Shown here: positions 1 through 64,000 of the stretch, piece by piece
How positions within the stretch are numbered: the stretch's first letter is position 1
Layout: each line of letters starts with the position of its first letter
From: Polyangium sp. 15x6
GTDB lineage: Bacteria > Myxococcota_A > Polyangia > Polyangiales > Polyangiaceae
Direction of reading: 5' to 3'
Length of the DNA stretch: 64,000 nucleotides
NCBI RefSeq assembly: GCF_029960785.1
Contig: NZ_JASBQE010000012.1
Span: forward strand, 1-64,000
The notes under the pieces: generated by a model
What the model saw: the letters and a program-made list of their open reading frames with translations, nothing else
The model's database searches: none
Told to the model about the DNA's origin: nothing
Translations under genes and position numbers: made by a program

Positions 1-116
1 TCCAGAGCTTCCGCCGCATCGTGGTTCGGTACGAGCGTCACGCCGAAAACTTCCTCGGCTTCGTCCATCTCGGATGCATCGTCGTGTACCTCAGGGCGCT
101 CCTGGACGGTTTATGA
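1..116 (+). CDS. IS5-type transposase, C-terminal fragment (cut by window edge)
   Basis: Reading from nucleotide 3, this frame gives about 37 residues ending at a TGA at 114-116. The stretch [20 protein letters not shown] is the classic C-terminal end of IS5/IS4-group DDE transposases, where Y, E, N, F and HL are highly conserved. The catalytic DDE residues lie before the window, so intactness of the element cannot be judged. No terminal inverted repeat or target duplication is evident just after the stop; a multi-hairpin element starts 14 bp later. The assignment rests on motif memory only; the alternative is a decayed remnant. Confidence 0.7.
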
Positions 117-129
117 GATGAGTTCTACA

Positions 130-298
130 GGCAGCGTTGCCAGTTGCGGCGGTCTTGATTGGCAGGGTCGTCGCCGGTCTTGCCTCGGCCTGTGCGATGA
201 ACTGCGCATCGCGCAGTTCATCGACAAAAGGTCCAGCGCTTGCGCTGGTCCGGGTCCAGGGGCGGATAGCCCCGGTGGGGCCTGGGGCAACGCCCCAG
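130..298 (+). repeat. Multi-hairpin dispersed element, copy 1
   Basis: This is one of four related copies in the window. It starts with a GGCAGC/GTTGCC near-palindrome at 130-141, then a linker with a GGTCTTG motif. Hairpin 1 spans 195-223 (13-bp stem, ATC loop). Hairpin 2 spans 233-248 (CCAGCG-CTTG-CGCTGG). Hairpin 3 spans 259-273 (GGGGC-GGATA-GCCCC). Hairpin 4 spans 282-298 (7-bp stem, AAC loop). It lies between a transposase end and the convergent stop of the trehalose synthase gene. No T-run follows any hairpin, so it is not a simple intrinsic terminator. Confidence 0.8.
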
Positions 299-331
299 CG
301 AAACGGCCCCAGGAAAAGACCCATGCTCCGT

Positions 332-2563
332 TCACGATCCTATTGCCCGCGCGAGCACTGCCGGCGCGGAGAGCCTTCCCGAGACGCGCTCGCGGCGGCG
401 CAGCTCCGCCGCGTCCACGAGCATGCGTCCGGCCCAGCGGTAGACGTTGAATTCGGAGACCATGCGGCGCATGGACGACATCCGCTCGCGTTGCTCGTCC
501 TCGGGCATGCGGAGCGCCGCGGCCATCGCGTCGCCGGCCCGGCCGAGGTCGTACGGATTGACGATGAGCGCCTCGGTCAGATCGCGCGCCGCCCCGGTGA
601 ACTGGCTGAGCACGAGCACGCCGAGCTCGTCGTCGCGCGCCGCGACGAACTCCTTGGCCACGAGGTTCATGCCGTCGTGGAGGCTCGACACGTAACAAAG
701 CTCGGCTGCGCGGTAATAACGGAAGACCGTGGGAGGCTCGTGGTGCGAGCGCAGGAGAATGATGGGGCGGTAGTCGCCCTTCCCCCACCGCGCGTTGATC
801 TCGTCGGCCAGGGCCTCGACGCGATCGTTCAGCTCCCGGTAGCGGGCGATCTTGGTGCGGCTCGGCGCGGCGAGCTGCACGAAGGTGAAACGGCCGCGGA
901 ACTCCGGGTAACGTGAGAGAAGCTCGTCGACCGCCTGGAGGCGCTCCTCGATGCCTTTCGTGTAATCGAGGCGGTCGATGCCCACCCCGAGGAGCGCGTC
1001 CGCGGGCAAACCGAGCTCCCTGCGCACGGAGGCGCGGCACTCGGCCACGGACGGCAGCTCTTCGAGCCAGTGCACGGGCCATTCGATGGAGATCGGGTAT
1101 GGCCGGACCAGGCTCCGCCGCGCCCCCTGGACGATCGCGTTCGCCTCCCGGTCGATGCGGCTCTCCATGAACGTGTCGACCGCGTCGATGAAGTTGTTGC
1201 AATGCTCTCGGGTGTGAAACCCGACGATGCTCGATCCGAGCAGCCCCGAGATGATCTCCTCGCGCCAGGGGCAGATGCCGATGCGCTCGGCGCTCGGCCA
1301 GGGGATGTGCCAGAAGGTCAGGATCGTCGCGCGCGGGAGGCGCTCGCGGATCATGCGGGGCGCGAGCGCGAAATGGTAATCCTGCACCAGGATGATCGGG
1401 TCCTCGGTGTCGACCTCCTCGCAGACCGCGTCGGCGAATTTCCGGTTCACGCGGACGTAATGCTCCCAGTCCTCGGCGCGGAAGACGGGGCGCGCGTGCG
1501 CCACGTGGCAAAGCGGCCAGAGGCCCTCGTTCGAGAAACCGTAATAATACCCGTTCTCCTCGGCCTCGCTGAGCCAGACGCGTCGAATGCTGTAGGACTC
1601 CTCCCCGGGCGGGACTTTCACGTGGCCACGCGCGTCCGCGGTCTCCTTGTCGGCGGTACCGCTGCCGTGCGCGACCCATACCCCCGAACACGCGCGCATG
1701 ACGGGCTCGAGCGCGGTCACGAGGCCACTCGCGGGGTGCAGGACCCGCACGCCGGTGGGCGTCTTGTCGTGAATGTAGGGCTCGCGGTTCGCGAGGATGA
1801 TGACGCGCTCGCCGTCGAGGTGCGTCGTGAGCGTGGATCGCAATCGCGCCGGGTTCCACGGGCCGCCCCGCGCCTCGCGATCGCGCTCGCTGGCGAGGCG
1901 CTCGACGAGCGCGCGCACGTCCCCGACGAGCGGCTTGAAATCACGCGTCACCTCGCCCGACAACGCGCGCCTTAGCTCCGAGGTCCACACGCGAAAGGCG
2001 AGGCGCTCCGCGATCATCGTGATGGTGGCGGCGCCGAGGGAGAGCACGAAAAACGCCGCGAGGAGGAGGTTCCGCGTGGTCGCCTCGCGCCGCTCCAGAT
2101 AGCTGAGATCGTGCACGAGCAGCACACGGCCGATGGGTTTGCCCTCGGCCGCGACCGTGATCGCGCTGAGGTGCACGCGGCCGCCGGGCAGCGCTTCGGT
2201 CGTCGTCCAGGGGTTCGTCTCGGCGCCCTCCTGCTCGATGCGCGCGAGGACCCAGCGACACCCGTAATCGAGCGGATACACGGATGTCGAAGCGAGGCGC
2301 TGGCCGTCGAGCGTGCACGCGGCGGCGCCCATGACGCGCTCGTCCCGCGTGATGTCTTCGAGCGTGTCGGCGAGGCCCTCGTGGCCGTGCTCCCAGTTCC
2401 GCGCGAGGATCTGCTTCGTGGCGGTCACGACGAACAGCGAACGAGCGCGCAGGTCGGTCTCGAACCAGCGATGCGTCGTGCGTGTCAATGCGACGTACCC
2501 GACCCCGGTCATCAGGGCGAGCCCGAAGAGGAGGAGCAGCAGAAAACGCAAAAGGCGAGGCAT
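332..2563 (-). CDS. otsA: Membrane-anchored trehalose-6-phosphate synthase (GT20) with N-terminal sensor-like domain
   Basis: The catalytic part (about residues 252-725 of 743) is a GT20 trehalose-6-phosphate synthase, which transfers glucose from a nucleotide sugar to glucose-6-phosphate. Seen motifs: the phosphate/donor-binding [10 protein letters not shown] at 528-537 (R531, K536) and [13 protein letters not shown] around 628-639 (D630, N633, E638). Unusually, the enzyme starts with a membrane segment (about 4-27), an extracytoplasmic region of about 130 residues, a second membrane segment (165-185) and a short helical linker, the layout of a receptor. No OtsB phosphatase domain is fused or adjacent. 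The start at 2563 is chosen because GGGGGA precedes it. It lies 25 bp after the RND gene on the same strand and may share its transcript. Confidence 0.88.
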
Positions 2564-2588
2564 CGATTTCCCCCGGTTCATGCACGAA

Positions 2589-5500
2589 TCAATCAGCGGG
2601 CAAGGCGTCCTCGGCCCTTCGTTTCGCCAGAAACACGAACATCGCGGGCACGAGGAAGAGCGACAGGAAGGTGGACGAAGCAAGGCCGCCGGTCACGGCG
2701 AGGGCCAGGGGGCGATTCGACTCCGTCCCGTGTTCGAGACCGAGCGCCGTCGGGAGCAAGCTGATGATGGTGGCGAGGCTCGTCATGGCGATCGGGCTGA
2801 ATCGCGCGCGCCCGGCCTCCACGGCCGCGTCGAGGAGGTCTTTCCCTGCCTGGAATGCGCGGTTCGCGTGGTCGACGAGCAGAATGCCATTCGAGACCGC
2901 GATGCCGATGACCATCAGGATCCCCATGAGCGCGGGAATGGAAAACCCTTCACGCGCGCCGAGGAGCGCCGCGACGATGCCGACGAGGCACGCGGGAATC
3001 GTGAACAGCATGACGAGCGGGAGTCGCAGCGACTTGAATTGAATGGTCATGATCATGAAGACGACCATGACGGCGAGGCCGAGCGCGACGCCGAGGCCGC
3101 CGAAGGTCGTGCGCATGAGCTCGACCTGTCCGGCCATGGCGAATCGCACGTCGCGGGTGCGCGGGTCCTGCTTCAACCGCGCTTCGAGGTCGGCGGCGGC
3201 GCTGCCGAGATCACGCCCCTCGGTCTGCATGAGGACGTGCGCCACGCGCTGGAGGTGGTTGCGCTCGATGGAGATCGGGCCCGCGGAGCGCTCGATCGCG
3301 CCATAACTGCCGAGCGTGACGGCGCCCTTCGTCGTCGCGCGGATCGGGATCTCGCGGAGCCTGTCGGCCTCGTTCACGATCCCGCGGTCGTACGCGGTGA
3401 CCACGTAATACGACTGGCCATTCGAACCGTCGACCCAGACCGAAGGAGCATTGATGTTGCCGAGCGTCGCTTCGAGCGTCGTCTGCGCGGCGGCGCGCGC
3501 GGTCACGCCCACGAGGCCGGCCTCTTGCCTGTCGGTGGCGAGGCGCAGCTCCGGGTAATCGAGCTGGAGGGTCGTGTAGATGTCACGGACGCCCGGCACG
3601 GTCCGCGCGACCTCGGCGACGGCGCGGGCCTGGGTGTCGAGCTCTTCGAGGTTGTCCCCGCGCACCTCGACCACGAGCGGTGCCATGTATCCATTCGAGA
3701 AGACGCTGGCCACGAGCCCGCCGGGCGCCTGCAAGAAATCCACGCCGGGGAATCGACGCGAAAGGATGGCGCGCATCATGTCGGCGATCTCGCGCTGCGA
3801 ATGCTTTCGTTTCTCGGGCGGCACGAGCGCGACGCGGAGGAACCCCATGTGCGGGCCGGCGTTCGGGCTGTTCATCTTCGCGCGGGCCTTGCTGGGGGAT
3901 CCGACGTTCATGAGCACGAGCTCGACCTCGTCCCTGGGCAATTCCTCCCGCAGCGCCTGCCCGATCTCCTGGAACACACGCGTCGACTCTTCGAGCGAGG
4001 TCCCGGGCGCGAGGCGGACGTAGACGCGCTCCATCGATTCGTCGATCTCGGGGAAAAACGCGCTCGGGAGCCGCGACGCGCCATAAACGCTGCCCCCGAC
4101 GAGCACGACGGTCGCGAGGACGACGGCGCCCCGGTGGAACAGCGCCACGCGAAGGGCCGCCGCGTACGCCCCCGCGAGCCTCTCGACGCCGCGTTCGAAC
4201 GCGCGCGCGAGTTTTCCCGGTTCGCCGTGGCCGAGCAGGTAACGGCAGGCGACGGGCGTCACCAGCATGCTCACGAAGTATCCGGCGACCATCGCGGATG
4301 CGACCGTGAGCGCGAGCGGCGAGAAGAGCTTTTTCGCGAGCCCCGTCAGGAGGACGACCGGCAGGAGCACCGCAATGGTGCACAGCGACGCGGCGAGCGC
4401 GGGCCCGGCGACGAGGTTCGCGCCCCGGAGCGCCGCCGTCGCGTCGTCGTCGCCGGCGATGCGCCTGCGATGGATCGATTCGAGCACGACGACCGAGATG
4501 TCGACGAGCGGCCCCATGGCCAGCGTCAGCCCGCCCAATGTGAAGGCGTTGAGCGATTGGCCCGTCGCGTAAAGAACGAGCAAGATGACGGCGAAGCTGA
4601 GCGGCACGGAGATGGCCGCGATGAGCACCGAGCGCCCGCTCTGCAGGAAGATCAGGATGACCCCCGCGATGAGGAAGAGCGCCTGCACGATCTCGCGCCC
4701 GAGCCCCTTCATCGCGCCCTCGACGAACGTCGATTGATCGAAGATGGGCTGCACGACCATTCCAGGCGGCAGCTCCGGCAGGTGCGCGAGCGCCTCGCGG
4801 ATCGATTCGACGATCGCGACCGTGTTTCCGCCGGGAATCCGCAGCACGTTGAGGTAGACGGCCGGCTTTCCGTCGACGGAGACGAATTGCGTGGGGAGCG
4901 TGCCTCCGTCCTCGACCGTGGCCACGTCGCGCACCAGCACCGGGTGCCCATTCACGACCTTCACCACGGCCTCGCCGATGTCGGCGACGCGCGGCGCGAC
5001 CGCGTTCGTGTAGACGTTCGCCTCGAAACCCGCGCCCATGAAGCGACCCGAGGGCAAGAGCGCGTTCGCCTTGTCCACGGCGGCGGCGATCTCGCCCGAG
5101 GTCACGCCGCGCGCCTCGGCGCGCACGGGGTCGACGACGACGTTGATCTGGCGCTCGCGGCCGCCGTTCGGCGACGCGCTCGCGACCCCCGGGATGCCCT
5201 CGATGATGGGCTCCACGGTGTTGACCGCGAAATCGTAGAGCTGCGGCCCGCTGAGCCCACCTCCGTGGACAGCGATCTGGATGAGCGGGGCGTTCGAAGG
5301 ATCGTATTGCAGGACGAACGGCGGCAGGACGCCGAGCGTCTTCGGGACGGACGACATCGCGAACGCGACCTGCTGCTGCACGAGCGATTGCGCGGCGTTG
5401 AGGTCGGTCCCCCATTTCAGCCACACGTAGATGATGCTGAGGCTGTTTCGGGATTCGCTCTTGATGTGGTCGACGCCGGGCGTGGCGGCGATGAATTTTT

Positions 5501-5696
5501 CGAGCCGCCAGGTGATCGTCTTCTCGACGTCCTTGGGCCCGAGCCCCGAGGCGAGCGTGCCGACGATGAGCACGGGCGGCGTGAGCTCGGGGAAGGTGTC
5601 GACGGCCAGGCGCGGCGTGACGACCGCGGAGAAGACCATGAGCGCAATGCCGATGACGAGCACCGCAAGCGGGTTTCGCAGCGCGACGCGCGTCAT
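2589..5696 (-). CDS. RND-family efflux permease
   Basis: 1035 residues, the usual size for an inner-membrane RND pump that drives export through an adaptor and an outer-membrane channel. It starts MTRVALRNPLAVLVIGIALM (TM1), followed by a large periplasmic loop, a TM bundle, a second loop and a second bundle. In TM4 the usual LVDDA pair of proton-relay aspartates reads LVDIS, so only one Asp is kept. The TM10 position reads VSNGILLVD, with Ser where AcrB has the relay Lys. This resembles heavy-metal or intermediate RND subfamilies more than AcrB, so the substrate is uncertain. The ATG overlaps the adaptor stop (ATGA), indicating translational coupling. Confidence 0.92.
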   Translation of the reverse strand: MTRVALRNPLAVLVIGIALMVFSAVVTPRLAVDTFPELTPPVLIVGTLASGLGPKDVEKTITWRLEKFIAATPGVDHIKSESRNSLSIIYVWLKWGTDLNAAQSLVQQQVAFAMSSVPKTLGVLPPFVLQYDPSNAPLIQIAVHGGGLSGPQLYDFAVNTVEPIIEGIPGVASASPNGGRERQINVVVDPVRAEARGVTSGEIAAAVDKANALLPSGRFMGAGFEANVYTNAVAPRVADIGEAVVKVVNGHPVLVRDVATVEDGGTLPTQFVSVDGKPAVYLNVLRIPGGNTVAIVESIREALAHLPELPPGMVVQPIFDQSTFVEGAMKGLGREIVQALFLIAGVILIFLQSGRSVLIAAISVPLSFAVILLVLYATGQSLNAFTLGGLTLAMGPLVDISVVVLESIHRRRIAGDDDATAALRGANLVAGPALAASLCTIAVLLPVVLLTGLAKKLFSPLALTVASAMVAGYFVSMLVTPVACRYLLGHGEPGKLARAFERGVERLAGAYAAALRVALFHRGAVVLATVVLVGGSVYGASRLPSAFFPEIDESMERVYVRLAPGTSLEESTRVFQEIGQALREELPRDEVELVLMNVGSPSKARAKMNSPNAGPHMGFLRVALVPPEKRKHSQREIADMMRAILSRRFPGVDFLQAPGGLVASVFSNGYMAPLVVEVRGDNLEELDTQARAVAEVARTVPGVRDIYTTLQLDYPELRLATDRQEAGLVGVTARAAAQTTLEATLGNINAPSVWVDGSNGQSYYVVTAYDRGIVNEADRLREIPIRATTKGAVTLGSYGAIERSAGPISIERNHLQRVAHVLMQTEGRDLGSAAADLEARLKQDPRTRDVRFAMAGQVELMRTTFGGLGVALGLAVMVVFMIMTIQFKSLRLPLVMLFTIPACLVGIVAALLGAREGFSIPALMGILMVIGIAVSNGILLVDHANRAFQAGKDLLDAAVEAGRARFSPIAMTSLATIISLLPTALGLEHGTESNRPLALAVTGGLASSTFLSLFLVPAMFVFLAKRRAEDALPAD

Positions 5697-6865
5697 CGGA
5701 CCGCCCCTCCCGAGGGCGCGGGCGTGGAGACGGGCAGGAGCGACGGCACGGGCGCAGCAGCGCCTTCGACCTTCGCGCGCACGACGTCGCCATTGCGGAT
5801 CTGCGCCCGGCCCTCGAGCACGAGCAGCGATCCAGGCAAGATCGAGGGCTCGACGAACAGGCTCTTTCCGGTCTCGCCGAGGACACGCACCGTGGCTTTT
5901 CGCGCGATGTCCCCCTCGACGACGATCACGGTCGCCTTCGAGCCCCGCACCGTCGCCGCGCGGAGGGGCATTTCGATGGCGGGCTCCGGCGCGCCGACCT
6001 CGGTGAAGACCTCGGCCGTCGTCCCCACGGGGAGCGTGCGCTCCGGGTCGGGCACGTCGATCTCGACGTGCAGCGTGCGGGTCACGGGATCCGCCGCCGG
6101 AGAGCGCCGCGCGATGCGCGCCGTCATTTCTTTCCCCGTCGCGAGCAGGCGGAGTTTCACGTCGGCGCCCGGCGTGACCGCCTTGAAATCGACCTCGGGG
6201 ACGTCCGCCGTGACGCGGACGATCGCGCGATCGACCATCGACACGAGCGCCGTCCCGGGCCGCACGAACGTGCCCGGATCGAGGTTGCGGCGCGTGATTT
6301 CCCCGTCGAACGGCGCCGCGAGCACGCAATCGTTCACCTCGAGCGCCTTGCCCGCGAGCTCGGCGCGCAGCGCCTTCAGTTGTGCTTCGGCCGCGGCGCT
6401 CTGCGCGGCCTTTTGCTCGGCTTCGTTCTTCGAGACGAATCCATCGCCCACGAGGCCCTGCACGCGCGCCGCCTCGCTCGCGATGGCTCGCTGTCGCTGA
6501 TCGAGGGCGCGGGCCTGCATGGCGACGCGCTGGCTGCCCGCGGACGCATTGCGGCAGTCGAGCGTCGCGAGGACCTGCCCGCGCTTCACGACATCCCCGG
6601 GCCGCACGAGCACCGTCTCGACGTAGGCCGAGACGAGCTGCGGGCCGACGTTCGCCTCTTGCCACGGCGCGAGCGTGCCCACGAAGCGCCGCGTGGGCCG
6701 ATAGGTCGCCTCGCGCGCGGGCACGACGGTCGCGCCCTTCGCCTGCGCGGAGAGCGGCGTCACGTCCGACGAATTCGCCCGAAGAAGCAGCGCCGCGCCG
6801 CCGCCGAGGGCCACGAGCAGCGTCGCGCCGAGCGCGCCCATCACCCGCCGATCCATTCGTTTCAT
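5693..6865 (-). CDS. RND efflux periplasmic adaptor (HlyD/MFP family)
   Basis: 390 residues. The N-terminal segment MGALGATLLVALGGGAALLL is a membrane anchor or signal. It is followed by lipoyl-like halves (PAREATYRPTRRFVGTL and later DCVLAAPFDGEITRRNL) flanking an Ala/Gln/Arg-rich hairpin (about 100-160), then beta-barrel and membrane-proximal domains (DVKLRLLATG; AEVFTEVG). This is the periplasmic adaptor of a tripartite pump and joins the RND permease to the TolC-like channel. Its ATG overlaps the TolC gene stop by one base (TGATG), and its own stop overlaps the permease start. No His/Met-rich metal-binding N-terminus is visible. Confidence 0.92.
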   Translation of the reverse strand: MKRMDRRVMGALGATLLVALGGGAALLLRANSSDVTPLSAQAKGATVVPAREATYRPTRRFVGTLAPWQEANVGPQLVSAYVETVLVRPGDVVKRGQVLATLDCRNASAGSQRVAMQARALDQRQRAIASEAARVQGLVGDGFVSKNEAEQKAAQSAAAEAQLKALRAELAGKALEVNDCVLAAPFDGEITRRNLDPGTFVRPGTALVSMVDRAIVRVTADVPEVDFKAVTPGADVKLRLLATGKEMTARIARRSPAADPVTRTLHVEIDVPDPERTLPVGTTAEVFTEVGAPEPAIEMPLRAATVRGSKATVIVVEGDIARKATVRVLGETGKSLFVEPSILPGSLLVLEGRAQIRNGDVVRAKVEGAAAPVPSLLPVSTPAPSGGAVR

Positions 6866-8283
6866 CAGCGCACCTCCGCCACGGCCCGCCGGAGCGCGGC
6901 CCGCGCCCTCGCCACCTCGAACCCGCCGACCGCCCGCTCGACCTCGGCCTCGACGCGAAGCGCCTCGGCGTCGACGAGGTCGAGCATCGTGCCGAGCCCG
7001 GCCTTGAAGCGCGCCTCGGCCTGCTCGTGGTTCACCTTCGCCGCAGCCGCGGCGCGCTCCAGCGCCCCGAGCGCCTGACGCGCGGCCACGAGGCCGAGGT
7101 AGGCCTGCCGGACGGCCGCCTCCTGCGTCGCGCGTGTCGCCTGGAGCTCGGCCTCGCGCACGTCCTCGACCTCGCGGAGCGCGTCACGCCGGGCCGCGAG
7201 CACCGGATCGTAGATCGGGACGCTCAACACCACGCCGACGTCCCAGTTCGGCACGAGCGGCGCGAAGCCGTGCCCGCCCACGGTCGATCCGTTCGAGGGC
7301 GGCGCGCCGCCCGCGCGCCCCGAGATCGCGGCGGTCAGGAAAACATCGGGCCGCATCTGCGCCGCGGCCGCGCGCGTCTCGGCCTTCGCGAGGTCGACGC
7401 GCGCCTTGGCCTCGTGGATCTCGGCGCCGCCTTCCCGCGCGCGCTCGAGCAGCTCGTCGAGTGACCCGAGCGCTTCCTCCTCGCCCGCCTCGCCGCCCGC
7501 GTCGAGCGCCGCGTCGGGCACGCCCACGACGGCCGCGAAGATGGCCTGCGTGGCCGCGAGCGAGTTTTGGGCCCGCACCTTCGCGACCTCGAACCGCGCG
7601 ACCTCGGCCTCGGCGCGGGCGAGCTCGACGGGCGTTCGAAGGCCGGCGTCGACGCCCGCGCGCGCCGCATCCCGATGCGTCGAGGCCCTCGCCGCGGCTT
7701 CGTCGGCCGCTTGCGCCACCGACTTCGCCGCGCGCACCGCCCAGTACGCCTCGGTGACCTCGAGCGCGACGTCGAGCTTCGCGCCTTCGGCCCGCTGCCG
7801 TTCGAGCGCGGCCTGCGCGTCGAGGGCTGCCGTCTGCGCGGCGATCCGGCCGAAATCGAAGATCTCCTGCCGCAGGCCGACCGCGACGAGCGTCGAGGCG
7901 TACGGCGTGAAGTCCGGCTCGGCCGAGATGCGGGTCGCGCCGATGCGCGGCAGGTCGACGCGAGGGTTCGAGAGGATGGTCGCCGTGGAGTTGTTGACCG
8001 TCGAGCCGAGGATCTGGGCCGTCGCGCCGACGGAGGGGAGCCATTGCGCGCGGGGCACCCGCGCGGCGGCCTGCGCGGCCTGCACCCGCGCGCGGGCCGC
8101 GACGAGATCCGGGTTCCGCTTCTCGGCGAAGGAGATCGCCTCGCGGAGCGAAAAAGCCCGCAGGCCCGGCGCTTGCGCGGTGGCCGCGGCTTCCTGGGCC
8201 GACGAACCCCGCGGCACGAGCAAGAGGCCAAGCGAAAGCAGCGTCATCCACCGCCGCCGTACGGCGCGATCGCTCTGAAGCAT
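6865..8283 (-). CDS. TolC-family outer-membrane efflux channel
   Basis: 472 residues from the ATG at 8283. The n-region RAVRRRW, a short hydrophobic core and SSAQ form a probable signal peptide. Two repeated outer-membrane-efflux domains follow, with long Ala/Arg/Glu helices (first FSLREAISFAEKRNPDLVAA; second half from about residue 270). It is the first gene of the efflux operon TolC-adaptor-RND. A candidate sigma-54 promoter just upstream (8296-8311) would put the transcript start near 8285, which leaves almost no leader for the 8283 start. The in-frame ATG at 8247, preceded by GGCGGTGG, is therefore a serious alternative, though it removes the charged n-region. Confidence 0.88.
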   Translation of the reverse strand: MLQSDRAVRRRWMTLLSLGLLLVPRGSSAQEAAATAQAPGLRAFSLREAISFAEKRNPDLVAARARVQAAQAAARVPRAQWLPSVGATAQILGSTVNNSTATILSNPRVDLPRIGATRISAEPDFTPYASTLVAVGLRQEIFDFGRIAAQTAALDAQAALERQRAEGAKLDVALEVTEAYWAVRAAKSVAQAADEAAARASTHRDAARAGVDAGLRTPVELARAEAEVARFEVAKVRAQNSLAATQAIFAAVVGVPDAALDAGGEAGEEEALGSLDELLERAREGGAEIHEAKARVDLAKAETRAAAAQMRPDVFLTAAISGRAGGAPPSNGSTVGGHGFAPLVPNWDVGVVLSVPIYDPVLAARRDALREVEDVREAELQATRATQEAAVRQAYLGLVAARQALGALERAAAAAKVNHEQAEARFKAGLGTMLDLVDAEALRVEAEVERAVGGFEVARARAALRRAVAEVR

Positions 8284-8295
8284 GCCTGCCGTATG

Positions 8296-8311
8296 AGCAC
8301 CAACGATGCCA
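8296..8311 (-). promoter_or_regulatory. Candidate sigma-54 (-24/-12) promoter for the efflux operon
   Basis: On the minus strand the bases read TGGCATCGTTGGTGCT. Against the sigma-54 consensus TGGCAC-N5-TTGCW, the invariant GG and GC are present with exactly 10 bp between them. Predicted +1 is about 8285. It faces away from a second sigma-54-like promoter at 8446-8461, and the next gene pair encodes a GAFTGA-containing activator. Confidence 0.6.
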
Positions 8312-8365
8312 AGGACATGGCGCGCCGGTTCCACCGGGATCCGGGCGTCGACCTCGGCGCGAGAC

Positions 8366-8400
8366 GGGAAAAATTCCCTGGCGGGCCGGGAAAATTTCCC
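8366..8400. promoter_or_regulatory. Two palindromic sites 22 bp apart, likely enhancer for the NtrC-type regulator
   Basis: GGGAAAAATTCCC at 8366-8378 and GGGAAAATTTCCC at 8388-8400 are two near-perfect palindromes whose centres are 22 bp apart, two helical turns. They sit between the divergent sigma-54-like promoters, about 55 bp from the nearer edge of each. This is the usual arrangement of upstream activating sites for sigma-54 enhancer-binding proteins. The regulator at 10050-11417 is the obvious candidate to bind. A Rel-like resemblance of the motif is coincidental. Confidence 0.65.
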
Positions 8401-8445
8401 TGCATGCGGTCCCGGTCCCGCGCAGGATAGAGCCCCGCGCCGTGG

Positions 8446-8461
8446 TGGCATGCGCGCTGCA
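8446..8461 (+). promoter_or_regulatory. Candidate sigma-54 (-24/-12) promoter for the sensor kinase operon
   Basis: TGGCATGCGCGCTGCA keeps the invariant GG and GC at the required 10-bp spacing and matches 12 of 14 informative consensus positions or better. Predicted +1 is about 8472. This decides the kinase start: the ATG at 8450 lies inside the promoter, so the ATG at 8495 is used. Confidence 0.65.
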
Positions 8462-8494
8462 ATCAGCGATCTGCCGCGGGAAAACGCCCTCGCC

Positions 8495-10057
8495 ATGCGA
8501 TCGCCTTCGCCTCCCCTCCCCTTCCGGACGCTCCCCTCGCGGATCGCGAGGGCGATGCGGCGCGGCTGGCTCGTCTGGACGGCGGCGCTCGGGGTGCTCG
8601 CCATCACGGCGCTCGCGTTGCTCGACGAGCAGCGCGAATTCGAAGGCGCGCTCGTGGCCCTCACGCGGCAACAGCAGATGCTCGCGCTCCTCCTGTCGGA
8701 CGAGCTCTCCGCGCGGCTCTCCGCGGTGCGGCGGGATGCCCTGCTCGTCGCGGACGACGTGTCCGCGGGCCACGGGCCCTCGGCGGGGATGCGAAAGGCC
8801 TATCCGAGCATCGAGGTCCGTTCGTCGGAGAGCGCGCCGAGCGCACGCCCGCCGCGGACGATGTCGGTGCGCGTGCCCTCGACCGAAGGGAGGACGGTCG
8901 AACTGACGGTGCCCGTCGCGTGGCTCATGGGCCCTTCGGCGCGAATCGAGCGCCCGGAGGAGCTCGTGGTCCTGGTAAGGCCGCCCGACGAGGCGCTGTG
9001 GCAAGCGGCCGATGGTCGGCAGATCCAGAGCGATCCGCTCACGCGCGCGGTGAACGAGGGGCGCGACACGACGCGGCTCGAGCGGGAGGACGCGGTCGCG
9101 CTCGGGCTGCCGAACCGAAGGGCCGTGGCCGCGGTAGACGCGACCGACGCGGGACCGCTCGGCCGCTGGACGACCGCGGTGGTGGCGAGCGCGTCGCAGG
9201 AGCGGGATCGATGGGATCGAGCCCGCGGACGGTTGCTCATCGGCGTGCTCGTGCCGTGCGCGCTCATCGTGGCGTTCGGCGCGACGGCCTTGCGGCGGCA
9301 GCGTCGCGAGCTCGAGCTCGAAAAGCAGCTCGCCCTCGCCGCGCTGGTGCGCGAGAGCGACGAACGGCTCGCGCGGGCGAGCCGCGCGGCCACGACGGGC
9401 ACGCTGGCCATGGGGATCGCGCACGAGATCTCGACGCCGCTCGGCGTCATCGTCGGCCGCGCCGAGCAGCTCGCGGCCCGCGTCGGCGAGGACCCGAAAG
9501 CGGCGCGCGCGGCGCGCACCATCAGCGAGCAGGCCGATCGCATCACCCAGGTCGTGCGCGGCTTCCTCGACCTCGCCCGCGGCGGATCCCCCTCGTTGCG
9601 CCCCGTCGATCCGGGCGACGTCGCGCGCGGGGCGCAAAGGCTCGTCGAGCACCGGTTCGTCGCCGCGCACGTCGCGCTCATGTCGGTCGTGGACGAGGAT
9701 TTGCCCACGCTGGCGGGTGATCTTCATCTGCTCGAGCACGCGGTCGTGAACCTCTTGCTCAATGCCTGCGAGGCGAGCAGCCCCGGGACGCTCGTGGCGC
9801 TGTCGGTGCGCGCCGCGGACGCGGGCGTCGCTTTCATCGTCGAGGATCGCGGCGCGGGCATCCGGCCCGAGGACATCGCCCGCGCGACCGAGCCGTTTTT
9901 CACGACGAAGCCCGCGGGCTCGGGCCTCGGCCTCGCGATCGTCCACGAGATCGTGAACATCCACCGCGGCTCGCTCGTGCTCGAACCCCACGAGGGCGGC
10001 GGGACCCGCGCGCGCATCCACGTGCCTGCCCAAGGCGAGGAGTGCTCCGATGCCTGA
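8495..10057 (+). CDS. Membrane sensor histidine kinase (ZraS/HydH-like)
   Basis: 520 residues. TM1 spans about 25-43, a periplasmic sensing region about 44-246 and TM2 about 247-265. The dimerisation/phosphoacceptor helix carries HEISTPL with H310. The ATPase domain (about 410-512) has NLLLNACEA (N-box), DRGAGI (G1) and GSGLGLAI (G2). Architecture and the paired sigma-54 activator match ZraSR/HydHG-type envelope or metal-stress systems, but the ligand is unknown. Its 3' end overlaps the regulator start by 8 bp. Likely transcribed from the sigma-54-like promoter at 8446 and so probably autoregulated. A start further upstream is possible only if that promoter is not used. Confidence 0.9.
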   Translation: MRSPSPPLPFRTLPSRIARAMRRGWLVWTAALGVLAITALALLDEQREFEGALVALTRQQQMLALLLSDELSARLSAVRRDALLVADDVSAGHGPSAGMRKAYPSIEVRSSESAPSARPPRTMSVRVPSTEGRTVELTVPVAWLMGPSARIERPEELVVLVRPPDEALWQAADGRQIQSDPLTRAVNEGRDTTRLEREDAVALGLPNRRAVAAVDATDAGPLGRWTTAVVASASQERDRWDRARGRLLIGVLVPCALIVAFGATALRRQRRELELEKQLALAALVRESDERLARASRAATTGTLAMGIAHEISTPLGVIVGRAEQLAARVGEDPKAARAARTISEQADRITQVVRGFLDLARGGSPSLRPVDPGDVARGAQRLVEHRFVAAHVALMSVVDEDLPTLAGDLHLLEHAVVNLLLNACEASSPGTLVALSVRAADAGVAFIVEDRGAGIRPEDIARATEPFFTTKPAGSGLGLAIVHEIVNIHRGSLVLEPHEGGGTRARIHVPAQGEECSDA

Positions 10058-11417
10058 TCGATCCCACACGCCACACGTCGTCATCGTGGACGACAAGCTC
10101 GAAATGGCCGAGATGCTCGCCGACGGCCTCGCCGAGCACGGTTTTTCGGCGTCCGCCGTGGCCACGGGCAAGCAGGCGCTCGCGCGGATCGAGGCCGAGC
10201 CGGTCGACGCGCTCGTCACGGACCTGCGCATGCCAGGCATGGACGGTATCGAGCTCTTGACCGCCGCGCGCCGCGCGGTGCCGGATCTGCCGGTCCTCGT
10301 GATGACGGCTTACGGGGCGATGGAGACGGCGATCGAATCGATCCGGCGCGGGGCATACCATTACCTCACGAAACCCTTCAAGCTGGACGAGCTCGTCGTG
10401 TATCTGGGCCGCGCCCTCGACGAGTCGCGCGTTCGGCGCGAGGCCCGCACGCTCCGCAAGTCGCTGCGCGACGAGGCGACGAAGGCGGGGATCGTCGCCA
10501 AAAGCCCGGCCATGCGCGCGGCGCTCGACGTGCTCGCCCGCGTGGCGCCGAGCGACGCGCCCGTGCTGCTGATGGGGCCCACGGGCGCAGGGAAAGGTCT
10601 GCTCGCCCGGTATCTGCACGCCGAGAGCGGCCGCGCGCGGGGTCCGTTCGTCACGGTGAATTGCGCCGCGCTGCCCGAGCCGCTGCTCGAGAGCGAGCTT
10701 TTCGGTCACGCCAAAGGCGCCTTCACGGGCGCGACCACGCGCAGGAGCGGTCTCTTCGCCGAGGCCGAAGGGGGCACGATCTTCCTCGACGAGATCGGCG
10801 AAATGGCGCCGGCCCTGCAAGCCAAGCTGCTCGACGTGCTCGAACGGCGCGTCGTCCGTCCCGTCGGCTCGACGAAAGAGGCGCCAATCGACGTGCGAAT
10901 CGTCACGGCCACGCACCGCGACCTGCGCCGCCGCGTGGCCGAGGGCCTCTTCCGCGAGGATCTGCTCTACCGGCTCGACGTCGTCCCGGTGAACGTGCCG
11001 CCCTTGCGCGAGCGTCGCGAGGATCTGCCCGAGCTCGCCGCCGATTTGCTCGCCAAGGCGCGCGCGCGCCACCCGACCTCCCGCGTCGAGCGTCTCTCGC
11101 GCGAATGCATGCTGGCCATGTTGGAGTATCCCTGGCCGGGCAACGTGCGGGAGCTCGCCCACGCAGTGGAGCGTCTCGTGCTCCTCGGTCGCGGGGCCGA
11201 AGCGCTCTTCGCCGACGCGGCGCTGCCACACGCGGCCGCGGAGGGCGCGCCGGCTCCGCATTTCGCCGGGCCCGTGCTGCCCCTGCGCGAGGTGCAGCAA
11301 CGTTATGCCCGCTGGGCCCTCGCCGAGCTCGGCGGGAACAAGTCGCGCACGGCCGAGCGCCTGGGGATCGACGTCAAGACGCTCGCCAAATACCTCGCGG
11401 ACGACGCCTCGGAATGA
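10050..11417 (+). CDS. NtrC-family sigma-54 response regulator
   Basis: 455 residues. The receiver domain has acidic D14-D15, phosphoacceptor D58 (LVTDLRMPG) and K108 (YLTKPF). The AAA+ domain has Walker A GPTGAGKG (176-183), the sigma-54 contact loop GAFTGA (223-228), Walker B GGTIFLDE (241-248) and arginine-finger region FREDLLYRL (301-309). The C-terminal Fis-type helix-turn-helix lies at about 427-447 (GGNKSRTAERLGI). All elements needed for phosphorylation-dependent activation of sigma-54 RNA polymerase are present. It is translationally coupled to the kinase. The tandem palindromes at 8366-8400 are its most likely target, giving control of both its own operon and the divergent efflux operon. 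Confidence 0.95.
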   Translation: MPDRSHTPHVVIVDDKLEMAEMLADGLAEHGFSASAVATGKQALARIEAEPVDALVTDLRMPGMDGIELLTAARRAVPDLPVLVMTAYGAMETAIESIRRGAYHYLTKPFKLDELVVYLGRALDESRVRREARTLRKSLRDEATKAGIVAKSPAMRAALDVLARVAPSDAPVLLMGPTGAGKGLLARYLHAESGRARGPFVTVNCAALPEPLLESELFGHAKGAFTGATTRRSGLFAEAEGGTIFLDEIGEMAPALQAKLLDVLERRVVRPVGSTKEAPIDVRIVTATHRDLRRRVAEGLFREDLLYRLDVVPVNVPPLRERREDLPELAADLLAKARARHPTSRVERLSRECMLAMLEYPWPGNVRELAHAVERLVLLGRGAEALFADAALPHAAAEGAPAPHFAGPVLPLREVQQRYARWALAELGGNKSRTAERLGIDVKTLAKYLADDASE

Positions 11418-11435
11418 GCCGCACGGAAAAACCCG

Positions 11436-11777
11436 TCACCGCCGCTGCCAGGGAAATCGCCCGGACAGCTCGACTTCGAGGGTCCAGCTCAAGAACGTCC
11501 GCACGAGCACGATGACCACGAGGACGCCGACGCTGCTGAACGTCGGGCGGATGGCGACCGTGCGGATGATGTCCCCGGCGACGAGCAATTCGAGCCCGAG
11601 CAGGATGGACCGGCCCACGATCTCGCGGAACTCGTGATACGTGTCGCCGGGCAAGGATCGCACGGCGGCCCGGTGAAGGACCTTCACGGTCGCCGCCACG
11701 ACGCCCAGCGCGATCACCGCCACGCCGGCCGCGTCGATGAGCGTCCCCGTCCAGCGAATCGTCGTATCGAGATCCAT
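11436..11777 (-). CDS. DUF1622 family small membrane protein
   Basis: 113 residues with three predicted membrane segments: AAGVAVIALGVVAATVKVL near the start, a central SILLGLELLVAGDIIRTVAI and VGVLVVIVLVRTFLSWTLEVEL near the end. The spacing and the ILLGLELLVAGDIIRT and RTFLSWTLEVE blocks match the DUF1622 family, whose function is not known. The start at 11777 is chosen because the family begins here; upstream codons in frame are Arg/Ala-rich and not family-like. It ends 18 bp from the convergent regulator stop. Confidence 0.8.
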   Translation of the reverse strand: MDLDTTIRWTGTLIDAAGVAVIALGVVAATVKVLHRAAVRSLPGDTYHEFREIVGRSILLGLELLVAGDIIRTVAIRPTFSSVGVLVVIVLVRTFLSWTLEVELSGRFPWQRR

Positions 11778-11856
11778 CGCCCGCGCCTGGGCTCGCTCGG
11801 CGCGAGCTCCTGCGCGCTGGGCAGGCAATGCGTGGGCCAGGCGCCTGCTCTGCCGG

Positions 11857-13185
11857 TCAGCTCGACGGGAGTCGCCGAATCGCGAACGAAAGGCCATCGC
11901 GCAACGTGGCCAGCGTCCGCACACGTGTAAGATCGAGGCCGAGCGAGACCATGGTCTGGGCGACGGTGGGCCGGATCCCGGTGATGATCCCTTCGGCCCC
12001 GAGGAGGCGCACGGCGCTGAGGATGTTCAGCATGTGCCCTGCCGTCGCCGTGTCGACCACTTCGACGCCCGTCAGGTCGAGGATTGCGAAGCGCGCCTGC
12101 GTGCGCGATACCGCGGCGAGGAGGTCGTCCGTCACGCGCGCGGCGCGACGGCTATCGACGACGCCCACCATGGGGAGCGTGAGGACGTGATCCCAGACCT
12201 GGATGACCGGCGTCTCCAGATTGAGGATCACCTCCTGCTGCCGCTCGATCAGGGCGAGCTTCGCCTCGATCTCCTTTTTGGCATGGTGCGCCTCGGTGAT
12301 GTTCACGCTCATGCCGATGACCTCCGAGACGCGCTTGTCGTCCTCGGTCACCGGGACCATCCAGTGCTCCCAGATGACCTCCTCCCCATCGTCGATCACG
12401 TGAATGTGGTTGCCCGCGAGCGCGCGGGCCACGTGGTCGCTGGGATAGACGTCGAGGAAATTCTGCCCGACGAGCTGTCCTCGCGTGAGACCGGCCGATT
12501 CCACGCCGCGACCTTCGTGGAAGGTGCAGATGCCTTTCGGGTCGACCGCCCAGACGACCACGTCGAGATTGTCGAGCAGCCCCTGGAGGAGGCGCGCCAT
12601 CCGGAGCCGCTCCTTTTCGGCGGCCGTGCGTCGCGCATCGGCGCGTTGCCGGCGCTCGCGCTCGGCCTCGTATCGCTTCCGCTCGCCGATATTGCAAAAC
12701 ACGACCACGGCGCCGAGCAGATCGCCGTCCTTGCCACGAACGGGCCGGCCGGAGACGGCCATGGACACACCCTCGGGATGCTGCTCGCTCCGCGTGAACA
12801 TCTCCACGCGGTCCGTGACCTCTCCGCGCATGGCGCGGGAGAGGGGCAACTCGCTCGACGGGAACGGGGTCACGCCGTCCGGGAGGAAGAGGCCATATCG
12901 CTCCGACCAGTCCGGGGGCCTGGCGTCGGTCGTAGCTTGCCCGAGCATCGCCTCCGCCGCGGCATTGGAGTAAACGAGCCGGCCCTCTCGGTCGCAAACG
13001 ATGACGCCATCGGCGAGGGTATGAAGCGCCGCCCGGAGGAGCGACAGCTCGCTCTCGGCGTCGGGGGCGCTCCCCGCACGATGCTGGTCCTTCCCGGCAG
13101 CCTCCGTCGCCGCGAGGCGCGCCTCCAGCTCGACGACCCGCGCGCGCAGCGCAGCGCACTCCTCTTCCAACCCAGGTTGCACCAT
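11857..13185 (-). CDS. PAS-PAS-STAS protein, RsbR-like
   Basis: 442 residues. A short N-terminal coiled coil (EEECAALRARVVELEARLAA) leads into a first PAS domain (about 55-165; ADGVIVCDREGRLVYSNAAA). A second PAS domain covers about 190-310, and the C-terminal STAS domain about 330-435 (FAILDLTGVEVVDTATAGHM). The STAS core resembles RsbR/RsbS stressosome or anti-anti-sigma proteins; the residue usually phosphorylated appears as T in the DTAT stretch. No kinase domain is present, so it probably acts by partner binding in the cytoplasm. The start at 13185 has a good TAAGGA site. It lies 43 bp downstream of the P450 gene on the same strand. Confidence 0.85.
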   Translation of the reverse strand: MVQPGLEEECAALRARVVELEARLAATEAAGKDQHRAGSAPDAESELSLLRAALHTLADGVIVCDREGRLVYSNAAAEAMLGQATTDARPPDWSERYGLFLPDGVTPFPSSELPLSRAMRGEVTDRVEMFTRSEQHPEGVSMAVSGRPVRGKDGDLLGAVVVFCNIGERKRYEAERERRQRADARRTAAEKERLRMARLLQGLLDNLDVVVWAVDPKGICTFHEGRGVESAGLTRGQLVGQNFLDVYPSDHVARALAGNHIHVIDDGEEVIWEHWMVPVTEDDKRVSEVIGMSVNITEAHHAKKEIEAKLALIERQQEVILNLETPVIQVWDHVLTLPMVGVVDSRRAARVTDDLLAAVSRTQARFAILDLTGVEVVDTATAGHMLNILSAVRLLGAEGIITGIRPTVAQTMVSLGLDLTRVRTLATLRDGLSFAIRRLPSS

Positions 13186-13228
13186 GAATGTCCTTACCCT
13201 GTGCCCAGGTACGATGATTTCCTGATCT

Positions 13229-14518
13229 TCAATCCAGCGTGGATGCCACCTTGCCTCCGGAGAGCATGGATAGCGTGCAAGGTTCGGGTGCAACGGGGCG
13301 CCGCGCGAAACGCATGGGGAGCTTTTCTACCCCGCGTACCACGAAAGCGTCCCGCCACACGAGCTTCGATGTGGCCAGCTCGGGCGTGAGCAGGCGCTCG
13401 AGCAGCCTCGGGAAGGCGACACGCGCCTCGAGGCGGGCGAGCGGTGCTCCAATGCAGTAATGAATACCGTTGCCGAAGGCGATGTGCCGGTTGTCTTGCC
13501 GGTGGATGTCGAAACGATCCGGCTCCGGGAACACCCGCGGGTCACGGTTCGCCGCGGCGATCATGAGGAAGACGCGCGAGCCAGCGAGGATGCGCTTGCC
13601 TCCGAGCTCGACGTCCTCCAAGGCGACGCGAGCCATCATGAGCAGCGGCCCGTCCCAGCGCAGCATCTCCTCGACGGCGGAGCTCATCCGCGTGACGTCG
13701 GTGCGCCGCTCCCGGAGCTCGGCGAGCGCCTCGGGGTGGCGGAGGAGCGCGATCATGCCGTTGCCGATCAGGTGCGTCGTGGTCTCGTGCCCTGCGAAAA
13801 AGAGAAGCGCGCAGCACGCGAAAAGCTCCTCCGCGCTCAGGAAGTCGCCCTTCTCCTCGGCCGCGATGAGGCGCGAGAGCATGTCCTCCCGCGGGCGCCG
13901 GCGCCGCTCCGCGACGACGTCCTCGAAATAGGATGTCATGGCGCGGAGCCCGCCGGCGGCGATCGCGTACTTGTTGGCGAGCGTGCGCGACTGGACGATG
14001 AACGCGCCCAGCTCGTCCGACCACTTCTTCAGCAAGGGGACGTCGGCGCGCGGCACGCCGAAGAGCTCGGCGATCATCGTCGCGGAGAGGGGATAGGCGA
14101 AGTCGGCGATCATATCCATTTCGCCGCGCTCGAGCGCTGCATCGATCAGCTCGTCGGCGAGCGCGCGCACGCGCGGCTCGAGCCCGAGGACCGATTGCAA
14201 CGTCATGGCTTTGTTCATGAGGCCGCGGAGCCTGGTGTGCACCGGAGGCTCGTTGAAGGACGCCCACATCGAGAGGCTCTCGACGAGGCTCTGCACCGTC
14301 CCGCGCTCCGGACCCTTGAAATGGGCGAGAAACGGGCGCACGCGATCGGCCGACAGCCGCGGATCACGCAGCGACGCGCGCACGTGGTCGTAACGCGTGA
14401 GCACCCATCCGTGGAGCTTCTCACTCCAGAAGACGGGCTCGTGCTCCATCAGGTGAAGGAGCGCCGGGAAAGGATCCTCGATGAAGTCCGGATGACGCGG
14501 GTCGAAGGATAGGTCCAT
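13229..14518 (-). CDS. Cytochrome P450
   Basis: 429 residues, typical bacterial soluble class-I P450. The I-helix oxygen-binding motif AGHETT is at 242-247, the K-helix ExxR is E284-R287 (EEMLR), and the heme loop FGNGIHYCIGAPLAR carries the Cys ligand C355. It has no membrane anchor and no fused reductase, so it needs external ferredoxin partners not seen nearby. The start at 14518 has a strong GAGGAGGGA site. It is 102 bp downstream of an O-methyltransferase gene on the same strand, suggesting a small tailoring pair for a natural product. The substrate cannot be inferred. Confidence 0.95.
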   Translation of the reverse strand: MDLSFDPRHPDFIEDPFPALLHLMEHEPVFWSEKLHGWVLTRYDHVRASLRDPRLSADRVRPFLAHFKGPERGTVQSLVESLSMWASFNEPPVHTRLRGLMNKAMTLQSVLGLEPRVRALADELIDAALERGEMDMIADFAYPLSATMIAELFGVPRADVPLLKKWSDELGAFIVQSRTLANKYAIAAGGLRAMTSYFEDVVAERRRRPREDMLSRLIAAEEKGDFLSAEELFACCALLFFAGHETTTHLIGNGMIALLRHPEALAELRERRTDVTRMSSAVEEMLRWDGPLLMMARVALEDVELGGKRILAGSRVFLMIAAANRDPRVFPEPDRFDIHRQDNRHIAFGNGIHYCIGAPLARLEARVAFPRLLERLLTPELATSKLVWRDAFVVRGVEKLPMRFARRPVAPEPCTLSMLSGGKVASTLD

Positions 14519-14620
14519 GGTCCCTCCTCGCGCGTGCACGGTGAAGTGGTCCATGCGCGAATGCTTGGCGACGTATTCGAACTCTCGCGATGTCCTCCCC
14601 TTCGCCGCCCCCCGGCCGCG

Positions 14621-15643
14621 TCATGGCTCGCGCACACCCTCGACGACGACGTGCTCGAGGCCGACGTCGGTGGGGAGCAGGCGCGTCAGGCGGAAGCCCG
14701 CCGCGGCCAGGAGATCCCGGTGCTCTTGCTCGGTGCGCATGCGCCCTCCGACCACCGCGAGGAGGTGGACGTCGAGCAGCTCGGCGGGCGCGGAGAAGCC
14801 GATCACGGACTCGATCACCAGGACCCGCCCGCCCGGCGGGAGCGCGCGGTGGCAACGCTTCAGGATCCGGATCGCCGCGTCGTCGTCCCAGTTGCAGACG
14901 ATGTGCTTGAGCATGTGGACGTCGGCGCTGGGGACAGCCTCGAAGAAGTCACCGGCGACCACCTCGCACCGCGCCGCGACCGCGCTCGCGCCCACCCGCG
15001 CCCGCGCCCCCTCGAGGATGTGCGGCTGATCGAAGAGGATACCCCGGAGCTCCGGGTTCCTCTCGAGGACGGCGACGAGAAGGCTGCCGTGACCGCCGCC
15101 GACGTCGACCACCGTGCGGAACGCGGAGAAATCGTAGCGCGCGGCGGCCGCGGCGGTATCGACGTGGGTGAAGCTGGTCATCGCCTTGTCGAAGAGCTCA
15201 GCGTCCTCGGGGTGGCCCGCGAGATAAGGATAGAGCGGCGCGCCGAAGACGTGCTCGACGGCCGTCTTGCCGGACTGCACGCTGGAGAGCAGATCGAGCC
15301 AGGCGCGCGCGTAGACGTCGCCGCCGAACAGCAGCACGAAGTCGCGCATGGATCCGGGGGCGCCGGTGCGCAGGGTCGCGCCGAGGGGGGCCAGGGCAAA
15401 CCGCCGCTCGGGTAGCTCGGTGAAAACCCCGGCTCCGGAGAGGGCCCGAAGCATCCGATAAAGCGCGCCCGCGTGGACCCCCAGGGAGGCCGCGAGCTCA
15501 TCGCTGCTCCGCGGGCCTTCCTGGATCGAGTCGGCGATTCCCAGCTTGGCCGCGGCGTAGATCATCCGCGAGATCCACATGTTGAAGACGCTCAAGGAGC
15601 GCATTTGCACCGAGAGGTCGTTCGTTCCGACAGAGTCGTTCAT
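14621..15643 (-). CDS. SAM-dependent O-methyltransferase (acetylserotonin/COMT-like family)
   Basis: 340 residues. The N-terminal winged-helix dimerisation domain is about 15-95 (AASLGVHAGALYRMLRAL), and the C-terminal Rossmann domain has the SAM-binding VVDVGGGHGS (178-187). The family's catalytic His in the LHDW motif is replaced: the aligned segment reads KHIVCNWDDD (246-255), with Cys250. DnrK-type carminomycin methyltransferases also lack this His, so the enzyme may act by proximity rather than general-base catalysis. A GAGGAG site precedes the start. Probably first gene of a unit with the downstream P450; a TTGACA promoter with an overlapping palindrome lies at 15816-15845. Confidence 0.9.
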   Translation of the reverse strand: MNDSVGTNDLSVQMRSLSVFNMWISRMIYAAAKLGIADSIQEGPRSSDELAASLGVHAGALYRMLRALSGAGVFTELPERRFALAPLGATLRTGAPGSMRDFVLLFGGDVYARAWLDLLSSVQSGKTAVEHVFGAPLYPYLAGHPEDAELFDKAMTSFTHVDTAAAAARYDFSAFRTVVDVGGGHGSLLVAVLERNPELRGILFDQPHILEGARARVGASAVAARCEVVAGDFFEAVPSADVHMLKHIVCNWDDDAAIRILKRCHRALPPGGRVLVIESVIGFSAPAELLDVHLLAVVGGRMRTEQEHRDLLAAAGFRLTRLLPTDVGLEHVVVEGVREP

Positions 15644-15815
15644 GGCTGACTCCTCATGGAGGCGCAGGAGAGGTGGCAGCTCCGCTGCCCTCGCCTCGAA
15701 GAAACCGCCTTCAGGGGTCGGGGGGAAGGAGTGGAAAGCTCGGCGGGAGCTGTCGATACCAGGACTGGTAAGGGGACAGGGCGATTGTCGTACGTGCGCT
15801 TTGCGCGCAACGTGC

Positions 15816-15845
15816 GCCTGTACACAGGCATAACAAAATTGTCAA
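15816..15845 (-). promoter_or_regulatory. Candidate sigma-70-type promoter with palindromic operator
   Basis: A perfect minus-strand TTGACA occupies 15845-15840 and is followed by a locally AT-rich spacer, unusual here. The inverted repeat GCCTGT-AC-ACAGGC (15816-15829) covers the expected -10 region, whose best hexamer (TACAGG) is poor. A repressor or activator site for the methyltransferase/P450 unit is plausible. The leader to 15643 would be about 165 nt. Confidence 0.4.
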
Positions 15846-15873
15846 GCCTGGAAACGCCACATGGGCCCGCGTG

Positions 15874-16464
15874 TCACTTCGGCGCGGCGGCGTTCACCGT
15901 CTCGGCTGCGGCGGGTTGTGCCTTCGCGGCCTCTTCGGCGACCTTTTTGAAGTTGCCGAGGCCATTCTCGAAGTCTTTCCCGATCATCGCATCCATGTCC
16001 ATGAACAGACAGAACGCCTTCGACATGAAGTCGTTTTCGCCTTTCATGAACCAGGTGATCTTCGTCTCGTTGCCCGCCGCCTCGACCGAGAATCCATTGT
16101 CGGCCTTGGATTCGAAAGGCTTCAGGAACTCCAGCTTGATGTCCACGCGCTCGTTCGGCTTGATCGCGGTGATGGTCATCCGTCCCGCGCCGACTTCGTC
16201 GTTGCCCACCCATTCGTAGCCGGCGCCGACTTCGCCCTGCGTGCCGGTGAACGTCGTCTTCATGTTCGGATCGAGCTTGGACCAGGGAGACCACGCGTCC
16301 CAGGTCCGAAAATCCTTGACCTTGGTGAACACGAGGTCCAAAGGCGCCGCGATGGTGGCGTGACGCTCGACCCGATACGTGGACGGCTGCATCGCGATCA
16401 CGATCAAGAGCACGACGATCACGACCGCGAGGCCAGCGCCCACGCGAATGGCGACTTTCTTCAA
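15874..16464 (-). CDS. SRPBCC (START-like) protein with N-terminal membrane anchor
   Basis: 196 residues using a TTG start at 16464, chosen because GGAGG lies 6 bp upstream and the next residues form a clean anchor (AGLAVVIVVLLIVIAM). After the anchor comes an SRPBCC/polyketide-cyclase-like fold starting YRVERHATIAAPLDLVFTKV, with WDAWSPWSKLDPNM and GAGYEWVGNDEVGAGRM typical of this family. Such proteins bind hydrophobic ligands; no catalytic residues can be assigned. The tail is Ala/Lys-rich. It lies 230 bp downstream of the methyltransferase gene's start region and may be a separate unit. Confidence 0.82.
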   Translation of the reverse strand: MKKVAIRVGAGLAVVIVVLLIVIAMQPSTYRVERHATIAAPLDLVFTKVKDFRTWDAWSPWSKLDPNMKTTFTGTQGEVGAGYEWVGNDEVGAGRMTITAIKPNERVDIKLEFLKPFESKADNGFSVEAAGNETKITWFMKGENDFMSKAFCLFMDMDAMIGKDFENGLGNFKKVAEEAAKAQPAAAETVNAAAPK

Positions 16465-16555
16465 GGAGACCCTCCAGGTGTGAGGACAAACCTTGCTACG
16501 GCCGGCGCGCGAACGCGTCAAGAATGGAAATGTTCGTCGTAGCAAAACCCCGGCG

Positions 16556-17608
16556 TCAGCCGCCTGACGCGCGGCGAAGCGGGCGGCGTTTGCCTTCTGT
16601 CCACGCGCGAAGCGCGAAACGAAGCGGATGCCCGCCCGTGAGCGCCGAGGCCACGTCCCACAAGGAGACGATTTCATTCGTGCCGCGCGGGTGGACGAAC
16701 CAGACCGGCTCCCACACCTCCGGCGCGAAGCGAGCCCGGAATGCGCGCAGCCCCTCGAAATCGTAGACGTTATGCCCGAGACGCCGCAGGATTTGCAGCC
16801 AGCGCGGCAATGGCCCCGCGAGCGGGACGAGGCCCATCGTCACCCGCCCGCACGACGCGCCCGCGAGCCGCCGCATCGCCGCGTCCACGAGGAGCTCGAC
16901 CGTTCCGTTCGGCGCGTCGTCCGCGCGGAGAATGTCCTCGAAGAACCAGCCGCCTCGGCCGGGCACCGGCACGGCCACGAGCACGGCGACCAATCGATCG
17001 GCCCGCTCGGCGACGACGTAAAGCCGCTCGGAGGGACGATAAAAGAGGTCCACCGCGAGCAAGAAGCGCAAGGGCCCGCCGCGCCGCCCCGCGAGCCATT
17101 TCGACGCGAGCGCCTCGATCGAAGCGCCGAGCTCGCCCCCGAGCTCGTGCGCGGAGGCCACGCGCGCCCGTACGCCTTTGGCGCGCGCGCGGCGGATCTG
17201 CTCGCGGAGGCTCCTGCGCCCGGCGAGGATGCGCTCCCATTGCAGCGGATCCCAGACCGGCTGCCGGCCGAGGGGCACGCGCTCGAAAAAGGCGTCGCGC
17301 GGGAAATCCTCGACCGCGCAGAACCCGGCGCGTCGCCCCGCCGCGCGCGCCGCCTGCACGAACGCGCGCGCCACGCGCCCCGTCTCCTCGGGCGCGCAAA
17401 GCGGCGAGCCGACCGCGAGCCACGCCTGGCCCGTGTCCGCGAATGCGACCCACGCCCCGGCGCCGTCGCTCCACGCGCGCATGCCGGGCGCGAGCGCCTG
17501 GAACGCCACGGTGTCACGTCCGAAGCAATGCACGGCCTCGGCGAGCGTGAAGGGCGCGGCGACGCGCGGGGGGGGAGGCGGCGCCGGGAGATCCGGGGCG
17601 TGGATCAT
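16556..17608 (-). CDS. DUF2156 protein (MprF C-terminal aminoacyltransferase-like), soluble
   Basis: 350 residues matching the C-terminal catalytic domain of MprF phosphatidylglycerol lysyltransferases (double GNAT fold): GRRAGFCAVEDF, SLREQIRRARAKGVRARV, PNGTVELLVDAAMRRL and LRRLGHNVYDFEGLRAFRARFAPEVWEPVWFVHP. The membrane flippase half of MprF is absent, so it may modify a lipid or other acceptor from the cytoplasm. The ATG overlaps the MarR gene stop (ATGA), so it is probably controlled by that regulator. Whether it is a true aminoacyl-lipid synthase cannot be told from sequence. Confidence 0.82.
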   Translation of the reverse strand: MIHAPDLPAPPPPPRVAAPFTLAEAVHCFGRDTVAFQALAPGMRAWSDGAGAWVAFADTGQAWLAVGSPLCAPEETGRVARAFVQAARAAGRRAGFCAVEDFPRDAFFERVPLGRQPVWDPLQWERILAGRRSLREQIRRARAKGVRARVASAHELGGELGASIEALASKWLAGRRGGPLRFLLAVDLFYRPSERLYVVAERADRLVAVLVAVPVPGRGGWFFEDILRADDAPNGTVELLVDAAMRRLAGASCGRVTMGLVPLAGPLPRWLQILRRLGHNVYDFEGLRAFRARFAPEVWEPVWFVHPRGTNEIVSLWDVASALTGGHPLRFALRAWTEGKRRPLRRASGG

Positions 17609-18126
17609 TCCTTTCGCGAGCGTCGGGAGGCTGGCTCGCCTTCGAAAAACATGGGCGGGGGACCGTCGGGCGCGCCCATGGCCGCGGCCACCCGTCCGAG
17701 GCCCCGCGTCAGGGCCGCGCGCTCGTCCTCGGGCATCTCGGTGATCGCCGCGATGAGCTTGCGCTGGATCGGCGCCGGGGCCTCGTTCAGGAGGGCGCTG
17801 CCGGCGGGGGTGATGGCGATCTCGGCGCGGCGCGCGTCGTTCGGGGAGGCGCGGCGGACGGCGAGGCCGCGCTCGACGAGGCGCCCGACCACGACGGAGA
17901 CGGAGCTCGGGTCCGTGGCGGTGCGGGCCGCGAGCTCGGCGATGGAAAAATTCTTGCCCGTCGCGAGCTCGCCGAGGACGAAGAGCTGCGCGCCGCTCAC
18001 CCCGTGCGCCTTCTCGACGGCCGTGGACGAGAGCCGGAGCGCCCGCACCACGTGCCGGAGGGCGTCGAGCGCCGCGGTCACCTCGGCGTCGCGGGTGGAC
18101 TCCGGTTCCGATTCATGGGATCCCAT
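17605..18126 (-). CDS. MarR-family transcriptional regulator
   Basis: 173 residues with the winged helix-turn-helix (about 60-120): FSIAELAARTATDPSSVSVVVGRLVERGLAVRRASPNDARRAEI includes the recognition helix and the wing DxR motif (NDARR). Flanking helices would give the dimer. Its gene is upstream of and overlaps the DUF2156 gene, so it probably regulates that unit, possibly autogenously. The C-terminal extension of about 30 residues is Pro/Arg-rich. The promoter region runs into the 43-bp repeat array. Confidence 0.88.
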   Translation of the reverse strand: MGSHESEPESTRDAEVTAALDALRHVVRALRLSSTAVEKAHGVSGAQLFVLGELATGKNFSIAELAARTATDPSSVSVVVGRLVERGLAVRRASPNDARRAEIAITPAGSALLNEAPAPIQRKLIAAITEMPEDERAALTRGLGRVAAAMGAPDGPPPMFFEGEPASRRSRKE

Positions 18127-18227
18127 GCTTTGCCAACAGGGTAGAGCCGGACGGGCGCGCGGGCAACGCCCCCCGCGAAGCGCGTTTCAGATGAGCTCCA
18201 TGGCGCTCCCGTCGTCGTCCGGCGGCG

Positions 18228-18518
18228 CAAACCGGCCTCCGAGCGTCCGAAACGGTGCGTGCAAGCGTTGCAAACGCCTTTCCGAGCGTCCCCAACGGTG
18301 CATGCAAGCGTTGCAAACGCCTCTACGAGCGTTCCAAACGGTGCATGCAAGCGTTGCAAACGCCTCTACGAGCGTTCCAAACGCCGCTTGCAAGCGTTGC
18401 AAGCGCCTCTACGAGCGTCCCAAACGCCGCTTGCAAGCGTTGCAAGCGCCTCTCGGAGCATCCCAAACGCCGCTTGCAAGCGTTGCAAGCGCCTCTCGGA
18501 GCATCCCGAACGCTCTTT
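18228..18518. repeat. Tandem array, 43-bp period, six full units
   Basis: The core GCAAGCGTTGCAA recurs at 18261, 18304, 18347, 18390, 18433 and 18476, exactly 43 bp each time, with a partial unit on the left from about 18228. Units differ by a few substitutions (GGTGCATGCAAG in the left units, CCGCTTGCAAG in the right). Each holds two TTGCAA-like palindromes 3 bp apart. Because 43 is not a multiple of three, the array opens in several frames and creates false ORFs. There are no spacers, so it is not CRISPR. It lies between the divergent MarR and HAD genes. Confidence 0.92.
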
Positions 18519-18585
18519 GCCCCCATCGCAGGCCTCTTCGCCGCCTCCCCTTCCCCACCCCATCGCCCGCTGCCATCCTCCCGCC

Positions 18586-19188
18586 GTGTCCCCGAGGCCG
18601 CAGCTCCTCTTCTTCGACGTCATGGACACCCTCGTCCGCGACCCCTTCCACGACGTCATGCCCTCCTTCCTCGGGATGACCCTGCCCGAGCTGCTCCAGC
18701 ACAAGCACCCCACAGCCTGGATCGACTTCGAACTCGGCCGCATCGACGAGCGCACCTTCCTCGCGACGTTCCTGCCCGGTCGCCCGTTCGACGCCGAAGG
18801 CTTCTGCAACGTCGTCCGCGAGAGCTACACCCTGCTCCCCGGCATCCAAGAGCTCCTCGAAGACCTGCGCCAAACCGCACCCGACGTGCAGCTCTACGCC
18901 CTCTCGAACTACCCACCCTGGTACCGCTGGATCGCCGAGCGCTGCAACCTCGACAAGCTCCTCGACGGCGCCTTCGTCTCGTACGAGACCGGCGCACGCA
19001 AGCCCGATCCCAAAGCCTACCTCGTCCCCTGCCAGAGGCTCGGCAAGCACCCCGAGCAGGCGCTCTTCGTGGACGATCGCAACAAGAACTGCGAAGCCGC
19101 CCGCGCCATCGGCATGCAGGCGATCGTGTTCGACAGCGCCGCGAAGCTGCGCGAGGAACTCGCGCAGCGCGGGCTCGTGAGGGCGTAG
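18586..19188 (+). CDS. HAD-superfamily hydrolase
   Basis: 200 residues from a GTG at 18586. Motif I is FFDVMDTLV (nucleophile and acid Asp), motif II is ALSNYPPWY, motif III/Lys is ARKPDPKAY, and motif IV is FVDDRNKNCEAA. A cap region follows motif I (MTLPELLQ...LATFLP). This is a small phosphatase or dehalogenase-type HAD enzyme of unknown substrate. In-frame upstream codons come from the 43-bp repeats and are not coding; no better start is available, although no clear ribosome-binding site precedes the GTG. Confidence 0.85.
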   Translation: MSPRPQLLFFDVMDTLVRDPFHDVMPSFLGMTLPELLQHKHPTAWIDFELGRIDERTFLATFLPGRPFDAEGFCNVVRESYTLLPGIQELLEDLRQTAPDVQLYALSNYPPWYRWIAERCNLDKLLDGAFVSYETGARKPDPKAYLVPCQRLGKHPEQALFVDDRNKNCEAARAIGMQAIVFDSAAKLREELAQRGLVRA

Positions 19189-19195
19189 CGCCGCG

Positions 19196-19386
19196 CCGGG
19201 GTTTCACCCCGGACCCCGACCAGGGGTTGTCCACCCCTGGACCCGGACCAGCGCAAGCGCTGGACTCGGGGTCGATGAACTGCGCGATGCGCAGTTCATC
19301 GAACGGGTCAGGTCAAGACCAGCGACGACCTTGCCAGTCCAAACCGCAGCCCTGACGTGTCCGCTCGCCGGTACGGCAGCGCTGCC
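19196..19386 (-). repeat. Multi-hairpin dispersed element, copy 2 (minus orientation)
   Basis: Same order as copy 1 when read on the minus strand. GGCAGCGCTGCC is at 19375-19386, followed by a linker with TGGCAAGGTCGTCGCTGGTC. Hairpin 1 is 19273-19301 (13-bp stem, ATC loop). Hairpin 2 is 19248-19263 (CCAGCG-CTTG-CGCTGG). Hairpin 3 is 19220-19240 with an 8-bp stem closed by T-A and loop GGACA. Hairpin 4 is 19196-19212 (CCGGGG/CCCCGG). It begins 8 bp after the HAD stop. Confidence 0.82.
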
Positions 19387-19534
19387 GTCTCGATGGGCGA
19401 GGCCTTCGTGGTCTTGCCGCGGGCCGTCCGAGAAACCGCGCATCGCGCGGTTTCTCGGCCTTCGGTCCAGGCCGTGCCTGGTCCGGGGTGCAGGGGGCGG
19501 ACAGCCCCCGCTGGGGTGCGGGGCAAAGCCCCGC
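19375..19534 (+). repeat. Multi-hairpin dispersed element, copy 3 (head-to-head with copy 2)
   Basis: It shares the perfect palindrome GGCAGCGCTGCC (19375-19386) with copy 2 and runs in the opposite direction. Hairpin 1 is 19428-19458, with a 14-bp stem unrelated in sequence to copies 1 and 2 but with the same ATC loop. Hairpin 2 is 19467-19481 (CCAGGC-CGT-GCCTGG). Hairpin 3 is 19493-19509 (GGGGGC-GGACA-GCCCCC). Hairpin 4 is 19518-19534 (GCGGGGC-AAA-GCCCCGC). Confidence 0.82.
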
Positions 19535-19620
19535 TCTCCGCGCCGCCTCGTGGAATCTTGCCGGTGTTCTGCCCCTGCTTCTATGCTGGCGCTGTTCTGG
19601 TGGGTTTTGCGCGGAGAGCC

Positions 19621-20172
19621 ATGTACGCGTCGTTGGTCGAGCATGTTGGGACGGGGAAGATGATTCGGCTCGAGCGACGGTTGTCGGGCGAGCCGTCGTT
19701 GCATGGGTACCTCCTCGGCCTTGGGCCTGAGCTTGGGCTCATCCACTGCTTCGATGACTTCGAGCCCGACGGGTACACCCTCTTCCGCTTGGAAGACGTG
19801 CTTGCCCATGAGCGGGGCGCCCATGAGGAGCACTGGGATCGCATGCTCGTCGGCGAGGGGCTGCTTGGTGGGCTGCGCTTGCCGTTCGAGGTCGACCTTC
19901 GAGGGTTTCCTGCTGCGCTGCGCTCCATCCAGTCGCAGCATGCCGACGTCATCATCGAGTGTGAGGACGAGGGCGATGACGACGGGGACTTTTACCTCGG
20001 CCGGCTGCTCGAGATCGGCGAGGAGACGATCATCCTCCACTACGTGGATGCGCTCGGGCGATGGGATGAGTCGCCGACGTTGATCCCCGTCGAGCGGATC
20101 ACGAAGGTCCAGTTCGACACGCCTTACCTGCGGCGCTTCATGCGGTACACGGCCCCGTTCCCGACGCACTGA
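19621..20172 (+). CDS. Hypothetical protein
   Basis: 183 residues from the ATG at 19621, which has GGAGA upstream; longer frames read back into the hairpin element and are not coding. I do not recognise the family. Sequence blocks such as LHGYLLGLGPELGLIHCFDD, DGYTLFRLEDV and GRLLEIGEETIILHYVDALG suggest a small, mainly beta, cytosolic protein, perhaps with Sm-like barrels, acidic in the middle (ECEDEGDDDGD). There is no signal peptide or membrane segment. Its last 35 bp overlap the convergent GT5 gene, so the two 3' ends constrain each other. Confidence 0.7.
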   Translation: MYASLVEHVGTGKMIRLERRLSGEPSLHGYLLGLGPELGLIHCFDDFEPDGYTLFRLEDVLAHERGAHEEHWDRMLVGEGLLGGLRLPFEVDLRGFPAALRSIQSQHADVIIECEDEGDDDGDFYLGRLLEIGEETIILHYVDALGRWDESPTLIPVERITKVQFDTPYLRRFMRYTAPFPTH

Positions 20173-21514
20173 GTCGACCGTAGAGATGCGCGTACAGGCT
20201 CGCTGGGCGCTCCCAACCTGGTGAGACCTCGAGCACGCGCCTCCGCAACGACGCACCTTCGGGACTGCCGAGGTGCGCGAGGGCGCGGTGGACGGCGAGC
20301 ACGAGCGCTTCGGGCGTCGGCGCGTCGAAGAGGACGGCTGTGCCGTGGCCGGGATGCTCGCCTTCGTCGACGAGGGTGTCTGCGAGGCCGCCGGTGCGCC
20401 GCGCGACGGGGATGGCGCCGTAGCGCTGGGCTTCGAGCTGCACGACGCCGCAGGGCTCGAAGCGGGAGGGCATGATCAGGACGTCCGCGGCCGCGAGGAG
20501 ACGGCGCGCGATCGTGTCGGGGATCGGGCCGAGGAAACGCGCGTGCGTCGGGTGCGCGGCGGCCGCGGACGCAAGGGCGTGTTCGAGTCGTTCGTCGCCG
20601 GCGCCGGCTGCGACGACGGTCGCGCCGGCGCCGCAGAGCGCGGGGATTGCAGCGGCCACGAGGTCTGCGCCTTTCTGCGGCACGACGCGGCCGAGCGAGA
20701 CGACGAGCGGGCGGGAGGCGTCCGGATCGAGGCCGACCTCCGCGAGAAACGCGCGCTTGCAGAGGGCCTTGCCGGCGAGATCGTCGGGGCCGAACGGCGC
20801 GGCGAGGGCCTTGTCCCGCGCGGGATCCCAGGCCTCGACGTCGATGCCGTTGACGATGCCGAGCACGCCGCCGCCCTGCGGGACGCGCGCGCGAAGCACA
20901 CCGTCGAGCAGCTCGCCGTAGGCGGGATCGAGGATCTCGCGCGCGTACGTGGGCGACACCGTGGTGACGGCGTCGGCGGCGAGGATGCCGGCTTTGAGCA
21001 GGTTCACACGGCCGTGGAACTCGAGCGCGCCCGGGTGGAAGTGCGAGCGGCCGAGGCCGAGGAGCGCGAGCGTCTCCGGCGGGAAGATGCCCTGGAACGC
21101 GAGGTTGTGGATCGTGAGCACGGTGCGCGGCCGAGGGCCGGAGGCCGCGCGGAGGAGGTACGGGACGGCCGCGCCGGGCCAGTCGTGCGCGTGGACGACG
21201 TCGAAGCCTGCGGCCATGGCAGCGGCGGCGCGCGCGAAGAGGGCGAAGCGGCGCGCGTTCTCGTGCTCGCCGTCGGCTTCATGGCCATAGACGCCGAGGT
21301 GCGCGGGGACGTCGGGGATCGTGATGACGCGCGCGCGTACACCGGGCGCGATCGGGATCTCCGGATCGAGCGGCACGCCCGGAGGCGCGGGGATCACGAC
21401 GGTGACGTCGTGCCCGAGGCACGCGAGGGCGCGGGCGAGCCCGGCGACGCCGTCCGCGATGCCGCCGAAGCGGACGACGGGCGCGAGCTCGGCCGCGACG
21501 TGGAGGAGCCTCAC
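20138..21514 (-). CDS. glgA: Glycogen/starch synthase-like glycosyltransferase (GT5)
   Basis: 458 residues with GT5 organisation. The N-terminal synthase domain has HVAAELAPVVRFGGIADGVAGL, DVVHAHDWPGAA and TIHNLAFQGIFP; the C-terminal GT1-type domain has SLGRVVPQKGADL and PSRFEPCGVVQLEAQRYGAIPVARRTGGLADTL. It would add glucose from ADP-glucose to a glucan. The signature KxGG near the N-terminus reads RFGG here, with Arg15 in place of the Lys that contacts the nucleotide sugar; the C-terminal TGGL motif is intact. No glgB/glgC neighbours are seen. The gene is at the end of a long co-directional run, 7 bp after the Cys-rich protein gene. Confidence 0.88.
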   Translation of the reverse strand: MRLLHVAAELAPVVRFGGIADGVAGLARALACLGHDVTVVIPAPPGVPLDPEIPIAPGVRARVITIPDVPAHLGVYGHEADGEHENARRFALFARAAAAMAAGFDVVHAHDWPGAAVPYLLRAASGPRPRTVLTIHNLAFQGIFPPETLALLGLGRSHFHPGALEFHGRVNLLKAGILAADAVTTVSPTYAREILDPAYGELLDGVLRARVPQGGGVLGIVNGIDVEAWDPARDKALAAPFGPDDLAGKALCKRAFLAEVGLDPDASRPLVVSLGRVVPQKGADLVAAAIPALCGAGATVVAAGAGDERLEHALASAAAAHPTHARFLGPIPDTIARRLLAAADVLIMPSRFEPCGVVQLEAQRYGAIPVARRTGGLADTLVDEGEHPGHGTAVLFDAPTPEALVLAVHRALAHLGSPEGASLRRRVLEVSPGWERPASLYAHLYGRLSASGTGPCTA

Positions 21515-21521
21515 GGGCGTT

Positions 21522-22985
21522 TCACGGCGGGCACTTGCCGCCGCAGTCCGCGGGGCACGTGCACTGGTTCTCGCTGTTCTTCGTGCAGGTGCCGTCGCCG
21601 CACGTGCCGGCGCACGCGCCGCAGTCCGCGAGGCAGCTCAGGCAGGTCTCGAACGCCTGGCAGGTGCCGTCGCCGCAGGTGCCGGGGCAGTCGGCCAGAC
21701 AGGTGACGGCCTCGCTGCAGTGACAGACGCCGTCGCCGCACTTGGGCCCGCAGTCCGAGACGCAGCTCGTGCACGTCTCGCCGCTCTCGCAGGTGCCGTT
21801 GCCGCAGCACGCGCCGGTGCAGTCTTCCGGGCAGGTCAGGCACGTCTCGCCGAAGTCGCACTTGTCGTTGCCGCAGCACGCGCCGCAGTCGGCCGCGCAG
21901 GTCGAGCAGTTCTCCGTGCCGCCGCAGGACTTGTTGCCGCAGACCTCGCCGCAGTCCTTGGGGCAGTTGGCCTTCGTCTCGCCGGCGCCGCAGGTGCCGT
22001 TGCCGCAACCGCCGGGGCAGTCGGTCGGGCACTTGTCGTGGTTCTCGTAGTTCTGGCAGACGCCGTCGCCGCAGTCGGGGCACGCGCCGCAGTCCTCGAC
22101 GCACGCGCCGCAGAGGATCTCAGCCGCCTCGCAGACGTCGTTGCCGCAGCAGTCGCAGTCGTCGTAGCAGGTCGAGCACTTCTCGCCGAAGTTGCAGACG
22201 CCGTCGCCGCAGCACTCGCCGCAGTCCTGCGAGCAGTTCGAGCAGTTCTCGCCGAAGCTCGTGTCGCACGTGTCGTTCGGGCAGCAGTCGCCGCAGTCCG
22301 CCGCGCAGTTCGAGCAGTTCTCGCCGAAGCCCGTGTCGCACATGCCGTTGCCGCAGCACTCGCCGCAATCACCCGGGCAGTTCGCGCACGTCTCGGTGCC
22401 CTCGCAGATCATGTCGCCGCAGTTGCACGGGCAATCGACGAGGCACGAGCCGCACGACTCGCCGGGCACGCACGCGCCGTCCCCGCAGTTCGGCCGCGGG
22501 GCGCAGGAAGGCTTGCCGCTGCCCGGAGGATTCTCCTCGCAGACGTACCCCGTCGGGCAAGGATGCTCGAGGCAAACACACGGCAAGCTGAGCGGGATCA
22601 CGCCCGTCGTGCCCGCGGGGAACTCGGTGAAGAGCGTCTCCGTGACGGTGAAACCGTCGTCCCGCGCGAGGTCGAACGCGGCCGAGGCGCGGTGCTTCGT
22701 GCCCTCGGGATCCGAGAGCGAGATGCGGCGCGCGAGGGGGAGCTCCGCCGCGCTCGCGACGAGGATGATCTCGCTGGCGTCGACGCGCTCGCCGGTCTCG
22801 ACCTTCATCGTGATGGATCGAAGGCGCGCCGCGCATTCGGTGCCGACGCCCATGACGAGCGTGACGTCGGTGGTCGTCACGGGCTCGACGTCGCTGCCGC
22901 AATGCGAGCCGAACACGACGAGGAGGAGAGCGAAGGCCGCGGCGAGGACGCCGCGGAGCGCGAGAGGAGCGGGCGGCCGGGACAT
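21522..22985 (-). CDS. Secreted protein with 14 tandem Cys-rich repeats
   Basis: 487 residues. The N-terminal hydrophobic stretch LRGVLAAAFALLLVVFGSHC is a signal; the Cys fits a lipobox poorly because His precedes it. Residues 35-150 form a non-repeated domain. From about residue 165 to the end there are 14 repeats of roughly 20-23 residues with consensus CG(D/N)GxCxxGExCxxCxxDCG, carrying about six Cys each. These probably form disulfide-stabilised modules outside the cell or at its surface. Similar Cys repeats occur in myxobacterial surface proteins; their function is unknown to me. It lies between a lipoprotein gene (46 bp upstream) and the GT5 gene. Confidence 0.82.
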   Translation of the reverse strand: MSRPPAPLALRGVLAAAFALLLVVFGSHCGSDVEPVTTTDVTLVMGVGTECAARLRSITMKVETGERVDASEIILVASAAELPLARRISLSDPEGTKHRASAAFDLARDDGFTVTETLFTEFPAGTTGVIPLSLPCVCLEHPCPTGYVCEENPPGSGKPSCAPRPNCGDGACVPGESCGSCLVDCPCNCGDMICEGTETCANCPGDCGECCGNGMCDTGFGENCSNCAADCGDCCPNDTCDTSFGENCSNCSQDCGECCGDGVCNFGEKCSTCYDDCDCCGNDVCEAAEILCGACVEDCGACPDCGDGVCQNYENHDKCPTDCPGGCGNGTCGAGETKANCPKDCGEVCGNKSCGGTENCSTCAADCGACCGNDKCDFGETCLTCPEDCTGACCGNGTCESGETCTSCVSDCGPKCGDGVCHCSEAVTCLADCPGTCGDGTCQAFETCLSCLADCGACAGTCGDGTCTKNSENQCTCPADCGGKCPP

Positions 22986-23031
22986 GCCTCATGGTCGCGC
23001 CGATCGCGGCGCGCGCGCAATCCGAACGGGC

Positions 23032-23736
23032 TCAGCTCCCGAGCGCGCAAGCCGAGGAGAGCTTCGCGCCGCAGCACGTCGAAGGCGCGCACGTCGCGCC
23101 CGTGGTCGTGAGGCCCACGCCGCACGAGAAGCCAGGCGCGCATCCACACGAGGACGGACCGGCGTCGACGTCACCGGCGTCGCTCTCGCCCGCGTCGTCG
23201 AGGCTCGCGTCCCCGGCGTCGTCGCCGGGTCCCGCGTCGGCGTCGTCGCATCCGCACACGGAGCCGACCTGGAAGACGAGCTTGCGCGTCGCTCCTTCGC
23301 AGAAGTCGACGTCGATGGTCTGCACGTCGCCGAGGGTGGGCGGGAGCGGCTCCGGGCAAGCGAACTCCTTGCCCGGCCCCGCGTTCTCCTGGCCCTTCAA
23401 GGTCGCGAACGAGAGGACCTCGATGTTGATGCGATCCGTCGCAGGTTTGCCCGCGTCGCGCTTGAGGACGAAGCTCGCCGGGCTGTCGCCCGCGAGGTTC
23501 ACGCAGAGCGCGGCGATCTCGGTCGAGTCTTTCGTGACCACGACGCGCGCGGCGCCGGGCTTGGCAGGCGACTCGACGGGGACGAGCTCGACGAGCAGGT
23601 AGCTCGGATCTCCAGCGACGTCCGATCCACACGCCGAGACGAGCGCACCGGCTGTCAGGGCGAGGAGCGAGCCGACCACGAGCGCGAGGGCCGCGCGCCG
23701 GCGAGGACGGGGCGTTTCGCGAGCGGCGCGCTGCAT
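23032..23736 (-). CDS. Putative lipoprotein, Cys-containing tail
   Basis: 234 residues. The N-terminus is Arg-rich and followed by a hydrophobic core ending LVSAC, a good lipobox. The body holds a beta-rich stretch (PSYLLVELVPVES; NIEVLSFATLKGQ), then an Asp/Ala-rich low-complexity linker (about 165-195) and a short Cys-rich tail (CGCAPGFSCG, CCGAKLSSACAL). The function is not recognised. Its ATG overlaps the TPR-PEGA gene stop by one base (TGATG), so it is co-translated with that gene and belongs to the kinase operon. Confidence 0.78.
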   Translation of the reverse strand: MQRAARETPRPRRRAALALVVGSLLALTAGALVSACGSDVAGDPSYLLVELVPVESPAKPGAARVVVTKDSTEIAALCVNLAGDSPASFVLKRDAGKPATDRINIEVLSFATLKGQENAGPGKEFACPEPLPPTLGDVQTIDVDFCEGATRKLVFQVGSVCGCDDADAGPGDDAGDASLDDAGESDAGDVDAGPSSCGCAPGFSCGVGLTTTGATCAPSTCCGAKLSSACALGS

Positions 23737-24521
23737 CAGAACCTCACGACCGCGGGGAAGACGCGATCGACGGTGCTCGTCGGAGGACCGGCCACCGCCG
23801 TCGCGTCGGGGCGCGTGACGACGACGATCACGGTCACCGCGGCGGCGGCGCCCACGACGCCGCCCACCGTGCCCCAGAACCAGCCGCGCTTGTAGAAGGG
23901 CGGATCCGGGGGCTTGGGCGGCTCCACGGCCGCCGTGCGCGGCGCGGTGAGCAGGAGGGTCGTGTCGCCCTGCGAGAGCGTCTTCGTGACCGTGGTCGTG
24001 TCGTGGCCCTTGGAGCTGATCACGAACACGTGCTTGCCGGGATCGAGCTCGGCGCGGCCGTCGGAGGAGAGCTTCAAGGGCACGCCGTCGACGGTGACCT
24101 CCGCGTCAGTCGGGCTCTTCTGGAGCTCGATGCGGACGATCTTGCCGGTGACGTCCTCGCGGAGCTTGTCGATCTCGGTCTTCAGCGCGGGCTTGATGGG
24201 TGTCTTGCGCGCCTCGGCGTCGGCGACCGCGCCGTCGAGGGTGTCACGGGCCTCGACGTAGCGGCCGAGGGCGCGGAGCGAGGCGGCGATGTTGAAGCGG
24301 ACGTTCGTCGAAGGGCTGATGTCGTCGGACTTGCGGAAGGCCTCGAGGGCCTCGGACCATTTGCCCTCGTCGCTGAGCGCGAGGCCCTGGTCGAAGAGGG
24401 CGCGCGCCTCGCGCTGCTCGGGCGTGGGTTTGGCGGGGCCCGCGCCGAGCGCGGCGGGCGCGACGAGCAAGCAAGCGACGACGGGGGCGATGGAGAGCCA
24501 TCGCAGCGGCGAACGACGCAT
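23736..24521 (-). CDS. TPR and PEGA domain protein with C-terminal membrane segment
   Basis: 261 residues. The signal-like N-terminus is LSIAPVVACLLVAPAALGA. One or two TPR-like units cover about 30-100 (ARALFDQGLALSDEGKWSEALEAFRKS). A PEGA domain covers about 120-185 (GKIVRIELQKSPTDAEVTVDG; GKHVFVISSKGH), and a membrane segment GTVGGVVGAAAAVTVIVVVT lies near the C-terminus. PEGA proteins commonly sit at the bacterial surface or bind glycan. It is coupled by TGATG to the Ser/Thr kinase gene upstream, a frequent myxobacterial pairing, suggesting an envelope signalling role. The start at 24521 follows from that overlap. Confidence 0.84.
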   Translation of the reverse strand: MRRSPLRWLSIAPVVACLLVAPAALGAGPAKPTPEQREARALFDQGLALSDEGKWSEALEAFRKSDDISPSTNVRFNIAASLRALGRYVEARDTLDGAVADAEARKTPIKPALKTEIDKLREDVTGKIVRIELQKSPTDAEVTVDGVPLKLSSDGRAELDPGKHVFVISSKGHDTTTVTKTLSQGDTTLLLTAPRTAAVEPPKPPDPPFYKRGWFWGTVGGVVGAAAAVTVIVVVTRPDATAVAGPPTSTVDRVFPAVVRF

Positions 24522-26101
24522 CAGTCGTAACTCCGAACGAGAGGTCCGCCCTTCTTCAGAGGCGGAGGCGCCGAGCCCGCCTTCGGGGTCGTCGCGGAGG
24601 GCTTCGCGGAGGGCTTGGCGGACGCGGCCAGCGGCTCTTGCGAGGCCGAGGACGAGGGCGCGGTGAGCGCCGCCGGGATCGCCGAGGGCTCGGGCACGGG
24701 CGTGACGGCCGACGGGGGCGCCGCGGCCGCGGTCGTGTCGTCGCTGCTTCGCACGCCGAGAACGAGAAACGCGCCGCAGCCGAGGACCAGCGCGACGAGC
24801 ACGCCGAGGAAGACGGGCATCCTCGAGGCCGCGCTCCGCGCCGGAGCAAACTCCGGCCTGAGCCCTTGCGGGTCGCTCGGCGCGACGCCCGGGATCGAGG
24901 AGCTCGACGAGCCGTTCGGAATCGGGGTCCTCGGGAAGGGCACGTAGCTGCTCGGCGCCGGCGTCATGCCGGAGAGGGGCGCGGAGACGGGCGCGGGGGT
25001 GTGCGAGACCTGCCCGGGCGTCGGCGTCTGGAGCTGCCCGGGGGGACGCGAGGGAGGCGTGAACGCGCCCGGCGTCAGCGTATTGATGCGCGGCGACGAG
25101 CTCATCTGCGATCGCGGCGCGTTGCTCGCCACGCGCGCGAGCAACGCCTTCCGGAACGCGCACCGATCCGAGAACATCTCGGCGATCCACGCGGCGGCCG
25201 AGGCGGCGTCGTGCGGGGCGCCGCGGGCGCGCGCCCAGGCTCGCAGATCGTTCTCCACGGCGAGGGCCGTCGGGTATCGCTCGGCGCGATCACGCGCCAT
25301 CGTGCGCATCACGATGGGATCGAGCGAGTCGTGGATCGCGTCGCGCACGCGGCTCGGCGGCTGCACGACGGCGCTCTGGAGGGCCATGATCGTTTCGAGA
25401 TCGGAGTTCCGCGCGAAGGGCGAATTGCCCGTGCAGAGCTCGTAGAGCATGACGCCGAGGCTGAAGACGTCGACGGTGCGATCCACGGCCTCGCCGCGAA
25501 ACGTCTCGGGGGCCATATACGGGAGCTTGCCCTTCAGCTCGCCGTGCGAGGTCTGCACCATGCGCTGCTTCGCCTTGGCCACGCCGAAGTCGAAGAGCAT
25601 GGGGTGACCGGCGTCCGAGAGGATCACGTTGGAGGTCGAGACATCGCGGTGGATGATCTCCAGCGACTCGCCTTCGAGGTTCTTGGCCTCGTGCGCGGCG
25701 TGCAGCGCGGAGGCGACCTCGGCGCCGATCCAGGCGACCATCCAGTCGGGGAACGCGGCGCCGTGGTGCTTCTTGAGGTCGCGCAGCATGCGCTGCAGCG
25801 GGTCGCCGTTCGCGTAGTCGAGGACGACGAAGTGATTGCCGGCCTCGAAGCCGACGTCGATCGTCGAAATGATGTTCGGGTGCCGGATCGCCGCAGCGAC
25901 GTTGGCCTCGTCGTGCAGCATGTGGATGAAGGTCTCGTCCTCCGCGAGATGCGGATGGATGCGCTTGACCGCCACCGGTTTGACGAAGCCGCCGGGCGCG
26001 ACGAAACGCGCGATGAAGACTTCCCCCATGCCGCCGGACGCGAGGCGCTCTACGATCTCGTAGCGGCCGAGGCGCTCGGGGACGTCCTGGGACTCCGACA
26101 T
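24521..26101 (-). CDS. Membrane-bound Ser/Thr protein kinase (PknB/Stk family)
   Basis: 526 residues from the ATG at 26101. The kinase domain (about 13-275) has glycine loop LASGGMGEVF, AVKRIH (Lys), the catalytic loop HRDVSTSN, FDFGVAKAK and the APE motif MAPETF. A Pro/Ser/Thr-rich linker follows (about 290-410), then one membrane segment (PVFLGVLVALVLGCGAFLVLG) and an Ala/Pro/Ser-rich extracellular tail with no recognised sensor. No clear ribosome-binding site precedes 26101. A GTG at 26137 preceded by GGGGG is an alternative, and a TACCTT hexamer 9 bp upstream would fit a leaderless start. It heads the kinase-TPR/PEGA-lipoprotein overlap chain. Confidence 0.92.
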   Translation of the reverse strand: MSESQDVPERLGRYEIVERLASGGMGEVFIARFVAPGGFVKPVAVKRIHPHLAEDETFIHMLHDEANVAAAIRHPNIISTIDVGFEAGNHFVVLDYANGDPLQRMLRDLKKHHGAAFPDWMVAWIGAEVASALHAAHEAKNLEGESLEIIHRDVSTSNVILSDAGHPMLFDFGVAKAKQRMVQTSHGELKGKLPYMAPETFRGEAVDRTVDVFSLGVMLYELCTGNSPFARNSDLETIMALQSAVVQPPSRVRDAIHDSLDPIVMRTMARDRAERYPTALAVENDLRAWARARGAPHDAASAAAWIAEMFSDRCAFRKALLARVASNAPRSQMSSSPRINTLTPGAFTPPSRPPGQLQTPTPGQVSHTPAPVSAPLSGMTPAPSSYVPFPRTPIPNGSSSSSIPGVAPSDPQGLRPEFAPARSAASRMPVFLGVLVALVLGCGAFLVLGVRSSDDTTAAAAPPSAVTPVPEPSAIPAALTAPSSSASQEPLAASAKPSAKPSATTPKAGSAPPPLKKGGPLVRSYD

Positions 26102-26182
26102 GGGATCGCCAAGGTACACCTTTGGCGCGCGCGCCACAAACCCCCGCCGATCCGCGTTTCGGGTGGGTGACTCGGCGACACG

Positions 26183-26200
26183 ACTGACTGGGCGGTCAGT
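26183..26200. promoter_or_regulatory. Inverted repeat, possible operator upstream of the kinase gene
   Basis: ACTGAC-TGGGCG-GTCAGT is a 6-bp perfect inverted repeat around 6 bp. It resembles TetR-type operators and covers the stop codon of the preceding lipoprotein gene, 82 bp before the kinase start. No T-run follows, so a terminator is less likely. Confidence 0.3.
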
Positions 26201-27350
26201 GCTTCGCGTCGACGGCGCCGGGGCCGAGCAACGTGCCGCACATGGTCTTGCAGAGGATGTCCTGCGCGGCGCAGGTGCACTGGCCCTGCTTCTTCGCCTC
26301 GAGCTTCTTCTGCATCTCGGCGATGGTGAAACCGGCGCGCTTCTCGACCTTCTGGACCGTCCACTTGTCGCGGACCTGCCACGGCGTGCGCGGATCGGTG
26401 GCTTTGCCGTCGGCCTCCGCGCAGCAACGGAAGCTCAAAAAATAATAATAAAAGTCCTCGTCGTGCGTGTAGACCTTGGGGCGGCACTGGTTGCGGACGC
26501 CCTTGTACCAGGGGCCGCCGGTGTGGACGCTGTCGTAGAGCGCGTGGCGTGAGCCCTTGGGTTGCTCGCTCGCGACGACCTCGTCGGTGTTGGCCGGCAT
26601 GTCGGCGACGCCGAAGTCGCTGATGCAGTTCGGCTGGGAGCCGCTCGGAACGCCCTTCCAGAGGCGCGCGAGCTCGTCTCCGTCGCGCGCGGCGACCTTT
26701 TTCATGTTGGGATCGTCCCAGAGGTGGTCGCCGTTGCACTTGGCCGCGTCGCGGACGTAGCCGTGCGGGAAGGGCTTCATCTCGGGGCCCTCGCAGGCGA
26801 AGTTCCACTCGGACTCGGTGCACATGCGCTTGCCGACGGAGGCGCACTTGATCTGCGCCTGGTGGAAGCGGTTCATCACCTCGGGCCGCACGCCCTTCTG
26901 GTTCGGCCATTCATAGGTGTCGACGCAGTAGCGCTTCTTCACCTTCTTGCCGACGCACTTGCTGACCGGCTCGAACTCCTCGCAGACCGTCTTCTTGTTC
27001 GATTTGTCGAACCAGCTCTTCTTGCACTTGTGCTCGACCTCCGTGCAGTACTCGCCCTCGACGAGCTTCATGTCGGGAGGACACGCGGAGGGCTCGGCGG
27101 AAGGCACGGGCGTGGGCGCAGGCGTGGCCATGGCGCTCGTGGCCGGCGGCGGCTCGGCGGGCTTCGCGGTCGTGTCTGCGGGCGCCGCGTCGGCGGGCTT
27201 GTCGGTGGGGACAGCGGCCGCAGGGGGCGGCGCGGGAGGCGGGGCCGGCGGCGGCGGGCCGGCCGTCACGGGCTCGGGCGTGGCGGCGGAACACGCGGCG
27301 ACGAACACGAGGGCCGCGACGATCGACGGGAGGGACGAGACGATCCGCAT
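26196..27350 (-). CDS. Lipoprotein with SUMF1/FGE-like domain
   Basis: 384 residues. The signal ends in a lipobox (ALVFVAAC). A Pro/Ala-rich linker runs to about residue 85. The rest resembles the formylglycine-generating-enzyme/SUMF1 fold: YCVDTYEWPNQKGVRPEVMN, CASVGKRMCTESEWNFACEG and RCCAEA. The domain is rich in Cys and Lys. In myxobacteria this fold is often used in non-catalytic or modified roles. The Cys pair used by true FGEs for oxygen activation cannot be assigned with confidence. It is 94 bp upstream of the kinase gene on the same strand. Confidence 0.8.
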   Translation of the reverse strand: MRIVSSLPSIVAALVFVAACSAATPEPVTAGPPPPAPPPAPPPAAAVPTDKPADAAPADTTAKPAEPPPATSAMATPAPTPVPSAEPSACPPDMKLVEGEYCTEVEHKCKKSWFDKSNKKTVCEEFEPVSKCVGKKVKKRYCVDTYEWPNQKGVRPEVMNRFHQAQIKCASVGKRMCTESEWNFACEGPEMKPFPHGYVRDAAKCNGDHLWDDPNMKKVAARDGDELARLWKGVPSGSQPNCISDFGVADMPANTDEVVASEQPKGSRHALYDSVHTGGPWYKGVRNQCRPKVYTHDEDFYYYFLSFRCCAEADGKATDPRTPWQVRDKWTVQKVEKRAGFTIAEMQKKLEAKKQGQCTCAAQDILCKTMCGTLLGPGAVDAKH

Positions 27351-27390
27351 ACCCGCCCTCCCATAGTCGAGCAGGGATCCGGCGCCAGCC

Positions 27391-28809
27391 TCATTTCGGC
27401 GGGATGGGCGGCTCGTCGTCGGGCTGCACGCAGGCCGAGAGGTCGAAGAGCATGAAGAGCAGCGCCTTCTCCTGCGGCGAGAGGTCCGTCGTCTTGCAAC
27501 CGCTCGGGAACGCAGCGCCGATCTCGTCGCCCGACGAGACGTGGATGTCGCTGAAGACGACGCGCCCGCACTGGTTCTCCTCGGGGACGCCGATCGGCGT
27601 GTTGAACGTGAGGTACTGGACCGAGCCCGGGTTTTCTCCGTAGATCCAGCGGCGCGAGATGGCCGGGTTGACCTCGTCGACCGTGTGCTGTCCTTCCTTG
27701 ATGACGAGCTCGCCGGCGGTGGTCGAGGCGTTCACGTTGACGAGCCAGTCGCGGAGCGCGGCGCCCTTGGGGAAGGTGTCGTCGATCTTCGCGGTGAAGG
27801 GGTTCGCGAGGTCGGACTGGTGGTTGAAGACCGCCGTCTGCGGGAAGGGCTCGGGGCCCTCTTCGAGCCAGTAGTTGTGCCAGTGCGAGGCGAAGATGCG
27901 CCCGCCCTGCGAGGCGTAGTCGAACAGAGCCTGCCGCGCGGACTCGGGCTTCTGCCCGGGGTTCTGGTTGGCCTCGCAGGCCATGAGGACGACGTCGTAC
28001 TTCTTGAGGCTGTCGAGCGTGCCCCAGAGCGTGGTCGCGGCGGCGAAGTTGACGCCGTTGTTGAGCGACGCGGCGTACTTGTTCGAGCCGCCCGGGCCCG
28101 CGAAGAGCTGGACGCGGCCGGGGCCGTCGGCCGGCGTGAACTCGGCGTCGTCGATGCCGATCTTGCGGAGGAGGCACTCGAGCGGATCGGCGCCGCCGGT
28201 GGTGAGCGCGATCCGCGGGATGTCACCCTCGGACTGGTTGCGCGGGAGGCGCGTGAGCTGGGCGTCGGTGAGCGGGTTGTCGACGCACTCGGTGACCTCG
28301 GGCAGCACGAGCTGCCGGCGCCACTTGCCGACCTGGATCACGAGCGGGATGTCCTTGCCGACGGGGACGTCTTCCAGGACGAACTTGCCCTCGGTGTCCG
28401 TGAGGGCAGTGACCACCGGGTCACCGGAGAGCACGGAGCCGCATTGATCGCAGCTCGCGCCCTCGGGGAGGGGCTTCAGGGGCTCGTTCGGGATGTAGAC
28501 GGTGACGTTGTAGAGGGGCGTTTTGCCGGCCGGATCGTAGACCTTGCCGGTCACCGTGGTCTTCGCGCCGCCGGCGCAGTTCGCCTGCTGGCATTCGAGG
28601 TTCGAGCAAGGCGGTCCGCCGCCCGTGAAGATGCTGCCGCCGACGCCGTCGCCGCCCGTGCCGCCCTGGCCCCCCATGCCGCCTTGCGCCGCGCCAGCCG
28701 AGCCCGTGGGCGTGGAGCTGCCACCTCCACCACAAGCGCCCGCCGAAAGTCCGACGAGGATGGCCAAGGTCGCGCCGATCCCCACGCAAACCGCGTGTTT
28801 GCCTCTCAT
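27391..28809 (-). CDS. Lipoprotein with carboxypeptidase-regulatory-like domain
   Basis: 472 residues. The signal and lipobox LSAGAC are followed by a Gly/Ser/Thr-rich linker. A beta-sandwich like the carboxypeptidase regulatory domain spans about 80-165 ([39 protein letters not shown]). The C-terminal half (about 230-460) includes [13 protein letters not shown] and [17 protein letters not shown], reminiscent of a ThuA/GATase-like fold. It is exported and lipid-anchored; its ligand is unknown. The start at 28809 is preceded by GGAGAGGCGG; an ATG at 28908 exists but gives an atypical Arg/Cys-rich lead. It is the first protein gene downstream of tRNA-Phe. Confidence 0.8.
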
Positions 28810-28961
28810 GTTGCCGCCTCTCCCGGCGCCGCGGCGCCAAGCAAAGAACCCGAGCCAGCGCCGGAGAGGACAGCAACCGCAGCCCACCCGGCCATCTGCA
28901 TTCTGCATCAGCCGGGGAAACGCTGCATCGACGTCATGTTGCCGACGTGACGCTCATGACG

Positions 28962-28989
28962 GACGCCGCCTCGAAGGGGAGGCAGCGTC
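28962..28989 (-). terminator. Strong hairpin downstream of tRNA-Phe
   Basis: An 11-bp stem (GACGCTGCCTC/GAGGCGGCGTC on the minus strand, one G-T pair) with a 6-nt loop begins 17 nt after the tRNA 3' end. No U-tract follows, so it is either a processing/stability hairpin or a U-poor terminator typical of high-GC genomes. Confidence 0.4.
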
Positions 28990-29005
28990 GGGAATCGAAA
29001 CGTAG

Positions 29006-29078
29006 TGCCCAGGGTCGGAATCGAACCAACCACACGCGGATTTTCAATCCGCTGCTCTACCAACTGAGCTACCTGGGC
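29006..29078 (-). tRNA. tRNA-Phe (GAA)
   Basis: The 73-nt cloverleaf has a 7-bp acceptor stem GCCCAGG/CCTGGGC with discriminator A and D-arm GCTC/GAGC. The anticodon stem GCGGA/TCCGC carries loop TTGAAAA, hence anticodon GAA. The T-arm is GTTGG/CCGAC with loop TTCGATT. CCA is not encoded. A promoter (29118-29145) precedes it and a strong hairpin follows. Confidence 0.97.
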
Positions 29079-29117
29079 GTTTTCCGCGTTTGCTCTCGCG
29101 AGCTCCGTGGACCGCGT

Positions 29118-29145
29118 ACGTTACGCGGAACGTCTCCCAAGTCAA
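29118..29145 (-). promoter_or_regulatory. Promoter of tRNA-Phe
   Basis: On the minus strand TTGACT (29145-29140) is followed by a 16-bp spacer and TAACGT (29123-29118). The predicted start is near 29111, about 33 nt before the mature tRNA 5' end. The -35 box overlaps the stop codon of the upstream membrane protein gene. Confidence 0.6.
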
Positions 29146-30224
29146 GCGTCCAATCGTTCTTCCGTGACAACTTTTTCTTCGGCGCGAACGGACGCCGGGT
29201 CCGAAGCCTCCGCCGAAGCGTTTTCCTCGGGGTTTGACGCGAGGACGCCGAGCGGCGCGGGAGGCTCGGCCGGATCTCCCGCGTCGGCAAGCGCGTCCTG
29301 CGGAGGCTCGGCGTCGTTCTCGGCGGGGGTTTCGGGGAGCGAGGCCGGGACGAGAGGCTCGGTCATGGTCTTCGGCAGGACGCGATCGACGTGGCGGATG
29401 GCCGCCGCGAGCCAGGACGCGCGGAGGAAGAAGACCGCCAGCACGGATGCTTGGTGCACCAAGAATCCGGCGAAGACCTGCGATTGGCGCTCGACGCCGA
29501 TGCGGGAGGCGACGACGAGCGCGGCGCCGAGGAGCACGGCGCCGAGCGCGGCGCGAGAGGACCAGCCGACGAGGAGCGAGAGCGGCGCGTTGCGGAGGGC
29601 GGCGAAGGCGCGCTTGATGGAGGCGCGAAAGCCGAGCTCGCCGCGCACGGCCGCGACACGCGCAAGGTCGTGGAAGACGGAGACGAAGAGGACGAGGAGG
29701 AGCGCGCCCGCGACGAAGCCGATGCGGATCTGATCGGCCGCGCGCAGGTCGATCGTCTCCCTGCGCGCGACGGCGTTGCCGATGCCGATCACGACGCCGC
29801 CGAGGATCGCCTCCACGATCGCAGCCGCGCCGAGCAGGAGCGAGAAGGTGCCGATGGGGCGGAGCGCCCACGCGCCGAGATCACGGGCCGTGACGCGGCC
29901 CTTCGCGCCGAGCGCGCCGAGGAGCGCGGCGAGCGGCAAGAGGCTCAGGAAGCAGACGAGGACGAAGAGCAAGAGCGAGCTCGACGTCGCCGGCCGGAGA
30001 GCGCCCGTCGAACGGCGCAGCGCTTCGAGGAGGAGCATGCCGCCCTGATCGAAGAGGACGGCATCGCCGCGCGGATGACCGGAGACGGCACCGCCGAGCG
30101 TGACGGCGTAGGGCCACGCGATCAGGAAGGCCGCGACGAGGCGGAAGGCGTAGGCGAGCAGCACCACCCCGGGGCGCTTGCGCGCGAGAGGTCTCTCTTC
30201 GATCGTGCCTTGCGCGTGGTTCAT
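29142..30224 (-). CDS. Polytopic membrane protein of unknown function
   Basis: 360 residues with about six hydrophobic segments: GVVLLAYAFRLVAAFLIAW, SSLLLFVLVCFLSLLPLAAL, LLLGAAAIVEAILGGVVIGI, IGFVAGALLLVLFVSVFHDL, AALGAVLLGAALVV and ASVLAVFFLRASWLAAAI. The C-terminal 80 residues are an acidic, Glu/Ala/Pro-rich cytoplasmic tail. I do not recognise a named family. The start at 30224 lies 5 bp after the M1 peptidase stop, so the two are probably co-transcribed. Confidence 0.75.
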   Translation of the reverse strand: MNHAQGTIEERPLARKRPGVVLLAYAFRLVAAFLIAWPYAVTLGGAVSGHPRGDAVLFDQGGMLLLEALRRSTGALRPATSSSLLLFVLVCFLSLLPLAALLGALGAKGRVTARDLGAWALRPIGTFSLLLGAAAIVEAILGGVVIGIGNAVARRETIDLRAADQIRIGFVAGALLLVLFVSVFHDLARVAAVRGELGFRASIKRAFAALRNAPLSLLVGWSSRAALGAVLLGAALVVASRIGVERQSQVFAGFLVHQASVLAVFFLRASWLAAAIRHVDRVLPKTMTEPLVPASLPETPAENDAEPPQDALADAGDPAEPPAPLGVLASNPEENASAEASDPASVRAEEKVVTEERLDA

Positions 30225-30229
30225 GGTGC

Positions 30230-32293
30230 TCACGGAGCGAGGAGCCAGAGGAGGAGCTCGACGCCGAACATGCCACGCTCGAGCACCCGCGAGCCGGGCC
30301 CGCCGCCTCGCACGCTCTGCGCGTTGTTCAAGAGGTCGTCGTCGAGCAGCACGCGATGCTCGGGATCGATGACGGCCGCGACGAGGTCGCGCTCGCCCTC
30401 GTAGTCGATCTCGTGCGTGACGCCCCTGCCGTCCCAGCGCACGCGCTTCGTCGAGCCGTCGTCCATCACGAGGTCGATGTCGACGGGGAAGACGAGCGAG
30501 CCGCGGCGCCGGACGAGGACGCGGCCGCGATAGCCGTACGTGTCGAGCACGGGCGCGGCCGTGGGTTTGTCCGGATCGCCGAAGACGCCGCCGAGCGGAT
30601 TCATCCGGTTCGAGCTGAGCTCGGCGACCGAGTAGTCGACCCAGCCGCGCTCGAAGATCGCCTGGCGCGCGGCGAGCTCGGCGTCGGGCCCCATGGTGTC
30701 GCGGATGATGCCGAGGAGCTCCTCGGGCCCGGGGTGGCGGAAGCGGTAGCGGCGCGTGTACCGGCCGATCGCCTCGCGGACGCGATCGGGGCCGTAGACG
30801 CCGGCGAGCGTGTTCAAGATCGTCGCCGTGCGCGAGTAGACGAGCGAGCCGTAGTCGCTGCCGCTCGCGAAACGCGCGGCGGACTGCGCGACGGCCTCGT
30901 TGTGCTCGACCTCGGCGGCGGCGACGCGGTAGGCCGCGGGGAGCGCGACGCCGAAGCCTCCAGGCACGCGGAGCGCCGAGTTCGAGGGCCAGCGCGCCTC
31001 CATGGACTCGCCTTCGGCGTACGAGTTGAGGCCCTCGTCGAGGAACGGGAAGGCATGCTCGTTCGTCGCGACGAGCCCGTAGAACCACTGATGCCCGAGC
31101 TCGTGGATCGTGACGCCCTCGATGGCGCGCGCGCCCGTCTCGGGCATCCACCATGCGCCGCCCGTGGTGATCAGCGTGGGGTACTCCATGCCCCCGGCCT
31201 CGCCGGCGTCGCGCGGCGGATGCACGATCGTGACGGTGCCGTACGGATATTTTCCGTACGCCGCGCCGAAGTGCTCGAGCCCGAACCGCACCGCGTCGAG
31301 CTCGATCGTCGCGACGCGATCGAAGCCCGGCGGATAGAGGCAACGGAGCGCGACGCCGTCCGCCGTCGTCGCCGTGACCTCGCGGAAGTGATCCCACGCG
31401 GTGAAGGCGAAGTCGTGCACGTCCTCTTGCAGGAAGCGTCGCTCGACGCGGCCGTCCTTCGCGGTCTCCTTGTCGAGCCTGCCGGTCGCGCCGATGACGT
31501 AGCCCTCGGGCGCGTCGATGGTGACGTCGTAGTTGCCGTAGTCGGCGTAGAACTCGGAGAAGCGATAGAACGGGAAGTGCGCCCAGCGCCCGTCAGGCTC
31601 GATCTTGGCGAGCTTGGGGAACCACTGCGCGACCATGTGGAAGCTCTCGTCGAACCCGGTCCGCAGCGTGACGCTCGGCAGATCGGAGACGAACGCGACG
31701 TCGAGCGTGAGCGTCTCGCCGGGCTCGATCGCGCGCGGCAAGGGGACGCGGATGTCGGTCTCGTCGTCGGGATCGCCGGGCGTGTGGCGATCGGCCTTGT
31801 CCCAGAGCTCGGCCTCGAGCTCGCGCGCAAAGAGCTTGGAGACGCGGATCCAGCCGTAGTCGGCGAGCGCGCCTCCGCCGCGGAAGCCTCGCGCGCGCTG
31901 CCGCATGTAGTTCGTCTTCTCGTTCTTGAAGGCGTTCAGGTAGAGGTGCAGCCAGAGCTCGCGCTGCGGGATGCGCGAGGCGTTGCGCCAGACGATCGTG
32001 CCTTCGCCACGCACCTGGTGGAGCTTCGGATCGAGCGAGGCGCGGAGCGTGTAGCTCGCGACCGGATCGGCGTGCGCGGCCATGGGCTCGGCGGCGAACG
32101 CGGGGAGCGCGCCGGAGCCAGCGGTGCTCGGCGGAAGGACGGCTTCGGCGAGCTCGACGCCCGCCGCGTCCGCAGGCTCCGCCGAGACGCCGGCGGTCGC
32201 CGCGAGCGCGGCTCCGTACGTCGCGCCGAGGCCCAAAGCGATGGCGAGGAGCGTCCGACCCCACGCGCCCCGCCCCCCCTGTCGCTTGATCAT
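30230..32293 (-). CDS. M1-family metallopeptidase, exported
   Basis: 687 residues. The signal peptide is in TLLAIALGLGATYGAALA. The gluzincin zinc site is HELGHQWFYGLV with the third ligand Glu in FLDEGLNSYAEG, 18-19 residues after the second His. The N-terminal beta domain (LRASLDPKLHQVRGEGTIVW; LWLHLYLNAF) is typical of M1 aminopeptidases. The GxMEN-like exopeptidase motif appears as AGGMEYPTLI, which keeps ME but not N. It is probably a periplasmic or secreted peptidase. The ATG overlaps the upstream gene stop (ATGA), with GAGGGAGA as ribosome-binding site. Confidence 0.92.
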   Translation of the reverse strand: MIKRQGGRGAWGRTLLAIALGLGATYGAALAATAGVSAEPADAAGVELAEAVLPPSTAGSGALPAFAAEPMAAHADPVASYTLRASLDPKLHQVRGEGTIVWRNASRIPQRELWLHLYLNAFKNEKTNYMRQRARGFRGGGALADYGWIRVSKLFARELEAELWDKADRHTPGDPDDETDIRVPLPRAIEPGETLTLDVAFVSDLPSVTLRTGFDESFHMVAQWFPKLAKIEPDGRWAHFPFYRFSEFYADYGNYDVTIDAPEGYVIGATGRLDKETAKDGRVERRFLQEDVHDFAFTAWDHFREVTATTADGVALRCLYPPGFDRVATIELDAVRFGLEHFGAAYGKYPYGTVTIVHPPRDAGEAGGMEYPTLITTGGAWWMPETGARAIEGVTIHELGHQWFYGLVATNEHAFPFLDEGLNSYAEGESMEARWPSNSALRVPGGFGVALPAAYRVAAAEVEHNEAVAQSAARFASGSDYGSLVYSRTATILNTLAGVYGPDRVREAIGRYTRRYRFRHPGPEELLGIIRDTMGPDAELAARQAIFERGWVDYSVAELSSNRMNPLGGVFGDPDKPTAAPVLDTYGYRGRVLVRRRGSLVFPVDIDLVMDDGSTKRVRWDGRGVTHEIDYEGERDLVAAVIDPEHRVLLDDDLLNNAQSVRGGGPGSRVLERGMFGVELLLWLLAP

Positions 32294-33837
32294 CGTCTCC
32301 CTCTCGAGAACGTCACGAGCTCGAGCTTCTGCGCCACGAGCAGATCGTGGACGACCCGCAGCACCTCGATCGTCGGCAGGCCTGCGCCGCCGATGATGTC
32401 CTCGATCGAGGCCACGCCGTCGATCGACGCGACGACGAGGCGCCCTCGCTCGTCGAGGCCGCGCGCGAGCTCCTCGACGGAAGCCCGGAGGCGCGGGACG
32501 AGGCTCATGTCGCCGATGCGCACCATGTACTTCTGCTTCAAGATCTGCCGCGAGCTCTCGGCGTAACTGAGCGCGCCGATGTTGTCCGGCGCGTCCGCGA
32601 GGATCACTTCCGCGAGCGCGAGCGCGCCGCGATGATCCCCGGCCTCGTACCGCGACCGCACCTCGTTGAGCCGCTCGCTCACGGGCACATGCGGCACCGG
32701 CGAGGAGCGCTCGCCCGACATGAGCGACTCGCTGCTGCGTGTTCCCGTCTCCGATCCGCGCCGGCGATGCGAGCCCGGACGACCCGCCGCGCTGCTCGGC
32801 GCCGGCGGAGGCGGAGGCGCGTCCAGCGTGGGCTTCACGGTGCGCGGAGGCGTGAGGCGTGGCGAGATGCGAGGTCGATCGTCGACCGTCGCGCGAGGAC
32901 GCGGCGTCTCCTCGGGCGTCGGCGGAGGCGCGGGCACACGCGCGCGCACGGGCTCGTCCGAGGGGCGCGGCTCTTCCACGGGACGCGAGCGCGGAGGTTC
33001 TTCCGCCGGGCGCGAGCGCGGAGGTTCTTCCGCGGGACGCGAACGCGGAGGTTCTTCCACGGGACGCGAACGCGGCGGCTCGGTCTCGAGCGTGCGCGGC
33101 GGCGGCTCGGTCCCGAACGTGTCTCTCGCGCGGAAGAGCTCCACGCCGAGCTCTTCGAATACGGCCTCCGCGGTGTCGAGGGCCCGCGCCGTGAGCGACG
33201 ACGACGACTCGCGCGCGGCGATGCCGCGGTAGAGCGGCTCGTGCTCCTCGAGCAGGTTCGGCGCCAGGCCCGGGAGCGTGTCTTGATCGAGCAGCGGCGG
33301 CGGCATCGTGGCGAGATCGTCCTGCCGCATGTCGACCGTGTCGTCGGCGCGCGGCGGCATCGTCTTCGCGTCGTCCCGCTGCGGCGGCTCGGTGTCGTCG
33401 CCGCTCGGCGGGACTGTCTTCGCCTCGTGGAGCGGTCGCGGCGGGATCGTGTCGTCACCGCGCGGCGGGATCGTCTTCGCGTCGTCGCCGCGCGGCCGCA
33501 CCGTGTCCACGTCGCTCGCCGGCGGCGGGATCGTCTCGGCGGCCGCGGAGAACCCGCGCGGCTCCTCCTCCACGTCGGGCTTCATCATCTGCTCGACGAG
33601 CTGCTCCATCGGGATGGGCGGCGGCAACGTCTCGCGATCCTGGATGAAGTCCGGCAGCGGCTCGGAGTCGCCGAACGAGACCACGGGCTGCGGCGGACGC
33701 ACGGTGTCGCCGGCGAGGCCGAGGCCACGCGGCACGACGGGCTTGCGCGCGCCGCGATCCGCGGCGCCCTTGCCCTCCGGGCCCGGCCCTTCGTCTCCGG
33801 TCTCTTCGTTCGATCGTTCGGGAGGCTTTTGCGACAT
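32290..33837 (-). CDS. Pro-rich protein with DUF4388/winged-helix-like C-terminal module
   Basis: 515 residues. The N-terminal 300 residues are low complexity with degenerate units such as DDAKTIPPRGDDT. There are four near-identical 9-residue repeats PPRSRP(A/V)EE, encoded at about 32971-33078. The C-terminal 110 residues are ordered: a TPR-like stretch (NEVRSRYEAGDHRGALALAEVIL) and a segment LARGLDERGRLVVASIDGVASIEDIIGGAGLP resembling the N-terminus of the J-domain protein at 35771-37405. It is cytoplasmic with no signal. I infer a scaffold or adaptor for the neighbouring Hsp70 genes; the function is not established. Confidence 0.72.
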   Translation of the reverse strand: MSQKPPERSNEETGDEGPGPEGKGAADRGARKPVVPRGLGLAGDTVRPPQPVVSFGDSEPLPDFIQDRETLPPPIPMEQLVEQMMKPDVEEEPRGFSAAAETIPPPASDVDTVRPRGDDAKTIPPRGDDTIPPRPLHEAKTVPPSGDDTEPPQRDDAKTMPPRADDTVDMRQDDLATMPPPLLDQDTLPGLAPNLLEEHEPLYRGIAARESSSSLTARALDTAEAVFEELGVELFRARDTFGTEPPPRTLETEPPRSRPVEEPPRSRPAEEPPRSRPAEEPPRSRPVEEPRPSDEPVRARVPAPPPTPEETPRPRATVDDRPRISPRLTPPRTVKPTLDAPPPPPAPSSAAGRPGSHRRRGSETGTRSSESLMSGERSSPVPHVPVSERLNEVRSRYEAGDHRGALALAEVILADAPDNIGALSYAESSRQILKQKYMVRIGDMSLVPRLRASVEELARGLDERGRLVVASIDGVASIEDIIGGAGLPTIEVLRVVHDLLVAQKLELVTFSRGRR

Positions 33838-33865
33838 CACACCCCGAAAAAGCGTCGCGCCGTGC

Positions 33866-35695
<1,830 letters not shown>

Positions 35696-35770
35696 CGATT
35701 CAGGTGCTCCGTGGAGGGGGGTGCCGGGGAGAGACGTGCCAAAGTACGGCGAGACCGCTGCCGCCGGGGA

Positions 35771-37405
35771 TCATTTCTCGGGATCGGCGCCGTCTGGTTT
35801 CTTCATCTGTGCGCGAAGCTGCGCGATCGCCTCGCGTATCCTAGCATCGTTCGGTGAAAGCTCGGCGGCGCGCTCCATCTCGACCCGCGCGCTCGTCTCC
35901 AGACCGGCGGCCATGTAAGCCCGCGCCAGGGTGAGCCTGTACTCGCCGACACCAGGTGCCAGCTTCACCGCGCGCCGCGCGAAGTCGATGGCGCGCCGGT
36001 TGTTCTGGCCGGTCTTGAGCGTGCAAAACGCGACACGCTCGTGCGGCCGGGGGTCGTCTCCCCTCGTTTTGCAGACATTCGCGAAGCTCATGGCTGCCTC
36101 CGACCAGCGCCCCTGGCTGGCCTCGTACTCGGCCTGACGCAAGAAGCCCTCCGCGAGCTCCGCCGCCGCCTGCTGCTGGATCTCGATCGCCTTGCGCGCG
36201 AGGGCCTCGTCCTCGGGCGTGAGGGCCACCGCGAGCCGGTACGCGTTCGCGGCGGCCGCGAGATCCCTCCGCTCGAGCGCCACCTTCGCCGCGAGCACGT
36301 ACCGATCGAGCTGCAGACGCCGCGCCTCGTTCCGCGTCGCGTCGAAACGACGAAAGGGATCAGTCGCCGGCGAAGGAGGTGTCGTCGGCGGGGGAGACGC
36401 GCCCGCCACGTCGGGCGGCGTGCGCCGTATCGGGGTCGACGCGAGCTTCGCGCCCACGAGGCGCCCGGGCGACGTCGGCGGCCCGCTCCCCGGCACGTCC
36501 TCGGCCGCAGCGACGACCGCCGGGATGTCCATCGGATCGTGCTCGAGGAGCGCGGCCATCGTCCGGTTCCGCCGCGTCTGCTCGAGGTACGCGTCGTACT
36601 CCGCGCGGCGCTGCTTCGACGTGAGCACGTCGTGCGCGAGCGTGAGCCTGTCGAAGATCGCCTCGATCCGCTGCTTGTACGTGCCGAGCTTCTTCCGGAA
36701 GTACTTGTCGGGGTGAAACTCCGGCGCGAGCACCCAGTACGCGCTCTTGATCTGCTTCTTGTCCGCGTCGATGCTCACCCCGAGCAGCTCGTAGTGGTTG
36801 CGCTCGTCGAGCGCGTCGTAGAGCTCGAGGACCCGCTTCTTCTTCGCGTGATCGAGATCGACGGGCTCTTCGAGCTCTGGATCGACGATCCGCGGCTGCT
36901 CGACCGTGAGGTCGATCGCGCGACGCGTCGCGGGCGGCGCGTCGCCACCCGTGTCGGGGCCGCTGCGTCGCTCGGCCGAGAGCTCGATGCTGCGCCGGGT
37001 CGGCGGCGGCAGATCCGCGAGCGGCTCGAAGCTCCGGCGGCTCGCGGGCGGCGCGTCGACGGTCCCTTCGAACCTCCGCGACGACGGCCCCGCGCGGAAG
37101 CCTCCTTCGAACGTGCGGCTCGACGGGCCCTCGGTTCCCCGGGTCGACGCGGCTCCCGAGGACGGCGCCACGCTCGGGTGAGCGCGGCGGGACACGGGCG
37201 CCGTCGGCTCGTTGAAGTCGACGGCGCCGAGCACGAAGAGCCGATCCAGCGCGGTCGTCACCTCGGCCTGCGAGAGACCGGTGATGAGCGAGAGCTCACG
37301 CTCGCTCACCACGCCGTCGATGCGTGAGAGCAGGTAAGCCTCGTCGGGCCTGAGCGGCAGCGACTTGATGTCGCACCCGGGCACCGGCCTAGGAACACGC
37401 ATCAT
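35771..37405 (-). CDS. J-domain (DnaJ-like) protein with TPR-like C-terminus
   Basis: 544 residues. The N-terminal module LRPDEAYLLSRIDGVVSERELSLITGLS (about 15-70) resembles a small helical domain found in myxobacterial regulators. A Ser/Arg/Pro-rich linker leads to a J-domain (about 215-285) with HYELLGVSIDADKKQIKSAYW and the essential HPD motif in FHPDKYF. After another linker, the last 150 residues are TPR-like (ALERRDLAAAANAYRLAVALTPEDEAL; YRLTLARAYMAAGLETSARVEME). It probably stimulates the Hsp70 encoded 75 bp downstream. The start is uncertain: ATGs at 37405, 37402 and 37441 are possible and none has a strong ribosome-binding site. Confidence 0.83.
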   Translation of the reverse strand: MMRVPRPVPGCDIKSLPLRPDEAYLLSRIDGVVSERELSLITGLSQAEVTTALDRLFVLGAVDFNEPTAPVSRRAHPSVAPSSGAASTRGTEGPSSRTFEGGFRAGPSSRRFEGTVDAPPASRRSFEPLADLPPPTRRSIELSAERRSGPDTGGDAPPATRRAIDLTVEQPRIVDPELEEPVDLDHAKKKRVLELYDALDERNHYELLGVSIDADKKQIKSAYWVLAPEFHPDKYFRKKLGTYKQRIEAIFDRLTLAHDVLTSKQRRAEYDAYLEQTRRNRTMAALLEHDPMDIPAVVAAAEDVPGSGPPTSPGRLVGAKLASTPIRRTPPDVAGASPPPTTPPSPATDPFRRFDATRNEARRLQLDRYVLAAKVALERRDLAAAANAYRLAVALTPEDEALARKAIEIQQQAAAELAEGFLRQAEYEASQGRWSEAAMSFANVCKTRGDDPRPHERVAFCTLKTGQNNRRAIDFARRAVKLAPGVGEYRLTLARAYMAAGLETSARVEMERAAELSPNDARIREAIAQLRAQMKKPDGADPEK

Positions 37406-37446
37406 GGGAGAACCGGACGTAGCGGACGCGGAACCGTGCATGCAGT

Positions 37447-38421
37447 CTAGTGAGGATCGTGCGCGCGCCGCAACGCAGCCGGACGCCCGGGAGGCACGAA
37501 GCTCCCGAGCCACGCCTCCGGCCATGCCGCGACGCGTCGTTCGAGCTCGGCCGTGATTCTCGTCACGAGAACGTCCTCGGCGCAAGATTCCGGCCCAAGA
37601 TCGTCCAGGGAAACCCGGGAGATCAAGACGATCGGGTGCGACGAACCCGAGGTCGTCGGCGCGGACGCGGCAGGCGCACACGTGCCTACCACCACCGCGG
37701 ATCGACGCGCGAGCGCGATGCGCGCGGGCCCGATCGGGACGAGGACATCGGCGCCGAAGAGGCGTCGGGTGGTGGAGGGCACACGCGCGGGGATGTCGAC
37801 GAGAAATCCCACGGCGCGGCCTTCCGCGAGCTCGCGCGCGATGGAGAGCGCGACGCCGCGCCGACCTCGGTAGAGCGAACGAACGCCGCGCGGACGACGC
37901 AGCCGCTCGTAGAGCTCGGTGAAGCGCGGGTCGTAGCTCTCGCGCGCGACGGTGGCCACGGGAAAACCCTCCTCGACGAGGAGCGCGGCCATGCGCTCCC
38001 AGGGCCCGAGGTGCGCTGCGACGAACACCACGCCGCGCCCCTCGGCGAGCGCCTCCGCGAACACGCGGCGCGACGTCGGATCGAGCGAGAGCCGCGCGCC
38101 CGCGCGCTCGCCCGGTCGCAGGAGATCGAGCGTGTCCGCGAGCATCTCCGCGACCGTCGTGAAGACACTTTGAGCACGAACCTTCGAGCTCCCGAGCCCG
38201 ACTTCGAGCCTCGTCGCGACGACGCGACGCGTGCGCGGGAGGACGGCGTGCGCGACGAACCCGAGGGCGCGACAAACCGCGCGGAGGACACGCCGCGGCA
38301 GGAACAACGCGAAGGCGAGCAGCGCCCGCACGAGCACGTACACGACGTCGTTCTTCAGCCGTTGCCGCGGGGTCCACGTCCCCCCCTCGCGGACGTCGGC
38401 GACGGGCTCCTCGCTCGCCAC
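37447..38421 (-). CDS. LpxL/HtrB-like lipid A acyltransferase
   Basis: 324 residues. An N-terminal hydrophobic region (VVYVLVRALLAFALFL) anchors it to the inner membrane. The acyltransferase HxxxxE motif is AHLGPWE, followed by TVARESYDPRF and FLVDIPARVP, matching the late acyltransferase family that acylates lipid A or related lipids. The gene follows a small lipoprotein gene by 8 bp in the ECF-sigma run, which suggests envelope-stress control. The acyl donor and acceptor cannot be told. The C-terminal tail is Arg/Pro-rich. Confidence 0.85.
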   Translation of the reverse strand: MASEEPVADVREGGTWTPRQRLKNDVVYVLVRALLAFALFLPRRVLRAVCRALGFVAHAVLPRTRRVVATRLEVGLGSSKVRAQSVFTTVAEMLADTLDLLRPGERAGARLSLDPTSRRVFAEALAEGRGVVFVAAHLGPWERMAALLVEEGFPVATVARESYDPRFTELYERLRRPRGVRSLYRGRRGVALSIARELAEGRAVGFLVDIPARVPSTTRRLFGADVLVPIGPARIALARRSAVVVGTCAPAASAPTTSGSSHPIVLISRVSLDDLGPESCAEDVLVTRITAELERRVAAWPEAWLGSFVPPGRPAALRRAHDPH

Positions 38422-38429
38422 GCGCGTGC

Positions 38430-39014
38430 TCAGCGCGGGCCGGCGTCGCCGAGCGCCGAGGAGATCACCTGGTCCTGGATCCGCACGGCCTCGTCGAACG
38501 CATCCATCGCGGACTTGCGCGCGCGCTCGCGCCCTTCGCCCTCGGGCATCGACTTCGCGCGCCGCTCCTCGACGAGCCCACGCACCTCGAAGAGATGACC
38601 GCGGAAGTACGTCGTCTCCTTCGCCAGCAAAAGCCCCGCATCGACGTCACGCAGCGCCGCGTCGAACTCGCTCTGCGCGCTGCGCAGATCGGCGAGCCGC
38701 GCGTACGTGTCGGACAGGACCTCGCTCGCCTCGGGCAGCGGCGTCGCGCCGCCGGGACGCGCGCCGCTCGTGAGCGATTCGAGCGAGGCGATCGCGGCCG
38801 CCACGTCGCCCGAGGCCTCCGCGAGATCGGCTTTGTGGTGTGCGGCGCGCGCCTTCGACAGGAACGCGAGCAGCACCGAGTCGACGACCGGCGCGGCACC
38901 GGGCTCGCACGCCGAAGGCTGCGTCGCCGCGGAACGCGCGCAGCTCACGCCGAGCGTGCCCATCACCGCGAGCCCGATCGCCACGATCGCCATCTTCACC
39001 GAGCGGCGCGTCAT
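38430..39014 (-). CDS. Putative lipoprotein, helical
   Basis: 194 residues from the ATG at 39014, which overlaps the anti-sigma-like gene stop (ATGA). The signal and lipobox GTLGVSC are followed by an Ala/Glu-rich helical body (LLAFLSKARAAHHKADLAEA; TYARLADLRSAQSEFDAAL), possibly two TPR-like hairpins. No family is recognised. The position immediately after the sigma/anti-sigma pair suggests a role in the same envelope response. Confidence 0.75.
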   Translation of the reverse strand: MTRRSVKMAIVAIGLAVMGTLGVSCARSAATQPSACEPGAAPVVDSVLLAFLSKARAAHHKADLAEASGDVAAAIASLESLTSGARPGGATPLPEASEVLSDTYARLADLRSAQSEFDAALRDVDAGLLLAKETTYFRGHLFEVRGLVEERRAKSMPEGEGRERARKSAMDAFDEAVRIQDQVISSALGDAGPR

Positions 39015-39721
39015 CGCACACCCCACAAGGCGAAGCGGTTCTGACGGAGCTCCGTGGCGCGCGCGCTCGCGATGCGATCGACGCGCGCCGACGCACCGCC
39101 CACGCGCGGGAACGGCGTGTCGAAGAGCTCGCCTGCCGAGCGCGATCGCTGAAGCTCCGGCGCCTCCGCGACCGTGCTCTCCGCCGAAGGACGCAGCGTG
39201 ATCACGAAGCCCGCTGCCGCCGCGGCCGCCATGACGACCGCCGCCGTGACGACCGACAGCACGCGCCCCTTGCGCGGCTGCGCCGACGTTCGTCCGAGCG
39301 CGCGCGCGATGAGCGCCTCGTTGCGGAGCGGCTCGATCGAGCGCGGCCTGTGCGCCGCGACGAGCGCCTCGGCCAGCTCCGCGAGCGGCACCCTCCGCTC
39401 CTCGCCGCGAGGCGCGTCGAGCGCGTCACGCAGCCTCGCGGCCCCCGCGCGCTCGGAAGCCGTCGCCGGCTCGTCCTCGTCCTCGGCGCGCGCCTCGCTC
39501 TTGCCGAGCGCTCGCTCGATCAACGCATCGTTCAGCGCATCATCGAGCGACGCCGGCGCGCTCGCCGATCGCAGCACCACGGCGAGCGGGTGCTCTCCCT
39601 TCTCGAGCGATACGCGGAGCGCCTCGGCCTCCGCGAGCTCCTCGGGCGACGGCGGCGGCTCGTCCTCGAACGTCGCGCGCTCGTCGGGATGAACCAACCT
39701 GAGCTTGTGCTCCCTTTTCAT
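39011..39721 (-). CDS. Putative anti-sigma factor, single-pass membrane protein
   Basis: 236 residues: an acidic N-terminal half (VHPDERATFEDEPPPSPEELAEAE), a central region with two repeats related to each other (NDALIERALGKSE and NEALIARALGRTS), one membrane segment (VLSVVTAAVVMAAAAAAGFVI, about 155-176), and a short extracytoplasmic end. It lacks the zinc HxxxCxxC of ZAS anti-sigma factors. The call rests on position: its ATG overlaps the ECF sigma stop (ATGA) and its topology is right. A direct test of sigma binding is needed for certainty; it could also be a co-regulator. Confidence 0.62.
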   Translation of the reverse strand: MKREHKLRLVHPDERATFEDEPPPSPEELAEAEALRVSLEKGEHPLAVVLRSASAPASLDDALNDALIERALGKSEARAEDEDEPATASERAGAARLRDALDAPRGEERRVPLAELAEALVAAHRPRSIEPLRNEALIARALGRTSAQPRKGRVLSVVTAAVVMAAAAAAGFVITLRPSAESTVAEAPELQRSRSAGELFDTPFPRVGGASARVDRIASARATELRQNRFALWGVR

Positions 39722-40362
39722 CGCGGAGCCTCCCTCGACGCGAGCTTGCCCTCGGCCACGCGAGGCACGTCGATCGCCTTCTTCAGCGCCGCGAGCGCGC
39801 GGTGCAGCACCACGTCGAACGTCGAGACCGTCACGCCGAGCGCGCTCGCCACCTCTTCGCGGGATCGCTCCTCGAGCACGCGCAGCCGGATCGCCTCCGC
39901 GTAGCGCGGATGGATCGATCGCAGCGCGGACTCTACCCGCGCGCGAGCCTCGGCGAGGTCGCGCTTCTCGCAGAGCTCCGCCTCCCCGTTCGCCGAAGGA
40001 TCGGCGTCGGCCGCGTCGATCTCGCGCTGCAGATCGTCGGGCTCGTACAGCGTCTCGCGCTTGCGCGATCGCAGGATGTCGTACGCGATCCGCAAGCCCA
40101 CGACGCGCAGCCACGGGTAGATGCCCGCGTCTTGCCACTGGAACTGATGAAACCGCTCGACGACGCGCGCGTACGTCTCGGCGAGCGCGTCCTGCGCGAG
40201 TGCCTCGCGCCCGAGGCGCGGCAAGAGCACCGAGCGGTAGAGGATCGGCCCGTAGCGACGCAGGAGCTGCCCGAGCGCCGCGCGATCCCCGGCCCTCGCG
40301 CGCTCGCAGAGCTCGCGCTCTGCTTCGAGATCCGTACGCGCAACGGCCACGGACGCCACCAT
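39718..40362 (-). CDS. ECF-type RNA polymerase sigma factor
   Basis: 214 residues. Region 2 runs from ERARAGDRAALGQLLRRYGP through DALAETYARVVERFHQFQW and WLRVVGLRIAYDILRSRKR. Region 4 is ALRSIHPRYAEAIRLRVLEERSREEVASALGVTVSTFDVVLHRAL, with the helix-turn-helix intact. Regions 1.2 and 3 are absent, as in ECF factors. The start at 40362 is chosen for its AGG site; an in-frame ATG at 40446 preceded by AGGA gives 28 more residues. It is the first gene of a unit with the anti-sigma-like gene, lipoprotein and acyltransferase. The 282-bp gap to the divergent rhomboid gene probably holds its promoter, which I could not pin down. Confidence 0.88.
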   Translation of the reverse strand: MVASVAVARTDLEAERELCERARAGDRAALGQLLRRYGPILYRSVLLPRLGREALAQDALAETYARVVERFHQFQWQDAGIYPWLRVVGLRIAYDILRSRKRETLYEPDDLQREIDAADADPSANGEAELCEKRDLAEARARVESALRSIHPRYAEAIRLRVLEERSREEVASALGVTVSTFDVVLHRALAALKKAIDVPRVAEGKLASREAPR

Positions 40363-40644
40363 ACCTGGACTCGGCCTCGGCCGCACAGCCTGGACCGGCG
40401 ACGGCTTCGCACGACCGAGCCCGACCGCGAGCAAGAGCGCCGCCATCGGATCCTGGGCGGGCGGCGCGAGCGGACGGAACGCGAGAGCTAACGCTTGCAC
40501 GCCCGGAGAACGGCCTTTGCCGCTCGACCTTACGGGCGATCGCCACCACATTGAGCCCCGGCGCGCGGTCACGCGCTCCATCGTCCGGCCTCGAACGGAT
40601 TTTCTCGCCGGAGAAGCCGGAATTTCCACCAAGGGAGCGTCGAC

Positions 40645-41607
40645 TTGGCAGAAGAAGCTCACTCCTCGCGGACGAAGGCGGTGCCCTGCGCGCGCTGCGG
40701 CGCGCTGAACGGTGCGGGCTTCGATCGCTGCGTGCGCTGCGGGCATGCGCTCTCCACCGTCGCTCGCTCGATCGATCGCCTCGGCGCGCGCCTCGACCCG
40801 GAAGCCTTGTTCGCCTCGAAGCTCGTGATTGCACTCACGATCCTGGTCTTCGCGGCGCAAATCTACGTCGCCCTCCGCGCCGGGGGCTCCGAGGACGGGC
40901 TCTCGGCGCTGCTTCGCCCGGCGCCGATCGACACCCTCCGGTTCGGGGCGCTCCACGTGCTGCTCGTCTTCGCGGAGCCGTGGCGGCTCGTGTCCGCGAT
41001 CTTCGTGCATTTCGGCGCGCTGCACCTGATCGGCAACATGTTCGTGCTCTCGTGGCTCGTCCGGATCGCCGAGCCCGCCGTGGGGCCGGCGCGCTTGCTC
41101 CTCACCTACGTCGTGACGGGCGTCTTCGGGTTCGTCGCCTCGATGGCTTACACGCTGTTCTTCGATCCCTCGGGTGGGGGGCTCACGGCGGGCGCGAGCG
41201 GGGCCGTCTTCGGCGTCATGGGGCTCGTGCTCGGGATGCTGTACCGGCAGCGAAACCCACAGTGGAAACGGTTCGCCCTGCAAGCCGTGCTGCTCAACGT
41301 CGTGTTCGGCTTCGCCGTCAACCAGGCCAACGTCGGCGTGGTCATCAACAATATCGCCCACCTGGGCGGCCTCGCCGCCGGCATCCTCTTCGGCGTGATT
41401 TTTGCCAGGCCCGTGCACATTTCCAGTCGGGACGGCAAATCGGACCTCGGGATGAACGTCGCCGCGGTGCTCGGCCTGCTCACGTGCGTGGCTTCGCTCG
41501 TCCTGGCGCAGCTCTCGCCGACGTGGCGCGAGCTCGATCAGGGCCGGCAGCGTTCGTCCTGGCGTGGGGCGGAAACCGGGCAGGTCGATTTCCAGACGAA
41601 GCGGTGA
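40645..41607 (+). CDS. Rhomboid intramembrane serine protease with N-terminal zinc ribbon
   Basis: 320 residues from a TTG at 40645 with AAGGGAG 7 bp upstream. The N-terminal zinc ribbon has C15, C18, C29 and C32 (CARCGALNGAGFDRCVRCGH). Six or seven membrane segments follow. The catalytic Ser185 is in GASGAVFG, His239 is in NNIAHLGG, and the oxyanion-region HLIGN has N131. It cleaves membrane-spanning substrates; none can be named. The cytosolic zinc ribbon could recruit substrates or regulate. A PA14 lipoprotein gene follows on the same strand. Confidence 0.92.
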   Translation: MAEEAHSSRTKAVPCARCGALNGAGFDRCVRCGHALSTVARSIDRLGARLDPEALFASKLVIALTILVFAAQIYVALRAGGSEDGLSALLRPAPIDTLRFGALHVLLVFAEPWRLVSAIFVHFGALHLIGNMFVLSWLVRIAEPAVGPARLLLTYVVTGVFGFVASMAYTLFFDPSGGGLTAGASGAVFGVMGLVLGMLYRQRNPQWKRFALQAVLLNVVFGFAVNQANVGVVINNIAHLGGLAAGILFGVIFARPVHISSRDGKSDLGMNVAAVLGLLTCVASLVLAQLSPTWRELDQGRQRSSWRGAETGQVDFQTKR

Positions 41608-41666
41608 TTGCAAAATCGTCTCCGACCGTCTACCGCCTCGTATCGATTTCTTCCCCAGGAGACGCC

Positions 41667-42371
41667 ATGTCGCACAGCTCGCTTCGGCTCGCCCTTCTCG
41701 CCTCCGCGGTCGCCCTTGGCGGCTGCACGGTCTACGTCAACAACCGTCCCCCGTCGAACCAGCAGCAGCAGCAAGCGCAGCCGACGCGGCAACCGTCCCG
41801 CGGCATCCGCCGCCCGACGAACGCGCAGCGGCCCACCACCACGACGCCGACGCAGACGGGGACCACCAAGCCCGTCGTCGAACCGCCGCGCATCAACGGC
41901 CGCATCGCCTTCGGCAACGGCTCGCTCGGCGCCTTCAAGGGCTACGCGTACGTGATCCCCGACACGACGACGAAGATGCCGGACCTCTCCAAGATGGTCC
42001 CCTTCGCGACGCTGCTCACCGACAGCTTCATCGTCGGGCGCCAGGAGTTCTCGGGCGGCTTCCCCGGCGTCCTCGCCCAGGAAGAGTGGTTCGCCATCCG
42101 CTACGAGGGCGCCTTCGACGTGCAGCGCGAATCCGGCTACACGTTCAAGCTCCTCTCCGACGACGGCGCCATCCTCTACATCGACGGCGAGAAGCTCATC
42201 GACAACGACGGCGTGCACATGCCCCAGGAGGCCCAGGGCACGAAGCTCCTGAAGCCCGGCCGTCACCAGCTCCGCCTCGATTACTTCCAGGGCAAGAAGG
42301 GTACGGTCGCCCTCACGCTCTCGATGGGCGAAGGCGACGCCGCACCGCGTCCTCTCGTGGGCGTTCGCTAG
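41667..42371 (+). CDS. PA14-domain lipoprotein
   Basis: 234 residues from an ATG with AGGAGA 6 bp upstream. The signal and lipobox are ALGGC. A Gln/Pro/Thr-rich linker (about 30-75) leads to a PA14-like beta-barrel (about 80-230): FAIRYEGAFDVQRESGYTFKL, SDDGAILYIDGEKLIDND and PGRHQLRLDYFQGKKGTVALTL. The SDDG-LYIDG signature is that of PA14 carbohydrate-binding modules, in which Asp residues hold calcium. It is probably an outer-membrane or surface glycan binder. Confidence 0.85.
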   Translation: MSHSSLRLALLASAVALGGCTVYVNNRPPSNQQQQQAQPTRQPSRGIRRPTNAQRPTTTTPTQTGTTKPVVEPPRINGRIAFGNGSLGAFKGYAYVIPDTTTKMPDLSKMVPFATLLTDSFIVGRQEFSGGFPGVLAQEEWFAIRYEGAFDVQRESGYTFKLLSDDGAILYIDGEKLIDNDGVHMPQEAQGTKLLKPGRHQLRLDYFQGKKGTVALTLSMGEGDAAPRPLVGVR

Positions 42372-42503
42372 CTCTCGCGCGCTCGCCTCTCCCCGCGATC
42401 CCTACGCTCTCCGCCCTTCGTTCGTCCCGACCCCTCGCAAGCGCCTCGATCCTGCGGCTTATTCGACGCGGCGGGTGGCCATGATGCTATCGTCGCCTCG
42501 CGT

Positions 42504-43988
42504 ATGGCGTCGGTGAACCCGCTCTCGCGGGAGCTCGTCTTCAAGATCGTCTATTACGGCCCGGGGCTCGGCGGGAAGACGACCACGCTCGAGTACATCC
42601 ACGCGACGGCCAAGCCCGAGCACCGCGGCAAGCTCGTCTCGCTCGCGACGCCCGTCGACCGCACGCTCTACTTCGACTTCCTGCCGATGCGCCTGCCGCC
42701 GATCCGCGGCATGAACGTGCGGCTGCAACTCTTCACCGTCCCCGGCCAGGTCTACTTCAACGCGACCCGCAAGCTCGTGCTCACGGGCTCCGACGGCATC
42801 GTGTTCGTGAGCGACTCGCAAATCGCGCGCGCCGACGCGAACCTCGAGAGCTTCGACAACCTGCGCGACAACCTCGCCGATCAAGGCCGGAACGTCGCGG
42901 ACATGCCCATCGTCTTCCAGCACAACAAGCGCGACCTGCCCGACGTGCTCCCGATGGAGGAGCTCGACCGGATGCTGAACCGCTTCCGCGCGCCGTCCCT
43001 GCCCGCGTCGGCGAAGACGGGCATGGGCGTGTACGAGACGCTGGAGCGAATCACGCAGGTCGTGCTCGCGTCGTTCGAGTCGCAGATCCCCGAGTCGGTG
43101 CGCGCCGCGGCCGCGGAGGCCTACGATCCGGCCGAGGAAGGGCTCGCCGCGGCGCTGCGTGATGCCTCGCGCAGCGATCGTCCGCCCGTGAGCGCCGCGA
43201 TGGTCAACCGCGTCGCCCCGAGCCGCGCCTGGGGAAGCGTGCCGCCCGACACGGGCATCGAGGAGCCCGAGGAGCTGAAGAGCCCCGCGATGCGCCCGCC
43301 TCCCCTGCCCGTCACGAGCTTCCCCGAGGCGCAGGAAGAGCCGGCGCCGTCGAGCGCGCAGCTCGCGATCGCGCCACCCGCCGAGGCGCCGATCCTGCCG
43401 AAGACCGAGTCCGTGCGGCCCCCGCCGCCGCCGTCCGTGCATCCGCCGCCGACGGCGGGTCGGCCCCGCGCGCCCGAGTCGGTGCGCAGTCGGACGCGAG
43501 GCTCGGTCTTCCCGCCGCCGAAGCCGTTCGCGCCGCTCGTCCCGCAAGCACCACAGGCACCGACTTCAGCGCCGGGTTCGAACAACGCGGGCGTGAACTT
43601 CGGATCGAAGGCCGAAGCAGGCGTGCACGCCGAGGCGTCACGAGGCGTGGGACTGTCGTTCGCGGAGCTCTGGTCCGACGGCGATCACGCGCTCGTCCAC
43701 AACGTCGAGGCAGCGATCGCGAACGGCCGCTACGCCGAGGCGATCGAGCAGTGTGATGGGCTCGTGGCACGCCAGCTCGCGAGCGCCGCGAGCTTGTTCG
43801 GCGCCTCGGATGCGCCGCGGGATCCTTCCACCGTGCCGCTCATGCTCGGGCTCGATGGACGCCGCTACCTCTCCTTCCGCTCGACCGTGCGCGCGGCGCG
43901 CGGGGGCGTGAAGATGACCGCGCGCGACGCGCTCGCGGCCTACGCGTTCGCGATCGACACGCGGCTCGCGCGCAGCTCGATCCGCTGA
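42504..43988 (+). CDS. MglA-family small GTPase with long C-terminal extension
   Basis: 494 residues. The GTPase domain (1-195) is MglA-like: Walker A YGPGLGGKTT (18-27), switch region RTLYFDFLP, TVPGQ (78-82) and NKRDL (141-145). MglA is normally about 195 residues and controls polarity and motility in myxobacteria. Here a Pro/Ser-rich linker of about 190 residues and a C-terminal domain of about 110 residues (FAELWSDGDHALVHNVEAAI; YLSFRSTVRAARGG) are added. No mglB-type Roadblock gene is adjacent. There is no ribosome-binding site; TATCGT lies 10 bp before the ATG, so the message may be leaderless. Confidence 0.88.
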   Translation: MASVNPLSRELVFKIVYYGPGLGGKTTTLEYIHATAKPEHRGKLVSLATPVDRTLYFDFLPMRLPPIRGMNVRLQLFTVPGQVYFNATRKLVLTGSDGIVFVSDSQIARADANLESFDNLRDNLADQGRNVADMPIVFQHNKRDLPDVLPMEELDRMLNRFRAPSLPASAKTGMGVYETLERITQVVLASFESQIPESVRAAAAEAYDPAEEGLAAALRDASRSDRPPVSAAMVNRVAPSRAWGSVPPDTGIEEPEELKSPAMRPPPLPVTSFPEAQEEPAPSSAQLAIAPPAEAPILPKTESVRPPPPPSVHPPPTAGRPRAPESVRSRTRGSVFPPPKPFAPLVPQAPQAPTSAPGSNNAGVNFGSKAEAGVHAEASRGVGLSFAELWSDGDHALVHNVEAAIANGRYAEAIEQCDGLVARQLASAASLFGASDAPRDPSTVPLMLGLDGRRYLSFRSTVRAARGGVKMTARDALAAYAFAIDTRLARSSIR

Positions 43989-44019
43989 GCGGGCCTTCCA
44001 CAAGCCATCCACTCTTCTT

Positions 44020-44120
44020 GCATCGACCGCACCGCGGTCGATGCACCAGCGGTCCAGGGCTTGCCCTGGTCCGGGTCGAGGGGCGGACAGCCCCTCGTCG
44101 GGTCCGGGGTGAAACCCCGG
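44020..44120 (+). repeat. Multi-hairpin dispersed element, copy 4
   Basis: Hairpin 1 is 44020-44044 (11-bp stem GCATCGACCGC, ACC loop). Hairpin 2 is 44054-44069 (CCAGGG-CTTG-CCCTGG). Hairpin 3 is 44077-44097 (8-bp stem, GGACA loop). Hairpin 4 is 44104-44120 (CCGGGG/CCCCGG with TGAAA). The upstream part with the GGCAGC palindrome and GGTCTTG linker is missing. It sits between convergent gene ends, the MglA-like gene and rodA. Confidence 0.8.
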
Positions 44121-44142
44121 CGCCACGCTCCCGATCACCCTC

Positions 44143-45276
44143 TCAAAGGCGATCAGGCGCGGGGACGACCGAGTAGCGACGCATCGACACGTTCATGAGC
44201 AGCGCGACACACATGAGCATCGTGGTCACGCTGGAGCCGCCGTAGGAGAAGAGCGGCAAGGTCACGCCGACGACGGGGAGGATGCCGCAGACCATCCCTG
44301 CGTTGATGAACGCGTGCCAGAAGAGGATCGCGCCGCAGCCGACGCCGAGCACGGCGCCGAAGCGATCCTTGGCGAGCGAGGCGATGCGGATCGACCACAG
44401 GCAGAGAAAGCCGTAGAGCAGCACGAGCAGCACGCTGCCGGCGAAGCCCCACTCCTCTGCGAAGACCGGGAACGGGAAGTCCGAGAACTGATCGGGCAGG
44501 AAGTTGAACTGGTTCTGCGTGCCCTTCATGTACCCGTTGCCGAAGAGCCCACCGTTGCCGATGGCCACGCGCGAGTGATGCGCGTGCCAGCCGGTCTTGA
44601 GGATGTCGTCCTCGGGCCGCAAGAAGACGGTGACGCGCGCCTTCTGGTAGTCGAGCAGGACGTAGTTCCAGATGATGGGGAGAGCGCAGGCGACGGTCAC
44701 GATGAACGTGACCACGCTCTTCCACCGGACCCGCGTGAGCGCGGCGATCATCAGGAAGACGAGCACGTGAATCGAGGCGGTGCCGAGATCGGGCTGCTTC
44801 AGGATCAGCAGCGCGGGCACGCCCGTGAGCAGCGCGGGTACGAGGAGGTCCTTCAGCGTGCGCCCTTCGCTGCGTGGATCGTCGTGAAGGAACTTCGCCA
44901 GTGCGATGACGAGGAAGACCTTCATGAACTCGCTCGGCTGGAAGCGGAAAGCGCCGAACTCGATCCAGCGCTTGGAGCCTCGCAAGTCCTTCGCGAAGAT
45001 GAAGACGAGGATGAGCGAGAAGACGCCGAAGGTGTAGATGGCGTAGCCGAGGCGCTCGAGGTGGCGATAGTCGATGGCGACGAGGATGCCGCCGAGAATG
45101 CCGCCGAGCACGAGCCAGTAGATCTGGCTGATGTAGAGCTCGGCGCGCACACCCTGGTAGACGCTGGTCGCGCTGTAGAGGTTGACCACGCCAAGCACGG
45201 CGATGAGCGCCGCCGCGATGAAGAGCGGCCAGTCGAAGTGATCCCTCGCGCGGGGGGAGACGTCGCCGCGGATCAC
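44143..45276 (-). CDS. rodA: RodA, SEDS-family peptidoglycan glycosyltransferase
   Basis: 377 residues with about ten membrane segments (LFIAAALIAVLGVVNLYSATS onward). SEDS signatures: KRWIEFGAFRFQPSEFMK, GWHAHHSRVAIGNGGLFGNG, FPVFAEEWGF and LPLFSYGGSS. It polymerises lipid II with its partner PBP2 in the elongasome. The ATG overlaps the mrdA stop (ATGA). It is the last gene of the mreB-mreC-mreD-mrdA-rodA operon. A four-hairpin element lies 23 bp beyond its stop. Confidence 0.97.
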   Translation of the reverse strand: MIRGDVSPRARDHFDWPLFIAAALIAVLGVVNLYSATSVYQGVRAELYISQIYWLVLGGILGGILVAIDYRHLERLGYAIYTFGVFSLILVFIFAKDLRGSKRWIEFGAFRFQPSEFMKVFLVIALAKFLHDDPRSEGRTLKDLLVPALLTGVPALLILKQPDLGTASIHVLVFLMIAALTRVRWKSVVTFIVTVACALPIIWNYVLLDYQKARVTVFLRPEDDILKTGWHAHHSRVAIGNGGLFGNGYMKGTQNQFNFLPDQFSDFPFPVFAEEWGFAGSVLLVLLYGFLCLWSIRIASLAKDRFGAVLGVGCGAILFWHAFINAGMVCGILPVVGVTLPLFSYGGSSVTTMLMCVALLMNVSMRRYSVVPAPDRL

Positions 45277-47222
45277 GGGGAGCCTCCACGATCAGGCTTC
45301 GGCTGCGTGCGCGTGTTGCCCGCGTTGTTCACGCCGGCGCGCGGGCCGCGCTCGCGCGCGAGCTCGTTGTAGGCGCGGACGACCTCGAAGGCGACGGGCG
45401 CCGCGTGCTTGCCGCCGGCGCCGCCGTGCTCGACGAGGACCACGACCGCGACCTCGGGCGCGCGCGACGGCGAGTAGCCCGCGAACCATGCGTGCTCGCG
45501 GTTGAAGTACCAGACGCGCTCGGCCTCGGCGCCACGCGCGAGCTTGTGCGAGACCTGCGCTGTGCCCGTCTTGCCTGCCATGTCCACGCCGAGCACGCGC
45601 GCCTTGAAGGCGGTGCCCTCCTCGGAGTTCACGCCCGCGTAGAGCGCCTTCTGCACGAGCGAGAGGTTCTCGGGGCTCACGTCGATCTGCCGCCGCACAC
45701 GCGGCGCGAACTCCTGCACCACCGTGCCCGCGCTCGTCTCGACCGCACGCACGATCTGCGGCTGGTAGAGCGTGCCGCCGTTCGCGAGCGCCGCGTACGC
45801 GAGCGCGAGCTGAAGGACGGTCACGGTCGTCGCGCCCTGGCCGATCGCCGCGTTCAGGCCGAAGCCGAGGCGGAACTGGCCCTTGTTGCGCAAGGTCATC
45901 CAGGCGCGCGTCGGCATGCGCCCGGCCGCCTCCGCGTTCACGCCGAGGCCCGTCCTCGCGCCGAGGCCGAAGCGCTGACCCATCTCGGCGATGACGTCCA
46001 TGCCCACGCCGAGCTCGGCCGCGAGACGGTAGAAGTAGACGTTGCACGACTCCGCGATCCCCTGGTGGAGATCCACCGGTCCGTGAACGTGCGTGCACCG
46101 GAACGTGCGCTTGCCGAAGGTCAGCGCGCCGCGGCAGTTCGTCGCCTGGCGCGGGTCGATGAGCCCCTTCTCCAGCGCCGCGAGCGCCGTGAACGGCTTG
46201 AACGTCGAGCCTGGCGGATACGCGCCCGAGATCGTCTTGTCGAGCGCGGGCTTGAGCGGATCCGAGTAGAGCCTGCGAAACGCGTCGCGGATGACCTGCT
46301 TGCCCGATCCGCCCGAGAGCGCGTTCGGGTCGTAGCTCGGCTTCGAGTAGAGGCCGATGATGCGCCCCGTGCGCACGTCGATCAGCGCGACGCCGCCCGC
46401 GAGCTCGCCGCGCATGGCCTTGTCGATCGCGCGCTGGATGTCGGCGTCGAGCGTGAGCCGGAGATCGCGGCCCGGGATCGGATCGACGCGCCGCGGCTCC
46501 TCGATGATCCCCTCGCCGCCGGGCCTGCGCCGGCCCCTCGCGTCGACGAGCACCTTTTCCCAGCCGCGCGTGCCGCGCAGGTAGCTCTCCCATGCGCGCT
46601 CGATGCCCGTCGCGCCGACGCGATCGCCTTCGACGTAGCCCGCGCTGCGGAGCTGGTTCAGCTTCTCCGCGTCGACCTCGACCATGTAGCCGAGCGCGTG
46701 CGCGCCGACCTCTTCGTACGGGTAGTAGCGGACCGGCACGGGCACGACGTCCACGGCGGGCAGCTCCGCGTCGTGCGTGCGCAGCGTGGCCACGGCGTCG
46801 CGCGAGATGTCTTCCTTCAGCAGGATCTGCTGGCTCTTCCGGGGCCCTTCGCTCGCGCGGATCGTGGTGAGCAGCGCTTCGAGCCGCGCGCGTTCGTCCA
46901 CGCCGACGCCGAGGTACTCGACGAGCTTCGGCCAGACGACCTGCATGTCGATCCGCTCGGGAACGACGTAGAGGTTGTACGAGGGCCGGCTCGCCGCGAG
47001 GATCTTGCCGCTCCGATCGCGGATGAGCCCTCGCGTCGTGGCGAGCGTGACGCGACGGACGATGTTCTCGCGGGCGATCGCTTTGTTGTCGGCGCCCTCG
47101 AGGATCTGGAGCTGGAAGAGACGCCCGATCAGGACGAGCTGGAGCACCGCCATTGCGAGCGCGATCCAGCGGAAGCGGCGCCTGAACTCGCTGACGTCGG
47201 AGCGCTGAACGACAAGGCTCAT
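45273..47222 (-). CDS. mrdA: Penicillin-binding protein 2 (transpeptidase of the elongasome)
   Basis: 649 residues. The membrane anchor is IALAMAVLQLVLIGRLFQL. The pedestal domain is followed by the transpeptidase domain with SxxK in GSTFKPF, SxN in AESCNVYF and KTG in AGKTGTAQV, so it is catalytically complete. It cross-links side-wall peptidoglycan with RodA. The ATG overlaps the mreD stop. The C-terminal stretch after the KTG motif ends in a Pro/Arg-rich tail of about 25 residues. Confidence 0.96.
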   Translation of the reverse strand: MSLVVQRSDVSEFRRRFRWIALAMAVLQLVLIGRLFQLQILEGADNKAIARENIVRRVTLATTRGLIRDRSGKILAASRPSYNLYVVPERIDMQVVWPKLVEYLGVGVDERARLEALLTTIRASEGPRKSQQILLKEDISRDAVATLRTHDAELPAVDVVPVPVRYYPYEEVGAHALGYMVEVDAEKLNQLRSAGYVEGDRVGATGIERAWESYLRGTRGWEKVLVDARGRRRPGGEGIIEEPRRVDPIPGRDLRLTLDADIQRAIDKAMRGELAGGVALIDVRTGRIIGLYSKPSYDPNALSGGSGKQVIRDAFRRLYSDPLKPALDKTISGAYPPGSTFKPFTALAALEKGLIDPRQATNCRGALTFGKRTFRCTHVHGPVDLHQGIAESCNVYFYRLAAELGVGMDVIAEMGQRFGLGARTGLGVNAEAAGRMPTRAWMTLRNKGQFRLGFGLNAAIGQGATTVTVLQLALAYAALANGGTLYQPQIVRAVETSAGTVVQEFAPRVRRQIDVSPENLSLVQKALYAGVNSEEGTAFKARVLGVDMAGKTGTAQVSHKLARGAEAERVWYFNREHAWFAGYSPSRAPEVAVVVLVEHGGAGGKHAAPVAFEVVRAYNELARERGPRAGVNNAGNTRTQPKPDRGGSP

Positions 47223-47746
47223 CGCTGCCCTCCTTCCCCCGGCCTCGGCACGTTGATGGTCGCCTGATGCACGCGCTCGGCGAGGCTGAAGACGAGCGGC
47301 GCGAAGAGCGCCGTCCCGATCGCGTGCGGCGCGACGAGCGTCGCGAGCGCGCGCGGCCTCGCCGTGTCGGTTCCGAAGATCGCCGTGAGCACGATGATGA
47401 GCACGCCCTCGAGCAGCGCGAAGGCGAAGGCGAGCGCGACCTTCGTGAGGAGCGTCTGCGCGGCGAGGCGCACGCCCGCGGCGCGCGCGACGACGAACGT
47501 GGCGACCGTGATGAAGGTGAACAGGCCGATCGGCGCGGCCGAGAACAGATCGAGCAGGTAGCCGAGCAAGAACGCGAGCGCCGCGCCGCGCGCGATCGAG
47601 TACTCGTGCACGCCCATGAACACCACGAGCGGCAGGAGCAGGCTCGGCGTGATCCCCGCGATCTGCAGCCGCCCGATCAGCCGGTAGAGGTTCGACTGGA
47701 TGATGAGAAGGGCGACGCCGACAGCGAGAAATGCGGTGTTTCGCAT
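47219..47746 (-). CDS. mreD: Rod-shape-determining protein MreD
   Basis: 175 residues with five or six membrane segments (TAFLAVGVALLIIQSNLYRL; FMGVHEYSIARGAALAFLLGYLLDLFSAAPIG). The GYLLDLFSAAPIG stretch is typical of MreD. It helps connect MreB/MreC with the RodA/PBP2 machine. It lies 20 bp after mreC and its stop overlaps the mrdA start. Confidence 0.93.
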   Translation of the reverse strand: MRNTAFLAVGVALLIIQSNLYRLIGRLQIAGITPSLLLPLVVFMGVHEYSIARGAALAFLLGYLLDLFSAAPIGLFTFITVATFVVARAAGVRLAAQTLLTKVALAFAFALLEGVLIIVLTAIFGTDTARPRALATLVAPHAIGTALFAPLVFSLAERVHQATINVPRPGEGGQR

Positions 47747-47766
47747 CGTCCTCTCTCCTCCCGACC

Positions 47767-48645
47767 TTACCGCCGCGGCGTGGACGAGCCTGACGCCGCA
47801 GGGGCCGGCTGGGCCTCCTCCGTGGGCGCGGAGGTGACGATCAGCACCTCCTCGAGCCGCGAGAAATCCACGGCAGGTGTCGCGTAGACCTGCTGATAGA
47901 TGCCGAAGTCCCGCTTCACGACCTGCGTCACCTTGCCGACCGGGATGCCCTTCGGATACCGCTTCCCGACGCCGCTCGTGACGAGCAGATCGCCGACCTC
48001 CACCTCATCGGTGCGCTGCACGTACTCCACGCTGCAGAGGTACTTCGTCTCGTCGCCCGTCCCGCGGACGAACCCACGCGCGCCGGTCCGCTGCACGACG
48101 ACGTCGACGCCGCTGCCCGCGTCGACGACGAGCCGCACGTCGATCGTGTCACCCGACACCTTGAGCGTCGTGCCGACGACGCCGTCGGGCGAGATCACAG
48201 GCAGGTTCGGCTGCACATCGCGCGACTCGCGATCGAGGCTGACGCGCGCGACGCGGAAAAACTCGTTCGTGTTTTTCCCGACGACCTGCGCGCTTACGAC
48301 GTCGGTGCGGACGCTCGTGCGCAGATCGAGCAGGCGCCGGAGCCGCCGGTTCTCTTCCTCGAGCGCTTCGAGCTTGCGCACGCGCTCGCGGAGGCGCGCG
48401 TTCTGCGAGGCGATCCGCGCGTTGTCCTCCTTGACGTCGACCAGGTAGATGTAGTCGCCCCAGATGTTCGAGAGCCCGCGCGCCAGCGTCGCCGCGGCAT
48501 ACTGGAGAGGCGTCGCGATCCGGACGATCACCTTGTCCGCGCCCGTGACCTTGCCTGGATCACGCATGCTGGCCCGGAGGAACCAGAACGGCACCGCCAG
48601 GGCGAGCAGGACGATGGCCAGGTCGCGGTAACGCTTGAAGTTCAT
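47767..48645 (-). CDS. mreC: Rod-shape-determining protein MreC
   Basis: 292 residues. The membrane anchor (LAIVLLALAVPFWFL) is followed by a coiled coil (NARLRERVRKLEALEEENRRLRRLLDL, about 75-105) and a double beta-barrel periplasmic domain with VVGKNTNEFFRVARVSLDRESRD and LPVISPDGVVGTTLKVSGD. The C-terminus is Ala/Pro-rich. It scaffolds the elongasome and activates PBP2. It lies 113 bp after mreB and 20 bp before mreD. Confidence 0.95.
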   Translation of the reverse strand: MNFKRYRDLAIVLLALAVPFWFLRASMRDPGKVTGADKVIVRIATPLQYAAATLARGLSNIWGDYIYLVDVKEDNARIASQNARLRERVRKLEALEEENRRLRRLLDLRTSVRTDVVSAQVVGKNTNEFFRVARVSLDRESRDVQPNLPVISPDGVVGTTLKVSGDTIDVRLVVDAGSGVDVVVQRTGARGFVRGTGDETKYLCSVEYVQRTDEVEVGDLLVTSGVGKRYPKGIPVGKVTQVVKRDFGIYQQVYATPAVDFSRLEEVLIVTSAPTEEAQPAPAASGSSTPRR

Positions 48646-48758
48646 GCTTCGGGCGGCGCTGCCGCCGGGAAGGCGGCATCAGACAACGCGAGGGAGGTCC
48701 CCGCTCTTCCCTCGATGCCACGAGAGACGCGCGGACGCTACCTGCACACGCGCTCCGG

Positions 48759-49865
<1,107 letters not shown>

Positions 49866-50015
49866 CTATCATCCATGGTGGGGTGTCGCAACGAGAGCAC
49901 CTGCTCAGGTCGGGCGCACCCGTTCAGCAGCAAGCACGGGCGAACCCATGGCCATGCCATGGATCCACCCGTCAATCACATTCACACGTGCACAGGCAGA
50001 TCCGGGAAAGGCCGA

Positions 50016-50177
50016 TCAGCCCTTCGAGATCTTGCCTTCCTTGTGCTCGTAGTGCTTGCGGCACACCGGACAGAACTTCTTGATGACGAACTTGTCCGAC
50101 ATCGTCCGCTTGTTCTTCGTCGTGTGGTAGTTCGCCCGGCTGCAATTGCCGCACGTCAGCTTGATGATGTCGCGCAT
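50016..50177 (-). CDS. rpmG: 50S ribosomal protein L33 (zinc-binding C+ form)
   Basis: 53 residues: [20 protein letters not shown] then [22 protein letters not shown] and a Lys-rich end. The two CxxC pairs (C9/C12 and C36/C39) are kept, so this is the zinc-binding form rather than the Cys-free paralogue. AGGAG precedes the ATG at 50177. A TTGACA-TAGGTT promoter lies about 120 bp upstream (50297-50324). No neighbouring ribosomal genes are present. Confidence 0.95.
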
Positions 50178-50296
50178 GGCTGTCTCCTGAAACTCACCGG
50201 TTTCGCGCCGGCTCGGTCACAGGCACGCTCGCGTGAGGTGCCGCGAAACCCGCCCTCCACGACCCACCACGACGGGGGGGCGCAAAGGAGGGCGGT

Positions 50297-50324
50297 AACC
50301 TACGGAATTTCCCGCCGCTGTCAA
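50297..50324 (-). promoter_or_regulatory. Candidate sigma-70-type promoter of rpmG
   Basis: On the minus strand TTGACA (50324-50319), a 16-bp spacer and TAGGTT (50302-50297) give a start near 50290 and a leader of about 110 nt. The -35 box is perfect, rare in this GC-rich sequence. Confidence 0.5.
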
Positions 50325-50411
50325 CGTCGGCGAGCACGACCTTGGGCAAAGATCGCCAACGAGCCGTGACGGGCGAGCCCGAGCTGACGCTCAGCCGCTC
50401 GCCGAGCTCGA

Positions 50412-51350
50412 TCACTCGTCGTCTTTTCCGCCGTCCCTCCAGTCGTCGTCGCGGCCCCAGTTCTTGTTGTTGCGACGTCCGCCGCCACCCCCAGGGCCGT
50501 CCCCGTCGTGGCCACCGCCGCCGCCACGACGACGACGATCGTCGAACGTCTTGCGTTGCGGAGGCGGAGGAGGCGCGGGGGCGTAACCGCTCGACCCACC
50601 ACCACCGCCGATGTAGCCGCCACCGCCGCCGCCATAACCGCCGCCGCCGCCGCCATAACCGCCGCCGCCGCCGCCATAACCGCCGCCGCCGCCGGCGTAA
50701 CCGCCGCCGCCGGAACGCTCCGCGCCAGCCGGACGTTCGCCCTTGGGATGCGCGAGGTTGACGACGAGCCGACGGCCACGCACGTCCACGCCGCGCAGCG
50801 CTTCGATCGCGCCCTTCGCCGCCTCGGCGCTCGCCATCGTGACGAACCCGAAGCCGCGCTTGCGTCCGTCCGCGTCCATCGGCAAGTGCACGCGCACGAC
50901 GGGGCCCGCACCGGTCGAGGTGATCATCGACTCGACCTCCTCGATGCTTGCGTCGTACGGGAGGTTGCCGACGTAGAGAGTGCGGTCAGGCGCTGCCGCA
51001 GCAGGCCCACCGCCACCGCCGCCACCACCACCGCCGCCCATGCCGCCGCCCATCGGCCGCGGGCCACCCACGCCGCCTTCACGGCGCGGAGGCTCGGCCT
51101 GGAAGGGCCGCACGGAGATCGACTTGCCGCCCTGGAACGAGCCGTCCAGCGACTCGCGAGCGGCGTTCGCCTCTTCGCTCGTCGCGAGCGTCACGAACCC
51201 GAAACCGCGCGGCCGACCCGTCGCGCGATCCTTCGGCAGGCTCACCTCGACGACGTTGCCTCCTGTCGCCTCGAAGAGCCCGCGGAGAACATCTTCGGTA
51301 ATGGAGTCGGGCAACCCTGCTACGAACAACTTACGAGAATCTTCAGCCAT
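50412..51350 (-). CDS. RNA-binding protein with two RRM domains and glycine-rich tail
   Basis: 312 residues. RRM1 (about 6-82) has RNP2 KLFVAGLP and RNP1 RGFGFVTL; RRM2 (about 122-198) has RNP2 TLYVGNLP and RNP1 KRGFGFVTM. A Gly linker joins them. The C-terminal third is Gly-rich with repeated YGGGGGG units encoded by a 21-bp tandem repeat (about 50600-50710), and ends in a basic/acidic tail (RRRRGGGGGHDGD). It resembles bacterial Rbp proteins induced by cold or stress, but with two RRMs where one is usual. A leader of about 135 nt may be involved in control. Confidence 0.9.
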   Translation of the reverse strand: MAEDSRKLFVAGLPDSITEDVLRGLFEATGGNVVEVSLPKDRATGRPRGFGFVTLATSEEANAARESLDGSFQGGKSISVRPFQAEPPRREGGVGGPRPMGGGMGGGGGGGGGGGPAAAAPDRTLYVGNLPYDASIEEVESMITSTGAGPVVRVHLPMDADGRKRGFGFVTMASAEAAKGAIEALRGVDVRGRRLVVNLAHPKGERPAGAERSGGGGYAGGGGGYGGGGGGYGGGGGGYGGGGGGYIGGGGGSSGYAPAPPPPPQRKTFDDRRRRGGGGGHDGDGPGGGGGRRNNKNWGRDDDWRDGGKDDE

Positions 51351-51490
51351 CGAAAAACCTGCGCACCATCGATCCTAGCGCCTCGCCTCCGAGGCTCGCG
51401 CCCTCTTGCTCGCCTCGAACACTCTCCCCTCGGAGACTTGCCTCGCATCACGATGGCGAGGACCGTACCTCCTGGGACGAGCTACAGCCC

Positions 51491-51518
51491 ACGATATATG
51501 GCCCACTTCCCGCGTCAA
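51491..51518 (-). promoter_or_regulatory. Candidate promoter of the RRM protein gene
   Basis: On the minus strand TTGACG (51518-51513), a 16-bp spacer and TATCGT (51496-51491) fit a sigma-70-type promoter. It sits in the 427-bp divergent gap. The long leader to 51350 would suit post-transcriptional control. Confidence 0.35.
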
Positions 51519-51735
51519 GGGAGCCTCTCTCGGCCCGTTCGTCCCCGAGCGCGTCGATTCCTCCGCGGCAGCCCCCGAGCCCCCGCCTCCGCCGCCTCGC
51601 CGACCCCTCCCGTCTCATCGCCGTTCGGTCGCTGAAATCAGGGCGGCGAAAGGCTTTACGCAGCGAAAAAAACAGGCGTCGTGAGACGTTCGGCGCCCGG
51701 GCGACCGGGACGGAGGATCCGCTTGCGTCGTCGGA

Positions 51736-51751
51736 CGTAAATCGTGTTACG
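51736..51751. promoter_or_regulatory. Short inverted repeat before the desaturase-like gene
   Basis: CGTAA-ATCGTG-TTACG is a 5-bp perfect inverted repeat ending 26 bp before the ATG at 51778. It could be an operator for a TetR-type lipid regulator. Nothing else stands out in the gap from 51519 to here. Confidence 0.3.
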
Positions 51752-51777
51752 ACCCGTTCCCCGAGGTTCAAAACGCG

Positions 51778-52662
51778 ATGGCGGAGCACTTCAACATCGA
51801 GCGCTTGATGGATTCGTCTGGCAGGGTCGACCTTTCGGACATCGACTGGTCCGAGGTCCCGAAGCACCCGATGACCCCCGAGGCGATCCGTTGCCTGCGG
51901 TATTTCCTGCTGACGGAGAACTCGACGTTCTTCTACACCAAGGCCCTCATGTCCACGAACGCCGTGTACGAGGAGCCGGAGATCGCGCCCTTCCTCTGCG
52001 TGTGGATGTACGAGGAGGAGTTCCACGGACGTGCCTTCCGCAGGTTCATGGAAGCGCTGGGCGAGCCGCTTTCTCCGACGTACCGGCGTGACATGTTCCT
52101 CTCGCGCAGCCCCGGCGAGCGGATCGACGAGTTCGGGCAGAACATGCTCGGCAAGCTCTTCCCGACGCACTGGCCTGGCGTGCACATGGTCTGGGGCACG
52201 ATCCAGGAGTTCACGACGTACAGCGCCTACCAGGCGCTCATCGAGCGGATCGATCACCCGATCCTGAACAAGATCTGCCAGCGGATCATGAAGCAGGAGC
52301 TCCGCCACTACGCGTTTTATCGCGAGCATGCGAAGCGCCGCCTGCAGCGCGATCCGATGACGGCGAAGATCGTCTCCGCGGCGCTGAAGCTCGCCTGGAC
52401 CCCCGTCGGCGACGGTATGTGCTCCAAGGAAGACGTCCTTCACACGATCCGCTTCCTCTTCGACGGCCTCGACGGCAAGGCGATCGCGCGCGTCGATCAG
52501 AAGATCAGCGAGCTGCCCGGGCTCGAGTGGTTCGACCTGTTCACGAAGTTCGCCGACCGCCACAACATCCGACGCGCGCCCGACGCGTGGTTCCCGCGGA
52601 ACTTCCGCGCCAACAGCCAGCCGAAGATCGAAGCCGAGCCCGCGCTCTTCGACGCGGAGTGA
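51778..52662 (+). CDS. Diiron acyl-ACP desaturase-like / ferritin-like protein
   Basis: 294 residues with a soluble diiron four-helix bundle. Ligand candidates are E47 (LTENSTFF), E80 and H83 (EEFHG), E144 (TIQEFTTY), and E174 and H177 (KQELRHYAFY). The EExxH pairs and order fit acyl-ACP desaturases of the plant/mycobacterial DesA type, which insert a double bond into ACP-bound fatty acids with ferredoxin. It could instead be an AurF-like oxygenase. It is monocistronic, with the Lgt gene convergent 70 bp away. A CGTAA/TTACG repeat lies just upstream. Confidence 0.8.
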   Translation: MAEHFNIERLMDSSGRVDLSDIDWSEVPKHPMTPEAIRCLRYFLLTENSTFFYTKALMSTNAVYEEPEIAPFLCVWMYEEEFHGRAFRRFMEALGEPLSPTYRRDMFLSRSPGERIDEFGQNMLGKLFPTHWPGVHMVWGTIQEFTTYSAYQALIERIDHPILNKICQRIMKQELRHYAFYREHAKRRLQRDPMTAKIVSAALKLAWTPVGDGMCSKEDVLHTIRFLFDGLDGKAIARVDQKISELPGLEWFDLFTKFADRHNIRRAPDAWFPRNFRANSQPKIEAEPALFDAE

Positions 52663-52732
52663 TGCTCGGCAGCTACGCTCGACGCGAGCCACGAACGCCG
52701 TGGATCGCGTCGAGCGACGCACGCTCCGCCCC

Positions 52733-53704
52733 TCAGCTCTCCTGACCCGTCGCCCCGCTCTCGCTGCTTTCACTGCTCTCGTCCGCAGCCGTGTTCTCCA
52801 CGGGGCGAGCCTTCTTCTTGCGCTTCTTCTTGCCAGCCGCGGGCGGCCCGCCGTCCGTGGGCGCCGCCGTCTTGTCCTTGGCGAGCACGAACGTGAAGTA
52901 GGCGCCGATCGCGAAGAGGCCGAAGCAGGCCCATTGCGCGGGCGTCAGGCCGCCGTACCGCGGATCGCCGCCGAGCATGCTCGCGCCCTCTTCCTCGCGG
53001 AAGAAGTCGAGCACGAAGCGCACGGGCGCGTACGCCATGCAGATGACGCCGGTGAAGTAGCCCGGCAGCCGCGGGCCGCGACGCCAGAGCAGCGTCACGA
53101 TGATCGCGAGCGGGATGGTCAGGAAAAACTCGTAGAGGCCGAGGTCGTAGCGGCCGACCCAGCCGCTGCCCATCGGGTAACGAACCGCGAACCACGCGTC
53201 GGAGAGGCGGCCCGGGTGATCGTGCACGACGGAGCAACCGGCCCGACCGAAGATCCAGGCGATCGGGAAGGTCGCGACGACGACGTCCGCGTACGCGAGG
53301 ACCTTCTCGCGCTTGATGAACTTGTACGCGAAGCAGCCGATGATCGCGCCGATGAAGCCGCCGTAGCTCGACAGGCCATCCCAGAGCATCAGCAGGTAGA
53401 GCGGATCACGAGCGACGCGCTGCGGGTGGTAGAAGATCGCGTCGAGGACGTGCCCGCCGATGAACCCCGCGGCGACGACCCAGAAGATGAACTCGTTCAT
53501 CTTCTTCGTGTCGAGGTTGCGCTCCTTCGCGCGGTGCATCGTGATGACCGAGCCGATGTAGACGCCGAGCGCGACGAGCGTGCCGAACGGCTTGATCGAC
53601 GGCGGATGCGCCGGGTCGAAGAGCTTGCCCAGGACGGGGACGTCGAGCAGGAAACCGAGCGGGATCTCGGGGAGCGTGATGTAGGGGATCAGCGGCTCTG
53701 CCAC
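52733..53704 (-). CDS. lgt: Prolipoprotein diacylglyceryl transferase, divergent
   Basis: 323 residues from a GTG at 53704 (no ribosome-binding site is evident, so the start is uncertain). About seven membrane segments are present. The Lgt signature region is GRAGCSVVHDHPGR, and RFVLDFFREEE near the C-terminus keeps the functional Arg. The canonical FHGG, whose His is essential in E. coli Lgt, reads SYGGFIGA here. The C-terminus adds about 45 residues rich in Lys then Ser/Glu (KKKRKKKARPVEN). Either a variant Lgt or a paralogue; the number of lipoproteins nearby makes a working Lgt likely somewhere in the genome. Confidence 0.82.
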   Translation of the reverse strand: MAEPLIPYITLPEIPLGFLLDVPVLGKLFDPAHPPSIKPFGTLVALGVYIGSVITMHRAKERNLDTKKMNEFIFWVVAAGFIGGHVLDAIFYHPQRVARDPLYLLMLWDGLSSYGGFIGAIIGCFAYKFIKREKVLAYADVVVATFPIAWIFGRAGCSVVHDHPGRLSDAWFAVRYPMGSGWVGRYDLGLYEFFLTIPLAIIVTLLWRRGPRLPGYFTGVICMAYAPVRFVLDFFREEEGASMLGGDPRYGGLTPAQWACFGLFAIGAYFTFVLAKDKTAAPTDGGPPAAGKKKRKKKARPVENTAADESSESSESGATGQES

Positions 53705-53832
53705 GCGGACGTGCGTAGCGCAGCGCGCGCGCCGACGCCATGGACGCGCGCAGCAAGCCTCACGCTTCCGCGCCGAAGGCCGCCGCCCCGGCGAAGGGTG
53801 ACGTCGAACACGGGCTCTGATAAGACCTCGGC

Positions 53833-54585
53833 GTGCGAGCGCTGTCCTTGCCCGGCTGCGCCTGCCGGGCGGCGTTCCAGTTCGGCGTGCTCTCGCGCCT
53901 CGTGGCCGCGGGCGAGCGCTTCGATCTCGTGGCGGGAGCCTCGTCGGGATCCATCTCCGGCGCGGCGCTCGTCGCGGGCCTCGCGGCCGCGGGACCGGAC
54001 CTCTGGCGGTCGATGGCAAAGACGCCCGTCGTGTCGCGGCGCTACCTGCAAAGCGAGTGGAGCCCGTTCGGGATGAGCGCGGTGCTGCGCGGCGCGCTCG
54101 AGCGCTTCTTGCCCGAGAAGAAGCTCCACGGGACGGAGACGGAGCTGCTCGTGGCGACCACACACGCGCGGCGCTTCTTTGCGGGGAGGAAGGACGCGCT
54201 CGTCGTGCACTCGAACCACGAGCGGCGCGACATGCACGACGTGCTCGTGGCGTCGTGCTTCATCCCGGTCGTGTACGCGCGTGTGCCGCGGCTCGACGGA
54301 GACGTGCACCTCGACGGAGGCGCCGCGGACAACACGCTCATCGACACGCTCGTGGCGCGCGGGGCGACGGACATCACGGTGATCTCGCCATTTCCCGGCG
54401 GGAAGATCGCGCGCACGCTCTTTTCGCCCGAGAAGCCCCCGACAGCGCCGCCGCACGTACGCCTGCGCCTGCTGTTCCCCGAGCGGCCGCTCCGGCAGCG
54501 GCACTTCGATTTCGATCCGGGCCCCATGGAAGAGGCGCTCACGATGCCGCACCGCTCGGTCGTCATCGAGCCGAGGAGTCGTTGA
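53833..54585 (+). CDS. Patatin-like phospholipase
   Basis: 250 residues from a GTG. The nucleophile elbow is GASSGSISG (GxSxG, Ser near 38), and the catalytic Asp is in LDGGA (DG dyad). The usual glycine-rich DGGGxRG oxyanion loop is replaced by LPGCACRAAF, which is atypical. It would hydrolyse lipid esters at the membrane or be secreted; no signal peptide is seen. Its stop is 4 bp before moaB, so it is co-transcribed with molybdenum-cofactor genes for no obvious reason. A GATAAG hexamer 8 bp before the GTG suggests a leaderless start. Confidence 0.83.
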   Translation: MRALSLPGCACRAAFQFGVLSRLVAAGERFDLVAGASSGSISGAALVAGLAAAGPDLWRSMAKTPVVSRRYLQSEWSPFGMSAVLRGALERFLPEKKLHGTETELLVATTHARRFFAGRKDALVVHSNHERRDMHDVLVASCFIPVVYARVPRLDGDVHLDGGAADNTLIDTLVARGATDITVISPFPGGKIARTLFSPEKPPTAPPHVRLRLLFPERPLRQRHFDFDPGPMEEALTMPHRSVVIEPRSR

Positions 54586-54589
54586 ATTT

Positions 54590-55138
54590 ATGAGCACCAA
54601 CGAAAAACCCGAGGTCTTCAAGGTCGCCACCTTCACCCTCAGCGATACGCGCACGCCGAGCGACGACGTGGGCGGCCGCGTGCTCGTCGATCGCCTGCGG
54701 GCGGCGGGTTTTACCGTCGTCTCGCACGCGATCCTGCGGGAGGAGCCGGACGAGCTCCGCGAGGCGATCCACTACGTCTGCGACGCGGACGCGGCCGACG
54801 CGATCGTGCTGACGGGCGGGACGGGGATCGCGCCGCGGGACCGGACGATCGAGGTGATCGCGCCCATGCTCGACAAGACGATCGACGGCTTCGGCGAGGC
54901 GTTCCGCAGGCTCTCGTGGGATCAGATCGGGCCCCGCGCGATCCTGTCGCGCGCCATCGCCGGCGTGGTGCGAGGCAAGGTGATCGCGGCGCTGCCAGGC
55001 AGCCCGAGCGCCGTCGAGCTCGCGGTCGATGCGCTGCTCGCACCGACGCTGGCCCACGCGATCGCGCTGGCGTCCGGGCGAGGCGGGAAACACGCCGCGC
55101 ACGGCCATGCTCACGGCAAGCATGGGAGGAAGCACTGA
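54590..55138 (+). CDS. moaB: MoaB/MogA-family molybdopterin adenylyltransferase
   Basis: 182 residues. Core motifs are FTLSDTRTPSDDVGG, VLTGGTGIAPRDRT and ALPGSPSAVELAVD, matching the MoaB/Mog fold that adenylylates molybdopterin before molybdate insertion. The C-terminus carries a His-rich tail, GGKHAAHGHAHGKHGRKH, not part of the fold. Its stop overlaps the moeA start by one base (TGATG), coupling the two successive steps of the pathway. Confidence 0.93.
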   Translation: MSTNEKPEVFKVATFTLSDTRTPSDDVGGRVLVDRLRAAGFTVVSHAILREEPDELREAIHYVCDADAADAIVLTGGTGIAPRDRTIEVIAPMLDKTIDGFGEAFRRLSWDQIGPRAILSRAIAGVVRGKVIAALPGSPSAVELAVDALLAPTLAHAIALASGRGGKHAAHGHAHGKHGRKH

Positions 55139-56340
55139 TGCTTTCGTATCGCGACGCTCTCGCGCGTCTGCTCGCCGCCGCGAAGTCCGTGGGCAAGGAG
55201 CGCGTGAGCGTGGATCAGGCCGCCGGGCGCGTGCTCGCGGAGGACCTCGTCGCGCGCGCGCCGATGCCGGCGTTCGATCACAGCTCGATGGATGGCTACG
55301 CGGTGCGCGCCGCGGATGTCGAGGGAGGCGGGCCGTTCGAGTTGCCCGTGGTCGGCGAGAGCTCGGCTGGCGGCGAGAGGCCCGCGCTCGCGCCGAAGAG
55401 CGCGTGCCGGATCTTCACGGGCGCGCGACTGCCCGAGGGCGCGGATACCGTGATCATGCAGGAGAACGTCGAGCGGCGCGGCGACGTGATCGTGATCCGC
55501 GAGGCGCCACGAGCGGGCGCGTGGATCCGTCGACGTGGATCCGATCTCGCGGAGGGCGCGGTGGCGATCGCGCGGGGCACGCGGATGAGGCCGGGTCACG
55601 CGGCTCTCGCGGCGGCGCTCGATCGTCCTTTCGTGCTCGTCGCGCAGCGGCCCGTGGTGACGATCCTGTGCTCGGGCGACGAGCTGCGATCGCCGGGCGA
55701 GCCGGGCAAACCCGGATCGATCGCCGAGTCGAACGGCGTGTTCGTCGCGGCTGCAGCCTGTCAGATCGGGGCGATCGCGCGCGTGGGCGCGTACGTGCCG
55801 GACGACCTCGACGTCGCGCGCGCGGCGGTCGTGGAGGCGCTGCGCGGAAGTGATCTCGTGGTGACGATCGGCGGCGTGAGCGTCGGGGATCGTGACGTGA
55901 TGCGGCCCGCGTTCGAAGCGGCCGGCGTGACGCTCGATTTCTGGCGCGTGGCCATCAAGCCGGGAAAGCCGATCGCCGTGGGCCGCGCCGGGGACACGCA
56001 TGTGCTCGGGTTGCCCGGCAATCCCGCGAGCGCGTCGCTCACGTGGCTGCTCTTCGGAGCGCCGCTCGTGCGAGCGTTGCAAGGTGACCCGGCGCCGCTC
56101 CCGCAGCGCGAGCGCGTGGTGGTGGTGGGCTCGTACGAGCGTACGCCGGGCCGCGAGGAGTTCGTCCGCGCGCGGATCGAGCCGGGCACGGGGCCGATGC
56201 GCGCGCGGATCCTGCCGAATCAGGCGTCGGGCGCGGTGACGAGTTTTGCCGAGGCGGAGGTGCTCGTGGTGGTGCCCGCGAGCCAAGGGAGCGTCGAGGA
56301 CGGGAGCGAGCTCGAAGCAATCCGGATCGACGCGTTCTGA
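55138..56340 (+). CDS. moeA: Molybdopterin molybdotransferase MoeA
   Basis: 400 residues with the four-domain MoeA layout: MPAFDHSSMDGYAVRA near the N-terminus, FTGARLPEGADTVIMQEN, the MoeA/MogA-like domain TIGGVSVGDRDVM with FWRVAIKPGKPIAVG and LGLPGNPASA, and a C-terminal barrel. It inserts molybdate into adenylylated molybdopterin. GGAGG precedes the ATG at 55138. It is convergent with moaE, with stops 2 bp apart. Confidence 0.95.
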   Translation: MLSYRDALARLLAAAKSVGKERVSVDQAAGRVLAEDLVARAPMPAFDHSSMDGYAVRAADVEGGGPFELPVVGESSAGGERPALAPKSACRIFTGARLPEGADTVIMQENVERRGDVIVIREAPRAGAWIRRRGSDLAEGAVAIARGTRMRPGHAALAAALDRPFVLVAQRPVVTILCSGDELRSPGEPGKPGSIAESNGVFVAAAACQIGAIARVGAYVPDDLDVARAAVVEALRGSDLVVTIGGVSVGDRDVMRPAFEAAGVTLDFWRVAIKPGKPIAVGRAGDTHVLGLPGNPASASLTWLLFGAPLVRALQGDPAPLPQRERVVVVGSYERTPGREEFVRARIEPGTGPMRARILPNQASGAVTSFAEAEVLVVVPASQGSVEDGSELEAIRIDAF

Positions 56341-56342
56341 GG

Positions 56343-56837
56343 TCAGCGCTTCTCGTCGTGCGCGCGGCCGTGGTGCGCGTGCGCGTGATGTCCGTGTTCG
56401 CCGTGGTCGGGCGCGCAGCGCGCGTCCTCCCAGCCGACCCAGTAAGGCCCGTCGGGGCCGTGCTCGCGTTTCCAGATCGGGAGCCTGGCCTTGATGCGAT
56501 CGATGAGCTCGCGACACGCGCGGAACGCCTCGCCGCGATGCGGGGCGCTCGCGGCGCATGCGACGGCGACGTCGCCGACGTGGAGCGCGCCGATGCGGTG
56601 CGTGGCTGCGACACGAACGCCCGGAATCTCACGCTCGATCTCTTCGAGGATCCGCTGGAGCTCAGCCTCGGCCATGGTGCCGTAGGCCTCGTATTCGAGC
56701 AGGCTCACGGCGCGGCCGTCGTTCGTGTTGCGAACGACGCCGAGGAACGTGGCGATCGCGCCCGCCTCGGGGCGCGCCACGATCTGGATGATCTCGTCGA
56801 GCGAGAGCGCCTCGCGGCGGATACGCGTCGCGCTCAC
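56343..56837 (-). CDS. moaE: Molybdopterin synthase large subunit MoaE
   Basis: 164 residues from a GTG that overlaps the moaC stop (GTGA), with GGAGG 5 bp upstream. Core: GAIATFLGVVRNTNDGR, LEYEAYGTMAEAEL, RIGALHVGDVAVACAASAPHR, and the active-site Lys region PIWKREHGPDG. It transfers sulfur from the MoaD thiocarboxylate to cyclic pyranopterin monophosphate. The C-terminus ends in a His-rich tail (HGEHGHHAHAHHGRAHDEKR) like that of MoaB. Confidence 0.94.
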   Translation of the reverse strand: MSATRIRREALSLDEIIQIVARPEAGAIATFLGVVRNTNDGRAVSLLEYEAYGTMAEAELQRILEEIEREIPGVRVAATHRIGALHVGDVAVACAASAPHRGEAFRACRELIDRIKARLPIWKREHGPDGPYWVGWEDARCAPDHGEHGHHAHAHHGRAHDEKR

Positions 56838-57772
56838 GGCGACCTCCGGAAGTGTCCCGATCGACCACCGCTCTTCTCCACCAGCATCACGTCCTCGACG
56901 ACCATCTCGCGATCGATGCCCTTGAGCATGTCGTACAGCGTGAGCGCGGCGACCGACGCGGCCACCATCGCTTCCATCTCCACGCCGGTCCTGTCCGTGG
57001 CCTCGGCGCTCGCCGTGATCGAAACGCGCGCGGCGGCCTCGTCGACGTCGAGCGCGATGGCCACGTGCGTCAGGGCGATCGCGTGACACATCGGGATGAG
57101 CTCCGGCGTGCGCTTGGCGGCCATGATGCCGGCGATTCGCGCCGTCGCGAGCACCTCGCCCTTCGGCGTGTCGCCACGCGCGAGGCGAGCGGCGGTCTCG
57201 GGCCGCATGCGCACGCGCGCGACGGCGACCGCGCGCCGCTGCGTCGGCGGCTTCTCGGCGACGTCGACCATCCGGACATCCCCGCGAGGACCGAGGTGCG
57301 AGGAGAGGCTCGTCGCATCGGTCGCGTGCGCAGCAGCGCGCGGGACGAGGACGTCGAGCGCGGCCGAGAGGATCGTCGGATCGCTGCGCTTTGCCGCGCG
57401 GCGGAGGCAGTGCACGAGAGAAAAACGAGCGAGGCCCGAGAGCGAGGCCCACGTGCGCGCGTCGATCGATCGATCTGCCGGCAAAGCCTCACGCAGGCCT
57501 TCGGGCAGGTGATCCGGGCTCGGATCCGCGGCGAGTGGCATCGGGAGTGCAGGAGGGTGGGCCTGCTGCACGATCTCGTTGACAGTCGCCACGTCGACGA
57601 CGGCCTCGGCGCCGGCGCGCGTGATCCGCCGTCGCTCCTCGAACGCGAGGGAGCGCCAGCCTTCGAGCGGCAGCCGGAGCCCGGCGTGATCGAGTGCGCG
57701 TCGCGCAGCGAGAGGAACGAGATCCAGCGCGGGCCCGATCTCTTCGGCTTCGAATGAAAATACTTCGTTCAC
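56834..57772 (-). CDS. moaC: NarM-like (nitrate-reductase-associated) / MoaC fusion protein
   Basis: 312 residues. Residues about 157-310 are a complete MoaC (cyclic pyranopterin monophosphate synthase): KGEVLATARIAGIMAAKRTP, LIPMCHAIALTHV (H230), GVEMEAMVAASVAALT, YDMLKGIDREM (K284) and VEKSGGRSGHF (K300). Residues about 5-140 match the nitrate-reductase-associated family to which cyanobacterial NarM belongs: FSFEAEEIGPALDLVPLAAR, LPLEGWRSLAFEERRRI and TWASLSGLARFSLVHC. Such a fusion is not standard. It uses a GTG start, 12 bp after moaA, and its stop overlaps moaE. Confidence 0.88.
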   Translation of the reverse strand: MNEVFSFEAEEIGPALDLVPLAARRALDHAGLRLPLEGWRSLAFEERRRITRAGAEAVVDVATVNEIVQQAHPPALPMPLAADPSPDHLPEGLREALPADRSIDARTWASLSGLARFSLVHCLRRAAKRSDPTILSAALDVLVPRAAAHATDATSLSSHLGPRGDVRMVDVAEKPPTQRRAVAVARVRMRPETAARLARGDTPKGEVLATARIAGIMAAKRTPELIPMCHAIALTHVAIALDVDEAAARVSITASAEATDRTGVEMEAMVAASVAALTLYDMLKGIDREMVVEDVMLVEKSGGRSGHFRRSP

Positions 57773-57784
57773 GGAGGCCGAATC

Positions 57785-58834
57785 CTATCCGCCGATCGCG
57801 CGCATGGACACGCCCGCGGCGGTCTCCTCGGTGCAACCCTTCCAGATCGTGCCGTCGGGCTTCATCGACCAGGCGAGCCCGATGTGCTCGACGATCGCCT
57901 CCGCATCGCCCGCGCGCGCAGGCGCTCCTGCGTCGACGCCGTCGTCCGTGGCGAGGCAAGGACGCAGGACGCCCGTCGACGAGACGCGCAGGCGATCACA
58001 GGTCTCGCAGAACGTGTCGCTCGTGCCCGTGATGAACCCGACGCGCAGCGCCGGATCGTGGCGCGCGCGCACGTACTTCGCGGGGCCGAGGCCCGGATCG
58101 GTGACGGCCTCCTCGGGGAGGAGGTGCGCGGCGAGCGCCCGGCGCATCTCGGACGCCGTGACGAGGTGATCGGCCACGAGCTTGGCTCCCTCGGCGATCG
58201 GCATGACCTCGAGGAACCGCGGCAAGATCCGTTTTTCCCAGGCCCAGAGCAAGATGCGCTCGAGCTCGTCGTCGTTCACGCCGCGCAGGACGACGGTGTT
58301 CAGCTTGATCGGAGAGAACCCCGCTTCGATCGCGGCGTCGATGCCCGCGAGGACGGCGTCGAGATCGCCGCCGCGCGTGACCTCGCGAAAACGAACGGGG
58401 TCGAGTGTGTCGATCGAGACGTTCACGCGATGCAGCCCCGCGTCGCGCAGCGGCCGAGCGAGGCGCGCGAGCTGCGAGGCGTTCGTGGTGAGCGCGAGGT
58501 CCTCGAAGCCGAGCGAGGAGAGGTGCGCGACGATCGAGACGATCTCGGGATGCACGAGGGGCTCGCCACCCGTGAGCCGCACGCGGCGTACGCCCGCGCG
58601 CCGCAGCGCCTCGAACATGGTCTTCCACGCCGGCGTCATGAGGCGACCGTCCGCGTAGCCATCGTTCCGCGAGGGCCGGCAGTACGTGCAGGCGAAGTCG
58701 CACCGATCGGTCACGGAGACACGCACGCTGCGCGGCGGCGGGCCGGCCGAAACGCGCGTCGGCACGAGCGAGCGCGCGCCGAGCATCGGCAAGGATCGCC
58801 GTTTCTCGACCGTCGGATCGTTCACCACCGCCAC
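57785..58834 (-). CDS. moaA: GTP 3',8-cyclase MoaA
   Basis: 349 residues. The radical-SAM cluster is CDFACTYC, TGGEPLVHPE is the SAM region, and the C-terminal second cluster is CETCDRLR followed by GVLRPC. The protein ends RAIGG, keeping the functional C-terminal GG. It converts GTP to 3',8-cyclo-7,8-dihydro-GTP, which MoaC rearranges. A GTG start with GGAGG 8 bp upstream follows moaD by 4 bp. The N-terminal extension of about 35 residues before the core is a little longer than usual. Confidence 0.96.
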   Translation of the reverse strand: MAVVNDPTVEKRRSLPMLGARSLVPTRVSAGPPPRSVRVSVTDRCDFACTYCRPSRNDGYADGRLMTPAWKTMFEALRRAGVRRVRLTGGEPLVHPEIVSIVAHLSSLGFEDLALTTNASQLARLARPLRDAGLHRVNVSIDTLDPVRFREVTRGGDLDAVLAGIDAAIEAGFSPIKLNTVVLRGVNDDELERILLWAWEKRILPRFLEVMPIAEGAKLVADHLVTASEMRRALAAHLLPEEAVTDPGLGPAKYVRARHDPALRVGFITGTSDTFCETCDRLRVSSTGVLRPCLATDDGVDAGAPARAGDAEAIVEHIGLAWSMKPDGTIWKGCTEETAAGVSMRAIGG

Positions 58835-58838
58835 CGCC

Positions 58839-59090
58839 TCATCCTCCCGCGACGGGCGGGATCAACGCGACCTCGTCCCCCGACCGGACCTCCTCGTCGG
58901 GTCGCGCATACGCGCCGTTCACCGCGACGCGGATCGATCGCCGATAAGGAACGAGCGCGGGAAAACGGCTGCAAACGTGGTGAAGAAGCTCCTCCGCGGT
59001 GCACGGCGCGTCGAGCGGAAAGACGAGCTCCGACGCACCGAGCACGTCCCGCGCCCCCGCGAACGCGAGCAGCCTCACCGTGTTCGACAT
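58839..59090 (-). CDS. moaD: Molybdopterin synthase sulfur-carrier subunit MoaD
   Basis: 83 residues with a ubiquitin-like fold ending in the required PPVAGG; the C-terminal Gly carries sulfur as thiocarboxylate. VRLLAFAGARDVLGASEL and AVNGAYARPDEEVRSGDEVAL are typical. It is the first gene of moaD-moaA-narM/moaC-moaE. No MoeB-type activating enzyme gene is in the window, so activation must come from elsewhere. Confidence 0.93.
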   Translation of the reverse strand: MSNTVRLLAFAGARDVLGASELVFPLDAPCTAEELLHHVCSRFPALVPYRRSIRVAVNGAYARPDEEVRSGDEVALIPPVAGG

Positions 59091-59197
59091 GTTCCGTAAC
59101 GTAGCATTGTTGGATCGAGGTTGACAGATCGGGCGTGAAAACAAGCCGTCTCGTCGCTGTGCCGAGCGGCCAGGGGCGCGATATAGTCGCCCGTCCG

Positions 59198-62100
59198 ATG
59201 AGCGAGCAAACCGGCACGATCGGCAAGATTCTGGCCGGACGGTACCAGGTTCGGAGGGAGCTCGGGCGTGGCGGCATGGGGGTCGTCTACCTGTGCCGCG
59301 ATCTCGTGGCCGACGATCGCGTGGCCGTGAAGGTCCTGAGCCGACCGGGGGCGCGGCCACGCGCCGAGGAAGCGTGGTGGTTCCACGAGGAGGCCCGCGC
59401 GCTCGCGGCGCTCTCGCACCCGTGCATCGTGCGCGCGCGTGACTTCGGCGCGCTCGCCGACGGCACGCCGTTCCTCGTGATGGATGCCGTGCCGGGCCGC
59501 TCGCTGCACGAGTGGCTCTACCTCGCACAAGAGGAAGGCGGTCTGCCGTGGCCGCTCATCTGGAAGATCACCGACGACGTGCTCGCGGCGCTCGCACACG
59601 CGCACGCGCGCGGCGTCATCCATGGGGATCTCAAGCCCTCGAACATCCTCGTCGACATCCCGCACGACGACACGGAGCCGCCGACGGTGCACGTGCTCGA
59701 TCTCGGGCTCGCGTGGCTCATGCAGGATCGCGTCGATCACAGGCTCGACGGCTCGCCCGTCTCGAAGCCGACGATCCGCTGGGGCGCAGGCACGCCGGGG
59801 TGGATGGCGCCGGAGCAGATCCGTTACGCCGCGCCGCACGTGGGTCCGTCGACGGACCTCTACTCGCTCGGCTGCGTCCTGTTCACGATGCTCGCGGGCC
59901 GCGAGCCGTACGAAGGCACGGACGAGGAGCTGCTCGCGAAGCACAAGAGCTCGCCGCTGCCCGAGGTGCCGCTCCGTCCGGGCATCCCGCCGGACATCGT
60001 GCCGCTCGTGCGGCGCCTCATGAACAAGCGACCGTGGCAGCGCTTCGATTTCGCGGCCGACGCGCGCGCGCTCCTCTGGCGCATGCGGCCGCGCGGCGGA
60101 GACCCGACGGCGACGCCGAGACCTTCGGCCGCGCCGCCGATGTCCATGCCGCTGCGCGACTCGCCGCTGGTCGTCGAGAGCAACTACCTCGACTCGCAGG
60201 TGACCACGACGGGCCTGCTCGGGCTGCGGCCGAGCCCTTTCGTCGCGCGCGCGGCGGAGCGCTCGCGCCTGCTCGACGTGGCGAACCAGATCGCCACGTC
60301 GGAGAACCCCGAGCACCGCTTCTTGTTGCTCTCGGGTGAAGCCGGCGTGGGCAAGTCGCGCCTCGCCGAGTGGCTCTGCGAGGAGGTGCACGAGCGCGGG
60401 CTGGTGGTGCCGCTGCGCGCGCGGTACCGGAAGATCGCCGCGCCGCTCGACGGTGTGGTCGGCGCGATCGTGCAGCACTACCGGCTCGAGCGCGAAGGGC
60501 GCGACGTCGTCGAGAAGGTCCTCCTGAACCAGTGGGAGGTCGCGCCCGACGACGACGAAGGCAAGATGTGGGTCGCCGCGACGGCCGAGTGGATCCGGCC
60601 CTCGTCGCAAGGCGACGCGATCGGCCCGACGGGCAAACGCTTCGCGCTCTCCTCCGAGACGCGGTGGCGCGTGATGCAGTACGCGCTGCAGAAGATCGCC
60701 AAGAACCGTCCGCTCCTCTTGATGCTCGACGATCTGCATCACGGCTCGCCGACGACGTTCGAGGGGATGGCGCGGCTCCACCGCGAGACGCCAGGCCTCA
60801 GGCTGCTCATCGTCGGCACCGTGCGCGACGAGGCGATCATGACGGACCCGGTCGCGCGCGAGTGGGTCGAGTGGCTCTTGCGCGAGCTCGGCGGCGATCG
60901 CCTGACGCTCGAGCCGCTCGACCCGACGCAGACGCACGCGCTCCTCCGCGAGACGTTGCCGCTCGACGAGGCGGCCGTGGTCGAGGCCGCGCAACGCAGC
61001 AAGGGCAACCCGCTGTTCGCGCTGCAGATCGTCCACGCATGGGCGACGGGCGGGCACATCGAGCTGCGTGACGGGCGGTACGTGGTGCCCGAAGCGAAGC
61101 TCGCGATGCGCGCAGCCACGACGGCCGAGCTCTGGGAGGAGCGGCTGCGCGCGATCCCCGAAGATCTCCGGCGCGGCGCGCGCGCGGCGGCGGCGCTCGG
61201 CGGCGACATCCGCGAGGACGTGCTGCGGCTCGAGCTCGGGGCGCTCGGCGTGGACGCGGAGCGCGCCGTGGCCGCGATGAAGCGCGCGCAGATCCTGCTC
61301 GCGTCCGGCGAAGAGCGCCTGCGATGGCCGCACGCGCTCTTGCAAGAGCACCTGCTCGGGCAGCTCTTCGCGCAGCCCGACGCGGCCGCGGTCCTGCGCG
61401 CCGCCGCGAACGCGCTCGCGCATCACCCCGACGCGGGCAGTCGGCGCATCGTGCGTCACCGCGTGATGAACCTCGTCCGCGCCGGCGACGTGAACGTCGC
61501 CGCGGAGCTCTTGCACCGCTCGATCGCCGAGTCGTGGGGGCGCAAGCGCGACGTGCAAGCGACGCTGCGCGATCTGTCACTCCTCGACGGTCGGCTCGAA
61601 GGTTTGCAGCTCGCGCGGCATCGCAGGTGGCGCGCCGAGGCGCTGCGGCACGCGGGCAGGCTCGAAGACTGCCGGCGCGAGGCCGAAGAGGCCCGCAGGC
61701 TCTTCCACGAAGCGGGGGATCCCGAGAGCGAGGCCGCGTGTCTCCGGCTCCTCGGCCACGCCGCGAGTGATCTCGCCGCGCCCGCCGAAGGGCGCAAGCT
61801 CGTGGCGAAGGCGCTCGAGATGTTCCGGTCGCTCGGCGACACACACGGGCAAGCACTCTGCGAGGTGATCATCGGGGAAATCGATTTCCTGCTCGGCGAT
61901 CACCTCGAAGCGGCCCGCATCCTCGAGAGCGCAGGGCCCAAGTTCCAGGCCGTCGGCGATCGCCTCGGCCACGCGCAGTGCCTCGTGCTGCACAGCTTCG
62001 TCGAGCAGTCCGGCGGCTCGCCCGAGAAGGCGCGCGCGCTCCTCCGCACGGCGCGCGCCGAGTTCGACGCGATCGGCTATCGCCTCGGCATGGCCCAGTG

Positions 62101-62731
62101 CGACGTCACGCTCGCGCACTCGGATCATCGCGAAGGTCGGCTCGAAGAAGCGCGACGGGTGGCGCTCCTGTCGCGCCGGAGCTTCCGCGACCTCGGCAAC
62201 CCGCGCGGCGAAGGCGCGTGCGAGCGTCTGCTCGCGATGACCGCGTTCGACGCAGGTCAGCTCGACATGGCGGACGCGCACGCGCGCGCCGCGACGGCGC
62301 TCTTCGATCGGCTCGCCGATCCGTGGGGTCAGGTCGAGATCAAGATCATCGTCGCGCAGATCGCGCTCGAACGTGGACAAGCGGAGGTCGCGCGCGCGGC
62401 GCTCGCCGAGTGCGAGGCCACGGGTCTCGCCGAAGCCGAGCCGAAGCAGCACCTCGCGCTCACGCGGGCGTGGCTCGCCTACCACGAGGGCCGGTTCCAG
62501 GATGCTGCGCACGAGCTCGATCAGGCGCGCAAGACGTTCCAGGATCCGAGCCGCACCGGTGATCACACGCCCGAGCTCCTGCGCAGGTTCAGCCGCATGG
62601 GCTGGCCCGCGCCCGCGAGCGAGACGATCACGGCATGGATGCGCGCGCTCTCCACGCGGAGCCCGCTCTCGACGCCGCCGCCCGCGGAGCAACCCGCCGC
62701 GGCACCGCCCTCCGCGAAGCCCAGCAGCTAG
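59198..62731 (+). CDS. Ser/Thr kinase - AAA/AfsR-like ATPase - TPR giant regulator
   Basis: 1177 residues from the ATG at 59198. The kinase domain (about 15-290) has GRGGMGVVYLC, VAVKVL (K45), MAPEQIR and a variant catalytic loop HGDLKPSN (142-149, HGD for HRD); DFG reads DLG (168-170). The ATPase domain (about 345-620) has Walker A SGEAGVGKSR (379-388) and a LLMLDDLHH Walker B region. The remaining 500 residues are TPR-like helices. It resembles PknK-type kinase/ATPase signalling proteins of myxobacteria. There is no membrane segment. No ribosome-binding site is seen; TATAGT lies 10 bp before the ATG (possible leaderless start). Confidence 0.9.
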   Translation: MSEQTGTIGKILAGRYQVRRELGRGGMGVVYLCRDLVADDRVAVKVLSRPGARPRAEEAWWFHEEARALAALSHPCIVRARDFGALADGTPFLVMDAVPGRSLHEWLYLAQEEGGLPWPLIWKITDDVLAALAHAHARGVIHGDLKPSNILVDIPHDDTEPPTVHVLDLGLAWLMQDRVDHRLDGSPVSKPTIRWGAGTPGWMAPEQIRYAAPHVGPSTDLYSLGCVLFTMLAGREPYEGTDEELLAKHKSSPLPEVPLRPGIPPDIVPLVRRLMNKRPWQRFDFAADARALLWRMRPRGGDPTATPRPSAAPPMSMPLRDSPLVVESNYLDSQVTTTGLLGLRPSPFVARAAERSRLLDVANQIATSENPEHRFLLLSGEAGVGKSRLAEWLCEEVHERGLVVPLRARYRKIAAPLDGVVGAIVQHYRLEREGRDVVEKVLLNQWEVAPDDDEGKMWVAATAEWIRPSSQGDAIGPTGKRFALSSETRWRVMQYALQKIAKNRPLLLMLDDLHHGSPTTFEGMARLHRETPGLRLLIVGTVRDEAIMTDPVAREWVEWLLRELGGDRLTLEPLDPTQTHALLRETLPLDEAAVVEAAQRSKGNPLFALQIVHAWATGGHIELRDGRYVVPEAKLAMRAATTAELWEERLRAIPEDLRRGARAAAALGGDIREDVLRLELGALGVDAERAVAAMKRAQILLASGEERLRWPHALLQEHLLGQLFAQPDAAAVLRAAANALAHHPDAGSRRIVRHRVMNLVRAGDVNVAAELLHRSIAESWGRKRDVQATLRDLSLLDGRLEGLQLARHRRWRAEALRHAGRLEDCRREAEEARRLFHEAGDPESEAACLRLLGHAASDLAAPAEGRKLVAKALEMFRSLGDTHGQALCEVIIGEIDFLLGDHLEAARILESAGPKFQAVGDRLGHAQCLVLHSFVEQSGGSPEKARALLRTARAEFDAIGYRLGMAQCDVTLAHSDHREGRLEEARRVALLSRRSFRDLGNPRGEGACERLLAMTAFDAGQLDMADAHARAATALFDRLADPWGQVEIKIIVAQIALERGQAEVARAALAECEATGLAEAEPKQHLALTRAWLAYHEGRFQDAAHELDQARKTFQDPSRTGDHTPELLRRFSRMGWPAPASETITAWMRALSTRSPLSTPPPAEQPAAAPPSAKPSS

Positions 62732-64000
62732 ACCCAGCCGTCGGGGATCACCGCAGGATCCAGGTCGCGCAGGCCGCGTTCGAGCAGGTCCGCGAGCACG
62801 ACCGCGGCCTCGGGCGCGCCGGCTGCACGGGCGCGGTTCGAGAACGCTTCAATCTGCGCGAGCGCGTCACGGCGCGAGAGCACGCGGTAGTCGACGGCAG
62901 GTAGGCCGAGGCTCCGGTATCCGTCGCGGATCACCGCGGCGTGGTGTGCTGCGAACCGAGGCGCGACGGTCCTGCCGTAGTAGAGCAGGCGAACCGTGTG
63001 ATCGCGCCGCGCCGAGAGCACGGCGCGTTCGTCCGCGGGAACGTCGGGGTGCGCGAGGAGCGCCTGCAGCGCGTCGTAGTAGTCGCGGAGCTGCCCGGAG
63101 TATGGATCGTCCACGACGAGGTCGCCGCTGTCGTAAAGCGCCTGGAGCGGTTCGAAGTATGCGAGGTCGATGCGCAGCGACTCGAGCGGTCGCGCTGCGT
63201 TGCCGTCATCGAGACCCGTGACGCGGCTCCAGACGACGACGCTCTCGCCCTTGCGCGTATCTTCCGCGATCGAACGATCGATCGTCTCCGCGCGCCCCCG
63301 CGTGGCGCGCTCCCAGAGCGTCTCGTGAATCGTCGCTCCGCTCTCCGCGCCGGGCGCCGATCCTGCGTAGGCCCAGATCGTCGCTACGTGCGGGAAGATC
63401 GCCTGCACGCGAAGGAGCGCGTACCGACCGCCCGAGTAACAGCCCGCGACGTGCACGTCCTCGATCGCGCGCGCCGCGCGGGGCATGGCCGTCGCGAGAT
63501 CGCCGAGCGCGTCGAGCGTGAGCGTGCCGTTCTCGTCGCCCCACACGCCCGCGCCCACGCTGTGCCCGGAGAGCACGAGTCGCGCGGGGATCGAGCGCCC
63601 CTTCTCCGCCTCGGCCCAGACCTCGGCGATCCGGCCGAGCTCGTCCCGCGCGTCCGGCGGCGTGCCTTCGAGCACGCGCGCGATCGCCGCGGTCTGATCC
63701 GGCGGCAGCGCGAGCGTCCGCGCGAAACCGAGCGCGCCCTCCTCGGTCGAGAGATCGTGCACCACGCCCGCCACGCGCAGTCGATCATCGCCCTCGGGCG
63801 AGTCGAGCACGGGCACCACGTCCGCCCCGGTCCTCACGAGCGCGCGGTGCTCGACGACCGCGCCCGGGTTCATCCCGACGAACAGGATGCCGTCGTTCGG
63901 CCCGCCCTCCGTGGGGATCTCGAGCTCCCATCCGATCTGCACGAAGCCCGGATTCGTGCGCAGACTCGGGTACGTGGCCGCGTTCGCGTCGACGAGTGCC
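62728..64000 (-). CDS. Clan-CD (caspase/CHAT-like) peptidase-like protein, partial
   Basis: At least 423 residues; the frame stays open to the window edge (ALVDANAATYPSLRTNPGFV precedes the GTG at 63942), so the true start lies beyond. The segment RLVLSGHSVGAG, about 45 residues later VHVAGCYSGGRY, fits the His...Cys dyad spacing and hydrophobic strands of clan-CD peptidases such as CHAT domains and caspases. GHSVG also matches a hydrolase GxSxG, so an alpha/beta-hydrolase is possible but the Cys block is less well explained. The stop TAG shares the palindrome CTAG with the convergent kinase stop. The family is not firmly recognised. Confidence 0.65.
   Translation of the reverse strand, partial: ALVDANAATYPSLRTNPGFVQIGWELEIPTEGGPNDGILFVGMNPGAVVEHRALVRTGADVVPVLDSPEGDDRLRVAGVVHDLSTEEGALGFARTLALPPDQTAAIARVLEGTPPDARDELGRIAEVWAEAEKGRSIPARLVLSGHSVGAGVWGDENGTLTLDALGDLATAMPRAARAIEDVHVAGCYSGGRYALLRVQAIFPHVATIWAYAGSAPGAESGATIHETLWERATRGRAETIDRSIAEDTRKGESVVVWSRVTGLDDGNAARPLESLRIDLAYFEPLQALYDSGDLVVDDPYSGQLRDYYDALQALLAHPDVPADERAVLSARRDHTVRLLYYGRTVAPRFAAHHAAVIRDGYRSLGLPAVDYRVLSRRDALAQIEAFSNRARAAGAPEAAVVLADLLERGLRDLDPAVIPDGWV

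Follow-up and report, generated by a model that had tools for sequence, protein, structure and literature searches.

A NarM-like domain fused to MoaC in a Polyangium molybdenum cofactor operon is a candidate pyranopterin-handling module

The window analyzed here is a stretch of 64,000 nucleotides from the soil myxobacterium Polyangium sp. 15x6 that contains a set of molybdenum cofactor (Moco) genes. The minus-strand genes are ordered moaD, moaA, a NarM-MoaC fusion gene, and moaE, and they converge with mog and moeA on the plus strand. moaD (positions 58839 to 59090, minus strand; start inferred) encodes a ThiS-family protein (PF02597, 57.3 bits), and moaA (57785 to 58834, minus strand) scored 290.6 bits against TIGR02666 (cut-off, 284.05). 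The fusion gene (56834 to 57772, minus strand) has a GTG start and is an open frame of 312 amino acids with two Pfam domains. It is followed by moaE (56343 to 56837, minus strand; PF02391, 131.4 bits), whose GTG start overlaps the stop codon of the fusion gene in the sequence GTGA. A reading made earlier from the sequence alone (the sequence-only reading) had placed the fusion between moaA and moaE, and this is correct. The plus-strand genes are mog/moaB (54590 to 55138; PF00994, 104.6 bits, below the NCBIfam cut-off of moaB_proteo) and moeA (55138 to 56340; start inferred; PF03453, PF00994, and PF03454). The genome containing the window is 13.4 Mb in size and, when searched as a whole, yielded one PF09655 match (47.9 bits) and one MoaC match. 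The closest named relatives of the fusion protein are from Polyangium (L081, L083, and L085) and are 92 to 96% identical to it over the whole protein. The translations also revealed histidine-rich C-terminal tails on the mog and moaE products (window positions 54590 to 56837), which perhaps bind metal or are only lineage specific.

Pfam analysis of the fusion product identified a MoaC domain (PF01967) at residues 168 to 303, encoded within positions 56834 to 57301 (minus strand), with a score of 179 bits (cut-off, 27), in agreement with the fusion to MoaC that had been proposed. The TIGR00581 equivalog cut-off was also exceeded (185.7 bits; cut-off, 141.5). Of the MoaC active-site positions, which we take to be K51, K67, H77, E112, E114, D128, K131, and K147 in E. 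coli numbering, all eight are present in the window protein, and each is found in 28 or 29 of 29 fusions. Foldseek superposed the predicted MoaC half on the E. coli structure 4pyd (E value, 7e-17). The window protein therefore resembles E. coli MoaC (TIGR00581; 1ekr and 4pyd) in having a full-length MoaC domain over the cut-off with the checked active-site residues kept, but unlike that protein it has an N-terminal extension of ~150 residues with a second domain. It also resembles the bifunctional MoaC/MoaB, MoaC/MOSC, and MoaC/MobA proteins of NCBIfam, in which MoaC is joined to a Moco-related domain; however, the partners there are different, the window protein scores well short of their cut-offs, and none of these models contains Nitr_red_assoc.

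No stop codon lies between the NarM-like and MoaC parts. The zone from late NarM to the start of MoaC lacks any ATG, GTG, or TTG in 12 of 29 aligned fusions; at least one start-like codon is present there in the other 17, and a Shine-Dalgarno-like stretch precedes it in 2 of these. The inter-domain zone of the window gene has one GTG, without such a stretch. This survey disfavors separate translation of the two parts, the alternative that the sequence-only reading had named. Among four Polyangium genes (six pairs), dN/dS was 0.09 to 0.35 for the NarM part, 0.21 to 0.39 for the linker, and 0.03 to 0.10 for MoaC, with the linker above both domains in all six pairs. The NarM-like domain is under purifying selection within the genus. 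An AlphaFold2 model of the fusion (29-row alignment; mean pLDDT, 84.3; pTM, 0.50) contained two mostly well-predicted domains. They are joined by a linker (residues 127 to 157; 57302 to 57394, minus strand), and residues 146 to 158 are predicted to be disordered (pLDDT below 50); given this low-confidence stretch and the pTM of 0.50, the mutual placing of the two domains is not fixed. Three fusions (L086, L089, and L098) have a NarM-to-MoaC spacing of 149 to 166 residues, compared with 13 to 33 in the other 28, and no Pfam match was obtained for the additional residues of L086 or L053 (L053 and L089 are one protein).

The sequence-only reading had assigned the N-terminal 140 residues to the nitrate-reductase-associated (NarM) family. 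A profile match to PF09655 (Nitr_red_assoc) was obtained over residues 4 to 126 (57395 to 57763, minus strand) at 46.5 bits, against a gathering score of 25, so membership in the broader family stood. Membership in NarM proper did not: TIGR02664, the NarM subfamily model, was matched at 49.7 bits, far short of its cut-off of 110, which makes the domain a divergent Nitr_red_assoc relative. A chance match or a wrong family was ruled out, since the Pfam cut-off was exceeded and the NCBIfam model also matches. A Pfam scan of the protein (E values up to 0.01) returned only MoaC and Nitr_red_assoc, and the FdhD-like chaperone domain (PF02634) was absent. NarM proper is a stand-alone protein of ~150 to 160 amino acids whose gene is near, or co-occurs with, nitrate reductase, whereas the window domain is fused to MoaC and has Moco genes on its flanks; the best nitrate reductase candidate of the window genome (L141) scored 846 bits, whereas the NasC cut-off is 1100. 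Like cyanobacterial NarM (PF09655, TIGR02664), the domain is over the cut-off of the same Pfam family, and all 30 cyanobacterial rows found by profile match Pro20, Arg24, Asp28, Trp39, Trp108, and Arg116 of the window protein. Unlike NarM, it is part of a MoaC protein in a Moco operon and lacks the HPGHEHRN-type C-terminal tail of the cyanobacterial rows aligned. According to studies of Synechococcus narM, nitrate reductase activity depends on NarM; we know of no account of what NarM contributes to that enzyme.

The solo domain of a cyanobacterial relative (L106, first of 62 rows) is predicted to be mostly helical (pLDDT, 89; pTM, 0.81). The best Foldseek match of this fold to the PDB had an E value of 2.9, VIA-align run on Foldseek's candidates only gave no match with a Z score of 2 or more, and a sequence search of the PDB with the NarM domain found no relative at E values up to 1. 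A tree of 143 NarM domains had two main clades, one of 62 rows that holds nearly every Moco fusion and one of 81 rows that holds nearly every solo gene, each with support of 98/97; finer forks are weak because the alignment had only 131 columns. MoaC fusion origins appeared on this tree as seven label changes (bootstrap, 5 to 7), at least one of which is forced.

The survey for other NarM-MoaC fusions and neighbors that the earlier reading had suggested covered 98 genomes of the window's taxonomic family, with PF09655 in 66 and a MoaC match in 90. Of 68 PF09655 matches, 57 lie less than 1 kb upstream of a same-strand MoaC match, and all 57 are in frame with it (56 genomes of 98). The MoaC partner scored over 100 bits in 51 of the 57 and was weaker in 6; among the 51 are G012 and G075 of genus g13, in which MoaC is partly decayed. 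This count is slightly low, as the fusion of G054 was missed by Pfam and found by a custom profile. The 11 unfused matches comprise nine stand-alone genes, which have the highest PF09655 scores (85 to 113 bits), one NarM-MoaE fusion, and one gene at a contig end that may be cut (G034). Among the matches listed, an unfused MoaC of more than 100 bits was absent from 50 of the 51 fusion genomes, many of the assemblies being incomplete; the exception was G027. A pattern scan of named genomes, a sample that overlaps the 98, gave 71 loci, of which 31 are NarM-MoaC, 1 is NarM-MoaE, and 39 are others. Beyond the taxonomic family but within the same order, where 97 of 183 genomes match the Nitr_red_assoc alignment, there was one further NarM-MoaC fusion (G940). 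The Nitr_red_assoc family was found in 21 of 282 genomes of a Myxococcota sample, 6 of 398 Pseudomonadota, and 58 of 146 Cyanobacteria. No fusion to the reference Moco genes was seen in the Pseudomonadota loci read or in the 30 cyanobacterial loci read, out of 58 matches. Phyla other than these three were covered by a peptide-pattern scan only.

Other Moco proteins also carry the domain. One of the 31 NarM-MoaC loci (L072) encodes NarM, MoaC, and MoaE in one frame, and a NarM-MoaE fusion follows moaA in L052 (L088 is the same place). MobA-NarM occurs as a single frame in G259 and G969, and the opposite order, NarM-MobA, occurs in G314 and G910; G259 and G314, the MobA fusions represented in the tree, belong to separate main clades. 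In L235 (4335 to 5198, minus strand), a borderline MazG-like stretch (27.7 bits; cut-off, 27) is followed in frame by a NarM-like domain; MazG is the sole non-Moco in-frame Pfam partner over its cut-off among the frames scanned.

Further inspection of the stand-alone form revealed Moco and molybdoenzyme genes nearby. The NarM gene and mobA have a 4-base overlap in L054, adjoin each other on the same strand in L226 and L227, and converge in L094 (= L238) and L235. fdhD is beside stand-alone NarM in all six Pseudomonadota loci, three of which are close relatives and one of which is from the genome at the center of the search; in L221 the cluster also has moaA, moeA, and an fdhA-like gene. In Peristeroidobacter, FdhA over its cut-off and FdhD are near a NarM-type gene. 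Among 12 loci of the solo clade (Binatota and others), FdhA and a NuoF-like gene are less than 4 kb away in L108, L123, L130, and L136 (the NuoF-like identity was Pfam checked in L136 only), a NuoF-like gene alone is near the end of the available stretch in L117, L125, and L127, and FdhD-like pieces are present in L110; four loci lack such neighbors, three of them having short upstream stretches. A NapA-like enzyme slightly below both NapA cut-offs is near the gene in L064, with a match to that enzyme in L232 of the same genus, and L104 has a DMSO-reductase-family enzyme that includes a CysJ-like flavoprotein part. In the 30 cyanobacterial loci, a NarB-type gene is near in 11 and moaA in 1. 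Five have a mobA-like gene, all from one close clade and weak (24 to 30 bits), with the MobA motif seen by eye in L181, and 13 have no reference Moco, NarB, or Fdh gene within ~5 kb. In the named scan, cyanobacterial NarM is near moaC, moeA, or moaA in L109, L119, L120, L122, and L134. Around stand-alone NarM in Sorangium and a related genus (L049, L050, L051, and L067), MoaA, MoaC, MoaD, MoaE, MoeA, and Mog were not found within ~5 kb (MobA, FdhD, and NarB were outside that search), and the same six were likewise not within ~5 kb in L058 to L060 (family f2). The genes of these last three loci (genomes G250, G269, and G292) are diverged, lack the conserved Asp, and sit beside protoglobin histidine kinase genes, the kinase being Pfam confirmed in L059 and L060.

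Since formate dehydrogenase genes are frequent beside the stand-alone form, the family extends beyond nitrate reductase, and given these and the fdhD neighborhoods a role for nitrate reductase only is too narrow. We also considered NarM as a replacement for FdhD. In the window genome an Fdh-alpha match exceeds the cut-off (L140), and an FdhD match was found in none of six genomes of the genus. Across the 98 genomes, however, both were present in 43, NarM only in 23, FdhD only in 11, and neither in 21. The two tend to co-occur (Fisher p, 0.005; relatedness not corrected), and replacement is not supported. The window protein would resemble the FdhD/FdsC chaperones in cofactor carriage to DMSO-reductase-family enzymes, and in each of the six Pseudomonadota loci the gene of such a chaperone adjoins solo NarM; unlike these chaperones, the window protein has no FdhD domain and comes from a genus with no FdhD match. 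The molybdopterin enzymes of L144 (window genome) and L055 (870 to 3125) have N termini that look alike by eye, and neither reached an NCBIfam equivalog cut-off; the L055 enzyme, rejected as NarB because its score does not reach the cut-off of any listed NCBIfam model, is near a NarM-MobA fusion, and a gene matching it is beside a NarM-MobA fusion in L225.

Arg24 and Asp28 (codons 24 to 28 at 57689 to 57703, minus strand) form a conserved polar pair one helix turn apart in the NarM domain. The pattern scan demands a P-[LM]-A-[AV]-R-R-[AK]-L-D block, so that invariance is built into alignments derived from it, and counts were taken from profile-found loci only; after this recount the conclusion for the pair was unchanged. 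In fusions with a working MoaC, Arg24 is kept in 30 of 30 and Asp28 in 29 of 30 (one Glu). Both are kept in all 30 cyanobacterial and all 6 Pseudomonadota genes. Other Myxococcota frames without MoaC keep Arg24 in 30 of 34 and Asp28 in 29 of 34, the five without Asp28 being L040, L041, and L045 (f2, not near reference Moco genes) and the second copies L241 and L242 (G038 and G067); L243 of G034 lacks Arg24 and keeps Asp28. Arg25 is not conserved outside Myxococcota, being Tyr, for example, in 17 of 30 cyanobacterial rows.

The pair has a different fate where MoaC is weak or decayed. All 15 such places read have an upstream NarM domain, 12 of them with a pseudo-MoaC and 3 (genus g13) with a partly decayed one. 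Six active-site residues are lost in 12 of 12 pseudo-MoaC proteins. In the pseudo-MoaC rows, including later loci, Arg24 is kept in 2 of 15 and Asp28 in 0 of 15, and in the g13 rows the counts are 3 of 3 and 0 of 3; Trp39, Arg47, Trp108, and Arg116 are kept in all 15 pseudo-MoaC rows. Asp28, and mostly Arg24 too, is thus lost together with the Moco link, a pattern that rests on few independent events (pseudo-MoaC, g13, and f2) because all pseudo-MoaC rows belong to a single clade. Most simply, the two residues would serve a pathway ligand or partner. Among the forms read, the Asp is missing only in those that are decayed or apparently unlinked. No Moco reference genes were seen in the loci of the pseudo-MoaC paralogues (L147 to L158, plus L230, L231, and L233), which are possibly a pseudoenzyme family; 7 of 12 tested have a C-terminal hydrophobic segment resembling a membrane anchor.

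Cyclic pyranopterin monophosphate (cPMP) is formed when MoaC rearranges the product of MoaA, a step that precedes the addition of any metal or nucleotide; molybdopterin (MPT) is made from cPMP by MoaE with MoaD, and molybdopterin guanine dinucleotide (MGD) is made by MobA. The association of NarM-type domains with Moco is repeated from the first steps (MoaC and MoaE) to the last (MobA, FdhD, and the apo-enzyme). The domain very probably has a role in the Moco pathway. The synthesis or delivery role put forward by the sequence-only reading is thus supported by the MoaE and MobA fusions, by fdhD in 6 of 6 Pseudomonadota loci, and by published co-occurrence of the cyanobacterial gene with Moco synthesis genes (PMC5862535). 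No single reaction accounts for all partners, given that MoaC, MoaE, MobA, and FdhD belong to different steps; what they share is pyranopterin, from which we infer that NarM-type domains bind or present pyranopterin intermediates. FdhD binds bis-MGD (PMC6239281), and this suggests a ligand class shared with the NarM-type domain.

The best explanation overall, to which we give about an even chance, is that the gene product is a two-domain cPMP synthase, with a normal MoaC and an N-terminal NarM-type domain on a flexible linker, the latter being a Moco-pathway module that binds or hands over pyranopterin. The domain would bind pyranopterin, or dock enzymes that carry it, and so aid its passage between steps, with Arg24 and Asp28 of the helix as part of the working site. 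When fused to MoaC it would pass cPMP to the MoaE/MoaD stage, and hand-over might continue down to insertion in DMSO-reductase-family enzymes. In the window genome the module would be built into the sole MoaC found, and in cyanobacteria and others a separate NarM would serve nitrate reductase or formate dehydrogenase. The specific bind-and-hand-over mechanism falls somewhat short of even probability. We suggest only tentatively that Nitr_red_assoc is a general Moco-traffic module whose Arg24/Asp28 site binds cPMP, MPT, and MGD, plugged into MoaC, MoaE, MobA, or the chaperone/apo-enzyme stage, with cyanobacterial NarM as the nitrate reductase branch only.

The main rival is a chaperone specific for bis-MGD, FdhD- or NarJ/TorD-like in role, that loads the DMSO-reductase family only, so that the MoaC fusion merely tethers synthesis to delivery. 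The solo gene lies beside fdhD (6 of 6), formate dehydrogenase genes, NapA-like enzymes, NarB-type genes (11 of 30 cyanobacterial loci), and mobA, all of which concern bis-MGD steps. However, the commonest fusion is to MoaC, which acts before metal or nucleotide, and another is to MoaE; furthermore, xanthine-dehydrogenase-type enzymes (PF02738) occur in 75 of the 98 family genomes, including that of the window, where they are necessarily served by the same MoaC. We regard this reading as possible but rather doubtful. It is unlikely that the domain instead regulates or oligomerizes MoaC through feedback sensing of the cofactor level, with solo NarM sensing Moco for nitrate reductase or formate dehydrogenase. 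The pseudo-MoaC paralogues, which keep the two-domain plan without catalytic residues and have the C-terminal hydrophobic segment in 7 of 12, look sensor-like, but they have lost Asp28 and mostly Arg24 and so do not share the conserved site. That the fusion arose accidentally from gene order, with no meaning for NarM function, is very improbable: tight packing of operon genes and high G+C make in-frame read-through easy, but against this stand the 57 of 57 in-frame cases, the residues conserved among deeply diverged fusions whose detection used no residue pattern, dN/dS well below 1, and the repeated fusions with other Moco genes.

In the open-access literature searched, which leaves out most subscription papers, we found no report of a NarM-MoaC fusion or of a biochemical role for NarM. 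A co-occurrence study groups the cyanobacterial gene in a single module with a nitrate reductase, MoeA, molybdenum cofactor proteins A and C, and a protein printed as "MoeE" (presumably MoaE), and explains that module by the enzyme's need for cofactor (PMC5862535). In picocyanobacteria, narM is recorded in 119 of 132 genomes and narB in 118 of 132 (PMC9361551). If the pyranopterin-module reading is true, the family name "nitrate reductase associated" is too narrow. With fusions to three Moco enzymes, fdhD and formate dehydrogenase neighborhoods, and the Arg24/Asp28 pair, the role of NarM becomes a question that can be answered experimentally, and Arg24 and Asp28 are a target for mutagenesis.
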